From assembly GCA_028280845.1 (NCBI GenBank), contig JANQKZ010000039.1, positions 1 to 61,680 of the forward strand: a DNA stretch of 61,680 nucleotides. Reading direction: 5' to 3'. Shown here one piece after another: positions 1 to 61,680 of this stretch (position 1 is its first letter; every line of letters starts with the position of its first letter). Under the pieces are notes generated by a model, which was not told the origin of the DNA, made no database searches, and saw only the letters and a program-made list of their open reading frames with translations. The translations under genes and the position numbers were made by a program. The DNA is from Opitutales bacterium (GTDB lineage Bacteria > Verrucomicrobiota > Verrucomicrobiia > Opitutales > JABSRG01).

Positions 1-996
1 TGAGGAGGAGGAGAGGAGGGAGAGGAAGAAGAGGGCGCCGAGGAGGCCGGTGATGAGGCTGAGGGGGAGTTCCTGGCCGGCGAGGAGGAGACGGCTGACA
101 AGGTCGGAGATGGAGAGGAGGGCGGCGCCGGTGAGGGCGGTGGCGGGGAGGAGGAGTCGATGGTTGGGGCCGATCCAGGGGCGACAGAGGTGGGGTACAA
201 TGAGGCCGGCGAAGGCGATAATGCCGCTGGCGGCGGTGGCGAGGGCGGCCAGCCAGGCGACGGTAAGGAGGGCCAGGGCGCGGGTGCGCTGCACGGGAAC
301 GCCCATGGATGTGGCGGACCAATCCCCAGTAGTCAGGAGATCCAGGGACCGGGCGATCCAAAGGGCGAGGATAAATCCGAGTCCGACGCCAGGGAGCAAC
401 CAGAGGAGGGTATTCAGGTCACGGTAGGCGAAGCTTCCCATGAGCCAGAAAAGGATGGCTCGCATATCAAAGGGATGCATTTTAAGCAGGAGGAAGGTGG
501 TGATGGCCTGGAAAATCCCTCCAAAGGCAATGCCGGCGAGCAATACCCGGGTGGGGGGAAAGGTGCCCCAGCGGTAGGAGAGGGCAAAGAGGCAGGCGAT
601 GGCGGCCCATGCCCCGATAAAGGCACCCAGGGGGAGTCCTCCGATAGGGAGTAGGGCGACGAGTCCGAGGGACACGGCCAAAACGGCGCCCAGACCGGCA
701 CCAGCGGATACGCCGAGGAGGTAAGGCTCGGCGAGGGGGTTACGGAAGGCTCCCTGGACCAGGAGACCGGCTACCCCTAGGGCGGCACCGGTTCCCCAGG
801 CGAGGCCGAGTCGTGGGAGCCGGAGGTGGATGACGGCGGTAGCCATGCGATTATCCTGGGAGGCCTGCCCCGACAGGATCTGGAAGAGCTCTCCTGGGGA
901 GAGGAAGCCCATGGGGCCCCAGCTCAAGGTTCCCCAGGCGAGAAGGCTAAGCATGGCGAGAAGGAGGCCGTAGCCGAAAGCGACCCGGGATTTCAT
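1..996 (-). CDS. btuC: FecCD/BtuC-family ABC transporter permease (3' end cut by window)
   Basis: Inner-membrane permease of a corrinoid/siderophore/heme-type importer. Translating the minus strand from the ATG at 996-994 gives about 332 uninterrupted residues of very hydrophobic protein with family landmarks: RLPRLGLAWGTGAALGVAG near the N-terminus, QGAFRNPLAEPYLLGVSAG, and near the end FAGLIVPHLCR, the segment that contacts the ATPase. The normal length is about 330-350 residues, so only a few residues lie outside the window. The start codon overlaps the stop of the upstream ATPase gene (ATGA), indicating translational coupling. The substrate is not fixed by the sequence; cobalamin is inferred from the neighbouring binding protein and receptor. 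Confidence 0.88.
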   Translation of the reverse strand, partial: MKSRVAFGYGLLLAMLSLLAWGTLSWGPMGFLSPGELFQILSGQASQDNRMATAVIHLRLPRLGLAWGTGAALGVAGLLVQGAFRNPLAEPYLLGVSAGAGLGAVLAVSLGLVALLPIGGLPLGAFIGAWAAIACLFALSYRWGTFPPTRVLLAGIAFGGIFQAITTFLLLKMHPFDMRAILFWLMGSFAYRDLNTLLWLLPGVGLGFILALWIARSLDLLTTGDWSATSMGVPVQRTRALALLTVAWLAALATAASGIIAFAGLIVPHLCRPWIGPNHRLLLPATALTGAALLSISDLVSRLLLAGQELPLSLITGLLGALFFLSLLSSSS

Positions 997-1781
997 GAGG
1001 GTTTGGTCTCCCAGTCGGGTTCGAGTTCCCAAGGGTGCTGGTGAGGTTTTCCCGAGAAGCTCACCTGGAAGACGGACTCAAGGATCTCTGGCGTCATGGT
1101 TTCGGTGGGGGGGCCAGATGCCACAATCCTGCCATGCTGCAGGATGACCACGGAATCACAGAGTCGGGCGGCGAGGGGAAGGTCGTGGAGGACCACCAGA
1201 AGGACGCGATTGTGGTGGGTGGAGAGGGTTTTGAGCAGGTGGAACAACTCCACCTGATGCTGAAGGTCAAGGTGGTTCGTAGGTTCGTCGAGAAGAAGCA
1301 GGGGCGATTCTTGGGCCAGGGCGCGGGCGATCTGGACGCGTTGCCATTCACCACCGCTGAGGGAGTCCACTTTTCGATCGGCGAGGTCGGTCAACTTACA
1401 AATATCCAAGGTGTCCTGGATGATGCGAACACTGTTCGGTCCGGGGCGCTGGAGGGGGCCGAGGTGGCAGTACCTTCCCATCATGACCCAATCCTCCACA
1501 GTCCAGGAAAAGGTGCGCAGCGCTTCCTGGGGAACCAGGGCGGCAGCGCGAGCAATGGCTTGGGGGGATAAATTCCGAATAGAATCCTCTGCCAGGTAGA
1601 TATCGCCTGCGAGAATGCCCGCCTCCCGGTAAATCGCCCGGAGGAGGGTCGTTTTGCCTGCGCCGTTGGGTCCCAGCAGGCCTACCCGCTGCCCATTCGT
1701 CAAGGAGAGGTGAATATCATGTAAGACGGGGGAACCACCGTAGCCGGCGGACAAGCCATCAATCCTGAGGAGGGGAGGCAT
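993..1781 (-). CDS. btuD: ABC transporter ATP-binding protein (BtuD/FecE type)
   Basis: Cytoplasmic ATPase that powers the adjacent permease. The 262-residue protein has Walker A GPNGAGKTT at 37-45, signature LSGGEWQR at 141-148, Walker B LLLLDEP at 161-167 and the switch histidine in VVLHD at about 199. The order and spacing match the iron/cobalamin subgroup. The start overlaps the end of the binding-protein gene by 23 bp, and its stop overlaps the permease start by 4 bp, so all four transport genes are probably one transcript. The order receptor, binding protein, ATPase, permease differs from the common order in which the permease precedes the ATPase. Confidence 0.93.
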   Translation of the reverse strand: MPPLLRIDGLSAGYGGSPVLHDIHLSLTNGQRVGLLGPNGAGKTTLLRAIYREAGILAGDIYLAEDSIRNLSPQAIARAAALVPQEALRTFSWTVEDWVMMGRYCHLGPLQRPGPNSVRIIQDTLDICKLTDLADRKVDSLSGGEWQRVQIARALAQESPLLLLDEPTNHLDLQHQVELFHLLKTLSTHHNRVLLVVLHDLPLAARLCDSVVILQHGRIVASGPPTETMTPEILESVFQVSFSGKPHQHPWELEPDWETKPS

Positions 1782-2628
1782 GGGTGGAAGGTTGGATAAG
1801 GGAAAGGAGCCGGCGGACCGTCTCCATGAAGCGCGGGCCGGGAATAGCGAGCAGGCTGTCGGGCACGGTATGGATACGCCCGGTTTGAACAGCGGTGAGC
1901 CCCTTCCACTTTGAGTTTTGTTTAAAATGGTCCACTGCCCGAATTTCTTCAGGATGGGATAAGGAGAAGAGGATGATATCCGGGTCGGCCTGCAGGATCA
2001 TTTCGGGGGAGAATAGGGGCCAAGGACCGTCTAGGCTGTCTCCCAGGTTGATGCCACCCGCGAGCTGGATGATTTCCGATGAAAAAGTACCGGCACCGGC
2101 CGTCAGGTTGCCCTCGATACCAAAGATGACCAGCACCGTGGGCCGTGGGGACCGAAGGTGCGGCAGGGCCTCCATTTCCTGGCGCAGGCCACCGATCAAT
2201 TGCTGGGCAGCTTGTTCCCGATTCAGGCGTTGGCCGAGGATATCAATATTCTCAAAAATATCATCGATGGTGTCGGAGGGGAGGGCTTCGACGTGGAGCC
2301 CAAGGCGTTGCAGTTGTTGAAGGGGCGGGCTCAGGGTGGTTCCCGAGGTGAGGATGCTTCCTGGGTTAAAGGCGAGGATGGTTTCTATGCTGGGATCCAA
2401 CCCACCACCGACGCGGGGAAGGGATTGAGCGGCCTTGGGCCATTCGGCATAGCGGGAAACGGCGGCAATCCGAGACTCGGCCCCCAAGGCGAAAATGATT
2501 TCCACGAGCGAGGGGGAGAGGACCACCAGGTCAGGAGGAGGATCCGCCGCTTGAGCTGGCAGGAGGGATGAAGCAGCCAAGTAGGCTACCAGCAGGCAGA
2601 TCGTCTTCCATGTATTTAAATATCCCAT
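1759..2628 (-). CDS. btuF: Periplasmic cobalamin/siderophore-type substrate-binding protein (BtuF-like)
   Basis: Periplasmic binding protein of 289 residues in the Peripla_BP_2 family, delivering ligand to the BtuCD-type importer. A signal peptide covers about residues 1-28, ending AQA. The mature part opens with LVVLSPSLVEIIFALGAE, followed by YAEWPKAAQSLPRVGGG and an ETILAFNPGSIL segment, the pattern of class III binding proteins and closest by eye to BtuF-type proteins. The gene overlaps the end of the TonB receptor by 13 bp. Corrinoid specificity is an inference; heme or siderophore binding would look similar at this level. Confidence 0.85.
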   Translation of the reverse strand: MGYLNTWKTICLLVAYLAASSLLPAQAADPPPDLVVLSPSLVEIIFALGAESRIAAVSRYAEWPKAAQSLPRVGGGLDPSIETILAFNPGSILTSGTTLSPPLQQLQRLGLHVEALPSDTIDDIFENIDILGQRLNREQAAQQLIGGLRQEMEALPHLRSPRPTVLVIFGIEGNLTAGAGTFSSEIIQLAGGINLGDSLDGPWPLFSPEMILQADPDIILFSLSHPEEIRAVDHFKQNSKWKGLTAVQTGRIHTVPDSLLAIPGPRFMETVRRLLSLIQPSTHASPPQD

Positions 2629-4475
2629 ACAAATCCGAGGTAAGCCCCAATGCCGTTGGCGGGATAGCCTGGAGTCGGCTGGTAGCTTTCGTCGAACAGG
2701 TTTTCAATTCGGCCCGTCAGGCGCAAGGCTTCAGTGGCCTGCCACTGCCCGAACAGGCGCAGCACGGTATAGGCGGTGCTACGGATATCCGGGGGATCGA
2801 GGAAGGTCGCATAATTCCCCTTGAGCCCGCTGATGACATGGAAACCTGCTCCGAGCTGAACCTGCTGGGGCAAGGAGAGCAGGATCGTTGCGTCCACCTG
2901 ATGTTCCGGGAGATTCAGGCGATCCTCAGTCAGGGTGGGGTTGACGGTGCGGTCGGTGGATTCGGCCTGTTGCCAGGTATAGGCCCCGGTCAAGCTGAGG
3001 TTGTCCCACAGCTGGGCGGCGGTCGCCAATTCAATCCCGTAAGTGCGAGCAGTATCCCGATTCTCGGCGCGGACGACGCGGGGGTCGGGGTCCACGTCGA
3101 CAATGAGATTCTCAATGTCATTATAGAAGGCAGTGACGGAGAACCGGGACCCGCGGTCATCCCACAGATGGTCCAGTCCGACTTCCCAGGAGAGGGCGGT
3201 TTCTGGTTTCAAGTCGGGATTGGCTGCCCCGGCAAAGCTGGAAAACAACTGGAAGACATTGGGTACCCTGAAGGAGCTGCCGGCGGCGGCTCGCAGTTTC
3301 GTGCGAGCATTGGGCAGTTGCCAAGCCGCACTGGCCCGCCAGGTGAAGGGGTCGGAGAAGCGTTGGATCCAGTCATAGCGCAGGCCCAGGGTCAGGCTGA
3401 GGGGGGAGCCGGGTTCATAGACGTTTTGCATGTAAACGCCAGAGTGGGTGGATTCTTCGTAGCCATTGGCAAAAAAATTGTCCTTCTGGCGGGCGAATTC
3501 TACGCTGGCCCCGGCGACGACACGATAGGCGGAGTTAACCTGGATCGTGTTTTCCCAATCGGCTTGCCAGACATGGGAGTCCGCGAGGTAGGCGAATCCA
3601 TCGAAATCGCCATCGTAATCTTCTTCAAACCAAGACACCGTGGCCTGGGTTTGCCAATTGGGTTGAAGGTCTCCCCGGAGGTAGGTACTGGCGCCGGTGT
3701 TGTTGGTTTTTACTGCTGCCGCTCCAATAAGAAAATCCGGGACGGGCGGGTCCTCATAGTCTGCTCGGTGGCCGCGGGTCATGACCCCGAGCTCCCAGGC
3801 ATCATTGAGGGCCACATCCAGTCGGCCGGAAAAATCGAAGTTCCGATATTCATTCTGGGGGAGCTCATTATCTGTCTGCAACCATGCCCCGTGGAAGGAC
3901 CAGGCATACCGATCGTAGGTGCCCTGGCCTTGCAGGGCTGACTGGAAGGTAGAAAAACTGCCCGCTTCTGCGGAGAGGCTCAGGCTTGGATCTCCCTGCC
4001 CCTTGCGGGTCATCACCGATACCACACCGCCCATGGTATCGGATCCATAAAGAACACTTTGTGGTCCGGGGATGATTTCGATCTGTTCGATGTTGAGGGG
4101 TTGGGCGTAGGCTAAAAAGGGAGTAAAGCCCGTGATGACGCCGCCGCTTCCCTTGGCGTAGTCCACTCGAATGAGAGAGTCCTGGTCGCGGTTTCCCCTA
4201 ATGTTCAGGGTGGTGGCCGCTCCGGTCCCTCCAGTCTGGCGGATGAAGACGCCTGGAGCATCCTGCAGGCCGTCGGCAATTCCGTTGACTTGTAGGATAT
4301 CCAGATCCTCTCCAGAAATCAGGGAATAGCTTACCCCCAATCTGGAGGTGTCTTGTTCTACCCGGTTGGCCGTGATGACCACCTCCGGCAAGGTTTGTGA
4401 GGGGTCCTCTTCGGCTGTTCCCGGCAACGCGGTAGCCGAGGACAGGACAAAGTAAAGAATAGCGTGTCGTTTCAT
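2616..4475 (-). CDS. btuB: TonB-dependent outer-membrane receptor, BtuB-like
   Basis: Outer-membrane beta-barrel receptor of 619 residues that imports a scarce ligand using TonB energy. After a signal peptide ending near residue 21 there is a TonB-box-like PEVVITANR at about 30-38, then a plug domain with LNIRGNRDQDSLIRVD and VLYGSDTMGGVVSVMTRKG. The C-terminus carries RIENLFDESYQPTPGYP, the last-strand signature seen in BtuB-type receptors. It heads the receptor-BtuF-BtuD-BtuC run. Only 105 bp separates it from the upstream DUF1501 gene, too little for a cobalamin riboswitch of the usual size, and none was recognised. A TTGACA hexamer lies at 4525-4530 (minus) but I see no good -10 partner. 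Confidence 0.88.
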   Translation of the reverse strand: MKRHAILYFVLSSATALPGTAEEDPSQTLPEVVITANRVEQDTSRLGVSYSLISGEDLDILQVNGIADGLQDAPGVFIRQTGGTGAATTLNIRGNRDQDSLIRVDYAKGSGGVITGFTPFLAYAQPLNIEQIEIIPGPQSVLYGSDTMGGVVSVMTRKGQGDPSLSLSAEAGSFSTFQSALQGQGTYDRYAWSFHGAWLQTDNELPQNEYRNFDFSGRLDVALNDAWELGVMTRGHRADYEDPPVPDFLIGAAAVKTNNTGASTYLRGDLQPNWQTQATVSWFEEDYDGDFDGFAYLADSHVWQADWENTIQVNSAYRVVAGASVEFARQKDNFFANGYEESTHSGVYMQNVYEPGSPLSLTLGLRYDWIQRFSDPFTWRASAAWQLPNARTKLRAAAGSSFRVPNVFQLFSSFAGAANPDLKPETALSWEVGLDHLWDDRGSRFSVTAFYNDIENLIVDVDPDPRVVRAENRDTARTYGIELATAAQLWDNLSLTGAYTWQQAESTDRTVNPTLTEDRLNLPEHQVDATILLSLPQQVQLGAGFHVISGLKGNYATFLDPPDIRSTAYTVLRLFGQWQATEALRLTGRIENLFDESYQPTPGYPANGIGAYLGFVWDI

Positions 4476-4580
4476 GGTCAGTCTGTTCGTTTTGACTGAT
4501 CACTCGACTTAGTTGGCAATCTATTGTCAATAAGGAAGTAGGATGATGGGGGCAGAAGGGAGAAGAGAGAGGAAGGGGGC

Positions 4581-5837
4581 TCAGGCCAGAAAGGGCAAGG
4601 GGGACCAGGTGGTACCGAGGACGGGTTTGGGGTCGGTATCGAGCCATTTTTGGAGGATGGTGCTGTATACCTGGCGGAAGTCGGTGGAGTGGGTGAGGTC
4701 CTGGTTTTGCTTCACATTGAGGTCGGGGGATTGGCCGACGAGGGGAGATCGAATCGCTTTGCCCATGACGAAAAGAGGGGCGGCGGTGCCATGGTCGGTG
4801 CCGATACTGGCATTTTCGGACGGGCGGCGGCCGAATTCGGAGAAGGTCATGGTGAGGACCTGATCGTCCAGTTTATGGGCGACGAGGTCTTTTTGAAAGG
4901 CGGCGAGGCTGGCAGACAGCTCCCGCATGAGCCGAGAATGAGTGCCGGGCTGGTTGGCGTGGGTATCGTAACCGGTGTGGCTGACAAAATAGACCCGGGT
5001 TTCCATCCCGGCCGCAATGAGGCCTGCCACCCGGCGTAGGGATTGGCCGAGGCTGTTACCGGGGTAGGATGCCTTCGGGCGGTACCGGCTCAAAATTGAC
5101 TGAATGCGGTCTTGGGCGACGAGGGCATCCATCATCGTATGCTGGAGAAAAGAGAGATTATTTTCCTCCATTCCCCCATCGAAGCCTTCGAGCAGGCTCC
5201 GTTGGCGCGGGTTGGTGTTGCCGCTATTTCGATTGCGGAGATCGACCCCGAAAAGGTTGTGGGGGTCCTGGCTGAGAAAGGCCTGAGGCGTCTGCCCGGA
5301 GATATGCACAGCGGCGGGGTCGGGCGAATCGGATGTCTCGGGGGACCCTGGGCAGGCGTTGTCAAAAAAGCGCCCGAGCCAACCGGTGGAGAGGAATTCT
5401 TCGCTATTGCTGGCGGTTTCCCAGATTTCGGATGAGCGGAAATGGCTTCGATTGGGATTGGGGTAACCCACATTTTGAACAATGGACAGGTTCCCTTCCT
5501 TGTAGAGGCGCGCCATGTCGGTGCAGGCGGGATTCAGGGCGAGTGTATCGTTCAGTTTATGTATTCCGTCTGTGGCTTTAATTCCCAGCCTGGGACGGAG
5601 CCGGTAATACTGGTCGTCCTGGTAGGGGATGACGGTGTTAAGCCCGTCGTTACCCCCGGCAAGTTGAACCAGGACAAGGATGGACCGGTCTTTTTCGGGC
5701 ATGGGTGCCTGAGCGGCGGCAGATTCGGTAAGGAATCGAGGGGCGACACTGGAAAAGGCAAGCAGGCCCAGGCCCTGGCCGGAGCGTTGAAGAAATTCAC
5801 GGCGGGTCGTTGGATAGGAGGAAAAGGGAGATTTCAT
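4581..5837 (-). CDS. DUF1501 family Tat-exported protein
   Basis: Secreted protein of 418 residues. It begins with a twin-arginine signal, RREFLQ at 12-17 followed by a hydrophobic stretch, so it is probably exported folded. The DUF1501 hallmarks are present: LVQLAGGNDGLNTVIPY at about 57-72, NRSHFRSSEIWETA, and the late HTGYDTHANQ and FSEFGRR motifs. The family is related to sulfatase/alkaline-phosphatase folds but its biochemical role is not established. It follows the DUF1800 gene by 15 bp; this pairing is common in Planctomycetes, Verrucomicrobia and Proteobacteria. Its place directly before the TonB receptor suggests co-transcription but does not prove a transport role. Confidence 0.93.
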   Translation of the reverse strand: MKSPFSSYPTTRREFLQRSGQGLGLLAFSSVAPRFLTESAAAQAPMPEKDRSILVLVQLAGGNDGLNTVIPYQDDQYYRLRPRLGIKATDGIHKLNDTLALNPACTDMARLYKEGNLSIVQNVGYPNPNRSHFRSSEIWETASNSEEFLSTGWLGRFFDNACPGSPETSDSPDPAAVHISGQTPQAFLSQDPHNLFGVDLRNRNSGNTNPRQRSLLEGFDGGMEENNLSFLQHTMMDALVAQDRIQSILSRYRPKASYPGNSLGQSLRRVAGLIAAGMETRVYFVSHTGYDTHANQPGTHSRLMRELSASLAAFQKDLVAHKLDDQVLTMTFSEFGRRPSENASIGTDHGTAAPLFVMGKAIRSPLVGQSPDLNVKQNQDLTHSTDFRQVYSTILQKWLDTDPKPVLGTTWSPLPFLA

Positions 5838-5852
5838 TGAAATGTCTATCGC

Positions 5853-7355
5853 TTAACAAAGATGGTAGGGCGGGGATTGGAGGATGGTCATGAGGGCGTC
5901 CCGGACACGTTGGTTTCGTCCACCGGAGGGCGCTTCATCGATAAAGGTGATCAAATCGGCTTTAAAGGAGTCGGGTGTGTCCGCACCGATGAAATGCTCC
6001 GTTAAATGGCCGGCGATCTGGATGGAATCCATTTTTGCGAGTTGGCGGATAAGGTCCTCGGTGACCCAGAAATTTCCCCGACCATTTACATCGGCCGTCA
6101 TGACGGCGAGGTAGTCATCGGCGTTGAGGCGGTCCAAGTTGATGGGATTGAACAGGGTCTGTACGGTTTGGCGGCGGGCGGCGAGGGTGGAGGAGTTAAT
6201 CCAGGTTTTTCCTCCGACCCAGCCCCGAACATTGGGCGGGTTGTAAAAGGGTTGGCCCATATTGCGGAGGGCCCCCCCGACGGTTTGAGGGATAGGAGTT
6301 AGGTCGAGGCGCAATTCCTGAAGAAGCCCGAGGTAAAACTGGGTGGGGCTTTTGATCAGATTGCCCCTGAAGGCCGGATGGTAAAAGAGACGGCTGGACA
6401 AGGCGATGCGAGCCAATTCCATTGGCCTAAACTGGTGCAATCGCCATTTGTAGCCGAGGGAGCGCAGGTAGGAGTCAGGGATGGCCTCCTCGGCAATATA
6501 ATATTTGCAGAACTCACGAGGGAGAAAGGTAAGGGCGGCGGGCTGTTCAAAAATCCAGTCGATGACTTCGTCGCCGGTAAAGTCATCTTTTTTGCCAAAA
6601 ATGGTTTTCTTGCCCGTATCCACCTGATTGCGCTGGATCCGGAAGGTGGCGCCCTGCCCCTTGTAACCGGTAAATGCCCGTGCAACCTCCTTGATATCCT
6701 CTTCAGTGTAATTGCCTTCGCCCAGGGTGAACAGCTCCATCAACTCGCGCGCGAAATTCTCGTTGGGTTTCCCTTTCTGGTTCTGGTTAAGATCCAGGAA
6801 CTGGATCATGGCGGGGGACTTACTCACAGCTTTCACCAGGTCTGTGTAAGGCCGGTTGATGTAGAGTCGCATGAGTTGCTGGTGATTATAAAGGGCTTCG
6901 GCGTTGCGAATCTTTTGAAGGTTAACGACGAAGATATCCTGGAGAAACATGACCATTTTCTCCTGTGGCGAGTTGTCTTCGTCTCGGGCAAAGGTCAGCC
7001 AGTCTACCCCGTAATCGGCCATGGCCTGAAGATTGTCTCGCCGAAGATTCCGCTGGATTTCCTGGCGTTCTTCCGGGCTTCGCGATTGACGGATCTGGAG
7101 GTAGCGCTGGGTGTTATTCAGATCGGCTATAGCCCGGGGAAGGGGCAACTTTTCCGGCCGCTGCAGCATGGCTTTAACCGTTTTGTCAGGACCCGCTTTT
7201 TGGACCTCGGCTACCCATTCGGGGCGTGCGCTAAACCCAAGTCGGCGAAGCAGATGGATGGCAGCCTTGTTATCAAACTGGTCAGGGGGGAGAGGTTTCC
7301 ATGCCTCTTCCGGCCGGAAATCCTTCAATGCGGCAGAAACGTTTGAGCCTGACAT
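5853..7355 (-). CDS. DUF1800 domain-containing protein
   Basis: A 500-residue protein of the DUF1800 family (function unknown), always found next to DUF1501 proteins. It opens with a LLRRLGFSARPEWV segment typical of the family, followed by MVMFLQDIFV, NENFARELMELFTLGEGNYTEEDI and near the end GQPFYNPPNVRGWVGGKTWI, all characteristic. No signal peptide is visible; export with the Tat-borne DUF1501 partner is a possibility suggested by the pairing, not shown here. It is the first gene of the minus-strand run and is divergent from the lipoprotein gene at 7400, with a short shared promoter region. Confidence 0.93.
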   Translation of the reverse strand: MSGSNVSAALKDFRPEEAWKPLPPDQFDNKAAIHLLRRLGFSARPEWVAEVQKAGPDKTVKAMLQRPEKLPLPRAIADLNNTQRYLQIRQSRSPEERQEIQRNLRRDNLQAMADYGVDWLTFARDEDNSPQEKMVMFLQDIFVVNLQKIRNAEALYNHQQLMRLYINRPYTDLVKAVSKSPAMIQFLDLNQNQKGKPNENFARELMELFTLGEGNYTEEDIKEVARAFTGYKGQGATFRIQRNQVDTGKKTIFGKKDDFTGDEVIDWIFEQPAALTFLPREFCKYYIAEEAIPDSYLRSLGYKWRLHQFRPMELARIALSSRLFYHPAFRGNLIKSPTQFYLGLLQELRLDLTPIPQTVGGALRNMGQPFYNPPNVRGWVGGKTWINSSTLAARRQTVQTLFNPINLDRLNADDYLAVMTADVNGRGNFWVTEDLIRQLAKMDSIQIAGHLTEHFIGADTPDSFKADLITFIDEAPSGGRNQRVRDALMTILQSPPYHLC

Positions 7356-7399
7356 GATATGGGATAGAACCTATGTATTTAACCAGAGTTTCATTTGAA

Positions 7400-7963
7400 A
7401 TGAAAAGGCTCGTCCTGGAGTATGCTATTCTTCCTTTCGCTGTGATCATCATGGCATTAGGGGGTTGTACGGGTCCGGGATCTCAATATCGAGAGTTTGT
7501 CAAAACGGTCGATTTTAGTGATTTTGGCAGTTATCTGGTGGAGGGACCGCTTCCACCCGTTGGCTTAGATGCGAGACTGAAAGTAGGGCGATATGATGCG
7601 GTCCTTTTAGAAACCCTAAAGGAGACTATGGATCAAAAGGGGTTTGTCGGTGGAACGGGCCTGGCCGATGTGGATATGGTGATGGAGATGCAGTGGAATG
7701 CGACTACGGTACGAAAACCTGGCAGTCAGGCCAAAGGAGCAGACCGGCCCCCTGAAATTGAATACGAAAAAGCCTTCCGGCTGACCGTCCGGGTGTATGA
7801 TCCCAAAGATGGCGACCTCTTCTGGATGAATTCCGGAAATTCGTTGAATGGGAGCTTTATGACGCAGGTGGGTGTGGTGAATTCCCTGAATAACATCATG
7901 AAACCGTTCCCGGAACGGGCAGGGCAAGCGGTGGGGTTGGGGAAGGATGGAGGTGAGCGGTGA
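7400..7963 (+). CDS. Lipoprotein, DUF4136-like
   Basis: Envelope lipoprotein of 187 residues. I chose the ATG at 7400 rather than the one at 7373 because it puts a compact signal peptide with a lipobox-like LGGC (cysteine at about residue 25) right at the start. The mature part has VDFSDFGSYLVEG, a repeated alpha/beta pattern, ADVDMVMEMQW and EKAFRLTVRVYDPKDGDLFW, the pattern of DUF4136 lipoproteins. The function is not known. The gene stands alone, divergent from DUF1800 and convergent with the RNHCP gene. Confidence 0.7.
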   Translation: MKRLVLEYAILPFAVIIMALGGCTGPGSQYREFVKTVDFSDFGSYLVEGPLPPVGLDARLKVGRYDAVLLETLKETMDQKGFVGGTGLADVDMVMEMQWNATTVRKPGSQAKGADRPPEIEYEKAFRLTVRVYDPKDGDLFWMNSGNSLNGSFMTQVGVVNSLNNIMKPFPERAGQAVGLGKDGGER

Positions 7964-8101
7964 GGCTTGTGCGAGTATCTGGTATCTAAGCAGGGGAGCC
8001 TCTCTTCCCGGTATCTCAATCGGCATGGGGATCGAAATCGACGTCGCAGGTCCCCCCGCATCATCGCTATTATCTGAGTGTTCAAACCAATTAGTTAACC
8101 G

Positions 8102-8497
8102 CTAAGGTTCATGCGGCATTTCAAGGGGAAAGGGTGGTCGGGCCAGAGGTTTGGCCGCCACTGCCAGCAAGCGGAACTCATCATCGTCCCCGGCTATTCG
8201 ATTCATCTTGATCGTTCCACAACGGACACATTGATGCAGCAAGCTCCACTCGCCGCAGGAATCTATGGCCACCGCGATGGGACGCATTTTGCCCTGGCAA
8301 CGGCTTTTTCGATCGCCCGGAGTAATATCGAGGTGCTGGCTCCACAGGCATTGCGGGCAGTGATTACGATGACGTGTGCCCGGGGCCTGTTGCGATACAA
8401 CAGCACCGCAATGGAGACACGTGAATGAAGATTCGGGCGGGGCATGCCCGAGTGAAGAATGGTCATTGGGGGAGGAAGAAAAGTGCGGTTTAGACAT
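8102..8497 (-). CDS. RNHCP domain zinc-ribbon protein
   Basis: Small cysteine-rich protein of 131 residues. The reading frame is open further upstream, but the ATG at 8497-8495 is preferred: it has a GGAAA sequence just before it and the upstream residues look non-coding. It contains CLHC (about 27-30), then the family signature RNHCPQCLWSQHLD, PGDR, a CQGKM segment and CVRCG, which together define the RNHCP domain, probably one or two zinc sites. The role of the family is unknown. It is minus-strand, 388 bp downstream of alr, so it may have its own promoter. Confidence 0.82.
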   Translation of the reverse strand: MSKPHFSSSPNDHSSLGHAPPESSFTCLHCGAVVSQQAPGTRHRNHCPQCLWSQHLDITPGDRKSRCQGKMRPIAVAIDSCGEWSLLHQCVRCGTIKMNRIAGDDDEFRLLAVAAKPLARPPFPLEMPHEP

Positions 8498-8885
8498 GGT
8501 TTCCAAAAAAAATGCGAATAATTGAAATAAATTCCCGCGCAACCCACTTGGGTCAGTACGCAGCCTAAGGATCCGCTTCCCCAGGGAAGCGGACGCGAAG
8601 TCAATTTTCACACAATGGCCGATGTCTTTCTTTGCATCCGCAATCAAGCTGTCCTGAAACCACAATATTGACAAGATCTTAAAAGTCGCCGTTACACCTT
8701 TTCATTATGGTTCACTCACAATCCCTGCCTGCGGCTGCTTGGCGGAATGGTATATTTTTAACCGGTTCGGCCTGCCGACTTCGAGACCTCCGACCCGGGG
8801 GACAGGCAGTCTCTAATTGGAAGGTATTGATAAAAAACGGTTTGTACCAAACGGATTTTAGAATATGAGTAAGAGGAAATGGGGG
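8498..8885. other. Gene-free spacer with hairpins between alr and the RNHCP gene
   Basis: There is no convincing gene in these 388 bases. Three structured pieces are visible. A perfect 8-bp hairpin CCGCTTCC-CCAG-GGAAGCGG lies at 8573-8592. CTGCCTG at 8725-8731 is exactly complementary to CAGGCAG at 8803-8809, enclosing a GC-rich 85-base segment with tRNA-like spacing but without a proper T-arm. A weak terminator for alr lies at 8832-8854. The RNHCP promoter presumably lies here, but I could not single it out. Confidence 0.5.
8832..8854 (-). terminator. Weak Rho-independent terminator candidate for alr
   Basis: Read on the minus strand, a 5-bp stem GTTTG-GTA-CAAAC (8852-8840) is followed after two or three bases by six T residues (8837-8832). 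The stem is short and its flanking pair is mismatched, so termination may be inefficient. It lies 32-54 bases past the alr stop codon. Confidence 0.35.
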
Positions 8886-10013
8886 CTAGAGCTCACGGGA
8901 GGTTTTGTAGATACGGGTGACGCGTTTGGTGATGGAGGTGAGAATTTCGTAGGGAATGGTGCCGGCTTGTTCGGCAAATTCTGAGGTGGTAATAGAGGAG
9001 TTGTTTTGATTGCCGATGAGAGTGGCTTGTTCTCCGACCTTCACCTCGTTAAGAGCGGATACGTCGACAATGGTCTGGTCCATCGTTACCCGGCCGAGGA
9101 TGGGACAGTGGTGACCTTGGATGAGGACCGAGCCGCGATTACTCAGACTGACCGGGATCCCATCTCCATATCCAGCCGTCAGGATCGCCAGGGTGGTCGC
9201 TTTGTCGGTTTGAAAGGTGCGACCGTAGCTTATGCTGGCGCCAGGGGGAACCGTTTTGACCAAACCAACCCGGGCATGGAAGCTGAAGACCGGTTCAATG
9301 CGGACCCGCGCGAGAAGTGAATCGGGGTATGGCAAGATCCCGAATTGTAGCAGTCCGACGCGCACGGCGTTAAAGGGGAGATCCTCCTCGAAAGTTTCGA
9401 TTCCGGCGGAATTATCTGCGTGGATGAGCAGGTTCGTTAGATCGAGATCAGGGAGGTTTCGAAGTACGCCGACGAACCGATCGCGTTGTTCCCGGGTGTA
9501 TTGGGGGTCTGTGTCAGCGCTGGAAAAATGAGTGAAGACTCCAGCCAGATTCAGGTAAGGCATAGACTGGATCAATCGGATTAAGGGTCCGGCGTTTTCC
9601 CACCAGATCCCCAATCGGCCCATGCCTGTGTCAATCTTGAGGTGGATCGGCTGGCGGCGGTTGCGTTGCTGGCCCAGGGTATGGATGGCCTCTACCTCTG
9701 CCGGGGAAGACACCGTGGCAATGAGGTCGTAGTCGGCCAGGGATGGGATTTCTTCCGGGAGCAGGGCGCCGAGGATAAGGATGGGCCATCCCGCTCCCAT
9801 CTCGCGAATCTGCCGGGCCTCTTCGACATTGGCCACAGCATAGAGCTCTGCTCCGCTCTGCATGAGGCGGGTAGCGGTTTGTTGGAGCCCATGGCCGTAG
9901 GCGTCCGCTTTGACTACAGTGACATAATGGATATGTGCAGGCAGGGCGGCTCGAATGCAACCGAGGTTACGTTCCAGGGCGGCGAGATCAATTTCTGCCC
10001 AACAGCGTTTCAT
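8886..10013 (-). CDS. alr: Alanine racemase
   Basis: PLP-dependent enzyme that converts L-alanine to D-alanine for peptidoglycan, cytoplasmic. The 375-residue protein is of normal length. The PLP lysine lies in VVKADAYGHG (K35); the second catalytic tyrosine is in the ISYGRTF region, followed by TAGYGDGIPVSLSNRG and GRVTMDQTIVDVS, all conserved. It is 39 bp downstream of tsaB in the kinase-rpoN-tsaB-alr run, a grouping consistent with a cell-envelope/translation housekeeping operon. Confidence 0.95.
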   Translation of the reverse strand: MKRCWAEIDLAALERNLGCIRAALPAHIHYVTVVKADAYGHGLQQTATRLMQSGAELYAVANVEEARQIREMGAGWPILILGALLPEEIPSLADYDLIATVSSPAEVEAIHTLGQQRNRRQPIHLKIDTGMGRLGIWWENAGPLIRLIQSMPYLNLAGVFTHFSSADTDPQYTREQRDRFVGVLRNLPDLDLTNLLIHADNSAGIETFEEDLPFNAVRVGLLQFGILPYPDSLLARVRIEPVFSFHARVGLVKTVPPGASISYGRTFQTDKATTLAILTAGYGDGIPVSLSNRGSVLIQGHHCPILGRVTMDQTIVDVSALNEVKVGEQATLIGNQNNSSITTSEFAEQAGTIPYEILTSITKRVTRIYKTSREL

Positions 10014-10052
10014 GGGATGGGTTCATGCATCATGAAGAAGTGAGGGTAAGAT

Positions 10053-10706
10053 TTAAGTTTTACGATGGGGTTGACCGGACCATTTGACATATTCCTTTTT
10101 GCCCTCGTCCGGAAGGAGGGGGGTGGGATTCTGCGTGAGGAATCCTGGGAAAGACCAGACATTGGGGAGGGATTCAAAAGGGTAGGGGATGGTCTTGTGA
10201 TCAATAGGAAGCGGAACCCATTGTTTTCTTTGTGGAAAATAGTGGACGGGAGTGGTGATGGTTTCTATGTTTTTTGTAGGGAGATTATGGATACGATTGC
10301 TGTCATGGCTGCGGACTCCTTTCCAGGCGGTTTTCTTCCAGTCCGTTATGACCCAGAAGTCACTTGGGGATTCTTGTTGGCTGGAAATTGACCGGGCGGC
10401 CAGGGAAAGGCTGTGGAACTGGAAAACGGGAGCAGGGGCAGGTTGCAGCTGTTGCCAGGTCAGGATTGCCATAGCGCAGAGGCGTAAACCTAGAACTGAG
10501 CCTGGCCCGTCGCAGAGGACAAAACTTTTCAGGTCTGCGATTCGCAACTGATGGGTGAGCAGGAGCTGCTCCGCTTGGATGAACAGGGACTCCAGCGCAG
10601 GGTCGAAAGATGAAGTCGCATGCCAGCTTGCTTCCCGGTCCAGCAAACCAACCCAGGTCGTCGGTCCGGAGGCGTCGAGGACAAGGCTGAGGGAAGGGGG
10701 GTTCAC
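10053..10706 (-). CDS. tsaB: tRNA threonylcarbamoyladenosine biosynthesis protein TsaB (divergent)
   Basis: Likely the TsaB scaffold subunit of the t6A37 tRNA-modification complex with TsaD and TsaE. The 217-residue protein begins LVLDASGPTTWVGLL, matching the ASKHA-type opening strand, and contains CDGPGSVLGLRLC at about 90-102, the TsaB counterpart of GPGSFTGLR. The rest is poorly conserved, as usual for this subunit. Its ATG overlaps the rpoN stop (10706-10703, ATGA), indicating translational coupling. A generic TsaB-like peptidase-fold protein is the alternative. Confidence 0.75.
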   Translation of the reverse strand: MNPPSLSLVLDASGPTTWVGLLDREASWHATSSFDPALESLFIQAEQLLLTHQLRIADLKSFVLCDGPGSVLGLRLCAMAILTWQQLQPAPAPVFQFHSLSLAARSISSQQESPSDFWVITDWKKTAWKGVRSHDSNRIHNLPTKNIETITTPVHYFPQRKQWVPLPIDHKTIPYPFESLPNVWSFPGFLTQNPTPLLPDEGKKEYVKWSGQPHRKT

Positions 10707-12163
10707 CGGTAGCGCCGGCGAAGGTTGGTGGGGAGAATGCCCATTTCCTCGCGGTATTTGGCTACGGTACGACGGGCGATTTTAAGCTGTTTTTCCGCCA
10801 GGATATTGACGATTTCCTGGTCGCTGAGGGGCTTTTCAGGGTTCTCGTTTTCGATGAGGTTGGCGATGGTATCTTTTACACTGGTATTCGACATGGTCCG
10901 CCCATCACCGGACTGGTAACCGGGAGTAAAAAAGAATTTGAAATCAAAGACGCCATGTGGGGTGTCCATATACTTATTGGCAATAGCGCGGCTAACCGTC
11001 GTTTCATGAACCCCTACCTCCTGAGCGACCTGGTTCATGGTGAGGGGTTTGAGGCCCGAGATCCCGTTGTGGAAGAAGTCTTCCTGGAACTTGAGAATTT
11101 CCCGGGTGATACGTTCCAGGGTCTGCTGGCGCTGTTCGATAGAACTGATGAGGAATTTTCCAGATCGCAGCTTATCCTGAACGTATTCTTTTTCCTTAGG
11201 GTTCAACTGCCCCTTGGCGATGAGCTCTTTGTAGGCAGAACTTAATCGAAGGCGCGGAATGTAGTCGTTGTTCAAGGTGATGATCCATTCTCCTTCCCCT
11301 TCTTCCACCTTCACATCAGGATCGACGACACGGTTTTGATCTTCGCTGAAGCGGCGGGCCGGGGCGGGGTCGAGTCCGGAAATGACTTCGAGGGCTTCGT
11401 GGACATCCTCCGGGGTGGTTCCCACCTTCCTGGAAATCTCTGGAATGCGTCGGCGCAGCAGCAGATCAAAGTGTTCCCGGATGATGTGGGCGGCGAGGGA
11501 TTGGGACTGCCGCTTGATACGCAGCTGAACGAGGAGGCATTCCCGCAGGTCGGCAGAGCCGATGCCGGGCGGATCGAGGGTTTTCAGCGATTCCAGGGCC
11601 ACCTGGACTTTTTTCAAGGGAAGATTCGCCATGAGGGCGATATCACTCGGGGTGGTGGTCAGGAATCCGCGGTCGTCGAGGCTGCCGACGAGGTATTGAA
11701 TGGCGGTCATCTCTTCCTCGTCGAGCTCCGTCAGTTTGGCCTGGCTGAGCAGGTGCTCTTGTAGGGAAGTTTCGGATACAAGGGAGTCGAAGAAATGCTG
11801 GCGCCGTTCCGCATCATCGCTGGTAAAGACGTTATTGCTGCTCTCCTGGGAGTAGAACTCTTTCCAGTCTTCGTTCAGCTCGTTGAGGATACGGTAGTCA
11901 TCCCCAAAATCCATTTCCTTGTCCACGCCGGTGGAGGCTTCTTCGGCATTGGGAGTGGTGCCATTTTCCCCGGTTGGATTGTCGATACTCAGGGCAGAGT
12001 CCCCGGGAAGTTCTTCCAGGAGGGGATTACTTTGTAATTCCTCGAGGATGGTGTTCCGCAACTCCATGGCGGGGACCTGGAGGATTTTGAGGGATTGGCG
12101 AAGTTGGGGAGCCAGCACCAGTTGCTGGGTCTGCTTCTGAACTTGATGCAATCCTTGACTCAT
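10703..12163 (-). CDS. rpoN: RNA polymerase sigma-54 factor
   Basis: Sigma-54 of 486 residues, which directs RNA polymerase to -24/-12 promoters and needs an AAA+ activator. Region I is glutamine/leucine rich (QQLVLAPQLRQSLKILQ at about 13-29), the core-binding domain follows an acidic linker, the HTH is near VHETTVSRAIANKYM, and the C-terminus has the RpoN box ARRTVAKYRE at 463-472. It is complete. It lies between the kinase gene (29-bp gap) and tsaB (4-bp overlap). Two response regulators with degenerate sigma-54-activator domains lie about 6 kb away at 18926-21623. Confidence 0.97.
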   Translation of the reverse strand: MSQGLHQVQKQTQQLVLAPQLRQSLKILQVPAMELRNTILEELQSNPLLEELPGDSALSIDNPTGENGTTPNAEEASTGVDKEMDFGDDYRILNELNEDWKEFYSQESSNNVFTSDDAERRQHFFDSLVSETSLQEHLLSQAKLTELDEEEMTAIQYLVGSLDDRGFLTTTPSDIALMANLPLKKVQVALESLKTLDPPGIGSADLRECLLVQLRIKRQSQSLAAHIIREHFDLLLRRRIPEISRKVGTTPEDVHEALEVISGLDPAPARRFSEDQNRVVDPDVKVEEGEGEWIITLNNDYIPRLRLSSAYKELIAKGQLNPKEKEYVQDKLRSGKFLISSIEQRQQTLERITREILKFQEDFFHNGISGLKPLTMNQVAQEVGVHETTVSRAIANKYMDTPHGVFDFKFFFTPGYQSGDGRTMSNTSVKDTIANLIENENPEKPLSDQEIVNILAEKQLKIARRTVAKYREEMGILPTNLRRRYR

Positions 12164-12192
12164 AGAGGAAGTCGGGAGGCCCTCACGAGGGG

Positions 12193-13236
12193 TTAGCGAA
12201 GTCCCGGGGTTTCACCGGCGGCCCAGCGGGCAGCGGCATACTTACCGTTTTCTCCGTATAAATCTTTTAAATACAGAGCCAGCTTTTCGTTGGTCGGGCC
12301 GTATCCATCGCTGTAGAGATAGGTTTCGGTGGCGATCAACATTTCGGCGGCTGATTGGTAACGGTCGTTGCGAGACCGCTGCAGCGCGGAGTGGAGGACA
12401 ACATTGAGCTTGTCGTCGACGTCTGTTCGCAGGAGGCAAAAATTTGGAATGGTGAGCTCGAGGATGTTTTTCCGGGTTTCTTCGGGGCTGTCCGCCTCAA
12501 AAATATTGTAGCCCAGAAGGAGCTCGGCCAGCACGATTCCACAGCCGAAAATGTCGGCACGGGCATCGGTAATCTCATAGTTGGCCTGTTCCGGTGAGAG
12601 GTATTCATCTTTCCCGGCAATGACCTCGCCTTCTACATTGTACATGAGGTCAAGCGCTTTCGCGATGCCGAAGTCCGTGAGCTTCACGTCGCCCTCGTTG
12701 GCGAGCATGATGTTTTTCGGATTCACATCGCGGTGAACGATGCCGAGGAGGCGCCCCTGGTCATCTTCCTTGGTATGGGCGTAGGAGAGCCCCCGGCACA
12801 CGCGGGAAATAATGAAGACGCCAAGATCGACAGGGACCTGCTGGTTGGTCAGACGGTGTTGGTGGTAAAACTCTTCCAGGTTGATGCCATTCACATACTC
12901 CATGGTCATGAAGTATTGGCTGTTGATTTCACCCAGGTGGTAGGTCTGGACGATGTTGGTATGGATGAGGTCAGCGACAAGTCGGGCTTCCCCGATGAAG
13001 TTATTCCGAAACTCACGAATTGCTGAGAACTCCTCGCGGATCAGTTTGATGGCGACCTTTTTGGCAAATTTTCCTGTGCCTCGCTGGATAGCTTCATAGA
13101 CAACACCCATTCCACCTTCGGCGATCGTTTTAGTGATCTCGTAATGAATTTCGTTGAAGATATGTTTAATGGATGACACAACCGTGAGTCTGGCGTCTCC
13201 CTTTGAAGGTGCAAGTTGGATTTTCCAGCCTAGCAT
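12193..13236 (-). CDS. Hanks-type serine/threonine protein kinase
   Basis: Soluble Ser/Thr kinase of 347 residues with a complete catalytic core: glycine loop [11 protein letters not shown] (39-49), VAIK lysine (K64), MEYVNGINL hinge, HRDVNPKN catalytic loop (168-175) and DFGIAK (188-193), plus an SPEQA activation-segment motif. HRDV replaces the usual HRDL, and no transmembrane or sensor domain follows, so it lacks the PASTA or membrane anchor of many bacterial homologues. It heads the run with rpoN, tsaB and alr and is divergent from the Fe-S carrier gene. The substrate is unknown; sigma-54 or an activator is a possibility suggested only by position. Confidence 0.92.
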
Positions 13237-13285
13237 GAAAAATGCTGTAAAATTGCCCTGATCTCAGGCGGGAACTGTCTGCCCG

Positions 13286-13313
13286 TTGACAGAAGGTGAG
13301 GCCAGAATATTAT
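13286..13313 (+). promoter_or_regulatory. Sigma-70 promoter giving a near-leaderless transcript
   Basis: TTGACA at 13286-13291, a 16-base spacer and TATTAT at 13308-13313 make a near-consensus housekeeping promoter. The expected start point is about 13320-13321, at the ATG of the downstream Fe-S carrier gene (13321), and no ribosome-binding site precedes that ATG. Confidence 0.6.
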
Positions 13314-13320
13314 TATATTT

Positions 13321-13638
13321 ATGATCCAATTAACTGAACGCGCCGCCCATCAGGTCCTTGCCCTCAAGTCAGAGTTAGCTGATGATGATCGCTTGCTCCG
13401 TATATTTGTGGACGCAGGCGGGTGCTCCGGGCTGGAGTATGGGATGTCTTTTGATGAAGCCAAAGAGGAGGATGCTACCCTGGAGAGCCGGGGGATTTCC
13501 TTCCTTGTAGACCCCAGCAGCCTGAGTTACCTGAAGGGGTGTGAAGTCGATTTTGACGACGGCTTAAACGGGAAGGGGTTTGAAATAAAGAATCCCAATG
13601 CGGCTTCCACTTGTGGGTGCGGACGGAGCTTCAATTAG
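13321..13638 (+). CDS. A-type iron-sulfur carrier protein (HesB/IscA/ErpA family)
   Basis: Carrier that receives Fe-S clusters from a scaffold and passes them to target proteins. The 105-residue protein has the three invariant cysteines, C35 in DAGGCSGLEY and C98/C100 in STCGCGRSF, and the FLVDP segment of the family. It stands alone, without iscU, iscS or suf genes, which favours ErpA-type over operon-borne IscA, but the two cannot be separated here. A strong promoter ends 8 bases before the ATG, suggesting a leaderless mRNA. The gene is divergent from the kinase gene. Confidence 0.92.
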   Translation: MIQLTERAAHQVLALKSELADDDRLLRIFVDAGGCSGLEYGMSFDEAKEEDATLESRGISFLVDPSSLSYLKGCEVDFDDGLNGKGFEIKNPNAASTCGCGRSFN

Positions 13639-13704
13639 GTTTTCCGGTGGCTATAGCCTATTCTCCAGTAGAGTGGGTTGGTAACTTACGACGGTGGCGT
13701 AGCG

Positions 13705-14187
13705 ATGTGGGAGGTTTCATTTATACGATCTGGTGGTCAGACCGGGGTGGATCGGGCAGCACTTGATTTTGCGTTACAGCAAGGAGTTCCGTGCGGTGGC
13801 TGGTGTCCTGAAGGAAGGCTCGATGAAAATGGGGTTATCCCGTCTCATTACCCTGTGATCGAACTAGAGGGTGCCGGGTTTGATAAACGGACTGTGGCCA
13901 ATGTGGACGATAGCGGCGCCACTTTGATCCTTTGTTACGGGTTTCCCACGGGTGGAACGCTGAAGACCGTGGAGGCCTGTAAGGTTTCTGGTAAACGGTA
14001 TTTGATTATCGACGGGAAGCGGTTGCCTGCTATCACCGGGGCTAAGGCGGCGCGCAATTGGCTAAAGACCCTGAAGGGAGTCAAAGATTTGAATGTGGCC
14101 GGTCCGCGGGCCAGTGAATGGGCAGGAGGGTACGCATATGCGATGACGCTGTTAGCTGAGATGATTGGAGGTGCAGGCAGCGCTTGA
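13705..14187 (+). CDS. SLOG-superfamily protein (putative molybdenum carrier / YpsA-related)
   Basis: Rossmann-like nucleotide-binding protein of 160 residues. It opens with SGGQTGVDRAALDFA, followed by GGWCPEGRLDENGVIP, KRTVANVDDSGATLIL and a GGTLKTVEAC motif, the pattern of the family labelled putative molybdenum carrier or cpYpsA-related SLOG, which probably binds a nucleotide or nucleotide-derived ligand. Molybdenum binding is not established for the group. I used the ATG at 13705; an in-frame TTG at 13678 would add 9 residues. It lies between the Fe-S carrier gene and metK, all on the plus strand. Confidence 0.75.
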   Translation: MWEVSFIRSGGQTGVDRAALDFALQQGVPCGGWCPEGRLDENGVIPSHYPVIELEGAGFDKRTVANVDDSGATLILCYGFPTGGTLKTVEACKVSGKRYLIIDGKRLPAITGAKAARNWLKTLKGVKDLNVAGPRASEWAGGYAYAMTLLAEMIGGAGSA

Positions 14188-14296
14188 TTCTGTATCCTGA
14201 ATTACCGTTGAAGCTTCTGAGGCCGGTGGGTTGCGGTGGCGGTGTCCTCACCCGATTTTGGATTATGATTTCGGAATGGACTCGCAAAACATATCA

Positions 14297-14320
14297 AAAT
14301 ATCAATATATGATGATATTT
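14297..14320. promoter_or_regulatory. 24-bp palindromic operator candidate upstream of metK
   Basis: AAATATCA (14297-14304) and TGATATTT (14313-14320) are perfect inverted repeats with an 8-base spacer; another ATATCA half-site lies at 14291-14296. The site ends 38 bp before the metK ATG. It is shaped like a dimeric HTH-protein operator. ArsR-family regulators (SahR) control S-adenosylmethionine-cycle genes in Proteobacteria, so such a role here is plausible but not shown. Confidence 0.5.
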
Positions 14321-14358
14321 ACTTGATCTTGCAGGGAAATCGAACTCACTATGCCTGG

Positions 14359-15534
14359 ATGGATGATTTCGTATTTTCCTCAGAGTCCGTAGGTGAAGGC
14401 CATCCGGATAAGGTGGCAGATTTTATTTCTGACAGTGTGTTGGACGCTTGCTTGGAGCAGGACCCGAAGAGCCGGGTAGCGTGTGAGACCCTGGTTAAGA
14501 GCGGGTGTGTATTTCTCGCCGGGGAGATCACCACTAAGGCGAAGTTTGACTACGAACACGTGGTGCGAGAAGCGATTCGAGAAATTGGATACGTGAATGA
14601 TGACGATGTTTTCCATGCAGATAAGGTCTTCATCATGAATGCTTTGACCTCACAAAGCCCCGATATTGCCCAGGGAGTTGACGCCAAAGCGGCCAAGGGC
14701 AAGAAAACGGCAGAGCAAGGAGCCGGGGACCAGGGAATCATGTTTGGGTACGCCACCAATGAGACGGCTGAGAAGATGCCCGCTCCCGTGATTTTTTCCC
14801 ATAAACTCCTGAAGGAGCTGGCCTCATTGCGGAAGCGGAGACGGCCTGTTTCCTGGTTGCGCCCCGACGTGAAGGCCCAGGTGGCAGTGGAATATAAAAA
14901 CTACAAGGTTAAGGAAATTAAGAATGTAGTCATCTCCACCCAGCACACGGAAGATGTCAGTCACGCAGAGATCGAAGATTTCATTATTAACAGGGTTGTT
15001 CGCAAGGTACTGCCCAAAAAGCTCCTGACTCCAAACACGGAGTTTTTGATCAATCCAACCGGAAAATTTGTGATCGGCGGACCGCAGGGAGATGCGGGTC
15101 TGACCGGGCGCAAGATCATCGTAGATACTTACGGTGGATGGGGTCGTCATGGCGGTGGTGCTTTCAGCGGAAAAGATCCGTCCAAGGTGGACCGGAGCGC
15201 AGCCTATATGGGGCGTTGGGTGGCAAAGAACATTGTGGCAGCCGGATTGGCCGACATTGTTGAATTGCAAGTCGCCTATGCTATTGGTCACCCTGAACCT
15301 ACGAGTATTGCGGTGGATACTTTTGAAACCAACAAAGTGTCTGAGCATGCAATCGTAGCTGCGGTCAACGAAGTATTCAGCTTTAAGCCGGCCAACATTG
15401 TGAAGCAGATGAACCTGTTGCGGCCGATCTATCGCCAGACCACCAATTACGGTCATTTCGGAAAAGAAGGGTTACCTTGGGAAGAGACCAGCAAAGTGAC
15501 CGCCCTGCAGCGGGCCGCGAAGAGACACGCTTAA
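14359..15534 (+). CDS. metK: S-adenosylmethionine synthetase
   Basis: Makes S-adenosylmethionine from methionine and ATP, cytoplasmic. With the ATG at 14359 the protein is 391 residues, normal for the family, and starts [17 protein letters not shown], the universal N-terminal signature. It also has [33 protein letters not shown] and [17 protein letters not shown]. The open frame reaches back to a TTG at 14323, but the extra 12 residues do not fit the family. It is 44 bp upstream of ahcY, with the terminator at 17045 closing the pair; the operator candidate at 14297-14320 probably controls both. Confidence 0.96.
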
Positions 15535-15578
15535 CGACATCGACTGATTTAACATAAAAATCGGGGAACAGTTTTATT

Positions 15579-17012
15579 ATGGCAACGGAGACACAGACCA
15601 CGACTACGACGGATTACAAAGTCGCCGACATTGGATTGGCAGATTTTGGTCGTCTCGAAATCAATATCGCCGAGAAGGAAATGCCCGGCCTGATGGAAAC
15701 GCGTCGGAAATACGGTCCCGACAAACCGCTTGCGGGTGTTCGGGTGATGGGCTCTCTGCATATGACGATTCAGACTGCGGTCTTGATCGAAACTCTGGTG
15801 GAGTTGGGGGCGGATGTTCGTTGGTGTTCCTGTAACATCTTTTCGACCCAGGACCACGCTGCCGCTGCCATTGCTGTCGCAGGTGTTCCGGTTTTTGCCT
15901 GGAAGGGAGAAAGCCTGGAAGAGTATTGGGATTGTACCTACAGGGCCCTGACTTGGCCGGATGGGAAAGGACCGCAGTTGATCGTGGATGACGGAGGCGA
16001 TGCGACCCTGCTTATCCACAAAGGTTACGAATTGGAAAACGAGGCATCCGACTGGGTCAATACCCCCTCAGATAGCACGGAAGAGGGCGTGATTAAGGAT
16101 TTGTTGAAAAAGGTGAATTCTGAAGATCCGCTTCGCTGGACCAACGTAGTCAAAGAGTGGAAGGGGGTCTCTGAAGAAACCACGACCGGGGTTCACCGTC
16201 TCTATAAGATGCACGAAGAAGGGAAGCTGCTGGTCCCAGCCATCAACGTGAATGACTCTGTCACGAAATCAAAATTTGACAATCTGTATGGTTGTCGTGA
16301 GTCGCTGGTTGATGGGATTAAACGGGCCACAGATACGATGATTTCAGGTAAAGTTGCCGTAGTTTGTGGTTATGGCGACGTGGGTAAGGGCTGCGCCCAA
16401 GCTTTGCGCGCTCATGGTGCTCAAGTCATCGTAACTGAAATTGACCCCATTTGTGCCCTGCAGGCCGCCATGGAAGGATTCAAGGTAACGACCCTGGAAG
16501 ATGCGCTGCCGGTCGGCGATATCTATGTCACTACGACAGGCAATAAAGATATTATCCGGATTGAGCACCTCGAAAACATGCGAGACATGGCTATCGTGTG
16601 TAACATCGGTCACTTTGATAATGAGATCCAAGTTGACAATTTGAATGCCTATGAGGGCATCAAGCGGGTGACCATCAAGCCGCAGGTGGACCAGTACTTC
16701 TTCCCGGACGGACGTTCCCTTTTCCTTCTGGCTGAAGGCCGGCTGGTCAATCTTGGTTGTGCCACCGGACACCCCAGTTTCGTGATGAGTAATAGTTTCA
16801 CGAACCAGGCCCTGGCCCAGATGGACCTGTGGAAGCATATTGAAAAGTATACACCCGGGGTTTACATTCTTCCCAAGTATCTGGACGAGGAGGTTGCTCG
16901 GCTTCACCTTGAACGGATCGGCGCTAAACTGACCGTATTGTCAAACGAACAGGCCGATTACATCGGGGTCAGGAAAGAAGGCCCGTTTAAGCAGGACCAT
17001 TATCGATACTAA
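15579..17012 (+). CDS. ahcY: S-adenosylhomocysteine hydrolase
   Basis: Hydrolyses S-adenosylhomocysteine to adenosine and homocysteine, relieving product inhibition of methyltransferases. The 477-residue protein carries the long insertion form of the family and all major motifs: [12 protein letters not shown] and [15 protein letters not shown] near the N-terminus, [13 protein letters not shown], the NAD-binding [22 protein letters not shown], and the C-terminal KQDHYRY. It pairs with metK to form a methylation-cycle operon. Confidence 0.97.
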
Positions 17013-17044
17013 GCCTCTGGTTGATTAGACTAAGATTTCAAATC

Positions 17045-17080
17045 GAACCCCGGGGCTCATTACCCCGGGGTTCAACTTTT
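17045..17080 (+). terminator. Rho-independent terminator of metK-ahcY
   Basis: A perfect 11-bp stem (GAACCCCGGGG at 17045-17055 with CCCCGGGGTTC at 17063-17073) and a 7-base loop are followed by AACTTTT. It lies 33 bases after the ahcY stop and separates ahcY from obg. Confidence 0.85.
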
Positions 17081-17154
17081 CCGGGTTGGACTGGCTGGTA
17101 TCTGCTCAATCTTGCCGCTTGAACCTTAGAACGTGTTCCCTGATTCTTAGCGCT

Positions 17155-18231
17155 GTGTTTTACGACGAGACCAAAGTTCAGTTGGTTGCAGGGAAGGGTG
17201 GCGATGGCTGTTTCAGCATGCACCGGGCGAAGTACCTGCCGAAGGGCGGTCCTGATGGTGGCGATGGGGGAAATGGGGGCAATATCATCCTTGAGGGGGA
17301 TACGAATCAGGGGGACTTGCGCACCTTCCATTTTAACCCGATATGGAAAGCCAAAAATGGGGAGCCGGGCCGGGGCAGTTCGCAGCATGGAAAGAATGCG
17401 CCGCACCGTGTCTTGAAGGTCCCTTTGGGAACGCAGGTTTTTGACCTGGAGACGGGAGAGTTCCTGCTGGAGGTAATGGAGGCAGGAAGTCAGGTCGTAC
17501 TGCTGCGGGGCGGTAAAGGAGGCCGGGGTAATGAATACTTCAAAAGCCCGACTGACCAGAGCCCCCGACGGACGACTCCCGGAGAACCCGGTGAGACCGG
17601 AGGCTACAAGTTTGTCCTGAAAACCATCGCCGAGGTTGGTCTGGTTGGTTATCCCAATGCAGGGAAGAGCACCCTGATCAGTATGTTGACCAATGCCACT
17701 CCGAAGACGGCCTCATACCCTTTTACCACTCTGTTTCCTCATGTCGGGGTGATGGATGTGCCGGAGGCCTATGACCGGGTGTATATCGCTGATATCCCCG
17801 GCCTGGTGGAAGGGGCATCGGAGAACCGCGGACTGGGTCATCGCTTTTTGCGTCATATCGAACGGTGCCGGGTTCTCCTCTTCATGTTAGACATGCAGGG
17901 AACGGATGACCGGGATCCAGTGGAAGACTTCAAGGACCTGATCCGTGAGATTAAGGCCTATGACTCGAGCTTGCTGGAGCGTCCGCGAGCGATCGCGGCG
18001 AACAAAATGGATGAGCCCATTGCCGATGAAAACCTGGTGCGTTTACGCGAGCGTTTTGGAAGGACAGAAAAAATTATCCCCTTGTCCTGCTTGTCAGATG
18101 AAGGGATGGCCGAGGTGAAAGCCTGGATGTATGAGCTCGTCAAACAGGTGCGAGCGGTGGACCTGGCGACCCAAACAAGCGATGCGGCGGATGAAGAAAC
18201 TGAGGAAGACCCCCTGAGCGATCCTAAGTAA
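17155..18231 (+). CDS. obg: GTPase Obg/CgtA
   Basis: Essential ribosome-associated GTPase. The start is taken as GTG at 17155 so that the protein begins (M)FYDETKVQLVAGKGGDG, the conserved Obg-fold opening; the longer frame from 17086 overlaps the terminator region and adds unrelated residues. The 358-residue protein has the glycine-rich GGPDGGDGGNGG Obg domain, then the G-domain with G1 GYPNAGKS, G2 around TTLFPHVG, G3 DIPGLVEGA and G4 NKMD. The tail is short and acidic, without an OCT or TGS domain. Confidence 0.95.
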   Translation: MFYDETKVQLVAGKGGDGCFSMHRAKYLPKGGPDGGDGGNGGNIILEGDTNQGDLRTFHFNPIWKAKNGEPGRGSSQHGKNAPHRVLKVPLGTQVFDLETGEFLLEVMEAGSQVVLLRGGKGGRGNEYFKSPTDQSPRRTTPGEPGETGGYKFVLKTIAEVGLVGYPNAGKSTLISMLTNATPKTASYPFTTLFPHVGVMDVPEAYDRVYIADIPGLVEGASENRGLGHRFLRHIERCRVLLFMLDMQGTDDRDPVEDFKDLIREIKAYDSSLLERPRAIAANKMDEPIADENLVRLRERFGRTEKIIPLSCLSDEGMAEVKAWMYELVKQVRAVDLATQTSDAADEETEEDPLSDPK

Positions 18232-18287
18232 TTATCCCCTTGCCGGGTCCGGAAATGCGACTACTTTTCAAATAGTAATCCTTTATC

Positions 18288-18803
18288 ATGAACTTTCGAC
18301 CATTGATCTTACGCTCCAATCGCTTCATGGGGACCAATCTCGTGAATCAGGGCCTGATCGGGGAGGAGGACCTGGAGGCGGCCAATGAGCGATTAGTGGA
18401 TTCCTTCAATTCCGGGGAGATCTTACGTCCGCGGTTGCTGGAAATCATGATTTATGAGCTGCATGTCTTGAAGGAGGATGATTTACTGGAGCACCTGAGC
18501 AAGGATTCGAAGCTAGGCCTGATTGATTTAAGCCGGGTAAAGCTCAATTTGCCTCAGGGCGTGACGGCGGAAGAATGCCTGGCTACCGGAACGATCCCGT
18601 TTGACCGGTTGGAAGATCGTTTTTTTTTGGCGACTACCTATTATTACAGCAATCCGGTGAAAGACTACTGGGAGAAGCGGCTTGAGGGAGAAATTGAGTG
18701 GTTTGCCACCAGCATCGAGTCCCTCAGCAGTGGAATGGAGGACCTCCAGGGGGAAACTGGCGGGCCCGTAGGGGCGACCCAGAATGAGGTGAGTGCGACC
18801 TAA
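18288..18803 (+). CDS. Stand-alone GspE/PilB N-terminal-domain protein, copy A (MshEN-like)
   Basis: A 171-residue protein with no ATPase domain. Residues 11-31 (NRFMGTNLVNQGLIGEEDLE) resemble the MshEN repeat of secretion ATPases, which in MshE binds cyclic-di-GMP; the key RLG is changed to RFMG, so ligand binding is uncertain. Residues 86-145 (LPQGVTAEECLATGTIPFD onward) resemble the next module of GspE/PilB N-termini. It is a clear paralogue of the protein at 21855: same layout, shared LEAAN and similar length. It sits between obg and the first pseudo-activator. A docking or sensing role is inferred. Confidence 0.7.
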   Translation: MNFRPLILRSNRFMGTNLVNQGLIGEEDLEAANERLVDSFNSGEILRPRLLEIMIYELHVLKEDDLLEHLSKDSKLGLIDLSRVKLNLPQGVTAEECLATGTIPFDRLEDRFFLATTYYYSNPVKDYWEKRLEGEIEWFATSIESLSSGMEDLQGETGGPVGATQNEVSAT

Positions 18804-18925
18804 GTAAACCATTGCCCTGCAGCAATTAAGACCTAGGATGGCCAATTAATCCAGGGCTCCCGAGCTTTACTCTTGAGTTTTCATGCGGCTCTCCATTGCG
18901 TGAAGCTTGGGCATTCATTCACTAA

Positions 18926-20245
18926 ATGGGTAAAAGTATCCTCATTCTTGACGACGACGTCGATTTCAACAGTCTCCTGACGGACATCTTTTCACAGGCG
19001 AACTACGATGTGTTTTCAGAGCAAGATCCAGAGCAGGCCTTGAAGTTGTTTGAGGAACAGGGATTTGATCTGGTAGTGACCGACCAGAAAATGCCCAATA
19101 TCAGTGGGGCCGATTTTCTGCGTCGGATCAAAACGATCCGCAAGGAAGTTCCGGTCATTATGGTCTCCGGCTATTTAGACAATGAGACGATCCGCGACTT
19201 GATTAAAGAGGGCGTGGGGGGGGTGTTCCTCAAACCGCTGAATGTGTTCTCTCTGTTAAAACGGACGGCGGAGTTGATTGAGGAAAGCCAGAACGATGTA
19301 TCCACGGGAGGAGACGAACCGGAAAACCGGGTTTCGGCCAAGACAGAATACGCGAGCTCTCTGCCGTTTAAATTCAGATCGTATCCCTGCAAAAGTGAGG
19401 TGAGTGCAAGTTTTGCGAAGAAACTGTTTTCGCTACGCAATTTTAAAACCAATCTGCTCCTGGTCGGAGAGAAGGGAATCGCGTTTAAGGGGATATGCGA
19501 AGACCTGCGTGGGTTCAGCGATTCCGGAAATGAGTTCTTTGTCTACCTCATCAATGACCAGGTTCGCCCGGAGCGCCTGAAACCGATCATTGAAAAGGCC
19601 CATGAGCAAATGGTGGAGCGGATCACCTTTGTTTTGCTGGAGGCCCAGGGGATGGCCCAGGCGGAAAAAGATCTTGTCGTTAAAATTGCCCGGAAGGAGG
19701 AAGAGTACGGAGTGATGGAGATCCCGGTGCGGATGATTTTTTGTCTGCAGGATGATCTGGATACGCTTTATGAGCGGGGGGCCATTGATGAAAATTTATA
19801 TATCCTGATGGGGACATCGGAGGCACGACCGCCGGCCTTGCGCGAATGTCCGGAAGATATTCCCATCCTCGGGCAACAATATGTGGTGGATGCCGTGACG
19901 GAGAAGAACCTGATCAGTGTCCCACGCATCGATAAGACCGGGCGGAACTGGCTAAAAGAGCAATCCTGGCCTGACAACCACGTAGGGCTACGTGAATTGA
20001 TCAGCAACACGGTGGGCCGTATCCAGGAAGACCTGCTAAGCGCTGAACATTTTAAAGCCGCGATGACGGAGAAGGATCCGACGCAGGCCGATCTATCGAA
20101 CGAGATGTTCCTCGATATTCTGGAAACGACTCGAGATGATTATTCCCGCGCCATGCTGATCCTTTGTAATGGTAACCGGGAACAGGCCTCCCGGGCCCTC
20201 GGCATCAACGGCAAACTTTTGGAAAACATCCTGTCCGCGAGATAA
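18926..20245 (+). CDS. Response regulator with degenerate sigma-54-activator (AAA+) domain and Fis-type tail, copy 1
   Basis: A 439-residue protein. Residues 1-120 are a receiver domain with phospho-acceptor D53 (VVTDQKMP) and switch K103. The rest aligns by eye with NtrC-type activators but is broken: at the Walker A place is LLLVGEKGIAFKGI (177-190) instead of GESGTGKE, the Walker B DE is lost (LLEAQ near 238), and no GAFTGA loop is present. GAIDENLYI and PPALRECPEDIPIL (286-315) and a WPDNHVGLREL segment (348-358) retain the family pattern, and residues 410-439 look like a Fis HTH (NREQASRALGING). It is probably unable to hydrolyse ATP or open sigma-54 promoters. It is followed by its paralogue 22 bp downstream. 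Confidence 0.8.
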   Translation: MGKSILILDDDVDFNSLLTDIFSQANYDVFSEQDPEQALKLFEEQGFDLVVTDQKMPNISGADFLRRIKTIRKEVPVIMVSGYLDNETIRDLIKEGVGGVFLKPLNVFSLLKRTAELIEESQNDVSTGGDEPENRVSAKTEYASSLPFKFRSYPCKSEVSASFAKKLFSLRNFKTNLLLVGEKGIAFKGICEDLRGFSDSGNEFFVYLINDQVRPERLKPIIEKAHEQMVERITFVLLEAQGMAQAEKDLVVKIARKEEEYGVMEIPVRMIFCLQDDLDTLYERGAIDENLYILMGTSEARPPALRECPEDIPILGQQYVVDAVTEKNLISVPRIDKTGRNWLKEQSWPDNHVGLRELISNTVGRIQEDLLSAEHFKAAMTEKDPTQADLSNEMFLDILETTRDDYSRAMLILCNGNREQASRALGINGKLLENILSAR

Positions 20246-20267
20246 ACCAGGCGAGATCAAGACCACC

Positions 20268-21623
20268 ATGGCGGGGCGAATTTTAGTATTAGACGACGAA
20301 GAAAATTATGCAGAAATGCTGCAGGGGCTTCTCAAACAGGAGCGCTTCGTGGTGGATATGGCCACCAAGCCGGAGCTTGCTTTGGAGGCCCTGGAAGAGC
20401 GCAATTACGACCTTGTTATTTCGGATTATAAGATGCCCATCATGGATGGGGCGGTCTTTCTAAAGAAAGCCAGAGAGTTTTATCCCAATCTCCCGGTCAT
20501 CCTTGTATCCGGTTTGATGAATACACCGGAGTTGGTTCGGGTTGCCAACATGGGAGTGACTCTGGTCCTGGAAAAACCATTGGATACGAACTATTTCATC
20601 GAACAAGTGAGTCGATTTGTGAAGCCGATGACTGCCGATGAGGAGGAAGCATTTGAAAAAGGAGAACTTCAGCAGGAAGAACCGGAGACAGCTACGCGCA
20701 TCTTGAGCCGTGTGTATACATATCCCAAACGGCTATATTTCCTGGCGGGAGAAAATGATGTCTCAAAGAAATTTCTTCAGGATACCTGGGATGTGGTGCA
20801 ACGATCGCCTTTTCTCTTCGTGACCGGTCCGGTGGGAACAGAGTTTGAGCTGATCCTGAAAGAGGTATCCGAGTGGAAACACCAAGGCGAATTGCCCAAC
20901 CAGTACTTAAGTGCCGGCCAGTTGAAGAAGGACTCGGTTCGAGAGGCGATTGACGGATTATTCAATGATCCTTCGCAGAGTAACGTTATTGCGGTGGGAG
21001 ACGTGTCTGCGACCTCCCTGGATGAGCAGGCTTTCCTGCTTCAGTTTTTACGATCCGATATCGATCACCTGCCGGGTAATGGGAATGTTACATATGTCTT
21101 TTGGATAGATAACCTGAAACCGTTGAATGTCGACTTGCAAGTGGAGATTCGGGGGAACCTGGTCAAAGTGCCTAACCTCACTACCCGACTCGGCGATCTC
21201 GCCGCCTATACGAGCCGGTATCTAAAGGAATTCAGTGAAGAACAGCAGCGGCCCACTGTTCCTGAGCTTAGCCCTGAAGCCCTTAACCTGATGTTGCAAT
21301 ACCCTTGGAATGGAAATTTCTCCCAGCTGGTGAAAGTTTTAAAGAAGGTTGTGCAGGTGATGTCGGATGAACCTCTCCCCTATGAAGCGCTGAAATCGAT
21401 CCTGGTGGGCATAGACTCGCGAGTCCCTATACCGTTTTCTGGCGGAAACCTGGAAGAGGCCTTGATTTTAAAGCAAATCGAGGTGATTGAAAAGTCTGCT
21501 GAACGGTTGGACATCTCTACCCGAGATGTGCTTTCTCGTCTGGGATTCGATGTTTCAGCGATGCCCCCGGATATGGGAATTGATCAATTGGACCTGCTAT
21601 ACCCGGAGCTCTTGGAGATATGA
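20268..21623 (+). CDS. Response regulator with degenerate sigma-54-activator (AAA+) domain, copy 2
   Basis: Starting at the ATG at 20268 (the frame opens earlier inside the previous gene), this is 451 residues. The receiver has D53 (ISDYKMP) and K103. At 182-200 FLFVTGPVGTEFELILKEV mirrors the activator Walker A region but lacks the lysine; at 239-262 IAVGDVSATSLDEQAFLLQFL mirrors Walker B without the acidic pair. WNGNFSQLVKVLKKVVQ (347-363) matches the activator WPGNVREL helix, and 395-427 resembles a worn Fis HTH (SAERLDISTRDVLSRL). GAFTGA is absent. It is a divergent paralogue of copy 1, so duplication probably followed or accompanied loss of ATPase motifs. It may act by binding partners or DNA. 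Confidence 0.8.
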   Translation: MAGRILVLDDEENYAEMLQGLLKQERFVVDMATKPELALEALEERNYDLVISDYKMPIMDGAVFLKKAREFYPNLPVILVSGLMNTPELVRVANMGVTLVLEKPLDTNYFIEQVSRFVKPMTADEEEAFEKGELQQEEPETATRILSRVYTYPKRLYFLAGENDVSKKFLQDTWDVVQRSPFLFVTGPVGTEFELILKEVSEWKHQGELPNQYLSAGQLKKDSVREAIDGLFNDPSQSNVIAVGDVSATSLDEQAFLLQFLRSDIDHLPGNGNVTYVFWIDNLKPLNVDLQVEIRGNLVKVPNLTTRLGDLAAYTSRYLKEFSEEQQRPTVPELSPEALNLMLQYPWNGNFSQLVKVLKKVVQVMSDEPLPYEALKSILVGIDSRVPIPFSGGNLEEALILKQIEVIEKSAERLDISTRDVLSRLGFDVSAMPPDMGIDQLDLLYPELLEI

Positions 21624-21854
21624 TGGTGTAAAACTGTTGGTTCGTGCCGAATGACTGGTGTCTCGGCCTGATAAGGGGGGGCCTCGTATGGGGGGACATT
21701 TCCTCAGATAAAGGAAATCTGTATCTCGGGTGGGGGGAGCCCTGACTCCAAAGATTGGAAATTAGCGGGAGCGACGGGAGCAGAGGCGTCTGAAAAATGG
21801 GGTGTTGGCCCCATTGTCACTTTGCAGGAAATATGTAAACTGGCGCCGGTGAAA

Positions 21855-22352
21855 ATGATACAACATATGCTTATGCGGGGAAATCGTTCCCTGGGCGTGG
21901 CTCTCCTCCAGGGTGGATTAATATCCAATGAAGATCTGGAAGCGGCGAACCATTTTTTCTTATCAGCATTAAAGGATGGTAAAGGCACAGATAGTTCGCT
22001 TTTGAAGTCCCTGCTTTATGATGTGAAAGCGCTGTCTGAACAGGAGTTGATCGAATACCAGATTTCCCAGTCCGGATTGAACTACATTCCCCTGAACAAT
22101 TACCATATACGACCGACTTGGTTGACGGAGGATCTACTCGAGCTCGCCCTGGCCACGCGAACCCTTCCCATAGACCTGGTCGAGGATACCATTTTTTTCG
22201 CATCGGCTTACAATCTCAGCACGCCAGTGGTCCAAACCTGGGAAGAACAATTCAAGGGCCAACCGCTCTGGTTTGTGAGCAAGCTTGAAGATCTGGAAAA
22301 TACAGTTTATCGCTTGAAAGAGGAATTAGTTCCAGAGCCGGTGAGCGCTTAA
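21855..22352 (+). CDS. Stand-alone GspE/PilB N-terminal-domain protein, copy B (MshEN-like)
   Basis: A 165-residue protein starting at the ATG at 21855 by alignment with copy A (18288); a TTG at 21822 would add 11 residues. Residues 10-31 (RSLGVALLQGGLISNEDLEA) are close to the MshEN motif RLGxxLLxxGLIxxxxLxxAL, closer than in copy A. The second half (LTEDLLELALATRTLPIDLVEDTIFFASAY) resembles the GspE-N module, and no Walker motifs follow. It ends 18 bp before the GspE/PilB ATPase gene, which suggests that it works with that ATPase. Cyclic-di-GMP binding is a hypothesis from the motif. Confidence 0.72.
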   Translation: MIQHMLMRGNRSLGVALLQGGLISNEDLEAANHFFLSALKDGKGTDSSLLKSLLYDVKALSEQELIEYQISQSGLNYIPLNNYHIRPTWLTEDLLELALATRTLPIDLVEDTIFFASAYNLSTPVVQTWEEQFKGQPLWFVSKLEDLENTVYRLKEELVPEPVSA

Positions 22353-22370
22353 GACACCTGATCTCCAATT

Positions 22371-24143
22371 ATGGCATTAGCACGCATCCAGACAAGAATC
22401 ATTAACCAGCTCCGGGACATGGGCCGGTTGAATGAGGATCAGGTTGAAACCATCTGCTCAAGCCCTGAGGAATTGTCGGGTGAGGAAGTGGATGAGTTGC
22501 TACGCAAGGACTATAAGGTATCCGATTTCCAAATACTGGTGGCGAAGAGCCGGATCTTTGATCTCAAACCCTTTAATGTCCGCAATGCTATAGTGGACGA
22601 CCGAACCTATGAGCTCTTAACCAAAGATTTTTGTAAGGAAAATCTAGTCATTCCGTTGGGCGTAGTGGGGGATTACATCATTGTCGTTTTATCAAATCCT
22701 TTCAATTTACATGTTACGGCAAAAATTGCTGAGATCACCAAACGCAAAGTATCCATCCTGCTCGGAATGGAAGATGAAATCCGGACCAAGTTGGAGGGTG
22801 AGGAAAAGGCACAAAGCCAGGTTGGGTTTGGAGATGTGGTGGAAGCGCTCGGGAATGAGTTCACCGTAGAGGAGGAATCCCTGAGTGAGGATGATTTTGG
22901 GGATGAAGACTCCGGGCCCATCATCCAGTTGGCCAACCGTATCATTGAAGAGGCATATTACAGCGGAGGTTCAGATATTCATGTCGATCCCTTTGAAAAT
23001 GACACTCGCATTCGAGTCCGGGTGGATGGAGTCCTACAGGAAAAGCTGCGCATTCCCAAGAAGGTATCCGGGGCTCTTCTGGCGCGCTTCAAGGTGATGT
23101 CTAATCTGGATATTGCGGAGAAACGTTTGCCCCAGGATGGGCGTATCGTCTTCAAGCAGTTTAACCGACGCGGTCTCGATGTGGATCTCCGGGTGTCGAC
23201 GGCCCCGCTGAATCACGGTGAAGGGGCGGTCATGCGTCTCCTGGATAAGCAGAAATCTACTTTGCCGCTCGAAATGCTGGGCTACTCACAAGATAACCTT
23301 TCTGTTTATCGCGAACTGATCCAACGTCCCTATGGCATGATTCTGCACTGTGGTCCGACGGGTTCGGGGAAGTCGATGACCTTATATTCGGCGCTGAATG
23401 AGATCAATAGCCCGGAGGTTTGTATCCGAACCGCGGAGGACCCCATTGAGTATACGCTACCGGGTTTGGCTCAAATGCAGATGGCCCCCAAAATCGGGCT
23501 AACCTTTGCGACCGCACTAAGAGCCTTCTTGCGGCAGGATCCGGACATCATTCTGGTTGGAGAAATCCGGGACCGGGAAACGGCTGGGATTGCCGTGGAG
23601 GCTGCGCTGACGGGACATATGTTATTCAGTACGCTTCACACCAATGATGCGCCTTCGACAGTTTCGCGCCTGACTGAGATGGAGATTGAGCCCTTTATGA
23701 TTTCAGCCTCCCTGGTGTGTGTGTGTGCCCAGCGACTTATGCGCCGCGTCAATAAATCGACCAAGGTGGCCTATGACCCGGAAGGGAATGAAAAAGAAAT
23801 CATTGAGCGGGCGATCGGTTGGACGGGTACCATATACCGGGCTTCTGAGGAACTGGATAATCCGGCGGGTCCTCCATATAAGGGCCGGGTTGGGGTTCAT
23901 GAATTGATGGCCACCTCGGAGGAGTTGATTAAAGGAATCAATGCAGGCTTGGAAGCGGCGGCATTGAAGGCCATTGCTGTGCGCAATGGGATGAACACCC
24001 TTCATGCGGATAGTATGCTGAAAGTGAAAGAGGGAATCACTACCATGGAAGAAGCCCTTGGCACGATTCCGCCAGATCTTGAGGATGTGGAAGCGCTGCG
24101 GAATTCTGAAGCTGACCTGTTTTCCGCTCCCGCAGCCTCTTAA
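22371..24143 (+). CDS. GspE/PilB-type secretion/pilus assembly ATPase
   Basis: Cytoplasmic hexameric ATPase for a type II secretion system or type IV pilus, 590 residues. The N-terminal module (about 50-140) is GspE-N-like; the linker at 165-182 is very acidic. The catalytic part has [13 protein letters not shown] (Asp box region), Walker A GPTGSGKS (328-335), Walker B ILVGEIRD (394-401) and His box [10 protein letters not shown] (418-427). The four-cysteine zinc site usual between His box and C-terminus is absent: only C450 and C452 are seen. No pilC, pilT or gsp core genes lie nearby; the only other pilus-like gene in the window is the pseudopilin at 45834. It closes the 18288-24143 cluster. 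Confidence 0.9.
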
Positions 24144-24302
24144 TTTTTCCTCTAATCGGTTGCATGGAAACTGGCTTTATTCAGTAAGGCGGCTTATAGA
24201 GGGGCAAGGCGATTAAATACTATTGACCTCGTGGTTTGTCTGGAGAAGTTAAGGGTGATTGCAAACTGTTTTAAAAATAGGAATTTCGAGAGGATCGATA
24301 CG

Positions 24303-24767
24303 ATGAAAACATTGGGAGTTCGGGCGCTGCATATAATATGTGGGATTGGGATAACACTGTACCTGGTTGGCTGCGCAACGGGGCCGGATGAGGTCCTCTT
24401 TCGCTCCGGTGCACCGCTCTCCGGTGAGATTGGTATTAAATGGGTGGACTCCGGAAGCTTGGACCAAGTCCCGGTTCTGGTCTCGGGTAATGTGCCATCG
24501 CAACCCATATTAAAGCTGCATGAGCAGGGCTGGGCGCACATACGATTTACCGTGAATGCGAACGGAAGGACTGAAAACATGGTTCTACTGGGTAGCGAAG
24601 GGGAGTACTTTGGCGGAAACACGCTTGAGGCCTTGCGGTTCTGGAGATTTCGCCCAGCCATGCAGGGTGGGCAGGCGGTTGCCAGTGTAGGAGAAATTCG
24701 TTGGGAGTTCCTGGGTCGCATGCGCACGGCAAGACCGGAACTGACTATAGCGTCATTATCAGAGTAA
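24303..24767 (+). CDS. Lipoprotein with TonB C-terminal-like domain
   Basis: A 154-residue protein. The start at 24303 is preferred over 24231 because a signal peptide with lipobox LVGC (cysteine at about residue 24) follows directly and GAGAGG-like purines precede it. The mature domain has PILKLHEQGWAHIRFTVNANGRTENMVLL... and ends in a LRFWRFRPAMQGGQAV segment, which matches the TonB C-terminal fold (conserved WRFxPA). It is unlikely to be a full TonB, since the N-terminal anchor helix and proline-rich spacer are missing. It lies 159 bp after the ATPase gene and may be independent. Confidence 0.72.
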   Translation: MKTLGVRALHIICGIGITLYLVGCATGPDEVLFRSGAPLSGEIGIKWVDSGSLDQVPVLVSGNVPSQPILKLHEQGWAHIRFTVNANGRTENMVLLGSEGEYFGGNTLEALRFWRFRPAMQGGQAVASVGEIRWEFLGRMRTARPELTIASLSE

Positions 24768-24808
24768 AATTCCATTGGCTCTGAGAAGCCCACAGCCCAT
24801 CCTTTCGT

Positions 24809-25630
24809 ATGGTTCGAAAGTTGTGGCCGTTCCTGTTGATTGTTCCTGGTATCCTTGCCGGCAAGGAAAAGGTAGTGTGGAGGGAAGCCCCGCTGGATCC
24901 AGGGCTTCCCTTGAGCAGTGGAGTCATCTACCGGTTCCAGGCCCCGCTGAGTAATCACCAAAAGGCGCAGGCTCGGACCTTTGGAAACTCTAAGGTAAGC
25001 TATGCGGAATGTGCGCTTACTGTTCCGCCGGGCTTTGATCCAGGTAAATCCTGGCGGGTGATCATCCTGAATACTACGGCGGACCTGCATGCGTCGAACC
25101 TGGTATCGATGCAGGATTACCTGGAGCCGGCAAACTTGGCGGGCTGTGTCGTGCTGGCAGCCGATGGCCCGGTTAAACCAGAGCGGGATTCGATCTACTG
25201 GCGATGGGCGATGAAAAATGCATGCCTGGATTTTTTGCATAACTTGTGGCCGGTGTCGGTGGATTGGCCCCTCATTCCTAGCGGGTATTCCGGAGGGGCC
25301 AAAATGGCGGCCCAATACGCCGCGATGCTGATGGGCAGAAAGCTCTATGTGGCCGGGGTTTATATGGGGGGGTGCAACGAAGACTTTGCCTCCACCAATC
25401 GACGTCGGGCCAAAAAACAAAAGGACGCCTTTCTGGCGGTGCCCATGTTTTTGTGTTCCGGGGAGGTTGACTTGATTGCGACTCCTGACCAAGTGCGTCG
25501 GGTGGCTGATCGTATGAAGCGGACCGGTTTTCTTCATGTCCGGATAGCCTCTCATCCAGGCGGCCATCAGTTCAACGCGGGGACTTTTCTCGAGGCTTTG
25601 GCCTGGTTCGATTCTGTTGGCGGGGAGTAG
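24809..25630 (+). CDS. Secreted or periplasmic alpha/beta-hydrolase-fold protein
   Basis: A 273-residue protein with a short N-terminal hydrophobic segment (residues 1-17) that may be a signal peptide. It has the nucleophile elbow GYSGGAK with S161, an acidic residue candidate in CSGEVDLIATP, and a C-terminal HPGGHQF that would supply the histidine, the order of an alpha/beta hydrolase triad. The VPPGFDPGKSWRVIILN segment is typical of phospholipase/carboxylesterase or dienelactone-hydrolase-type proteins. The substrate is unknown. It lies 41 bp after the TonB-C-like lipoprotein gene and probably shares its transcript. Confidence 0.65.
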   Translation: MVRKLWPFLLIVPGILAGKEKVVWREAPLDPGLPLSSGVIYRFQAPLSNHQKAQARTFGNSKVSYAECALTVPPGFDPGKSWRVIILNTTADLHASNLVSMQDYLEPANLAGCVVLAADGPVKPERDSIYWRWAMKNACLDFLHNLWPVSVDWPLIPSGYSGGAKMAAQYAAMLMGRKLYVAGVYMGGCNEDFASTNRRRAKKQKDAFLAVPMFLCSGEVDLIATPDQVRRVADRMKRTGFLHVRIASHPGGHQFNAGTFLEALAWFDSVGGE

Positions 25631-25931
25631 GGCTATCAGGTTTTCTGATGGAGCCATTAGGATCTATGATTAGCCTCTGGGGATGGCAGGTGATATTATA
25701 GGGCCATGAAGACAACGCTTATTCCAGGCTCTCTTGACCGTTCTACCCATCTCCAAGCTCGAAGCCGCCCGGAGCGGCATCGGTCCCGCCACAGGCCTCA
25801 GGCGCCCCTGACAGAATCCGAACTCGCTGCCTACGCCAGGAGCCGGGACATCCTGATGCGTTACCGGGCTGAAAGGCCATTGTCATTTTTTCAAATCACC
25901 TTAAAATTCATTCACCTGTTCAAACCCCCTT
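25631..25931. other. 301-bp spacer before the LysR gene
   Basis: It contains an imperfect hairpin directly after the hydrolase stop (GGCT/ATCAG pairing with CTGAT/AGCC, 25631-25656), an extended -10 promoter at 25691-25699, and an ATG at 25706 opening a 123-codon frame that runs 146 bases into the LysR gene. That frame is arginine-rich with no recognisable family; it may be a leaderless upstream ORF or noise. I see nothing else. Confidence 0.45.
25691..25699 (+). promoter_or_regulatory. Extended -10 promoter candidate upstream of LysR gene
   Basis: TGATATTAT fits the extended -10 form TGnTATAAT with one mismatch. The predicted start, about 25706, coincides with an ATG at 25706. No -35 hexamer is visible. 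It could drive the LysR gene with a 226-base leader. Confidence 0.4.
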
Positions 25932-26885
25932 ATGGAACTTTACCAACTCAAATCTTTCGTCTGCGTGGCCGAGGAAGGCAACCTTACCCGGGCCGCGGAA
26001 CGCCTGTTCACCAGCCAACCTGCAGTGAGTGCCCATATCAAGGCCCTGGAAGAAGGCTTTGGGATGAAGCTGTTTAGTAGAACCGCTCAGGGAATGGTGC
26101 TCACCGATGCCGGAGAAATTCTGGTGGAGGAAGCGGAAAAAATCCTCCTCCAGGAGAAGCGAATGAAGGCTCGGGCCCGGTCGCTTCAGGATGGAGTATG
26201 CTGCCTGAATCTGGTCTTGAACCGGGGGCCGAAAGCGCTCCACTTTCATACCCTCTTTCAGCAAGTGGTGACGGAGTTTCCCGATATTCAACTCCAGGTT
26301 TCCCAGGGGAAAAGTGGTGCAATAACGAAAAGCGTGCTAAGTGGAGAGATTGATATCGGATTCAGCAGCTTGCCGGTCGATAACACGAAGATGGAAGCCA
26401 TTCCCTTTGCCTATGAGGAAATGGTCATTCTGGTTCCTTCGGATAAAGAAATTATTCTGAATAATGATGACTGGAAGGTTCTGGAAACCATGCCTTGGGT
26501 TTACACATCCCCCCAGTGTTCCTGGCGGCACTATCTGGAAGGTATGATACAGGAGCGAGCTCTCGATCTGGATTTACGCTACATGGCGGACGACGATGAT
26601 GCCGCCCTCCACTTTGTTATCAATGGGTTAGCCCTCTGTCTAATGGATCGCTTTGAAGCGGAGCCATATCTGGAGGACGGACGTCTGAAAGTATGGCCCC
26701 ACTTCAAAGTCAGTAACCAAATTCAGCTTATTTATCTGCGGGATCGCAGAGATGAGCCTACTCTGAGAGGGTTTCTCGGTCTGGTAGAGATCTTCCTAAA
26801 GGACAATGCCGGGGTGGTTCCGGTGCCTGGGGTTCAGTTGCCTCTAATTTCACCCGAGCTGCAGCAGGAGGACCAGGTGATTTAA
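25932..26885 (+). CDS. LysR-family transcriptional regulator
   Basis: A 317-residue regulator with an N-terminal winged HTH: LKSFVCVAEEGNLTRAAERL and SQPAVSAHIKALEE at about 7-45, then LFSRTAQGMVLTDAG, the LysR consensus. The effector domain (about 95-300) contains GEIDIGFSSLP, the ligand-domain hinge pattern. The effector and targets are unknown; LysR proteins often regulate the divergent neighbour, but here the preceding genes are on the same strand, so no target is evident. It converges on mnmA with only 6 bp between stops. Confidence 0.93.
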   Translation: MELYQLKSFVCVAEEGNLTRAAERLFTSQPAVSAHIKALEEGFGMKLFSRTAQGMVLTDAGEILVEEAEKILLQEKRMKARARSLQDGVCCLNLVLNRGPKALHFHTLFQQVVTEFPDIQLQVSQGKSGAITKSVLSGEIDIGFSSLPVDNTKMEAIPFAYEEMVILVPSDKEIILNNDDWKVLETMPWVYTSPQCSWRHYLEGMIQERALDLDLRYMADDDDAALHFVINGLALCLMDRFEAEPYLEDGRLKVWPHFKVSNQIQLIYLRDRRDEPTLRGFLGLVEIFLKDNAGVVPVPGVQLPLISPELQQEDQVI

Positions 26886-26891
26886 ATCAGC

Positions 26892-27980
26892 CTAGCGATA
26901 GAACCCGCCACCCAGCAGTTTCTCCCCCAGGTAGAGGGCTACGACCTGACCGGATGCGAGAGCGCGTTGGGGCTCAGCGAAGGTGATGCGGGCTACCTCA
27001 GGCTCCCCGGCGTCATTCAGCTTGAGAGGCGTGTATTGAATCGGGACGGAGGGATCGCGGTAACGGGGTTTGGCCAGGATCTCGCATGGGTCGGCCAGGG
27101 ATGAGCCAGTAAAGGACAGTCCAGTGATTTCCATCTCCGATTGGTAGAGCCCGGGGGCATCTTCGCGGTCAAAACTCACGTAGAGCGCATTGGATTCCCA
27201 GTTTTTGTTCACCACGACATATGCCTCGTTATCGGTATTGCTCGGCACGCCGATTCCCTTACGTTGGCCCAGGGTATACCGGTGAAGGCCTCGGTGAGTA
27301 CCGACTTCATTCCCGTGGTGGTTGATGATGGGTCCGGGGTTGTCTTCAATGAAGCCCTGTAGGAAATCATTGATTTTGACCTCACCCAAAAAACAGATTC
27401 CCTGGCTGTCTCGCTTTTCCGCATTGACGAGATGGTGTTTGCGCGCGAGCTGGCGGACTTCCGGTTTTTCCAGGTCGCCCAATGGAAAATGAGCATGTCG
27501 AAGTTGTTCCTGCTTGAGAAGGGCAAGAAAGTAACTCTGGTCTTTATTCTTATCGATACCTTCCCAGATCTCGGATGGACCATCCCCCGGGTATACGCTG
27601 CGGCAATAGTGGCCCGTGGCGATGGCATCGAAGCCCTGGTCGCGGGCCCACTTCAAAAAGACCCCAAACTTCATTTCCCGGTTGCACATGATATCCGGAT
27701 TAGGGGTGAGCCCGATCCGGTAACCGGCGACCAGGTAGTCGACCACGGCCTCGCGGTATTCCCTGACCAGGTTGATCACATCGTAGTCAATCCCGAGGGT
27801 CCGGGCAACGGCTCGACCATCATCGATGTCCTGCTGAGCAGGGCAGCGGCCGAAGACGTCGGATTCATTCAGCCAGACTTTGATATATGCAGCCGAAACA
27901 TCATATCCCTGTTCTTTTAACAACAGGGCGGCGACGGAGGAATCCACCCCTCCGGATAAGGCTACCAGAATTTTCTTCAT
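26892..27980 (-). CDS. mnmA: tRNA-specific 2-thiouridylase MnmA
   Basis: Puts the 2-thio group on wobble U34 of tRNA for Lys, Glu and Gln, using ATP and a relayed persulfide. The 362-residue protein has the PP-loop SGGVDSS (9-15), the catalytic cysteine C99 in [12 protein letters not shown], and its partner C196 in [10 protein letters not shown], plus DKDQSYFL-like [11 protein letters not shown]. The C-terminal barrel ends [10 protein letters not shown]. The gene is complete, divergent from the GH13 gene 56 bp away, so promoters are probably back to back. Confidence 0.97.
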
Positions 27981-28036
27981 TTAGCTTTGCGGATGATCGG
28001 CCGGTTTGATTTACGATTAACTCAAAGGACTTATCT

Positions 28037-30505
28037 ATGACTGACAAGGCCAAGGGGCAAATACAGACTGCTTACTGGGAAACGGAACGGCGTGCCGTCG
28101 TTTTGTTGCGTGAGGATTGGACCTCGCGTATCCAACTTCCTCCCTTATTCATCGGCCCGGGGCACAAGGTATTTGAGAACATTGAGGGAGCGCCGCTCAC
28201 CGAGTACGGGCGTATGGCACACTATTATATTCGCCGGGATACGGTCACATTTCTGTTGGATCCGGAAGATGAGCCCAAACGTGAGCTATTTGACCAGCCG
28301 GTATACGTTGCAGGCAACTTCAATGGCTGGGAAAAGGCGATCGGCAACCATGATTGGATATTAAGCCCGGAAGCGATCCACGGGAAAACCTTTCTCACCC
28401 TCCATATTCCGCGCCTGCGCTTTCGGACCTATGAGGAGAAGAAACACAAAAAGATATCGTTCAAGTTCGTGACTCAATCCGGTGATTGGTTACCTGTCTC
28501 CCTGAGCTCGCCCAACCTGGTTTACGATACGGAAGGGCACGGCAACTATGAGCTTCGGCTCAAGCAAACGGGAAAGCACCTGTTTTATTGTTATCTTAGT
28601 GCGGACCATAAACACACCGGCAAGGAAGCCGTGATCTGGGATGACGGACGGCTGAATGAAAGCCATCCCTTGCCGGCTACCTTCAAACTCCTGGATGCGA
28701 AGACTGAACTCCGCCTCGGTGTATTTATCGAGAGCGATGAGACGGTTTTTCGCATATTTTCCCCACGGGCCACGCGAGTGGATGTCCGCTATTATCAGGG
28801 GTTTGATAGTCCGAAGGAAAGTAAACGTCTGAAACGGATTGAGAACTCCGTTTGGGAAGCCCGGGTCCCGCGCGACCTGGATGGATACCTCTACGACTAC
28901 CGTGTTTACGGAAGAAATGTAGATGGGACCCGGCACTTCGACTCATCCATGCCGATACTTGACCCCTACGCGCTGGCCTCTGTGAGCCACCGGGGTCCGG
29001 GGGTAATTCGCGACCTGGCTGCACTGCCCTGGCCGCGCGAAGAAGAGCGATTTCAGCCTCCGGACTGGCATGACCTGGTCATTATGGAATGCCACTTGGC
29101 GGATTTGGTGGAACGATCAGGATATCGAGACACAGACGCCCCGGCCCCCCGCTACCTGGATTTTGTCCATTACCTGCGCGATGAGTTTTGCTACCTGCGC
29201 ACCCTTGGGTTGAACGCCATTGAGCTTCAGCCGATGCAGCAGAGTGACAAGCGGGAGCCTGCCGAATACCACTGGGGGTATATGACCACGAACTTCTTTT
29301 CTCCGGAGAGCAGTTATGCCAGAGAGCCGGAGTCGGGTAGCCAGATTGAAGAATTCAGGGAGGTGGTGAAGGCGGCGCATGACGCCGGGCTGGCCGTGAT
29401 CATTGATGTGGTTTACAATCATGTCGGGGAGCCGGCCCACCTGCTCTTCCTGGACAAATACTATTACTTCGAACTGGACCAGTATCACAATCTGCTGAAC
29501 TGGAGTGGATGTGGTAATGATTTTCGCGCCTCGGCCCCCATGGCGAAGCGTTTGATTATTGATAGTCTGTTGCACTGGGTCCGGCTCTTCGATGTAGATG
29601 GGTTCCGGTTTGATCTGGCCGAATTGATTGGGGTGCAGGTTTTGAAAGACATCGAGGTGGCTCTAAAGGCAGAGAAACCATCCCTTATCCTGATTGCCGA
29701 GCCCTGGAGTTTTCGCGGCCACATATCTGACCAACTTCGTGAGACGGCGTATACATCGTGGAATGATGGGTATCGGAATTTCATGCGAGACTACGTTCGT
29801 GGGAATGGAAACCAGGACGCGATCAAATACTTCCTCGCGGGCTCTCCGGGATCCTTTGCCAGCTGGCCTGCGCAAACGGTCAACTATACCGAAAGCCATG
29901 ACGACCGGACGTGGATTGATATGATCACCGAACGGCCGGAGCATAATGGCCATGATCCCCTGGAGGTAGACTGTCGGCGGACCCACCTGATGTTTGCCAC
30001 CCTGATGATGTCCTACGGGATTCCCATGCTCAGCCAGGGGCAGGACTTTCTGCGGTCCAAACACGGGATCACCAACTCCTATCAGATGGGCGATATCAAT
30101 GCCCTCGATTATGCACGGCTCCTGTATTACACCCATACCCATGGGTATGTGGTCGGCCTCATTGGGTTTCGGCAAGGGCCTTGGGGAGAGCTGCTTCGTC
30201 TATCGGCTTTTCCTGATGACGGTTTCCTCCAGTTTTTTACGGCCGACGGCTACAGCTCGCTGCTGACGTTGTATAACGCCGATAAAAGTAAAGGATCCAG
30301 ACAGATTTTGTTTGGGCTCAATCCTCACCATGATACCGTGCGGATTGAGGCGGAGGGGATAGCTCTATCGACCTTTCAACAAATTGCCGATACAGAGCGG
30401 ATTGCTCCCGAAGGGTTGGGCTCCGCCCTGATCCCCATCACCTCCAATGCAGTCACATTGCCGCCCCTGAGCTGTGGAATCTGGGTGAGGGGGGAGTCGT
30501 TTTAG
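28037..30505 (+). CDS. GH13 pullulanase/isoamylase-type debranching enzyme
   Basis: Large 822-residue glycoside hydrolase acting on alpha-1,6 branches or alpha-glucans. The N-terminus (about 70-210) includes YVAGNFNGW, a CBM48/E-set-like module, then a second E-set domain (about 230-310). The GH13 motifs are intact: I DVVYNH (about 456-461), II GFRFDLAE with nucleophile D near 525, III IAEPW with acid/base E near 555, IV ESHDD at 619-623. EYHWGYMTTNFFSP corresponds to the YNWGY motif of pullulanases. No signal peptide is visible, so it is probably intracellular, working on glycogen. It lies 245 bp upstream of gap. Confidence 0.88.
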   Translation: MTDKAKGQIQTAYWETERRAVVLLREDWTSRIQLPPLFIGPGHKVFENIEGAPLTEYGRMAHYYIRRDTVTFLLDPEDEPKRELFDQPVYVAGNFNGWEKAIGNHDWILSPEAIHGKTFLTLHIPRLRFRTYEEKKHKKISFKFVTQSGDWLPVSLSSPNLVYDTEGHGNYELRLKQTGKHLFYCYLSADHKHTGKEAVIWDDGRLNESHPLPATFKLLDAKTELRLGVFIESDETVFRIFSPRATRVDVRYYQGFDSPKESKRLKRIENSVWEARVPRDLDGYLYDYRVYGRNVDGTRHFDSSMPILDPYALASVSHRGPGVIRDLAALPWPREEERFQPPDWHDLVIMECHLADLVERSGYRDTDAPAPRYLDFVHYLRDEFCYLRTLGLNAIELQPMQQSDKREPAEYHWGYMTTNFFSPESSYAREPESGSQIEEFREVVKAAHDAGLAVIIDVVYNHVGEPAHLLFLDKYYYFELDQYHNLLNWSGCGNDFRASAPMAKRLIIDSLLHWVRLFDVDGFRFDLAELIGVQVLKDIEVALKAEKPSLILIAEPWSFRGHISDQLRETAYTSWNDGYRNFMRDYVRGNGNQDAIKYFLAGSPGSFASWPAQTVNYTESHDDRTWIDMITERPEHNGHDPLEVDCRRTHLMFATLMMSYGIPMLSQGQDFLRSKHGITNSYQMGDINALDYARLLYYTHTHGYVVGLIGFRQGPWGELLRLSAFPDDGFLQFFTADGYSSLLTLYNADKSKGSRQILFGLNPHHDTVRIEAEGIALSTFQQIADTERIAPEGLGSALIPITSNAVTLPPLSCGIWVRGESF

Positions 30506-30723
30506 ATACTGGATGCTGGATACGAGGGGAGTGCTTAGTGCGTGGGGTATAGTGTTTTGCTTCTGGTCTCTGATCTGTGAAACTCAGGTTACATTTTTGA
30601 TAAAAATGCTACAACCAAGTGTATCCTGAAGTTAGGAAATCTAATACCTTGCAATGCCTGAAATGGCGTACTAGCTTTGAACGTTCTGATTGGGCTGGTT
30701 CACGAAGATGCAGCTCGACTTAA

Positions 30724-31770
<1,047 letters not shown>

Positions 31771-31779
31771 TGGCTTTTG

Positions 31780-31814
31780 GGCCGGCTTGCCGTCTGGGCA
31801 GGCCGGCCTTTTTT
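31780..31814 (+). terminator. Rho-independent terminator of gap
   Basis: GGCCGGCTTGCC (31780-31791) pairs with GGCAGGCCGGCC (31797-31808) over 12 bp with one T-G wobble and a 5-base loop, followed by TTTTTT. It is strong and lies 10 bases after the gap stop codon. Confidence 0.93.
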
Positions 31815-31897
31815 CTGACTGAATCCTGTTCCGGAATGGTCCAAGGCTGGGCTATCCGGACAACCGCTTCCTATATAAACCTCACCTGACTGCAATC

Positions 31898-33097
31898 ATG
31901 GCAACCACTCAAACAGTAAAAGACGTGAACTTTGCGGGCAAACGTGTGTTTGTTCGCTGTGACTTTAATGTTCCGCTTAACGAATCCGGTGAAATCACCG
32001 ACGATACGCGAATCGTAGCTGCGCTTCCCACCATTCAGCACCTGATCGAGCAAGGGGCTCGGGTAATCCTGGCCAGCCATCTGGGTCGGCCCAAGGGGGA
32101 GAAAAATCCGGCTTTCAGCCTGAAGCCCGTTGCGGAGGCATTGAGCGTTCAGCTGAACAAACCTGTGGCCTTCGTAGAGGACTGCATTGGCGAAGACGTA
32201 GCCGGCGTCGCCGCAGCCCTGGGCGATGGAGATGTACTGCTCCTGGAAAATGTTCGTTTCCATAAGGGCGAAACCGACAACGACCCGGAGTTTGCCCAGA
32301 ATTTATCGAAAGTGGCGGAAGCCTACGTGAACGACGCTTTTGGCACGGCACACCGGGCCCATGCTTCGACCGCAGGCATCACCCAGTTTTTGAGTCCCTG
32401 TGTGGCTGGATTCCTGATTGAGCGGGAGCTGGCCTATCTGGGTGAAAAAGTGTCCAACCCGGAAAAGCCTTTTACGGTGATCCTCGGGGGCGCCAAGGTG
32501 AGCGACAAAATTACAGTGATCGACTCCCTCTTGGAAAAGGCCGATACGATTTTAATCGGCGGGGCGATGGCCTATACCTTTGCGCTGGCGCAAGGTCGCA
32601 CGGTAGGGGACAGCCTGAGTGAACCGGACAAGGTGGAAACGGCAAAAGCTGCCCTGGCCAAGGCTGAAGCCAAAGGTGTGCGATTTCTCCTTCCCATGGA
32701 CAACCTGATTACTAATGCCCTGGACTTTGGAGCTGGTACCGTAGGGGACACTCAGGTGGTCGAGGGGAATATTCCCGATGGCTGGGAAGGTGTCGATATT
32801 GGCCCCAAGACAACTGCGCTCTATGAAGAAGCGATCAAGTCGGCCAAGACCATTCTATGGAATGGCCCGATGGGCATCTTTGAAATACCGGACTGTGCCA
32901 AGGGCACGTTTGCGATGGCCGAGGCGGTGGCGGGGGCCGAGGGGATTTCCATCATTGGTGGGGGAGATTCGGTAAAAGCCATCAAAAAGAGCGGCTATGG
33001 AGATCAGGTGACCTTTATGAGCACAGGCGGGGGAGCCAGCCTGGAATTTCTGGAAGGTAAAGAGTTGCCCGGCGTTGCTGTCCTCGATAGCGTTTAA
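31898..33097 (+). CDS. pgk: Phosphoglycerate kinase
   Basis: Glycolytic kinase of 399 residues that makes ATP from 1,3-bisphosphoglycerate. RCDFNVPL near residue 24 carries the substrate-binding signature; further motifs are SHLGRPKGE, ENVRFHKGE, ILGGAKVSDK and near the end IGGGDSVKA and FMSTGGGASLEFLEG. The gene is complete. It is 33 bp upstream of tpiA, and the order gap, pgk, tpiA is classical. Confidence 0.98.
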   Translation: MATTQTVKDVNFAGKRVFVRCDFNVPLNESGEITDDTRIVAALPTIQHLIEQGARVILASHLGRPKGEKNPAFSLKPVAEALSVQLNKPVAFVEDCIGEDVAGVAAALGDGDVLLLENVRFHKGETDNDPEFAQNLSKVAEAYVNDAFGTAHRAHASTAGITQFLSPCVAGFLIERELAYLGEKVSNPEKPFTVILGGAKVSDKITVIDSLLEKADTILIGGAMAYTFALAQGRTVGDSLSEPDKVETAKAALAKAEAKGVRFLLPMDNLITNALDFGAGTVGDTQVVEGNIPDGWEGVDIGPKTTALYEEAIKSAKTILWNGPMGIFEIPDCAKGTFAMAEAVAGAEGISIIGGGDSVKAIKKSGYGDQVTFMSTGGGASLEFLEGKELPGVAVLDSV

Positions 33098-33129
33098 GAT
33101 CCAATTGAGGAAAAGGTTAACTATTTATC

Positions 33130-33909
33130 ATGAGTAAAGCTGTTAGAAAGTATCTCATCGCAGGTAACTGGAAGATGAACAAAAACGCGGCGGAGGCCGT
33201 TGACCTGGTCAAAGAGCTTCAGCTGGAAGCGGGTGATCAGTTCCTCGTATCCGTCTTGGTTTGTCCACCCTTTACGGCCCTGGAAAGTGTGGCGGGTATC
33301 ATTGAGGACTCCAGTATTCACCTCGGTGCGCAGAACATGCACCCGGAGCCTTCCGGTGCCTATACCGGGGAAGTGTCTGCGGAAATGCTCCGTCATCTTT
33401 TTGTCACCTTTGTCATTCTCGGACATAGTGAGCGCCGCCAATATTTCAATGAGACGGATGCCTTCATTAATACCAAGGTCCTTGCTGCTCTCAATGGTAG
33501 CTTGAAGCCTATCGTTTGCGTAGGGGAGACTCTGGAAGAGCGTGAGGCCGAGCGGACGCTCGAAGTTGTCAGTAGCCAGGTGAAAGGATGTCTGGAAGGT
33601 GTGCCCGAAGAGAAGGCGGATCAGTTGGTCATCGCCTATGAGCCCGTTTGGGCGATTGGAACGGGGAAGACGGCGACTCCCGAGATGGCCCAAGAGGTCC
33701 ACGCCCTGATTCGAGGACTCCTCAAGGAACAGTTTGGTGAAGTCATGGCTGAGCGGATTCGCATCCTCTACGGAGGATCCATGAAGCCAGATAACGCGTA
33801 TGAACTGTTAAGCCAAGAGGATATTGATGGGGGCCTGATTGGAGGCGCGAGCTTACAAGCGAGGGCCTTCCTCAAGATCATGGAAAGCGCACGGGCCCTT
33901 TCATCCTAA
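33130..33909 (+). CDS. tpiA: Triosephosphate isomerase
   Basis: Interconverts dihydroxyacetone phosphate and glyceraldehyde-3-phosphate. The 259-residue protein carries AGNWKMNK, the catalytic histidine in LGHSERR, the catalytic glutamate in AYEPVWAIGTGKTAT, and the phosphate-binding YGGSMKPDNA and GGLIGGASLQA. In many bacteria tpiA is followed by secG, but here the next gene is a different membrane-anchored protein. Confidence 0.98.
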   Translation: MSKAVRKYLIAGNWKMNKNAAEAVDLVKELQLEAGDQFLVSVLVCPPFTALESVAGIIEDSSIHLGAQNMHPEPSGAYTGEVSAEMLRHLFVTFVILGHSERRQYFNETDAFINTKVLAALNGSLKPIVCVGETLEEREAERTLEVVSSQVKGCLEGVPEEKADQLVIAYEPVWAIGTGKTATPEMAQEVHALIRGLLKEQFGEVMAERIRILYGGSMKPDNAYELLSQEDIDGGLIGGASLQARAFLKIMESARALSS

Positions 33910-33935
33910 ATAAAAGCCACCTGTTTCCTCACCTC

Positions 33936-34457
33936 ATGAACGCTAAACGCCTCATTATACCTGCAATTGTTCTCATCCTCATTGGATTTGGTGCTTATCA
34001 AAGTTTCCAGGAGGAGAAAATTGTCGACTACAACGATGCCACGATTGACCTGTTGAGCCAGTCGGATGATTCATTCAACGGGTTTATTCCTCGTTTTGGT
34101 CAGTGGTTTGAGGGGGAGACGATTGATGTGGTTGCCCTGAGTGGAGAGGTCGATGTTTGCCTGGAAACCAACAAAAATATTCTCACTTCCATCGAAGTGC
34201 AGGAGCATTCCAGTGAGGCCACGGTTGAAGCCTTCCACCAGCAGGTGATCGCCTACATGGCATCCAATGTGCGAATTGTGGAGAAGTATAAGGAAGCTGT
34301 GGCTTACGTGAAGGATCACAATCCGGGAGATGAAGCCTCATGGGATTATGTGGACCAAATGGTGACCCCCATGATCGAAGAAAATTCTGCACTTTTTGAC
34401 GCCGTGGTCATCGCCCAGGAAGCGATGGCCGCGAAACACGACTTCACCCTTGAGTAG
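33936..34457 (+). CDS. Membrane-anchored protein of unknown function
   Basis: A 173-residue protein not recognised by me. Residues 5-24 form one transmembrane or signal-anchor helix (RLIIPAIVLILIGFGAY); the rest is acidic, helix-rich and outward-facing in prediction, with no cysteine pair or catalytic motif. It follows tpiA by 26 bp and is probably co-transcribed. Its 3' end overlaps the convergent anti-sigma gene by 14 bp, an unusual tail-to-tail overlap. Confidence 0.7.
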   Translation: MNAKRLIIPAIVLILIGFGAYQSFQEEKIVDYNDATIDLLSQSDDSFNGFIPRFGQWFEGETIDVVALSGEVDVCLETNKNILTSIEVQEHSSEATVEAFHQQVIAYMASNVRIVEKYKEAVAYVKDHNPGDEASWDYVDQMVTPMIEENSALFDAVVIAQEAMAAKHDFTLE

Positions 34458-34896
34458 GGGAACGGTCGAGAACCAGGTGAGATAAAAAGTCACCGGCCGC
34501 CTGAACATCCCCCTTCAACCGGTTCCATTCAGATTCCATGGGCGTGCTGATGGCTGCATCCAGGGTGTTGGGATCTAGAGCGACCGCGACTGGAGAAGGC
34601 GTCTGCATGGACGAGAGCGTCGGCGAGGGTGAATCATGAGTTTTCAGATTCTGTTGGACCCCAAGTGCGATGATTCCGAAGAGGAGACAGGCGGCCGCCA
34701 GGCCTCGCCAATCTGATTTGGGCTCGGGGATGGGAGAGAGGACCAGCCGGGAAGCGGGATTCGCTTTTTCCTGAGCGGTCCGAACCCCTTGCATGATGTG
34801 TTCATGAAGATCCTGAGGAATAGGCGGTGCCGTGTCGCTCGGTTTCCGGCGAAGTCGTTGATCCAACTCTGAGGAAGATACGAATGACTGTTTCAT
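34444..34896 (-). CDS. Probable anti-sigma factor (single transmembrane helix)
   Basis: A 150-residue protein. I chose the ATG at 34896-34894 (7 bp after the sigma-factor stop) and not the upstream frame, which overlaps the sigma gene. The N-terminal about 65 residues are charged and cytoplasmic in prediction (SSELDQRLRRKP, IPQDLHEHIMQGV), then one hydrophobic helix at about 80-100 (GLAAACLLFGIIALGV), then a periplasmic tail. There is no HxxxCxxC zinc anti-sigma motif. Position right after an ECF sigma gene and this topology suggest an anti-sigma factor, but there is no family match I can name. Confidence 0.6.
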   Translation of the reverse strand: MKQSFVSSSELDQRLRRKPSDTAPPIPQDLHEHIMQGVRTAQEKANPASRLVLSPIPEPKSDWRGLAAACLLFGIIALGVQQNLKTHDSPSPTLSSMQTPSPVAVALDPNTLDAAISTPMESEWNRLKGDVQAAGDFLSHLVLDRSPTQG

Positions 34897-34903
34897 GGGA
34901 TAA

Positions 34904-35512
34904 TCAGGAAGGTTGAGAGGCGGATACGGAAGGCGTAGGGTGAGAGGAAGTAGGGGAGTCTGTAGTAAAGTGACGAAGGAGGCGCTTACGTGCACGATGG
35001 ATGAGCACTTTAGTGCTGGACAAGCTTCGGTCCAGCACGGCGGCAACCTCCTTCAGGGAAAGGTTCTCTTGATACACCAGCCAGAGGGCGTCCAATTGAT
35101 CTTCGGTGACCTGGTCTTTCACCGTCTGCCAGAAGTTCTCATGTTGATCGGAGCGTTCAAGGGTCTGGACTGGGGTTTCGGTTGGGTCTTCCTGTTGCCC
35201 GGAATAATGATCCAGGTGTTGGAGCTGGCTGGCGGATTTGCGGAAATAGGATACCGTGTTGTTGCGGGCAAGGGTAAAGAGCCACGCGGCAAAAGGGTAT
35301 TGGGGAGAAAAACGATCAATCCGTTGCCATGCCCGGATGAAGACTTCCTGTGTGAGGTCCTTGGCGTCCTCCGTTCGCTTTGTTTTTGAGGCTATGAATC
35401 GGTAAATGGACTGTTCGTGCCGGGCCACCAGTTCCTCAAATGCTTTAAGCGAACCCTCTTGGGAGCGGCTCGCTAGCTGATGATCTGAAAGCGTGGTCCA
35501 ATCGACCGTCAT
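34904..35512 (-). CDS. ECF-type RNA polymerase sigma factor
   Basis: A 202-residue sigma-70 of the extracytoplasmic-function group. The start ATG at 35512-35510 gives the usual length; the open frame further upstream overlaps the preceding gene. Region 2 is clear: FEELVARHEQSIYRFI, DAKDLTQEVFIRAWQRIDRF and FAAWLFTLARNN. Region 4 has YQENLSLKEVAAVLDRSLSSTKVLIHRARKRL, the HTH. The tail is Ser/Pro rich. Gene order (minus) is secreted protein 35526, sigma, anti-sigma candidate 34444, with gaps of 13 and 7 bp, so one operon. Confidence 0.92.
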   Translation of the reverse strand: MTVDWTTLSDHQLASRSQEGSLKAFEELVARHEQSIYRFIASKTKRTEDAKDLTQEVFIRAWQRIDRFSPQYPFAAWLFTLARNNTVSYFRKSASQLQHLDHYSGQQEDPTETPVQTLERSDQHENFWQTVKDQVTEDQLDALWLVYQENLSLKEVAAVLDRSLSSTKVLIHRARKRLLRHFTTDSPTSSHPTPSVSASQPS

Positions 35513-35525
35513 GGGTTGGTCTTTC

Positions 35526-36422
35526 TTAAAGGTATGGGTCCAGGGAGTCGACCGTTTCGTCAATCGTGTGATTGAGCCGCACATGGATGGTTTTTTCGAT
35601 TTGCTGGACTTCGATCGCATGCGCCATCTGCTGAAGCTCGGGTTTTTGGGAGTTCAAGAGGGCCAACGCGCGAAACCCCTCAAGGACACTGGAGATATTG
35701 GAGGCGTCCTCTGCTTTATTGGCTTCCAGCACGACGTTCAGGTACACCGTGTTGGGAGACGTTGACAGGCTGAGCATACCTTCATGGATCTCTTTTAGAA
35801 CTGCGGCATCAGCTTCGAGATTTTTCATTTTGCTAAAGTTGGCCAGGCCGACGACGAGCACCTCTTCATCCGCACCGGTTGGAATGAGATTGAAGGAAGG
35901 GGCGGACAACGATTGGTGGACCCCGTCTATGACGTCTAAAGTCATATCGATCAGGGTTGGATTTTCTGAGATAACGATGAGGGTTTCTCCGACAAAAGCC
36001 CCATAGGAGAGTTTTGCCTCATTTTCGTCCATCCAGGTATGGACGGTATGGTTGCGGTAGGGGCGGGATTGATACGCGTCATTGACGGCGATGAGGTCGA
36101 GCAGTAGCTCTTTCTGAAAAGTGCCTTCGAGGAGGACTGCCCCCTGTTCAGGGAAATCAGGAATGCCGAACGCGGTAATTCCTTCCAGGTCGTATAAGGG
36201 GTTGAATCCAAACAGGCGCTCGAAGACCCGGATCTGCTTTTCTTTTTGTTCGTCCAGGGATTCGATCAATTTTTCCCCAAGCCCGGAGTAGACCAGGGCC
36301 GGCACGTCCACATGGGCATACCAGATGGCTTCTGACGGGATTCGGGTCGTATTGAGTGGTTTGGCCCCAAGGGTGGAGTAGGCCAGGCAGGTGGATAAGG
36401 CGGTGAGCCACAGTGTTTTCAT
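35526..36422 (-). CDS. Exported protein of unknown function preceding the ECF sigma gene
   Basis: A 298-residue protein with a signal peptide (about residues 1-20, ending LGA). The mature part has no motif I recognise; an IWYAHVDVPALV opening and alternating alpha/beta pattern recall DUF3352-like envelope proteins often described as periplasmic, though this is a guess. It contains no metal-binding or catalytic signature. It ends 13 bp before the sigma-factor start, so it is probably the first gene of this operon and might be the sensor or the target of the sigma/anti-sigma pair. Confidence 0.6.
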   Translation of the reverse strand: MKTLWLTALSTCLAYSTLGAKPLNTTRIPSEAIWYAHVDVPALVYSGLGEKLIESLDEQKEKQIRVFERLFGFNPLYDLEGITAFGIPDFPEQGAVLLEGTFQKELLLDLIAVNDAYQSRPYRNHTVHTWMDENEAKLSYGAFVGETLIVISENPTLIDMTLDVIDGVHQSLSAPSFNLIPTGADEEVLVVGLANFSKMKNLEADAAVLKEIHEGMLSLSTSPNTVYLNVVLEANKAEDASNISSVLEGFRALALLNSQKPELQQMAHAIEVQQIEKTIHVRLNHTIDETVDSLDPYL

Positions 36423-36512
36423 CGGGTTGTGCGGTTAATCAATTCAAGTGGGTTCACTAGCGATTACGTTTGGAGTGGAGCGATGGTTACATCGACATCT
36501 ATTTTTTTACGC

Positions 36513-37199
36513 TTACCCGCTGATTTTGCGCTGGATTACTTTCAAGGCCTCTTTTCGGCTAAGGGGCGATAAGGTGGCGTGATGGGTGTCCACAAATTGA
36601 GCCACCCATTCCGGGTTTGCATAGCTGTATTGACGGAGGGCCCAGCCGATAGCTTTTCGGATAAAGAACTCCTGTTCCGATGCCAGTTTCAGCAGGGTGT
36701 CTTCAAACAGCGGAAGATGGGTGTCTTCCTTATGCTTGAGATGTGCCAGGATGGAAGCTCGTCGCATCCACATGGAAGAATGTCCGGCCCATTCCCAGAC
36801 CTCTCCGCGTAGTTGTGGGTTGTTTAAGAAAACCGGGCTCACGAGGCGGGTAGCATAAGCGTCCAGGGTGTCCCACCAGGCACAACGCTTCAGGCAATTC
36901 ACGTACATCGGCCAAGCGTTGACCGTGACGTACTGCTTGTAGACCCGGGCTACCTGGAAGCCAACGAGGGCTCCTTCCCGGCCTGGAATTTCCCAGGACT
37001 CTTGTAACACTTGCCCATATTCTTCCAGGGTTAGACACGGGAACCGGGCCTTGGCCAATTTTGCGATTGCTTCCTGGTCCTTGGACTGCACCCCGAAGAA
37101 TAGATCATCGGTTTTCATGTAGGCCTGCATGCGGGCCGCCTTTTCCGGATTGGCCAGGCGGCTCAGCTCCTTATGGATCAAACGGGTGAGGGGGTGCAC
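36513..37199 (-). CDS. AlkD-like HEAT-repeat DNA glycosylase (DNA alkylation repair)
   Basis: A 228-residue all-helical protein of the DNA alkylation repair family, which in AlkD removes N3- and N7-alkylated purines without base flipping. It shows the repeating helical pattern and the conserved FFGVQSKDQEAIAKLA, WPMYVNCLKRCAWWDTLDAYA, the SMWMRRASILAHL segment and FFIRKAIGWALRQYS. The tryptophan/aspartate in WWDTLD corresponds to the AlkD active site (W and D). It is separate from the ECF operon (90 bp) and from ispA (165 bp). Confidence 0.87.
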   Translation of the reverse strand: MHPLTRLIHKELSRLANPEKAARMQAYMKTDDLFFGVQSKDQEAIAKLAKARFPCLTLEEYGQVLQESWEIPGREGALVGFQVARVYKQYVTVNAWPMYVNCLKRCAWWDTLDAYATRLVSPVFLNNPQLRGEVWEWAGHSSMWMRRASILAHLKHKEDTHLPLFEDTLLKLASEQEFFIRKAIGWALRQYSYANPEWVAQFVDTHHATLSPLSRKEALKVIQRKISG

Positions 37200-37364
37200 T
37201 TTGAGACGAGGTGTGAGGAGGGGGAGAGGCTGCAGGGTTCAGGAATCGGGTCGCAGGATGGGGTATCCGGGCGGGTTTTCGATGTTTGGCTGTGGGGGAT
37301 AGGTCGGCTCCGGGTTTGGGTATCTGGTCTCCGTCCTCTGATTGTTGTCCTCTTTTCTCTGCTT

Positions 37365-38246
37365 TCAATGAAGGCGGTTTTCCAGATAGTGGACCAGGTT
37401 TTGCAGGAAGGTGGTGTCGCCGGGGATGGCTTGAATGTGTTGGAGGGCCTGTTTCCCATGGTCTTCAGCCAGACGGCGTGCTCCGTCGAGGCCTAAGAGC
37501 GTGACGGTGGTGGCTTTTTCATTGTCCTCATCGATCCCTGTAGGTTTTCCCAGGTCATTGGTATTTCCCGACACGTCGAGGATGTCATCGATGACCTGGA
37601 ACGCGAGACCGAGATGAAACCCAAAGGCAGCGACCTCATTCAGGTGCGGAGTGTCCGCTTGAGCAAGGTGAGCCCCCATGAGGAGAGAAGCTGTGATGAG
37701 CGCTGCGGTTTTGTTTTTGTGGATGAAGATCAGTTGGTCCTTAGAGCAATCATGGCTTCGCTCGGTCAAAATATCTTCAACTTGCCCACCTATTAGCTGT
37801 TCGCTCCCTGAGGTTTCGGAGAGAGTCTGGATGAGGGCGAGGGCGGTCTGGGGGGCCTCCGTATAATGTCGGCTCAGCAACTGAAAGGCATAGGTAAGGA
37901 GGGCATCTCCGGCGAGAACGGCCGTGGCTTCATCAAATTGGATATGGCAGGTGGGTCTCCCCCGGCGGAGTGGAGAATTGTCAATAGAAGGTAAATCGTC
38001 GTGGATGAGGCTGTAGGTATGCAGGCATTCTACGGCGACAGCGGCGGGTTCAGGGTCGAGGGTGCCGCGCAGGGTTTCCGCCATGGAAATGACCAGGATC
38101 GGCCTTAATCGTTTTCCTCCGGCCTCCATACTATAACGCATCGCCTCATGGATTAGGGCTGGACGGGTGCCGGCAGCTGGGAGGTAGCGGTCAATTGCCT
38201 GATTGACGCGGCCCTGGTAGTGGCTGATTTGTTCTTTAAAATCCAT
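37365..38246 (-). CDS. ispA: Polyprenyl (farnesyl/geranylgeranyl) diphosphate synthase
   Basis: Trans-isoprenyl diphosphate synthase of 293 residues, condensing isopentenyl diphosphate with allylic diphosphates. The first aspartate-rich motif is DDLPSID with an R-rich pair after it (RRGRPT), the second is DDILD in FQVIDDILDV, and GGKRLRPIL marks the allylic-binding region. Length and motifs fit short-chain (C15-C20) IspA types; the exact chain length is not predictable here. The neighbour at 38269 starts divergently at its very end. Confidence 0.93.
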   Translation of the reverse strand: MDFKEQISHYQGRVNQAIDRYLPAAGTRPALIHEAMRYSMEAGGKRLRPILVISMAETLRGTLDPEPAAVAVECLHTYSLIHDDLPSIDNSPLRRGRPTCHIQFDEATAVLAGDALLTYAFQLLSRHYTEAPQTALALIQTLSETSGSEQLIGGQVEDILTERSHDCSKDQLIFIHKNKTAALITASLLMGAHLAQADTPHLNEVAAFGFHLGLAFQVIDDILDVSGNTNDLGKPTGIDEDNEKATTVTLLGLDGARRLAEDHGKQALQHIQAIPGDTTFLQNLVHYLENRLH

Positions 38247-38268
38247 GGGTGGTAGTCATGATTACGGC

Positions 38269-38895
38269 ATGCGTCCCCGATTTCCAAGTTTAGAGGATGT
38301 TTTAAAACGAATGGGCAATGAACCCGGATGGGGAGTTAAGGTCCTGATAGGAGCGATCTTCTTCTTTGTGCCGGTTCTGCATATCCTGTCGTTGGGGTAT
38401 CTACTGCGCTACGGACGTCGGATACGAGCTCATAACGATCTCGCCCTTCCGGAATGGAATGATTGGGGGGCGCTCTTTATGGATGGCTTGCGAATGCTGG
38501 TCATCTGGTTCTGTTTTTTTTGTATCCCAGTTGGAATCGGATTTGGCTTGAGCATGGCTTTCGATGCCTCGATGCCTTTTCTCGGAGTGATTAATACCGC
38601 GTGGTGGGCTTTTCCCGCAGCGGGATGGCTCATCGGGTGTTACCTCTATATGGCGGCCCTCTACCGATTTATTGCCCTGGAGTCCCTGGATTCCCTGCTC
38701 GATTTGAAAACAATTTTTCGGATGGCTCACGCCATGCGGTGGCAACTAGCATTACCCATCCTCATGTTTACGGGGTTGCTGACCCTGTTTTGGCCGATTT
38801 ACGGGTTTGTCTTTTTCATGGGCTTTTTGATTCTGACCGCCTATTCTTCTATCAATTACCTCCTAATGGAGCGTGCTGCCGGTATCAATCGGTAG
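38269..38895 (+). CDS. DUF4013 family membrane protein
   Basis: A 208-residue integral membrane protein with about five hydrophobic helices. It opens with FPSLEDVLKRMGNEPGWGVKVLIG, then a FFFVPVLHILSLGYLLRYGRRI segment that fits DUF4013, and a GWLIGCYLYMAAL helix. The function of DUF4013 is not known. I take ATG 38269; the ATG at 38245 overlaps the divergent ispA start codon. It begins a plus-strand set with the two genes below. Confidence 0.72.
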   Translation: MRPRFPSLEDVLKRMGNEPGWGVKVLIGAIFFFVPVLHILSLGYLLRYGRRIRAHNDLALPEWNDWGALFMDGLRMLVIWFCFFCIPVGIGFGLSMAFDASMPFLGVINTAWWAFPAAGWLIGCYLYMAALYRFIALESLDSLLDLKTIFRMAHAMRWQLALPILMFTGLLTLFWPIYGFVFFMGFLILTAYSSINYLLMERAAGINR

Positions 38896-38919
38896 GTTCC
38901 TTTTGACCCTCTACCTCCT

Positions 38920-39624
38920 ATGTCTCCAGCAAAAAGTAAGGAAGCTTCGGATCCGGGAATTGCCGGACCCATTGTGATTGGAGTACTCTGCGCCCTCATC
39001 GGGGCGGGTCTTGGTTTTTTCCAACTAATGGGGGGGGAGCCGGAAGTTATCGAGATGGGGCGAAGACGGTCTTCCAGTGCGCAGGAGGAAGAAGCTAGTC
39101 CTCCGAGCTTTCTGAATCGTCAGCCGGTGGTGGTTCAGGCCTTGCGGGGTCCTCGCAGTGGCGGAAATTACGAGGCCAAACGTCGGGCCGTCCTGGAAGG
39201 TCAGTATCCTTTGACAATCCAGGCATCTGAATTGAACGCCTGGTCACGTCGCTATTTCCGGGTACAAGCTCCGGAAGAAGGTGGAATGCTTTACATCGTG
39301 CCGGAGGCCCCGGCTTTCTGGGTTTCAGACGGTGTATTCCATGTATCCATGGGTCTCGATATTACCGTGGGCGGGCAGACCCGTTCGGCCTTGTTCATCG
39401 CGCGAGGTTCGCTCCAGGGCGGATCGAACGGCCTCACATTCGTTCCCGCGGAAATGTATCTGGGGCGTGCCAAGGTACCGCCTATTGGTGGTTTTAAAGG
39501 TATCCTGCAGGGGTTGGTCATGAAGGTATTCTCTGAATCAGAAGAGTTCCAAAGCATGGTGGAGAGTCTTGGTCGTGTCTCAGATGTTCAAATGGCCGAG
39601 GGACAAATCATCCTATCTTCATAA
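38920..39624 (+). CDS. Single-pass membrane protein of unknown function
   Basis: A 234-residue protein not recognised by me. There is one transmembrane segment at about 14-36 (GIAGPIVIGVLCALIGAGLGF), then a Ser/Glu-rich linker and a domain from about 95 onward (SELNAWSRRYF, SDGVFHVSMGLDITV) which looks like a lipid-binding or YxeA-like beta sheet but is not a confident match. It is 24 bp downstream of the DUF4013 gene and overlaps the next gene by 41 bp, so all three are probably one operon. Confidence 0.65.
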   Translation: MSPAKSKEASDPGIAGPIVIGVLCALIGAGLGFFQLMGGEPEVIEMGRRRSSSAQEEEASPPSFLNRQPVVVQALRGPRSGGNYEAKRRAVLEGQYPLTIQASELNAWSRRYFRVQAPEEGGMLYIVPEAPAFWVSDGVFHVSMGLDITVGGQTRSALFIARGSLQGGSNGLTFVPAEMYLGRAKVPPIGGFKGILQGLVMKVFSESEEFQSMVESLGRVSDVQMAEGQIILSS

Positions 39625-40705
39625 ACTGGTTTGTCTTTTCCTTTCTACTCTGGGAGGACCCCTTTCCCTCTCTGGGAATGTGTATCCTGTGAGAGAAACC
39701 TCTCACTTTACCCTGCATGCGGAAAATCGTGAGCAAAATGCGATCGTAGCAGATATTTGCCATGCATTACTTCAGGTGGTCGGCGACCATGTCTCGGCTC
39801 CAAGCTCCTTTACCCCGCATATTCGGGTTGAAGTAAAGCCGATTGATGGGCCGCCTTACCGAATTTTCATTGAGTCCGGTGGCCGGGTCCTTCTGGAGCT
39901 GAACTGGTCGCAATCTCTGGAGATTCGGTCGGTGTGTGTAGGGCTGGCTCAGGCGTTTTACCATCGGTTGGGTATATGGCAAGGCGGGTCAGATGGCTGG
40001 AGTCGCTATCCGGAGTGGTTGGTTACCGGAAGCGCGGTATCCCTGGAGAACCGGCTCTTTCCGGGGGTATTGCAAGCCACTGCCTGGGGATTGCGGGAAC
40101 AGCCTGCCATCCCCCTCTCTTATTTGTTGGCGTATAATCCGGATCCCTCGGAGGAGCGTTGGTATGCGGATCAATCCATATATCTGCTGCGTTTCCTGCG
40201 TCACCAACTCAGAAGCAGGGAACGCTACCGCCAGTATCTGCTACGGATAGTCAACGGTGAATCTGCTTTCGAGGTACTGGCCGGCATGCTCGACATTCAG
40301 AACCCAGCCCTATTGGAAATGCGTTGGATGGTCTGGTTAGAGTATCAGGCTCGATTGGATCTGGGGCCACACTACAGCCTCGCTGAATCCCGCAGGTTGG
40401 TGACGAGCATGGATTCGATCATGTTGCGGCAAGACGAGGTAGACCGATTGGCTCTTTTTTCAGAGTTGGCAAAAGACGAGTCTGTCGAGGGAATTGCAAC
40501 TGAAGCTGAAAGGCGATTGTTTTATCTGAAGCAGCAACTCCCCCATGCGAATCCTGCTGCTTTCAATACCCTACATGCATTGGGAGCAATTCTAGAGTGG
40601 CACGCAGGGCTAAGGATAGCAGATTTAAAGGGGCTGGAGCGTGCTTACCAAATGGAGTGGGAGCAATTTCTGGAAATTGAAGCAGCCGTGGCGGGCAACC
40701 CATAG
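39584..40705 (+). CDS. Exported protein of unknown function (peptidase MA-like helical protein?)
   Basis: A 373-residue protein with a signal-like N-terminus (VCLFLSTLGGPLSLSG at about 15-30 from ATG 39584; the frame opens 15 bases earlier at a TTG). The mature part has a conserved-looking IRSVCVGLAQAFYHRLGIW, WSRYPEWLVTGSAVSLE, with an acidic-helical C-terminus. The pattern of a PEWLVTG segment resembles gluzincin-like (peptidase MA) proteins, but the HExxH zinc motif is not present, so any peptidase activity is doubtful. Third gene of the 38269 run; it overlaps its upstream neighbour. Confidence 0.55.
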   Translation: MFKWPRDKSSYLHKLVCLFLSTLGGPLSLSGNVYPVRETSHFTLHAENREQNAIVADICHALLQVVGDHVSAPSSFTPHIRVEVKPIDGPPYRIFIESGGRVLLELNWSQSLEIRSVCVGLAQAFYHRLGIWQGGSDGWSRYPEWLVTGSAVSLENRLFPGVLQATAWGLREQPAIPLSYLLAYNPDPSEERWYADQSIYLLRFLRHQLRSRERYRQYLLRIVNGESAFEVLAGMLDIQNPALLEMRWMVWLEYQARLDLGPHYSLAESRRLVTSMDSIMLRQDEVDRLALFSELAKDESVEGIATEAERRLFYLKQQLPHANPAAFNTLHALGAILEWHAGLRIADLKGLERAYQMEWEQFLEIEAAVAGNP

Positions 40706-40742
40706 CATACTGTCCAGGCATCAAATCCAGTTGTAGATTGCT

Positions 40743-41888
40743 CTAAATCAAGGGCAGCTCCGATGTGTCCGGACCAAAGGCCTTGATGATCTGCTCGACG
40801 TCGATGTTGTCCGAGACGAGCTGTTTGATCAGAGGAATCTTGTCGGTATCGCTGGGCTGAGTTTTTACCGTCATCGTATTGATACGGGAAGCAATATTGA
40901 AGCTTTCATCCTCCGCTATGACGACGGGGATATCCGTCTCGTTCAGCAGCTTACGCAGTTGGGGATTTGGCAAAATACCCCGTGTGAGCACGATGCCGGA
41001 TATTGCTTTTTCCCTAGAGTATCCTGCACTGGCAATGGCGGACATGATGATGTCTTCGCGATCGCCGGGGGTAATGATGAGGACGCCGGGTTCGAGAAAG
41101 TCCATGACGCCCTTGGCTGTCATCGCGCCAATCACAATTTTCTCGATACGGCGATACTGACCCACGGTCTTCCCGTTGAGCCATTGTCCTTTAATTTCGG
41201 ATACAACCTGAGACAGATTGGGTGCGGTCAGTTTACGTTGAAGGGGGAGCATGCCCAGGAGAGGAACTCCATAGCGGCGCAAGCCTCGTTCCACATAATC
41301 CCGGATATCATTCATGCGAGCGGGGTCGACCTTGTTGATGATAGCGCCGATGACCTCTACCCCGTGCTTATCAAACAAGGCCTTGTTGAGGGCGATTTCA
41401 TCAATGGGTCTTCCGATTCCACCCTGGGAAACAATAATGACTTTGGCTCCGAGGATTTGAGAGGTCTGGGCGTTCGAAAGATCAAAGACCGAACCGACGC
41501 CGGCATGTCCGGATCCTTCGATGATGATATAGTCCTTTTCGTAGGCGGCACGGTCGAAACCCCGACATAATTTATCGACAAGCAGAGGATAGGATTCATC
41601 CGGGTCCTTCAGGTATCGCCGGGTGAACTGGCCGTCGATAGCCACCGGGCTCATGGCCAGGATAGGGGTCTGCACATCAAAGATGGCATCGAGCAGTAAT
41701 GAGTCCTCATCGATTTTATTCCCCTCAACCTCAACAAATCGTTGTCCGATGGGCTTGATATAGCCCACCTTGGGGGTGTGTGCCCGAAGGGCGGCAAACA
41801 AACCCAGGCAACTGGTTGTTTTGCCCTCGTTCATGCGGGTAGCTGCAACGAAGATCCGCTTGGTTGTCCGATTGAGTGGCCGCTTCAT
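40743..41888 (-). CDS. Pta regulatory-domain protein: P-loop (AAA_26/BioD-like) plus DRTGG domain
   Basis: A 381-residue protein matching the non-catalytic front half of long phosphotransacetylases. The P-loop RMNEGKTT comes shortly after the start, with IIIEGSGHAGVGSVFDL as a Walker B-like region; the middle (about 215-330) is a DRTGG domain, ending with LIITPGDREDIIMSAI. I place the start at 41888, with AGGAG 11 bases before it; the ATG at 41984 would add 32 poorly structured residues. It follows the catalytic pta gene on the minus strand, so domain order is reversed with respect to fused E. coli Pta. It may sense NADH/pyruvate-type effectors; inferred. Confidence 0.75.
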   Translation of the reverse strand: MKRPLNRTTKRIFVAATRMNEGKTTSCLGLFAALRAHTPKVGYIKPIGQRFVEVEGNKIDEDSLLLDAIFDVQTPILAMSPVAIDGQFTRRYLKDPDESYPLLVDKLCRGFDRAAYEKDYIIIEGSGHAGVGSVFDLSNAQTSQILGAKVIIVSQGGIGRPIDEIALNKALFDKHGVEVIGAIINKVDPARMNDIRDYVERGLRRYGVPLLGMLPLQRKLTAPNLSQVVSEIKGQWLNGKTVGQYRRIEKIVIGAMTAKGVMDFLEPGVLIITPGDREDIIMSAIASAGYSREKAISGIVLTRGILPNPQLRKLLNETDIPVVIAEDESFNIASRINTMTVKTQPSDTDKIPLIKQLVSDNIDVEQIIKAFGPDTSELPLI

Positions 41889-42057
41889 AGAGCGGTTAGC
41901 TCCTGGATCATCTGTGCCAAAAGGAGAAGGCGTGGCACCCTTGCGGACCGTAACGTTGCCTGCTGGTTGCAACGGATCGGTCATGTAGTCGTTAAGTCTG
42001 TCAGTCTAAAAGAACGGTTCAGTCGGCAGTTAGGTCTGACGACCGGAACCTGATCTG

Positions 42058-43107
42058 TCAATCCCACGATGGCTCCTGATCCGGATGGAGGTATCGCTGG
42101 TCGGTCGCCTGGGCCCCGACCATGACGGCGGTTCCAAAAATATCGTGAGCACTGGCTCCCCGGCTGATTTCAGCACAGGGAAAGGTGAGACCGGTCAAGA
42201 GGGAGCCATAGGTCCGGGCCCCGGTCAGGATCTGGGCCAGCTTACTGCCGATATTGGCGGCTTGCAGGTCGGGAAAAATCAGGACATTGGCCTGGCCGGC
42301 TACCTCCCCGGTGAGGCCTTTTAAATCGGCGGTGGGTTTTTGAATGGCAGCATCGACCTGGAGCTCGCCATCGATATGCAACGCCACCTTGCGATTATCT
42401 GCCATCGTGCGGGCGAGGGCGGTCGCTTCGACCATTTTCCGGACAGTGGGGTCGATGGCATTTTCACTTTTACTTGTGTAGCTGAGAAAGGCGATACGCG
42501 GGGTGCGCCCGGTTAGGTGCCGGGCGAGGAGTCCAGTGGTCATTGCCATATCAGCGAGTTGCTGAGCGGTTGGACTGGGGATAACCGCACAGTCAGCGAG
42601 AAAGAGTACGCCGTCGAGCCCGGCGACCGGTTCTTCAAAATCCAACATTTGCAGGGAGGACACGGTGCGTATCCCGGAGTGGCGTGGCATGACCTGGAGG
42701 ATGGGGCGGAGGGAGCTGATGGCATTGAGGGTAGCCCCCGCCACCATGCCACTGGCGTTGCCATTCATGACCATAAGCGGAGCGAAGTAACGGGGATTCT
42801 TCACCATCGTATCAATCGCTTCGTCCGAGCTTTCTTTGAACCGGGGAATAGCCGAAAGCAAGCCGGCAAATGCATCCAATTCCTCACTGCGGGAAGGTTC
42901 AATGATGCGGATTCCCTTTAGATTGATATTCAAGACCTCTGCGTTTTGCTTAATGCGGGAACGGTCACCCAGGAGGATAGGCACGCCCAGGTTACCCAGG
43001 ACAAACTTACGGGCGGCCTGGATGATGCGAGGGTCCGAACCCTCAGGGAAGACAACGCGCTTTGGATGACGTTTCAGTCGATCTGATAATAAGTCAATGA
43101 GGGGCAT
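42058..43107 (-). CDS. pta: Phosphate acetyltransferase (catalytic domain only)
   Basis: Converts acetyl-CoA and phosphate to acetyl-phosphate and CoA. The 349-residue protein is the compact form, beginning KRVVFPEGSDPRIIQAARKF and containing VAGATLNAISSLRPILQVM, the FLADCAVIPSPTAQQLADMAM segment and near the end FPDLQAANIGSKLAQILTGA and the AHDIFGTAVMVGAQA. The family size (about 330) fits. ackA is not in the window. The regulatory half sits as a separate downstream gene 169 bp away. Confidence 0.93.
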   Translation of the reverse strand: MPLIDLLSDRLKRHPKRVVFPEGSDPRIIQAARKFVLGNLGVPILLGDRSRIKQNAEVLNINLKGIRIIEPSRSEELDAFAGLLSAIPRFKESSDEAIDTMVKNPRYFAPLMVMNGNASGMVAGATLNAISSLRPILQVMPRHSGIRTVSSLQMLDFEEPVAGLDGVLFLADCAVIPSPTAQQLADMAMTTGLLARHLTGRTPRIAFLSYTSKSENAIDPTVRKMVEATALARTMADNRKVALHIDGELQVDAAIQKPTADLKGLTGEVAGQANVLIFPDLQAANIGSKLAQILTGARTYGSLLTGLTFPCAEISRGASAHDIFGTAVMVGAQATDQRYLHPDQEPSWD

Positions 43108-43128
43108 AGGTGAGGGGAAATCAGTCTG

Positions 43129-43163
43129 GCAAAACTGAATTCACATACGGAGAATAGTTTTGC
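43129..43163. promoter_or_regulatory. Inverted repeat between divergent pta and murJ
   Basis: GCAAAACT (43129-43136) and AGTTTTGC (43156-43163) are perfect 8-base inverted repeats separated by 19 bases in the 68-bp divergent promoter region. It could be an operator or the two promoters' shared regulator site. No family is recognised. Confidence 0.35.
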
Positions 43164-43175
43164 AAATCTTCAATT

Positions 43176-44750
43176 ATGCTAAAAAACCTGCGCCATGTCA
43201 CCATTGTAGCGACGACGACCTTTGGCTCCCGGATCCTGGGCCTGGCGCGGGATGTTCTACTCTTCTTTTTTCTGGGGACCAGTATCTGGAATTCGGCCTT
43301 CATTGTAGCATTTACAATTCCCAATCTCTTTCGCCGACTCCTGGGGGAGGGTGCGTTGACTTCAGCCGTAGTGCCTCTTTTGTCCGAACAGCTGGAGCAG
43401 GAGCACACAGCGGCCGCGGGATACCGGTTTATCAATCGCGTACTAACGCGGTTGACTCTGATTTTGTTGGCGATTACGGCGACAGGTGTCCTGCTGGCCT
43501 GGGGGGTCCGCTATATACGGGGGCTATCCGCCAACTGGTATCTGGTGGCTGAGTTGAGTCTGGTGATGCTGCCGTATATGATATTCATTTGCCTGTCCGC
43601 TATCCTTGGTGCCAGTTTGAATGTATTGGGGAGGTTTGGCATTCCCGCATTATCTCCGATCTGGTTGAACCTTTGCATCATTGGAAGTTTGCTGTGGGGA
43701 GGAGTCGGGTTGGGAGTCGACCCTGCCCAGCTCACGCTGCTAGTGAGTTGGGGGGTGTTAGTGGGAGGCTTTTTTCAGTGGGTGATTCCAGGAATTGCTC
43801 TCCGGCGAGAGGGATGGAAGCCACACTGGGATAGTTCGCAGGACCCCAGCATGCATGCCCTATGGAAGCTTTTACTTCCAGGCCTGGCGGGAGCGGCGGT
43901 GCTGCAGGTCAATATCCTGATCTCTCGACTGATCGCTTATTCGATCCATGAATCTGCAGTGTCCGTTCTTTACCTGGCGGGACGATTGATGGAGCTCCCA
44001 TTGGGTGTCTTTACCATTGCGGTGGTGACCGTTCTCTTTCCCGAGTTGTCGAGAAAGGCTGCGGCCCGGGATGAGCAGGGAATGGCCCAGAGTTTTCAGT
44101 CGGGGAATCGGCAGATCCTGGCCATTACGATTCCGGCGGCAATCGGCCTGATTATTCTTGGAAAACCTATTCTGGATTTACTCTTCAATTATGGCGCGTT
44201 TTCTGCCCGCGATGTGTCGGCTACTTTACCCGTTCTCGCGATATATGGAGTGGGTCTGCCGTTCTATTCCCTGGCCACGATAGGGGTTCGGGGCATGCAT
44301 GCGTTTAAAGACATGGTGACTCCGGTTCGTATTGCCTGCCTGGCTCTGTTCACGAATGTGGTATTCAGCCTGGTGTTGATGTTCCCCTTCCAAGAACGAG
44401 GCCTCGCAGCTGCCAATGTCCTGTCAGCGATGTTGCAGTGCTTCCTGATCCTCAGGGCTTTCCAGCGGGCAAACCCCCATTATGCATTCAGGGATAGTAT
44501 AAATCCTCTGAAAAAGATCGGCATCGCCGCAACTCTAATGGCAGCACTCTGTTATGGATGGATCGTGGTGACCCCTCTGATGGGGTTGGAAGGTAAATGG
44601 TTGAGTGTGGTGCAAGTCGGCCTGGGTGTTCCCGGGGGGGTCTTTGTCTATTTTGCTATCTTGCAGTGGTTTGGCCTGGAGGATCTCGACGTCCTGAAAG
44701 CAGCCGTTATACGGAAATTGAGAGGAGGGGGATCGAGTGAGGCGATATAG
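43176..44750 (+). CDS. murJ: Lipid II flippase MurJ
   Basis: Polytopic inner-membrane flippase of 524 residues that moves the peptidoglycan precursor lipid II outward. It shows the multi-helix MVF/MviN fold with about 14 transmembrane segments. Family marks include TFGSRILGLARDVLLFFFLG, IPNLFRRLLGEGALTSAVVP, the conserved central VNILISRLIA and LPLGVFTIAVVTVLFP. The gene is complete and overlaps the next gene start by 14 bp. Confidence 0.95.
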   Translation: MLKNLRHVTIVATTTFGSRILGLARDVLLFFFLGTSIWNSAFIVAFTIPNLFRRLLGEGALTSAVVPLLSEQLEQEHTAAAGYRFINRVLTRLTLILLAITATGVLLAWGVRYIRGLSANWYLVAELSLVMLPYMIFICLSAILGASLNVLGRFGIPALSPIWLNLCIIGSLLWGGVGLGVDPAQLTLLVSWGVLVGGFFQWVIPGIALRREGWKPHWDSSQDPSMHALWKLLLPGLAGAAVLQVNILISRLIAYSIHESAVSVLYLAGRLMELPLGVFTIAVVTVLFPELSRKAAARDEQGMAQSFQSGNRQILAITIPAAIGLIILGKPILDLLFNYGAFSARDVSATLPVLAIYGVGLPFYSLATIGVRGMHAFKDMVTPVRIACLALFTNVVFSLVLMFPFQERGLAAANVLSAMLQCFLILRAFQRANPHYAFRDSINPLKKIGIAATLMAALCYGWIVVTPLMGLEGKWLSVVQVGLGVPGGVFVYFAILQWFGLEDLDVLKAAVIRKLRGGGSSEAI

Positions 44751-45789
44751 TGCGATCTTCATTTACCTGGGATGGATCCTGCTTTCCATTGGCTTAGCTT
44801 GGGTTTTCCCACAGGTCGGCGCCAAAGGAGGCCCGCTCGCTACGGAATGGACGACCAAACTGGCGGTTTTTGTTATTTTTCTGAATCAGGGGCTCGTCCT
44901 TCCGACCGAAGACTTAAAGCAAGGGCTGATGAAATGGAAATTTCACCTGTCTGCGCTTACCTTCATTTTTGGCGTATTTCCGCTTCTGACCCTGATATGG
45001 ATTCTGGGCTTGCAGCGCCTTCTCCATGATACAGGGTCCGGGCTGGCTAGCGGTGATATTCTTCTGGGCTACTTATACCTGGGGCTTTTGCCTACGACCA
45101 TCACCACGGCGGTGGTGTATACCAGCAAGGCTGGGGGCGATAGCCCGGCGGCCCTGTTTACAACGGCCGTCTCCAATGTCATGGGAGTGTTTACCGTCCC
45201 CCTGATGGTGGGAGGTATCCTGGTTGTTTCAGGATTTGAGGCAGAGCTGGAGGGCTTCCACCTCGGGCCTACGCTGCTCAAAATCAGCAGTTTGATTCTG
45301 GTTCCATTACTGGTGGGGCAATTGCTGAGACCTTGGGGGAAGACCTGGGCCGGGCGACACAAGGGATTCCTGAAGAACCTGAACGTCGGCCTTATCTACT
45401 TTATTGTGTTTGCCGCCTTTTCAGAATCTTTTGTTTCCGGCACCTGGGAGGGTTATGACTCCCTGTTCGTTGGGGTTCATTTTGTATCCCTGGCCCTACT
45501 GCTGGCCCTGGTGAATGTGCTGGCCTGGATGACGGGCCGGTTGTTGTTCAAGGAGCAGGGCGATCGTATTGCCTATACCTTTTGTGCATCCCAGAAAACC
45601 CTTGCCGCCGGCGTTCCTATGGCCGGTGCGATCTTCAGCGCCGCCAGCCCGGACCTGGGGATGGTACTTTTACCGATCATGATTTACCATCCTCTGCAAT
45701 TGATCCTTGGCGGGAGTTTAATCGGGTTTTGGAGCGAAAGAACCAAATCCAAAGGACGTTATCAAAAAGTTGATAAAATGCCCCAGTGA
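44737..45789 (+). CDS. Bile acid:sodium symporter-like (SBF) transporter
   Basis: Integral membrane protein of 350 residues with about nine or ten helices in the SBF-like/PF13593 family. The start is GTG at 44737, preceded by GAGGAGGGG, and lies inside the murJ 3' end. FLNQGLVLPTEDLKQGL, TTAVVYTSKAGGDSPAALF and FCASQKTLAAGVPMA are typical. The transported solute is unknown; bacterial members carry diverse organic anions. It is co-transcribed with murJ by the overlap. Confidence 0.88.
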   Translation: MRRYSAIFIYLGWILLSIGLAWVFPQVGAKGGPLATEWTTKLAVFVIFLNQGLVLPTEDLKQGLMKWKFHLSALTFIFGVFPLLTLIWILGLQRLLHDTGSGLASGDILLGYLYLGLLPTTITTAVVYTSKAGGDSPAALFTTAVSNVMGVFTVPLMVGGILVVSGFEAELEGFHLGPTLLKISSLILVPLLVGQLLRPWGKTWAGRHKGFLKNLNVGLIYFIVFAAFSESFVSGTWEGYDSLFVGVHFVSLALLLALVNVLAWMTGRLLFKEQGDRIAYTFCASQKTLAAGVPMAGAIFSAASPDLGMVLLPIMIYHPLQLILGGSLIGFWSERTKSKGRYQKVDKMPQ

Positions 45790-45833
45790 GGGGCTTGGGG
45801 TTGTCATCCCGGTCTTTGTTTCATAGGTATTTC

Positions 45834-46331
45834 ATGGCAATGAGGGTGCGTCAGCACAAATCTCGCGGCTTTACGCTAGTTGAGATCATGATCGTTGTGG
45901 TCATGATCGGGCTCCTGGTTGCAATGGCTTTACCGGCTTTTCAGCAGGTGAGGATGCAGTCACAAAACTCGGCAACGGTGAATGATTTACGGATTTTTCA
46001 ATCTGGATTTGAGCAATATAATATGGAGATGGGTGGATGGCCGCCCGACTCCACGGGGAATACCTGGTCGGATCCCGCAGTCCAAAGCGCCATCTTCGAT
46101 GGATACATTAAACAGTCTCAGTGGCAGAAGCGAACCCCCATTGGTGGTAATTATGATTGGGATCCGGGTATCTTCCTCAATGCCCATGGCGTATCGGTCG
46201 ATGCCTACACGGTGGATTTAGCCCAGGTCACCCTTCTGGACGAAATGGTGGACGACGGGGATCTAAATACCGGCATGGTCCGCTCCCGGGCGGGCGGTGT
46301 AATCTGGGTGCTGGAATACCAGGGCCCTTGA
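45834..46331 (+). CDS. Type II secretion/type IV pilin-like pseudopilin
   Basis: A 165-residue protein with the prepilin leader: a short basic stretch, then RGFTLVEIMIVVVMIGLLVAMALP, with cleavage after G and glutamate at mature position 5. The C-terminal part is a short globular domain with QVRMQSQNSATVNDLRIFQ and a WPPDSTGNTW loop, as in Verrucomicrobia/Planctomycetes pseudopilins. I chose ATG 45834; the frame opens earlier inside the previous gene. No other pilus genes adjoin it; the only secretion ATPase in the window is at 22371. Confidence 0.85.
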   Translation: MAMRVRQHKSRGFTLVEIMIVVVMIGLLVAMALPAFQQVRMQSQNSATVNDLRIFQSGFEQYNMEMGGWPPDSTGNTWSDPAVQSAIFDGYIKQSQWQKRTPIGGNYDWDPGIFLNAHGVSVDAYTVDLAQVTLLDEMVDDGDLNTGMVRSRAGGVIWVLEYQGP

Positions 46332-46349
46332 GGCGCTTCTATCCCCCCC

Positions 46350-46376
46350 AAAAAAAAGCCACCCCGAAGGGTGGCT
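46350..46376 (-). terminator. Rho-independent terminator of sodA (minus strand)
   Basis: AGCCACCC (46357-46364), loop CGAA, GGGTGGCT (46369-46376) form a perfect 8-bp hairpin; on the minus strand it is followed by a T-tract made by the A-run at 46350-46356. It lies 32-59 bases past the sodA stop. The hairpin also follows the pseudopilin gene on the plus strand, where no T-tract is present. Confidence 0.85.
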
Positions 46377-46408
46377 GAATCAAAGGTGCTGATAATTCCT
46401 GATATGAT

Positions 46409-47035
46409 TCAGGCTTTCGCCGCTTCGTAAATCTCATTGGCTTTGGCCCAGTCTACGACATTCCAGAAAGCGGCGATGAAATCGGGACGGCGATTCTGGT
46501 AATGCAGGTAGTAGGCGTGCTCCCAAACATCGAGCCCCAGAATGGGGGTGCCCTCGACATCGGCCACCCCTTTCATCAGGGGACTGTCCTGGTTGGGCGT
46601 GCTGGTGACAACGAGGTTGCCCTCTGCGGTAAGCACTAACCAGGCCCAGCCACTACCAAAACGGGTGGCCCCGGCGTTGGCAAATTGCTCTTTGAAGGCG
46701 CTGACACTTCCAAACGTGCTGTTGATGGCTTCTCCCAAGGCTCCGACTGGATCCCCTCCACCGTTTCCAGAGAGAATGGTCCAGAAAAAAGAGTGGTTTG
46801 CGTGTCCGCCCCCGTTGTTGCGGACCGCCCCGCGGATGCCTTCAGGAACCGCAGACAGGTCGGCGATCAGCTCTTCAACGGCTTTCCCTTCGAGGTCCGT
46901 TCCATCAATGGCGGCGTTCACCTTGCTTATATAAGCATTGTGATGCTTGGAGTGGTGGATTTCCATGGTGCGCGCATCGAAATGCGGCTCCAAGGCATCG
47001 TAAGCGTATCCCAGTTCAGGTAATGTGTATCCCAT
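46409..47035 (-). CDS. sodA: Superoxide dismutase (Mn/Fe family)
   Basis: Converts superoxide to hydrogen peroxide and oxygen. The 208-residue protein has metal ligands H27, the histidine in [12 protein letters not shown], and [11 protein letters not shown] near the C-terminus (D and H ligands). GGGHANHS (glycine before the second histidine) is the manganese-type pattern rather than the iron-type AAQVWNHT, so Mn or cambialistic use is likely. It has its own promoter candidate and terminator. No signal peptide, so cytoplasmic. Confidence 0.95.
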
Positions 47036-47078
47036 GGTTATTTATGTCTTAATGGTTTGCGTGGTAGAGAATTGATTT

Positions 47079-47107
47079 ACCTTAGCTCAGTTTCGTTAAC
47101 TCGTCAA
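47079..47107 (-). promoter_or_regulatory. sodA promoter candidate
   Basis: On the minus strand, TTGACG (47107-47102), a 17-base spacer and TAAGGT (47084-47079) form a fair sigma-70 promoter 44 bases before the sodA ATG. An AT-rich stretch lies just upstream (47108-47125). Confidence 0.45.
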
Positions 47108-47131
47108 CAATATATAAAGAATTTTGTTTAT

Positions 47132-47653
47132 TTATTCGGATTTTCGTTTGGCTTGAAAAAAGGCTTGGATCAGGGCTTGGCATTCTTCCTGGAGAACACC
47201 GGGGGTAATGACCAGTTTATGGTTTGCCTGAGGAAGGTCGTTGAGATTGGCGGCACCACCGAGACAGCCCATTTTGGGGTCGGGGAGGCCATAGACGACC
47301 CGGCCGAGGCGAGACATGATCGATGCCCCGCTGCACATGGGACAGGGTTCTTTGGTGACGTATAAGGTGGCAGCATTGAGCCGCCAGTCTTTGAGGAAGG
47401 TGGAGGCCTGGGTAATGGCGATAATTTCGGCGTGAGCGGTGGGATCTTTGGTTGACTCTACCTGGTTGTGGGCGGCGGCGATGACTTCCCCATCATATTC
47501 GATAACCGCGCCGATAGGGACCTCGTCTGCCCTCCACGCATCAATCGCCTGATTGTAGGCGAGCTTCATAAAAAAGGTATCATCTTTTTCCAGCTGCGAC
47601 GGAAAGAGTTTGTTAAAGGGGCAGGGGGGTGGGTTCGGCTTTGGAGGCTCCAT
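47132..47653 (-). CDS. tadA: tRNA-specific adenosine deaminase (TadA-like)
   Basis: Zinc deaminase that converts A34 to inosine in tRNA-Arg. The 173-residue protein has HAE in TAHAEIIAI (zinc histidine and proton-shuttle glutamate) and PCPMCSGA (two cysteine ligands), and the DPKMGCLGG segment after it that favours TadA over cytidine or guanine deaminases. The N-terminus carries about 28 extra residues; an inner ATG at 47569 could be the real start. A guanine deaminase role cannot be excluded. Confidence 0.85.
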   Translation of the reverse strand: MEPPKPNPPPCPFNKLFPSQLEKDDTFFMKLAYNQAIDAWRADEVPIGAVIEYDGEVIAAAHNQVESTKDPTAHAEIIAITQASTFLKDWRLNAATLYVTKEPCPMCSGASIMSRLGRVVYGLPDPKMGCLGGAANLNDLPQANHKLVITPGVLQEECQALIQAFFQAKRKSE

Positions 47654-47731
47654 TTATCTGCATCAGATGAACAGGGAGGACTTGACTCTGCAAGGGTTTG
47701 GTTGGTTTAACGTCCCTTTACGTACGTATAT

Positions 47732-48013
47732 ATGACAAAGCAGAACGATGAAGATTATGTAGAGGTAGAAGGTAAGATTGTCGCGGTCCTGCCTGGCACC
47801 ATGTTTAGAGTAGAGCTCTCAAATGGGCACCAGGTGCTGGCCCATATCAGCGGTAAGCTTCGGAAAAACTTCATCAAAATCACGACCGGGGACCTGGTAA
47901 AAATGGAAATGACCCCGTCTGATCTGGACAAGGCTCGCATTGTCTACCGCCTGCGTAATGCCAACCAGAGCCGGAATGCTCCAATCCGCAGCTACGGTCC
48001 GCGTAGAAAATAA
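47732..48013 (+). CDS. infA: Translation initiation factor IF-1
   Basis: OB-fold protein of 93 residues binding the 30S A-site. It contains [22 protein letters not shown] and [15 protein letters not shown], the standard core, with a longer basic C-terminal tail ([13 protein letters not shown]) than the usual 72-residue form. It is monocistronic, divergent from tadA. A TTGACT hexamer lies at 47682-47687, with no convincing -10. Confidence 0.95.
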
Positions 48014-48122
48014 CAAGATGAACTTAATTTCGTTTGGAACAAATTCTTAGGTTTCTTACTCTTCTTACCTCAGAAACAGCTTGGGGCACTTCTGAATCCT
48101 AGGCATAACCCTGTAAAACACT

Positions 48123-49073
48123 ATGCTCGCCAATAATATTCTAGATACAATGGGGCGCACTCCCCTCATACGGTTGAATCGCCTGACTGAGGGGCTCGAT
48201 GCCGAAATTCTGGTAAAATGTGAATTTTTTAATCCTCTATTCAGCGTCAAAGACCGTATTGGTGTGGCCATGATCGAGGCCGCGGAACGGGATGGACAGC
48301 TGAAACCCGGTATGGCCGTAATCGAGCCGACCTCCGGGAATACGGGCATTGCCCTTGCCTTTGTCTGCGCATCCAAGGGGTATCGCTGCATTCTGATCAT
48401 GCCGGAAACCATGTCAGTGGAACGTCGCGTGTTGTTGCGACAGCTGGGGGCTGAGATCATCCTGACTCCCGGACCCAAGGGAATGCCCGGGGCCATCGGA
48501 AAAGCCCAGGAGTTGATGGAAGAGCACAAGGAGAATGCTTTCATGCCCCAGCAGTTCGAAAACCCCGCCAATCCTGAAATTCATCGCAACACGACAGCGG
48601 AAGAGATTTGGGCGGATACCGAGGGCAAGATCGACTTTTTTGTAGCCGGTGTCGGCACCGGAGGAACGATAACCGGTGTGTCCGAGGTCATTAAGTCACG
48701 CACGGATATGAAAACCTTTGCGGTGGAACCCGAAGCAAGCCCGGTTATTTCCGGCGGGCAGCCTGGTCCGCATAAGATCCAGGGGATTGGCGCTGGCTTC
48801 GTCCCGAAAAACTGTAACGTGGACCTGATCGATGAGGTTATCACGGTTTCTAACGAAGAAGCTTTTGATACGGCGACCAAGGTTACTTTAACTGACGGTT
48901 TGCCGGCGGGTATCTCTTCGGGAGCTAATATTGCCGCGGCAATGAAATTGGCGGCCCGCGAGGGCATGGCCGGCAAGCGCATTGTGACGATTGCCGCCAG
49001 CTCCACGGAGCGCTACCTGAGCACTCCATTGACCGAAAAAGTCCGGGCTGAGGCCCTCGCCGCTTCGGCCTAG
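48123..49073 (+). CDS. cysK: Cysteine synthase (O-acetylserine sulfhydrylase)
   Basis: PLP enzyme that makes cysteine from O-acetylserine and sulfide. The 316-residue protein has the PLP lysine in FSVKDRIG (K about 43), the loop [12 protein letters not shown], the [13 protein letters not shown] phosphate-binding glycines and [11 protein letters not shown]. Near the C-terminus it reads [11 protein letters not shown] where CysK usually has SGERYLST. It is followed by a terminator at 49103. Confidence 0.95.
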
Positions 49074-49102
49074 GGGCTATTCCATCCCTTTATTTTATTC
49101 TA

Positions 49103-49136
49103 AGCCCTTCCGAAATTGTCCGGGAGGGCTTTTTTT
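49103..49136 (+). terminator. Rho-independent terminator of cysK
   Basis: AGCCCTTCC (49103-49111) pairs with GGGAGGGCT (49122-49130) over 9 bp with one wobble, and is followed by TTTTTT (49131-49136). It lies 30 bases past the cysK stop. Confidence 0.85.
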
Positions 49137-49213
49137 GCGGAAATAGGGGAAATAATCTATTTCAATTTCAATTTTTTGTGATATTGTATTTTCATCTAGG
49201 GGAACCCATTTCG

Positions 49214-49285
49214 ACTACACGTATTGTAGTTTGGAAATCAGGTAGTAGTAGGTAGGCCGCCGTAATTGGCGGCCTAACCTCTTTC
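49214..49285. other. Two hairpins before the photolyase operon (leader or small RNA end)
   Basis: ACTACA-CGTAT-TGTAGT (49214-49230) is a 6-bp hairpin, and TAGGCCGCC-GTAATT-GGCGGCCTA (49253-49276) is a perfect 9-bp GC-rich hairpin followed by ACCTCTTTCT. They lie in the 275-bp spacer between cysK and phr, after the cysK terminator and an AT-rich stretch (49150-49195). They could be the 3' part of a small RNA or an attenuator of the photolyase run; neither is shown. Confidence 0.45.
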
Positions 49286-49348
49286 TGGAATTAGAAAAGT
49301 GCGCATCGTTTTGCAAAGGAGGGAGGTCTGGAGCATGATAGGCCTGTT

Positions 49349-50803
49349 ATGGATTCGGCATCACCGGCACCCCTTTTACTTTGGTTTCGCCAGGACCTCC
49401 GGCTACAGGACAATGCCGCTTTGGAGGCGGCGCTCCGTTGGCAGGGTCCCATTATCCCGGTGTATATCTGGTCACCGGAGGATGAAGGGGAATGGGCTCC
49501 TGGAGAGGCCCAACAATGGTGGCTATACCAGGCGCTGCCTGATCTGGATAGATCGCTGCAAAAGTATGGGAGTCGGTTAATCCTGAGAAGCGGAGAGGCA
49601 GAAAGAGCCATCCCGAAACTGGTGGAGGAAACGGGAGCAGGGGCCGTGTATTGGAACCGCCGGTATGAGCCACTCGTTACTGACCGGGATTCCCGGATCA
49701 AGCAGGATTTGTTAGAGCGTGGAGTGAAGGCCAAAAGCTTTAACAGCAGTCTCCTCTTCGAACCCTGGATGGTTTCCACGGGACAAGGGAAGCCTTACCA
49801 GGTTTTCACTCCATTTTGGAAAAATGTGACCAGAGGGGTTGTGGCTGGAGTGGTCGAGGTGGAGTTAGATCTGCTCGCAGAACAGGCACCGGAGGTCTGG
49901 CCCTCTTCGCTTTCGGTCGACGCCCTCAGTTTGCTGCCGGACATACCTTGGTATAAGGGAATCGCGGAAGCGTGGACGCCTGGTGAAGGAGAAGCCCAAC
50001 GGCTCCTGGCCCATTTCTTACAAGCGGGTGGGGTTCACTACAAGGATCAGCGGGACATACCGGGAAAGGCCGGTACGTCTAAGCTGTCCCCCTATTTACA
50101 TTTTGGGCATATCGGTCCACGGCAAATCTGGGCAGCTACGGTTGAGGCAGGGATCGACCAGACTGTTGGGGGGAAGGTGTTTTTAAAAGAAGTCGGGTGG
50201 AGGGAATTTGCCTACCACGTTATGTTTCACTTTCCCTACACGATCCACGAGCCTTTACGAAGTGAGTATAAGGAGTTTCCCTGGAAAGCTGAGGATGCCG
50301 TATTGAAGGCATGGCAATCCGGTAAAACCGGCTACCCCCTGGTGGATGCAGGCATGCGCCAACTCTGGAAAGAGGGGTGGATGCACAATCGGGTCCGCAT
50401 GGTGGTGGCCTCCTTGCTTGTCAAACATCTCCTGCATGACTGGAAAGCTGGAGCCGAATGGTTCTGGGATACCCTGGTGGATGCTGATTTGGCGAGCAAC
50501 TCCCTGGGCTGGCAGTGGGCGGGCGGTTGCGGGGCCGATGCCGCTCCCTATTTCCGGATATTTAACCCGGTTACTCAGGGGATGAAGTTTGATCCTGATG
50601 GAACCTATATCCGGAGCTACGTTCCTGAACTGGCCAAGCTTGATGTCCCATACATTCATGAACCGTGGGTTGCTCCTGATACAGTCCTCCGGGCGGCCGG
50701 AATCCGCCTGGGTGATGACTACCCCCTACCCATCGTTGAGCAAAAAGCCGGTCGTCAACGCGCACTGGACGCGTTGGCTAAATTCAAGGAGATGACCTCT
50801 TGA
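49349..50803 (+). CDS. phr: Deoxyribodipyrimidine photolyase, class I (CPD photolyase)
   Basis: FAD enzyme of 484 residues that splits cyclobutane pyrimidine dimers with light. The photolyase fold is clear: LLWFRQDLRLQDN at the start, an antenna-binding Rossmann domain, then FAD-binding GRREFAY-like GWREFAYHVMFHFP, WQSGKTGYPLVDAGMRQL, NRVRMVVASLLVKHL, WFWDTLVDADLASNSLGWQW and the AGCGADAAPYFRIFNP segment. It starts the phr-to-amidase run and overlaps the next gene by 4 bp (TTGA). A regulatory site such as a LitR/CarH palindrome is not obvious upstream. Confidence 0.94.
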   Translation: MDSASPAPLLLWFRQDLRLQDNAALEAALRWQGPIIPVYIWSPEDEGEWAPGEAQQWWLYQALPDLDRSLQKYGSRLILRSGEAERAIPKLVEETGAGAVYWNRRYEPLVTDRDSRIKQDLLERGVKAKSFNSSLLFEPWMVSTGQGKPYQVFTPFWKNVTRGVVAGVVEVELDLLAEQAPEVWPSSLSVDALSLLPDIPWYKGIAEAWTPGEGEAQRLLAHFLQAGGVHYKDQRDIPGKAGTSKLSPYLHFGHIGPRQIWAATVEAGIDQTVGGKVFLKEVGWREFAYHVMFHFPYTIHEPLRSEYKEFPWKAEDAVLKAWQSGKTGYPLVDAGMRQLWKEGWMHNRVRMVVASLLVKHLLHDWKAGAEWFWDTLVDADLASNSLGWQWAGGCGADAAPYFRIFNPVTQGMKFDPDGTYIRSYVPELAKLDVPYIHEPWVAPDTVLRAAGIRLGDDYPLPIVEQKAGRQRALDALAKFKEMTS

Positions 50804-52374
50804 AGCCGATACGTCATTTAGTTCTCATTTTCGGAGATCAGCTCAACCGGGACTCCCTGGCTTTCGAAGGATTTGACACTGTTCGAGATCGTGTATGGAT
50901 GGCTGAGGTGCCGGCGGAGGCTACATATGCCTGGTCCCACAAACAGCGCATCGTCCTGTTTCTCGCGGCCATGCGGCATTTTAGGAATAACCTGGAAGAA
51001 GGTGGAATCTCCGTAGACTACACCGAGTTGGGGGATCCTGGAAATGCCGGTACCCTGGAAAAACAACTGCAATGCTCGCTCGAGCGGGACACACCGGAAA
51101 GAGTTGTCATGGTGCAACCTGGTGAATACCGGGTACTAACCGGCGTTCAGGCTGTCTGCCGTGAAGCCAAGGTGGAGGTAGAAGTACGGGAAGACGAGCA
51201 TTTCTATTGTTCCCCCAAGGCATTTGACCAATGGGCCGATGGGAAAAAAAGCCTGGTGATGGAGTTTTTCTACCGCGAAATGCGGAAGCGCTACGGGATT
51301 CTGATGCAGGCCGATGGAAAAACACCGGAGGGAGGCACGTGGAATTTTGATAAGTCAAATCGAGGGAGCTTTGGGAGGCGGGGTCCGATGGATTTGCCCC
51401 CTGCTGGATTAGTTAAACCGGATCCGATTACCCGCGCGGTGATGGAGGAGGTAAACGCCCGATTTGCGGATCACCCGGGAAGCCTGGACACATTCAACTG
51501 GCCGGTTACCCGTCGAGCGGCTCTCAGCGTGTTGCGGCATTTTATTGAACAGAAGTTACCGTGTTTCGGGAAATACCAGGATGCCATGTGGGGTGGGGAG
51601 CCCTTTCTCTACCACTCCTTGATATCAGCTTCCTTGAATCTCAAACTCCTCAATCCCAGAGAGGTTGTGGAACGGGCCGAGCGGGCATTTTCGGATGGAC
51701 TGGCTCCGATTGAGGCAGTCGAAGGATTCGTCCGCCAGGTCCTGGGCTGGAGGGAATACGTCAGGGGTATCTATTGGAGATATATGCCTGACTATCTGGA
51801 AATGAATGAAATGGGAGCCGACCAGCCCCTTCCAGCCTTTTACTGGGATGGGGACACCCCCCTGGCCTGCTTGAGGGAAACGATTTCGGGCACCCTGAAA
51901 AATGGGTATGCACACCACATCCAACGATTAATGGTCACGGGCCTCTATGCGTTATTGCTTGGAGTAAAGCCGAGAGAAGTGGAGGATTGGTATCTGGGGA
52001 TATATGTGGATGCCGTGGAATGGGTAACTCTCCCCAACACCTTGGGGATGTCGCAGTATGGGGATGGAGGCATCATGGCTTCCAAGCCCTACATCGCGAC
52101 TGGCAAATACATAAAAAAGATGAGCAATTATTGTTCGACCTGTCCCAAAAATCCAGAGCTTGCCGAGGGCGCGGATGCCTGCCCGTTTACCACCCTGTAC
52201 TGGGACTATCTCATTCGTCATGAGTCCAAGTTAAAAGCCAACCAACGGATGGCGCTTCAGGTGCGAAATCTGGCCCACTTAAGTGACACACGCCGGGCGG
52301 CTATCCGGAAGCAGGCTGAGTGGGTGCGCAATTGTCCATCGATGGCGATCGGTGCGTCTGCTACTCCGAGCTGA
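50800..52374 (+). CDS. Fe-S cluster photolyase/cryptochrome (PhrB, FeS-BCP family)
   Basis: A 524-residue member of the iron-sulfur bacterial cryptochrome/photolyase family, in which (6-4) photolyase activity is known in PhrB. Start is a TTG at 50800 overlapping the phr stop, with AAGGAG 8 bases ahead. Four cysteines at 357, 445, 448 and 461 have the same spacing (88, 3, 13) as the PhrB [4Fe-4S] ligands, as I recall them. FGDQLNRDS at the N-terminus and MSQYGDGGIMASKPYIATGKYI near the cluster are typical. With phr it gives repair of both CPD and probably (6-4) lesions. Confidence 0.9.
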   Translation: MKPIRHLVLIFGDQLNRDSLAFEGFDTVRDRVWMAEVPAEATYAWSHKQRIVLFLAAMRHFRNNLEEGGISVDYTELGDPGNAGTLEKQLQCSLERDTPERVVMVQPGEYRVLTGVQAVCREAKVEVEVREDEHFYCSPKAFDQWADGKKSLVMEFFYREMRKRYGILMQADGKTPEGGTWNFDKSNRGSFGRRGPMDLPPAGLVKPDPITRAVMEEVNARFADHPGSLDTFNWPVTRRAALSVLRHFIEQKLPCFGKYQDAMWGGEPFLYHSLISASLNLKLLNPREVVERAERAFSDGLAPIEAVEGFVRQVLGWREYVRGIYWRYMPDYLEMNEMGADQPLPAFYWDGDTPLACLRETISGTLKNGYAHHIQRLMVTGLYALLLGVKPREVEDWYLGIYVDAVEWVTLPNTLGMSQYGDGGIMASKPYIATGKYIKKMSNYCSTCPKNPELAEGADACPFTTLYWDYLIRHESKLKANQRMALQVRNLAHLSDTRRAAIRKQAEWVRNCPSMAIGASATPS

Positions 52375-53729
52375 TGCACAGGTTTGAAAAGCAGATTGAA
52401 CTTCCTGTTTCAGCCCGGGAAGCCTTTGCCTGGCACGAACGGCCGGGAGCTTTTGCGCGGCTGAACCCTCCCTGGGATCCGGTGGAAGTGATGGAGCAAA
52501 CCGGGGGAGTGAAGACCGGAGCGCGGGTGCGCCTGAGAGCCAGGGCAGGGCCGTTTCGTCAGGTCATGGAGTTTCGCCACGAGGCGTATCAAGCAGGGGT
52601 TCAGTTTTGTGACCGGCAGGTCAGGGGGCCCTTCCGGTCCTGGTTCCATGAGCATAAGTTCGAGCCCGTAGCTGAGGGCCGCTGCAGGCTGGTAGACCGG
52701 ATCACTTACACCTTACCCCTGGGCAGAATTGGGGCTATGCTCGGACAATCTTTTGTCGCCAGGAAACTCGAACGACTGTTTTATTATAGGCACACTACCA
52801 CATATATGGATACCTCACTCCCCAAAATCCAACCGATGAACATTCTGGTCTCGGGTGGAACCGGCCTGCTCGGGCGGGCCCTCATTCCGCTGCTGACCAC
52901 GCAAGGACATAGGGTACGCCTGCTGACGCGGAACCCGCGTGGAGATGATATGATCGGGTGGAATCCGGACGCGGCCGAGTTAAAGGAGGAGGAACTGGAA
53001 GGGGTGGATGCGGTGATTCATCTCGCGGGAGAGACGGTGGCTCAGAAATGGACTCCCGAGGCCAAACGGCGAATACGGAAAAGCCGGGTGGTGGGGACCC
53101 GCCTCTTGGCTGAGCGCCTGGCAGGTCTGTCGAAGCCCCCCGCGGTACTGATTTCCGCATCGGGAATCAATGTATATGGGGATGACCGGGATGAGCTGCT
53201 GGATGAGGATTCATCCACCGGGGACAGTTTTCTGGCAGAAGTCTGTAAAGCCTGGGAAGCGGCTACCGCGCCAGCCGAAGCGGCCGGCATACGTGTGGTT
53301 CACCTGCGATTGGGAGCGGTGCTCTCTCCAGAGGGTGGCGCCCTGGCCAAGTTGCTTCCGGTCTTTCAAAAGGGAATCGGAGGCAGAGTGGGGAAGGGTG
53401 ACCAGCGCTTCAGCTGGATTTCCATCGAAGATGCCATCGGGGTTCTGGAATTTTTGCTTCGGCGCGACGATATATCGGGGCCGGTCAACGGAGTATCCCC
53501 GAAGGTGGTGGATAACGCGGAGTTGACACGGACTTTGGGAAAGGTCTTGGGCAAACCGACCTTCCTTCCCGTGCCGGCCCTGGCCATAAAAATGATGTTC
53601 GGGGAGATGGGGAAAGCAACGGTTCTGGGGAATCTACATGTTGTGCCCAAGCGATTAGAGGCGGCAAACTATGATTTTCGCTTTGAATCTTTGGAGTCTG
53701 CCCTTAGTCATCTTTTGGGGAAGGCTTAA
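52374..53729 (+). CDS. SRPBCC domain fused to epimerase-like SDR (TIGR01777 family)
   Basis: A 451-residue fusion. The start ATG at 52374 overlaps the previous stop (TGATG); a longer frame from 52320 lies inside the photolyase. Residues 1-150 are an SRPBCC ligand-binding domain (LPVSAREAFAWHERPGAF, then FHEHKF); residues 160-450 are a Rossmann short-chain dehydrogenase with GGTGLLGRAL, HLAGETVAQKW, and the SASGINVYGD motif of the YfcH/TIGR01777 type. The catalytic Tyr-x-x-x-Lys is not clear. Such fused proteins often lie beside photolyase genes; substrate unknown. Confidence 0.85.
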   Translation: MHRFEKQIELPVSAREAFAWHERPGAFARLNPPWDPVEVMEQTGGVKTGARVRLRARAGPFRQVMEFRHEAYQAGVQFCDRQVRGPFRSWFHEHKFEPVAEGRCRLVDRITYTLPLGRIGAMLGQSFVARKLERLFYYRHTTTYMDTSLPKIQPMNILVSGGTGLLGRALIPLLTTQGHRVRLLTRNPRGDDMIGWNPDAAELKEEELEGVDAVIHLAGETVAQKWTPEAKRRIRKSRVVGTRLLAERLAGLSKPPAVLISASGINVYGDDRDELLDEDSSTGDSFLAEVCKAWEAATAPAEAAGIRVVHLRLGAVLSPEGGALAKLLPVFQKGIGGRVGKGDQRFSWISIEDAIGVLEFLLRRDDISGPVNGVSPKVVDNAELTRTLGKVLGKPTFLPVPALAIKMMFGEMGKATVLGNLHVVPKRLEAANYDFRFESLESALSHLLGKA

Positions 53730-53761
53730 TTCGCCTTCTCCTGTGCAACCAACCTACTGCC

Positions 53762-54739
53762 ATGCCTGTACCCAAACCCACCTGCCTTATTGTTGGGGCC
53801 GGAATCTCCGGCCTGCTCGCAGCCACCATATTGAGAAAGCACGGGGTCCCCGTGACCGTGTTGGAGAAAAGTCGAGGCGTGGGAGGGCGTATGGCGACGC
53901 GACGCATCGAAGGCGAGCATGTGGATCATGGTGCTCAGTATTTCACCGTGAAAGACAACATCTTTGCGGGATGGGTCGAGGCCTGGGAGAATGAAGGAAT
54001 CATCAAGGAGTGGTTTTCCCGGTTGGCGGAAGAAAGCAGCGAGTTGGGGCACCCCCGCTTTTGTTGCCGAAGGGGAATGACTCAGCTGGCCAAACACCTG
54101 GCCGAAGGGGTGGATGTAGAGCTCGAGCAGAAAGTGACCAAAATCCATTATAAAGGGGGTCACTGGTTTGTGCACACCGAGTCCGGTAATGCCTTTGACG
54201 CGGATTATCTGCTGTTGACTTCACCTGCTCCCCAAGCCGTCGATCTGATCAAGTCGAGCAATATCATTTTAAGGAAGCAGAAGTTGGAAGCCCTTGAAGC
54301 GATCGAATACGATCCATGCCTCACGGTATTAGCCGTCCTGGATGGCCCGAGCGGGCTGCGGAATCAAGGTGGAATCAAAATTCATGAAGCTCCGCTGAGT
54401 TGGCTTGGCGATAACCGGATGAAGGGAATATCCGGCAAATCGCACATTGTGACCATCCACAGTGATCACGCTTTTGCAAAGGCACATTTTGACGATGACG
54501 CTGAGGCGGTCACCGCGGTCATGGTGGAGGCGGCCAGGAAATATCTTAAATCGAATATCGTGAAAACGGTTTATCACCGGTGGCGGTATGCGCTTCCTAA
54601 ATCCCCGTTTGAGAGTGCTCACTTTTTCAGCCGGCGCCATAGCCTGGTTGTGGCAGGAGACGCCTTTGGAGGGGGGCGTGTGGAAAGTGCGGCGCTGTCC
54701 GGGATTGAAGCGGCGGCCCACCTCGTCGATTTATTTTGA
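53762..54739 (+). CDS. Renalase-like FAD-dependent oxidoreductase
   Basis: A 325-residue flavoprotein of the renalase-like NAD(P)/FAD group (COG3380). The FAD-binding GAGISGLLAATIL (about 12-24), EKSRGVGGRMATRR, and C-terminal AGDAFGGGRVESAALSG are intact. Bacterial renalases oxidise abnormal dihydro-NAD(P) isomers, which may be relevant to flavin redox in a photolyase-rich operon, though the assignment is to the family only. It is 32 bp downstream of the SDR fusion gene. Confidence 0.83.
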   Translation: MPVPKPTCLIVGAGISGLLAATILRKHGVPVTVLEKSRGVGGRMATRRIEGEHVDHGAQYFTVKDNIFAGWVEAWENEGIIKEWFSRLAEESSELGHPRFCCRRGMTQLAKHLAEGVDVELEQKVTKIHYKGGHWFVHTESGNAFDADYLLLTSPAPQAVDLIKSSNIILRKQKLEALEAIEYDPCLTVLAVLDGPSGLRNQGGIKIHEAPLSWLGDNRMKGISGKSHIVTIHSDHAFAKAHFDDDAEAVTAVMVEAARKYLKSNIVKTVYHRWRYALPKSPFESAHFFSRRHSLVVAGDAFGGGRVESAALSGIEAAAHLVDLF

Positions 54740-54775
54740 ACTTCATGCGTAAGCCTTTATTCAATATTTGAAAAG

Positions 54776-56035
54776 ATGGCCGAATATGACGCTATAGTAG
54801 TCGGAGCAGGGGTAGCCGGGCTTTCCTGTGCGGTCCGTCTTCAGGAAGAAGGCCTTAATGTAAAGGTTTACGAGATGCGTGATCGCGTCGGCGGGCGTAT
54901 TTGGAGCGAGCGTGAGGATGGCTTTATCTATGATGGTGGATTCCAGGTTCTTCACACGGCTTATCCGACTTGCCAGCGTTGTCTGGACTATAAGGCCCTG
55001 GCCTTAGGGGAATATAAGCCGGGTGCATACGTATATTGGCGGGATACGATTCATGACATCACAGACCCCTGGAGAGAACCGGCCAGTTTCCTGGGCTCCC
55101 TTATATCTCCCATCGGCACGTTCAAAGATAAGTGGGTGCTTTATAAATACCGGAAGGAAGTGCTTAAGTCTGAAATTCATCAGATTTATTTTCGGGAAAA
55201 TGTTTCTGCCTTGGACCGTCTCCAGCAGCTTGGCTTTTCCCGGCGACTCATCGAACAGTTTTTCCGCCCCTTTTTCTCCGGTGTGTTCCTGGAAAAAGAT
55301 CTTAAAACCAGCAGCCGGGTACTCGACTTCCTCTTTAAAATGATGACAGAAGGAGCGGCAGCCATCCCTCGCCAGGGGATGGCCGCTATTCCTCAGCAAA
55401 TGGCCTCCAAGCTGGCCCCCGGGACGGTCGAACTGAATACGGAGATCTTTGAAATCGAACCGGGAAGAGTTGAACTATCCCGGGGGCGGTCCGTGACGGC
55501 AGACAGCATTGCGGTTGCGGTCCCCTACACGGCTGTCACCACCTTGATTAAGGGGATGGTGTTCGCCAAACGAGGGTGGTGTGGGACCACTGCGGTATAT
55601 TACGAAGCACCTCGGAGCCCCCTTAAAGACAAAAAGATCCTGCTGAATTCAGGAGCAGGTGATTTTATATCAAATGTGTCCGTACCGAGTGATGTACAGC
55701 CATCCTATGCCCCGCAGGGGAAGTCCCTGGTGTGTGTCTCGATGACCGGAGCTCCGGATTGGGGGGAGGTCCGGAGCAGGGTGGAAAAAGATCTCGCCAC
55801 CCTGTTTCCCGATGATTTTCCCGAGTGGACGCTCCGCAAAGTCTATCATATCCCGAAGGCCTTGCCACGGCAGCACCCGATTGATATGGACCCCATTGAG
55901 CGGATCGAAGCGTTGGAGCCTGGATTTTATATGTGTGGGGACCACCTGCAGACTTCGTCCATCGAGGGAGCGATGTCATCCGGATTGCGGGCGGCCGAGG
56001 CCATGATCAAGGAGCGTAAATTGACGGCCGACTGA
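54776..56035 (+). CDS. Flavin-containing amine oxidase family protein
   Basis: A 419-residue flavoprotein of the amine-oxidase/phytoene-desaturase superfamily. VVGAGVAGLSCAVRL (8-22) and RVGGRIWSERE provide FAD binding, and MCGDHLQTSSIEGAMSSGLRAAE near the end is the second FAD contact. It has no carotenoid-desaturase signature that I can see, so the substrate is open. It lies 36 bp after the renalase-like gene and 8 bp before dtd. Confidence 0.82.
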   Translation: MAEYDAIVVGAGVAGLSCAVRLQEEGLNVKVYEMRDRVGGRIWSEREDGFIYDGGFQVLHTAYPTCQRCLDYKALALGEYKPGAYVYWRDTIHDITDPWREPASFLGSLISPIGTFKDKWVLYKYRKEVLKSEIHQIYFRENVSALDRLQQLGFSRRLIEQFFRPFFSGVFLEKDLKTSSRVLDFLFKMMTEGAAAIPRQGMAAIPQQMASKLAPGTVELNTEIFEIEPGRVELSRGRSVTADSIAVAVPYTAVTTLIKGMVFAKRGWCGTTAVYYEAPRSPLKDKKILLNSGAGDFISNVSVPSDVQPSYAPQGKSLVCVSMTGAPDWGEVRSRVEKDLATLFPDDFPEWTLRKVYHIPKALPRQHPIDMDPIERIEALEPGFYMCGDHLQTSSIEGAMSSGLRAAEAMIKERKLTAD

Positions 56036-56043
56036 TCGTTTGG

Positions 56044-56499
56044 ATGAGAGCAGTTATCCAACGTGTGAAATCCGCCTCGGTAAAAGTTGAAGGCCGGGAC
56101 ACCCGGGAGATTCAAGCCGGTCTGCTGGTCTTCCTGGGTATCCACAAGTTGGATACGGATGAGGATCTGGAGTGGCTATCCAATAAACTGGTGCAGCTTC
56201 GAATCTTTGAGGATGAAGGGGGAAAAATGAATTGTTCCCTGTTCGAGACCGGGGGCGATCTGATGCTGATCAGCCAGTTTACGCTCTTTGGGAACACAAG
56301 AAAGGGAACCCGGCCCTCGTTTAATCACGCGGCTCCTCCGGAAGTAGCGATCCCTATCTATGAGCGGGCGATTGAAGTCTTTGGCAAATTATTGGGTAAA
56401 CCGGTCGCGACGGGAATGTTTGGCGAATATATGGATATCGATGCCAACCACGACGGTCCGGTAACCCTGGTGTTAGATACGCATGACAAACGCTTTTGA
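56044..56499 (+). CDS. dtd: D-aminoacyl-tRNA deacylase
   Basis: Removes D-amino acids from mischarged tRNA. The 151-residue protein starts MRAVIQRVKSASVKV and contains the active-site LISQFTLFG and the GPVT motif (HDGPVTLVLD), both invariant. Normal length. It overlaps the following glycosylase gene by 17 bp. Confidence 0.96.
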   Translation: MRAVIQRVKSASVKVEGRDTREIQAGLLVFLGIHKLDTDEDLEWLSNKLVQLRIFEDEGGKMNCSLFETGGDLMLISQFTLFGNTRKGTRPSFNHAAPPEVAIPIYERAIEVFGKLLGKPVATGMFGEYMDIDANHDGPVTLVLDTHDKRF

Positions 56500-57043
56500 A
56501 CGGCCGGGAACGGTCCTGCCTCCGACCTTTTTCCGGCGGCCGACCCTGGATGTATGCGAGGACCTGTTGGGAGCCGTGCTCTGTCGGCGGTTTCCCGATG
56601 GGACGACGGGGCGATATGTTATCCACGAGGTAGAAGCGTACGACGGGTTTGAGGACAAGGCATCTCATGCGCACCGCGGAAAAACCCCACGTAATGAAAT
56701 CATGTTCAGTCCGGGGGGGTATTGGTATGTCTACCTATGTTACGGCGTTCACTGGTTGCTCAATATTGTGACCGAACGGGCGGATTACCCCGGAGCGGTC
56801 CTGATCCGGGGGGCGGGTCCCTATATCGGACCCGGGCGGCTAACCAAGGGCATCCAGGTGGGTCGCGAGGAGCATGCGACCCCTGCCCGGCGAAATTGTG
56901 GCTTGTGGATTGAGTCTGGCGGACCGGTCGGTTCCCGGGCGGAGGTACTGCTTACCCCGCGGGTAGGTATCGATTCAGCGGGTCCGGAATGGGCGGGAAT
57001 GCCATGGCGATTTGTATTGAAGAACCGAACCCGAGATCCTTGA
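56483..57043 (+). CDS. mpg: 3-methyladenine DNA glycosylase (Mpg/AAG family)
   Basis: Excises alkylated purines, starting base excision repair. The 186-residue protein has LGAVLCRR, EVEAYDGFEDKASHAHRG (the catalytic glutamate in EVEAY and the DxASHA loop), GGYWYVYLCYGVHW and VLIRGAGP, all hallmarks of the AAG fold. It overlaps dtd by 17 bp and ends in the start of the amidase gene (TGATG). Its place among photolyases groups direct and excision repair together. Confidence 0.94.
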   Translation: MTNAFERPGTVLPPTFFRRPTLDVCEDLLGAVLCRRFPDGTTGRYVIHEVEAYDGFEDKASHAHRGKTPRNEIMFSPGGYWYVYLCYGVHWLLNIVTERADYPGAVLIRGAGPYIGPGRLTKGIQVGREEHATPARRNCGLWIESGGPVGSRAEVLLTPRVGIDSAGPEWAGMPWRFVLKNRTRDP

Positions 57044-58260
57044 TGCGTTGTTTTGTAGCTTGTCTCAGCCTTCTGTCTGTTCAGCCGGGTCACCGGATGC
57101 CTGCGGCCGACCCCGACCTTTCGATGTTGGGAGAACGGCCGGATTGGGCCCAGCTCGGAGTCCACCAGGGGACTTTGGACCGCCTCACGTTTATCACCTC
57201 AATGGAGGAGCTTTACGCCCCGCATGCGGATTGGGAGCAATGGTTTGAGGTGTCGGATGGTGGGGTTTCAATCGTGATGGAAGCGGCGCGTCCCCATTTC
57301 CGGTATTTTCTGGAGTTTTCCAAGGCGGGGAAGCGGGAAAATACAGCTGAATTTTTCGGTCCGGCCGACGCAGGCCTTCCCCTTGCGGGGCGGCACATCG
57401 CCTTGGACCCGGGCCATATCGGAGGAGCCTGGGCTGAAATGGAACATCGGTCTTTCCAGATTGGTGACGACCCGCTGGTGAAAGAGGGAGACCTGGTCCT
57501 GATCGTTGCGGAGCAGCTGCAGGCCCGGTTGGAGGCCTTGGGCGCGGAAGTAAGCTTAATCCGGACGCAAAATGAGCCGGTTTCGATGGGGAGTCTGGAA
57601 GCCCTGCGGCAACGGGCCAAAGCGTATATGCCACGGCGCCACCCCGGTGTGTCCGAGGGGGAGCCAGGTTATGAGGAAAAACTGACCGTGTTGACCGAAC
57701 TGCTCTTCTATCGGGTGCAGGAAATCCGTGCGCGGGCCATGCTGGTCAACACCTGTATTCAGCCTGATTTTGTGCTCGCTTTGCATTTCAATGCAGAAGC
57801 CTGGCCGCCTGGTCCGGAATTTCAGTTAGTGGAGGAGAACCATGGGCATGTCCTGGTAAACGGAGCCTACATGGAGGGGGAGCTTCGATTGGATGACGTG
57901 CGCTTTGCCCTCGTCCAGCGCATCCTGGCCGGGCACGATGTGGTGGAGCGGCATCTTGCGGAGGCCATGACACGGAGCATGGTCGAAGCCACGGGACTGC
58001 CGCCTTTTATCTACACGGGGAAGAATGCGATCCAGGTGGGTAACAGCCAATATATCTGGGGAAGGAACTTATTGGCTAATCGTTTGTATGCCTGCCCGGT
58101 GGTCTACCTGGAGCCCTATGTAGCCAATGGGGTGGAGACCTATCCGCGGATACAGGACTACCTCAAATCGGGAGGAGACGGCGAAACGGACATCATTTCC
58201 GAGTATGTCCGTTTTGTCGAAAATGGACTTGTGGCGGCTATCCACCCGGTGAGGGACTAA
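57043..58260 (+). CDS. N-acetylmuramoyl-L-alanine amidase (Amidase_3) family protein
   Basis: A 405-residue exported hydrolase that likely cleaves the amide between lactyl group and peptide in peptidoglycan. The start ATG at 57043 overlaps the glycosylase stop. A signal peptide covers about residues 1-20. RHIALDPGHIGG (metal histidine) is followed by the KEGD motif (metal glutamate), and FVLALHFNAE supplies the second histidine. The family zinc site is complete in this order. It is the last gene of the run and its link to DNA repair is not obvious. Confidence 0.85.
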   Translation: MRCFVACLSLLSVQPGHRMPAADPDLSMLGERPDWAQLGVHQGTLDRLTFITSMEELYAPHADWEQWFEVSDGGVSIVMEAARPHFRYFLEFSKAGKRENTAEFFGPADAGLPLAGRHIALDPGHIGGAWAEMEHRSFQIGDDPLVKEGDLVLIVAEQLQARLEALGAEVSLIRTQNEPVSMGSLEALRQRAKAYMPRRHPGVSEGEPGYEEKLTVLTELLFYRVQEIRARAMLVNTCIQPDFVLALHFNAEAWPPGPEFQLVEENHGHVLVNGAYMEGELRLDDVRFALVQRILAGHDVVERHLAEAMTRSMVEATGLPPFIYTGKNAIQVGNSQYIWGRNLLANRLYACPVVYLEPYVANGVETYPRIQDYLKSGGDGETDIISEYVRFVENGLVAAIHPVRD

Positions 58261-58695
58261 ACCGGTAATCCCCTTTCTGGCATGGGGTCTGACGACAAAC
58301 GAAGCGGTGCCTTTCCCGTTTTCAGGATGATCTCCAAGAGGTTATTCTGCTCTCCATTGCTTATCTCATTTTCCAACTGCGCTGTATTTGAATGGGTTTG
58401 CAGGGATTCGGTTTTAGGTTGAGATCACCTCGAGCACCGCAAGGCCAAGCCCGCCTCGGAGCCCTGTCCCGGTTCACCACGATGCCCGGGGCCGACGCAT
58501 CAGTAAACAGGTCCTTGTCTTGGATCTGGGTTCTGGTGTCTGGGATCTGGAATCTAATCTGGGAATTCACCACAGAGGACACGGAGCGCACGGAGAATAC
58601 CTATGTCAGGGCTCCCTCCATCGCGCTGGCGGTTGGCAAAGGGGGTAAAATCCCTGTTGCTGGATGGGGTATTGCTTCGATAGGATCTCTCCACC
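58261..58695. other. 435-bp spacer with repeat-like sequence
   Basis: No gene is seen. From about 58516 to 58595 there is a CTGGAT-type run (GGATCTGGGTTCTGGTGTCTGGGATCTGGAATC) and then CACCACAGAGGACACGGAGCG, a short-phrase repeat style found in intergenic regions of many environmental genomes. The promoter of the PNPOx gene should lie near the end but I could not pick it. Confidence 0.4.
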
Positions 58696-59235
58696 ATGGG
58701 AAAAGTATTTGCATCGATCGATGAGAAGTTATCCGCCTGGATCAACCGGCAGAAGCTGTATTTTGTATCCACGGCGCCCCTGTCCGCGGAGGGCCATATC
58801 AATTGTTCGCCCAAGGGGTTGGACTCGTTCCGGGTGCTGGGACCGAACCGGGTCGCTTACCTGGATTTGACCGGCAGCGGGGTGGAGACCATTGCCCATT
58901 TGAAGGAGAATGGTCGCATCGTGATCATGTTCTGCGCATTCGAGGGGCCACCCAAGATCGTGCGGCTGCATGGGAAAGGACGAGCGGTCCTGCCCGGGGA
59001 TCCGGATTTTAGCGGATTAGTCGAGGCCTTTCCGGATAGGCCCGGTCTGCGGTCCATCATCGATATCGAGGTCACCCGGATATCGGATTCCTGTGGCTAC
59101 GGGGTTCCTGAGTTCGCCTACGAAAAAGACCGTGATGTCCTGGTGAAGTGGGCGGACCAGAAAGGGGAGGATTCGGTCAAGGCCTACCAGCAGGAGAAGA
59201 ACGCCGTCAGCATTGATGGCCTGCCCGGCGTTTAA
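58696..59235 (+). CDS. Pyridoxamine 5'-phosphate oxidase-like flavin protein
   Basis: A 179-residue protein with the PNPOx-like split-barrel fold. LYFVSTAPLSAEGHINCSPKGLDSFRVL (about 21-48) and YLDLTGSGVETIAHLKENGRIVIMFCAFEG (about 55-85) match a sub-family of small flavin/F420-type or heme-linked proteins (Pfam Putative_PNPOx). The true substrate is unknown; it is not the vitamin B6 enzyme PdxH by length and motif. It stands alone between two repeat-bearing spacers. Confidence 0.85.
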   Translation: MGKVFASIDEKLSAWINRQKLYFVSTAPLSAEGHINCSPKGLDSFRVLGPNRVAYLDLTGSGVETIAHLKENGRIVIMFCAFEGPPKIVRLHGKGRAVLPGDPDFSGLVEAFPDRPGLRSIIDIEVTRISDSCGYGVPEFAYEKDRDVLVKWADQKGEDSVKAYQQEKNAVSIDGLPGV

Positions 59236-59462
59236 TCGAATGCTTTAGCCAGGCCTTCGACTAAATCGGAGCGATCAGGGTTCAGATCGATCGGCCGGGC
59301 ATGGTCTTCGGAGCCCGCGAGCCCCTGGCGGAAGGGTTTGATGACGCGTTTCCTGGCTCCCTGCGAGCAGGCTTTTTGGTCCGGGTTTACTCATAGAAGC
59401 TGGCCTTTGAGTGGTGACGGACGGTTAGCAAATCCCCTTGGGTAACAATCGGGTGATGGGGT

Positions 59463-59532
59463 GGGTATCGCGACGTGAAGTCGCTCCTACGGGATTCAGG
59501 GTTTTGGGCCTCCACTAGTGGAGCCCCTACAG
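59463..59532. repeat. REP-like unit, copy 1
   Basis: Starts GGGTATCGCGACGTGAAGTC; holds two palindromes, GCGAC-gtgaa-GTCGC and TCCACTAGTGGA, and ends CCCCTACAG. It is nearly identical over 70 bp to the copy at 59642-59711. Its 5' half resembles the TAGGAGCGACTTCACGTCGC-type REP elements widespread in bacteria. Confidence 0.8.
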
Positions 59533-59545
59533 GTGATGGTTTTGT

Positions 59546-59623
59546 GTAGGGCCCGTTGCTTGCAACGTGGCTGGAATCGATGGGAATTTTTCTGGAAGCC
59601 GCCCTGCAAGCAGGGGGCCCTAC
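59546..59623. repeat. Inverted pair GTAGGGCCC/GGGCCCTAC with inner hairpins
   Basis: GTAGGGCCC (59546-59554) is mirrored by GGGCCCTAC (59615-59623). Each arm is next to its own small hairpin: GTTGC-TT-GCAAC (59555-59566) and CCCTGC-AA-GCAGGG (59602-59615). The pair sits exactly between the two REP-like units, giving a nested composite of about 250 bp. Confidence 0.75.
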
Positions 59624-59641
59624 GACGGGCGTAGGGAAACG

Positions 59642-59711
59642 GGGTATCGCGACGTGAAGTCGCTCTTACCAGATTCTGGGGTTTGGGGCCTCTGCCAGCG
59701 GAACTCCTCCA
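59642..59711. repeat. REP-like unit, copy 2
   Basis: Second copy of the unit at 59463: same GGGTATCGCGACGTGAAGTC head, then GATTCTGGGGTTTGGGGCC and a palindrome-like CTGCCAGCGGA, ending CTCCTCCAG. It differs from copy 1 by scattered substitutions and lies 14 bases before the helicase stop codon. Confidence 0.8.
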
Positions 59712-59725
59712 GTGGTTTTCCCGCG

Positions 59726-61680
59726 TTAATTGAAACGGACGAGGGTATGGTGGCGGACTTTTTGTTCGCGGGTGAGGGAAGGGACGTCCATGAGCGAGGT
59801 AGGGGCGGGGTGATCCGCAATGTAGTTGCGCACCGCCAGACGAAAGTCGAGCCAGCGGTCCCACTCGTAGTCGGGGGCATGGGCAATGTGGTTGAGGAGA
59901 CTTCTCCATTCAAGGGCTACGCGTTCGATATCGCCGGTGCGGAGGTCCTCATCGACGCGGGAGTATTTCGCGGAGGGGTCGACTTCCATTTCCTGAAGAA
60001 TTTCGGATGCGCCTTCGCCATATTCAGTGGGCAGGCCCTTGTTGAGGTATCCTTCATAGCTCAGGAGGCCGTAGGTGTGGCGGCAGACCATGCGCAGGCG
60101 TCCACTGGCGTTGCCCCGGGTGTCGAATCGATGTCCAGCTCTCAGGTTGGCCACATCCCAGAGCAGATCATCGACGGGGTAGCGGGCATCTTCCAGGGCG
60201 GCCGCAATGGCGAGGCCTTCTCCCTGGTGGAAAAAGCTGAAGAGGATGCCGCGGCGGGTAGGATGTCCCCGGTTATCGATAAGCTTTAATCGGTACCAGA
60301 TTTCGGCGGGAGTTTTTCGGGCTTTCAGCCGTTCCTTGAGGGGATCGTTTTCCGGGGCGTGCACGAATTCGTGCAAGGGGTCGTGTTCGCGTTTGCGGAG
60401 CGGGGGATTGAGCAGAGGGGTTCCGGTGGAGTCGATATAGGCAAAGACCTCGGCCTTGCCGTATTCGACCTTGGCGAGGATCTGCCCCTTGCGCTCGACG
60501 AGATCAAGCAGGTGTCCGCCAGAAGTCAGTACCGGAAGGAGCGGTAGCACTTCCTTCTCGAAGTCTTCCAATTCCCAGAATTCGGGGGGATAGCCATTGG
60601 TGTTGCGGGTCTCCCGGAAGTAAGACCGCAAGCCTTTGCGGACCCATTTGAAGAGTTTGACCTGGTTGGATCCCGCATCTTTGGGAAACTGGGCCAGGGG
60701 AATCTCCCGACCATAGTAACGCCGGCCCTCATCATAGATACGGCAGAGGCTGCCCACCTGGATGCCGGCCAGCGTCTTGGCCACGGTGAGGGCGGGGCGC
60801 CACTGGCCTTTGTACAATATCATCGCCTGGGAAAGCCGAATTTTGCTGGGACCGGGACGGCGCTCCCACTTGCCGTCGCTGTTCTGCATCTCCACAATTT
60901 CCCGTCGTTTGGACGTCTTGGAGGCGTCCGTATGATCCTGATAAATCTTCGGGTGGTTGCGGTAGGTTTCGAGGAAGTCCCGCAACCCAATGGGCACCTT
61001 CTGGTCGCTGAATAAGCGCTCCAGCAGGAGGTCGGTGGCCTTGGCCGGGTTTTCCCCAACTGACACGGCATGCCGGATGACGGAGATGATGGCCGGCCAA
61101 TCGACCTGATTGGTGCGCTTGAGCTGGAGGGGGCTGGCTTCCTTGAATCGAGGTTTTCCATCGGTTACCAAGATATAGCCACGCTCATCCATCCCGCGGC
61201 GGCCGGCCCGGCCAAACATCTGGAGCAGCTCATCGGGGCGAATCAGTTTGGTAATATCGCCCACCCGGTATTCCCGATCGGTCACCACGACCGACCGCAT
61301 ACAGAAATTGATTCCGGCAGCCAGGCCGGTGGTGGCTACCACAACCCGGAGTTGCCCGGCCTTGGCCAGGGGCTCGATGAGTCCGGCCCGCTGTTGATAG
61401 CTCAAGCCACTGTGGTGAAAGGCCACTCGATTTTTGAGGAGGCGGGTCAGGGCGCTACCGGCCAAGCCTTTTTGCTCATCGGTCAGCATAAGGGGATCAT
61501 CCTGAGGGAGGGCGCCGGCCAGTTGCCGGGCCAGGTCCTCGCTGGCCTTGCGACGGGGAGCAAAGACCAGAATGGGGCCCAGGTCGGAGGCCAGCGCTTT
61601 GACAATCCGCCGGATCCAGAATCCATGAATCCGTTTGGGGAGGCGGTCCGGAAGGGCTTCGAAAAAGACCTCTTCCTGGG
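59726..61680 (-). CDS. DEAD/DEAH-box helicase, Ski2/Mtr4-like (5' end cut by window)
   Basis: C-terminal portion of a superfamily 2 helicase; reading continues past the window edge in frame (QEEVFFEALPDRLPKRIHG... up to 61680), so at least 651 residues are visible. GPILVFAPRRKASEDLARQL, ALAQ-like VAFHHSGLSYQQRAGLIEP, VVVATTGLAAGINF and LLQMFGRAGRRGMDERGYIL are helicase motifs IV, V and VI of the Ski2-like class. The rest (about 130-587) is a long C-terminal region with no domain I recognise. The function is RNA or DNA unwinding; bacterial Ski2-like proteins are poorly studied. Confidence 0.85.
   Translation of the reverse strand, partial: QEEVFFEALPDRLPKRIHGFWIRRIVKALASDLGPILVFAPRRKASEDLARQLAGALPQDDPLMLTDEQKGLAGSALTRLLKNRVAFHHSGLSYQQRAGLIEPLAKAGQLRVVVATTGLAAGINFCMRSVVVTDREYRVGDITKLIRPDELLQMFGRAGRRGMDERGYILVTDGKPRFKEASPLQLKRTNQVDWPAIISVIRHAVSVGENPAKATDLLLERLFSDQKVPIGLRDFLETYRNHPKIYQDHTDASKTSKRREIVEMQNSDGKWERRPGPSKIRLSQAMILYKGQWRPALTVAKTLAGIQVGSLCRIYDEGRRYYGREIPLAQFPKDAGSNQVKLFKWVRKGLRSYFRETRNTNGYPPEFWELEDFEKEVLPLLPVLTSGGHLLDLVERKGQILAKVEYGKAEVFAYIDSTGTPLLNPPLRKREHDPLHEFVHAPENDPLKERLKARKTPAEIWYRLKLIDNRGHPTRRGILFSFFHQGEGLAIAAALEDARYPVDDLLWDVANLRAGHRFDTRGNASGRLRMVCRHTYGLLSYEGYLNKGLPTEYGEGASEILQEMEVDPSAKYSRVDEDLRTGDIERVALEWRSLLNHIAHAPDYEWDRWLDFRLAVRNYIADHPAPTSLMDVPSLTREQKVRHHTLVRFN

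Follow-up and report, generated by a model that had tools for sequence, protein, structure and literature searches.

The order Opitutales carries a set of response regulators that are derived from sigma-54 activators and are ATPase-dead. Two of them, named here A and B, are encoded in tandem in the window, a 61,680-nucleotide stretch of DNA from an Opitutales bacterium, and sequence comparison showed that their degenerate condition is an old one, kept by purifying selection throughout the order. The evidence leans towards A and B acting as phospho-switched, non-transcriptional adaptors of the type IV pilus machine. Searches of open-access literature turned up no account of regulators of this kind in Opitutales. 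The features of the locus are listed in Table 1.

Table 1. Features of the A/B locus in the window
Feature	Position	Strand	Evidence
Protein A, 439 aa: receiver, degenerate sigma-54-activator-type AAA+, degenerate Fis helices	18926..20245	+	ORF, Pfam, AlphaFold, Foldseek, alignment
Receiver domain of A; D53, S81, K103 intact	18926..19285	+	Pfam, alignment
Pseudo-AAA+ domain of A; without GAFTGA loop, Walker B, arginine finger	19373..20065	+	alignment, Foldseek
P-loop remnant of A, GEKGIAFK; F187 at Walker lysine position	19466..19489	+	alignment
C-terminus of A, Fis-like; no net positive charge on the recognition helix	20084..20242	+	alignment, AlphaFold
Protein B, 451 aa: receiver, pseudo-AAA+, vestigial Fis region	20268..21623	+	ORF, Pfam, AlphaFold, Foldseek, alignment
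Receiver domain of B; D53, S81, K103 intact	20268..20627	+	Pfam, alignment
Pseudo-AAA+ domain of B	20721..21422	+	alignment, Foldseek
P-loop remnant of B, GPVGTEFE; F193 at Walker lysine position	20826..20849	+	alignment
s1, stand-alone protein similar to the N1D/MshEN domain at the N-terminus of pilus extension ATPases	18288..18803	+	profile search
s2, s1 paralogue between B and the pilB-type gene	21855..22352	+	ORF call from TTG 21822; start uncertain
590-aa assembly ATPase of PilB/GspE type; Walker motifs intact, partnership with A/B conserved	22371..24143	+	Pfam, sequence, neighbourhoods

The first-pass annotation had described a tandem pair of response regulators with intact receivers at 18926-21623, and two open frames with conserved D53 and K103 were indeed found there. 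A longer ORF for B begins at 20169 and overlaps A, but the alignment places the true start of B at the ATG at 20268, because all homologues align there. Both proteins matched Pfam Response_reg (E = 4e-23 for A and 1e-20 for B), and by alignment both carry the phospho-accepting Asp, the Thr/Ser and the Lys of two-component response regulators, in the form of D53, S81 and K103. These residues were conserved among the 68 homologues described below (D in 67/68, Ser in 68/68 and Lys in 68/68); an A homologue in genome G005 has E instead of the phospho-aspartate.

The fold of the remaining parts was analyzed by profile and structure comparison. For the sigma-54-activator lid (Pfam AAA_lid_14), B scored 35.5 bits and A fell slightly short of the cut-off of 27 with 26.4 bits; Sigma54_activ_2 gave a sub-threshold match in A. 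The AlphaFold models (mean pLDDT 88.9 for A and 86.9 for B) matched NtrX, NtrC1, NtrC4 and VpsR over nearly their full length in Foldseek (2.4e-23 for A and 5e-20 for B), and the matches of the AAA+/lid fold included PspF. The large full-length rmsd arises because the domains are hinged; the AAA+ part of A alone gave a TM score of 0.74 on the target NtrC1, with an rmsd of 3.4. The VIA-align lists consisted mostly of receiver domains, but for A the full-length NtrC1, NtrC4 and NtrX were still on top. Judged from these models, A and B are response regulators whose AAA+ domain has the fold of sigma-54 activators. The NtrC-type layout proposed in the first-pass annotation was thus recovered, and an unrelated output fold was not seen. 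The Fis tail that had been assigned to A stood as a fold, since the Fis-type helices are partly retained in its AlphaFold model; of the Fis-like end assigned to B, a degenerate helix pair is all that remains.

Homologues (38 A and 30 B proteins) were collected from related genomes and a scan of GTDB genomes, and were aligned with intact activators, mostly from the same genome, as the reference (seven in the comparison set). All strong matches came from Opitutales (Puniceicoccaceae, Cerasicoccus, Coraliomargarita and uncultured relatives), and in a phylum-wide search of 388 genomes clear A homologues were confined to this order. The Walker A lysine was present in 0/68 A/B homologues, whereas GxxGxGK was found in 7/7 intact activators, and GAFTGA was likewise present in 0/68. 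The Walker B aspartate was missing in A and B when aligned with intact activators. The arginine finger and sensor II arginine were missing in A and B of the window, and generally so among the homologues. The span from Walker A to Walker B was shorter by about 14 residues at the position of the GAFTGA loop, with a similar deletion in A and B. In contrast, the comparison activators keep the Walker lysine, Walker B, GAFTGA, the arginine finger and the sensor II arginine. The D and W residues of the lid were kept nearly throughout the A/B homologues. The alignment therefore bears out the absence of the Walker A lysine, the Walker B pair and GAFTGA that had been read from the two proteins, and loss of ATPase activity in A and B is practically certain.

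The retained AAA+/lid fold, in a genome that holds rpoN and several intact activators, would fit a role of A and B as dead subunits in mixed rings, dampening or gating intact sigma-54 activators. However, the interface for nucleotide and neighbouring subunits includes the arginine finger and the sensor II arginine, both of which are lost, and the neighbours of A and B are pilus-type genes with no activator among them, genome G022 being the sole exception. We consider such mixed rings highly improbable.

Matches from genomes without A/B revealed a further family of response regulators, family D (L149-L152, L154, L155, L157, L208 and L209; for example L151:4356-5687). In its members the P-loop is intact (lysine in 8/9), but GAFTGA is missing, Walker B is broken and the net charge of the Fis region is negative. 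Two other response-regulator-like proteins without P-loop or GAFTGA, both from genome G049 (L156:3918-5120 and L160:4010-5350), were assigned to none of A, B and D.

Selection was estimated by the Nei-Gojobori method on pairs of close relatives, which are not independent of one another; dN/dS was 0.08 for the receiver, 0.14 for the AAA part and 0.25 for the C-terminus of A, 0.05, 0.29 and 0.37 for the same parts of B, and 0.04 for pilB. The AAA and C-terminal parts of A and B thus evolve faster than the receivers, and all parts are under purifying selection. Local decay was rejected on the order-wide conservation, on dN/dS values far below 1 and on the absence of the Walker lysine and GAFTGA from all 68 homologues. 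Homologues outside this strain with intact motifs, which would mean local decay, were looked for and none was found among the 68. The claim of the first-pass annotation that an ATPase-independent function is maintained is supported by these results, among them the dN/dS check that it had proposed, together with the kept AAA+ fold.

That the receivers are the most constrained part (0.05-0.08) would also suit a role of A and B as phosphate sinks, in which only the receivers would be needed and the remainder would be ballast in slow decay. This role is very unlikely, since the AAA values of 0.14 (A) and 0.29 (B) indicate clear purifying selection, the AAA frames are open in nearly every homologue with a confident predicted fold, and decaying frames would not have stayed intact through so much divergence.

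Homology between A and B extends along the entire proteins (hhalign 100%, 419 columns, 19% identity), and most of the lineage has both. A maximum-likelihood tree recovered A, B, family D and the intact activators as one group each, and a 100/100 branch split A and B from D and the intact activators, a grouping of A with B that long-branch attraction could also produce. Because A and B group together and share a similar loop deletion, a single, older motor loss that preceded the separation of A from B is, when the tree is rooted within the intact proteins, the simpler account of the sequences; we offer it as a preference and not as proof. Two parallel losses after a duplication had been suggested previously, and that suggestion finds no support in proteins that are only about 20% identical, are both widespread, lie on the same side of the 100/100 branch and have similar loop deletions.

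The mean net charge of the Fis region was -1.2 in A and -3.1 in B, compared with +4.9 in the intact activators of the same genome and +5.2 in a wider set of canonical activators. The recognition helix contained on average 0.7 basic residues in A and 0.4 in B, compared with 3.1 in the intact activators. As read from the sequences, the positive charge of the Fis helix is lost in A and B as well, which is a new observation; the earlier reading of this locus had missed both the degenerate DNA-binding helix and the operon that points to a type IV pilus. Weak DNA binding by A may persist, as the Fis-type fold remains in its model. At their C-terminal end, B homologues often carry a conserved LYPELL-like motif (window 21594-21620), and the last residues of some intact activators in Opitutales are WPEL.

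These charges bear on the main rival explanation, namely that A and B are still transcription factors, ATP-free NtrC-like regulators acting at sigma-70 promoters, perhaps those of pilus genes. VpsR of Vibrio cholerae is among the full-length Foldseek matches, A keeps a Fis-like helical fold, and the GAFTGA-less NtrC proteins of Caulobacter and Rhodobacter capsulatus act on sigma-70 promoters (PMC10274813). VpsR and the GAFTGA-less NtrC, NtrX and HupR resemble A and B in being activator-like without GAFTGA. However, the known examples still bind DNA, and both NtrC proteins continue to require the nucleotide site. GAFTGA-less NtrC retains its Walker motifs (PMC10274813), in which it resembles family D with its P-loop and differs from A and B. 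In A and B the recognition helix has few basic residues and the Fis region is net negative; because this charge is lost, regulation through DNA at sigma-70 promoters is unlikely. In promoter scans of the window, the sigma-54 consensus gave four matches with two mismatches, below chance and none at the locus, and the sigma-70 scan was at chance level.

Next, the neighbourhood of A and B was analyzed. The conserved operon order was obgE-s1-A-B-(s2)-pilB. In the scan of GTDB genomes, A-B-pilB occurred in this order in 27/41 Opitutales loci, and s1 usually lay just upstream of A, often preceded by obgE (several genomes). An s profile searched against all PDB sequences had its best matches in the N-terminal domains of PilF (4e-5), PilB (2e-4) and MshE (0.0075). 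Pfam MshEN matched 2/12 s members, short of significance at E = 0.012 or weaker, and hhalign of s1/s2 against the N-terminus of the pilB of the locus was not significant (2% probability). The pilB of the locus belongs to a clade distinct from the canonical pilB-pilT cluster of the genome. Elsewhere in the window's own genome, a third s copy (L143:7157-7798) lies beside a paralogue of pilB, in a cluster (L143:5357-10625) that also has several genes with leader sequences of the pilin type; this clustering supports a pilus-type role for the pilB clade. Since pilC or pilin genes were not seen beside the locus pilB in most genomes, we infer the particular pilus-like machine that it serves.

Several loci departed from the usual layout. 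Three loci of one family lack B and have a receiver-only copy of about 122 aa before A (L023:9754-10122, L025:9485-9856 and L024:2938-3306). In Cerasicoccus-like lineages, an unknown protein of about 223 aa lies between A and B (L015:9149-9823, L073:7324-7992 and L074:7356-8024). In G022, an intact NtrC-type activator (L026:8034-9398) adjoins A where B would be.

The distribution of these genes was compared in 52 relatives. All genomes with the pilB clade carried A/B or D (22/22), whereas those without it rarely did (2/30; G021 and G039, carrying A), which gave a Fisher value of 1e-12 with kin treated as independent and with the co-occurrence confounded by shared ancestry within one order. Both A/B and D were found only in G008 and G046. 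A pilC-type gene lay directly upstream of D in 9/9 cases, followed after D by carB in five; in the genome from which the window comes, pilC and carB occur together and D is missing. The association with pilB might be an old operon inheritance, with A and B regulating something unrelated; obgE, an unrelated housekeeping gene, is also at the locus in several genomes, and in G013 and G041 obgE-s-pilB occurs without A/B in between. However, A, B and pilB are all retained where they are not adjacent (on other contigs or in other places in G001, G008, G009 and G022), and genomes that have the pilB clade but not A/B carry D beside pilC. Such inheritance, with an unrelated function of A and B, is quite unlikely.

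In A and B, the output domain is an inactive AAA+ module of sigma-54-activator ancestry. On the favoured reading of the two proteins as pilus adaptors, a kinase encoded elsewhere would phosphorylate the receiver and so change how the pseudo-AAA+ domain is shaped or assembled; this domain would then bind a protein and not a promoter. An output through protein contact is suggested because the ATP site, the sigma-54 loop and the charge of the DNA helix are lost while the receiver is maintained. The likeliest target, because of gene order and co-occurrence, would be the neighbouring type IV pilus-type extension machine, either the PilB-type ATPase or s1/s2, and the A/B pair would tune pilus assembly post-translationally. 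We infer this pilus target as a well-supported hypothesis. Family D, with its P-loop, without GAFTGA and located after pilC, might be a parallel solution in genomes mostly without A/B. It is possible, and we propose it tentatively, that within a single order the sigma-54-activator module was converted on two occasions, in A/B next to pilB and in D next to pilC, into a phosphorylation-switched pseudo-ATPase that has no role in transcription and docks on the extension machine of the type IV pilus. Motor loss would then still be visible at two stages, with GAFTGA and Walker B gone but the P-loop kept in D, and the P-loop gone as well in A/B.

A and B share with the NtrC/PilR-type sigma-54 activators (bEBP) the receiver, the AAA+ domain with lid and the Fis-type end, in the same length and order, and PilR also acts in pilus regulation. 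However, A and B have no ATP site, GAFTGA or arginine finger, and their DNA helix is without positive charge. Direct binding to the PilB motor has been reported or proposed for the cyanobacterial response regulator PixE (PMC7690835). PixE and other PATAN-CheY response regulators are thus proposed to act directly on PilB, as we propose for A and B, but their output is a PATAN domain and not a pseudo-AAA+ domain, and no homology is claimed beyond the receiver. Control of PilB by PilZ-FimX and MshEN is also post-translational control of the extension ATPase, and s1/s2 resemble the MshEN/N1D part; the A/B locus differs in its stand-alone N1D-like proteins and pseudo-activators. The searched passages of a 2024 review of PilB cofactors make no mention of such regulators (PMC11656802).

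AAA+ activators are commonly taken to be ATP-driven transcription machines. If the proposed role is true, the AAA+ activator module would be reusable as a pure signalling scaffold, and there would be a direct two-component route to the pilus motor in Verrucomicrobiota, in which pilus control has been little studied. The genes are carried by the cultured genera Cerasicoccus and Coraliomargarita, which makes the hypothesis testable.
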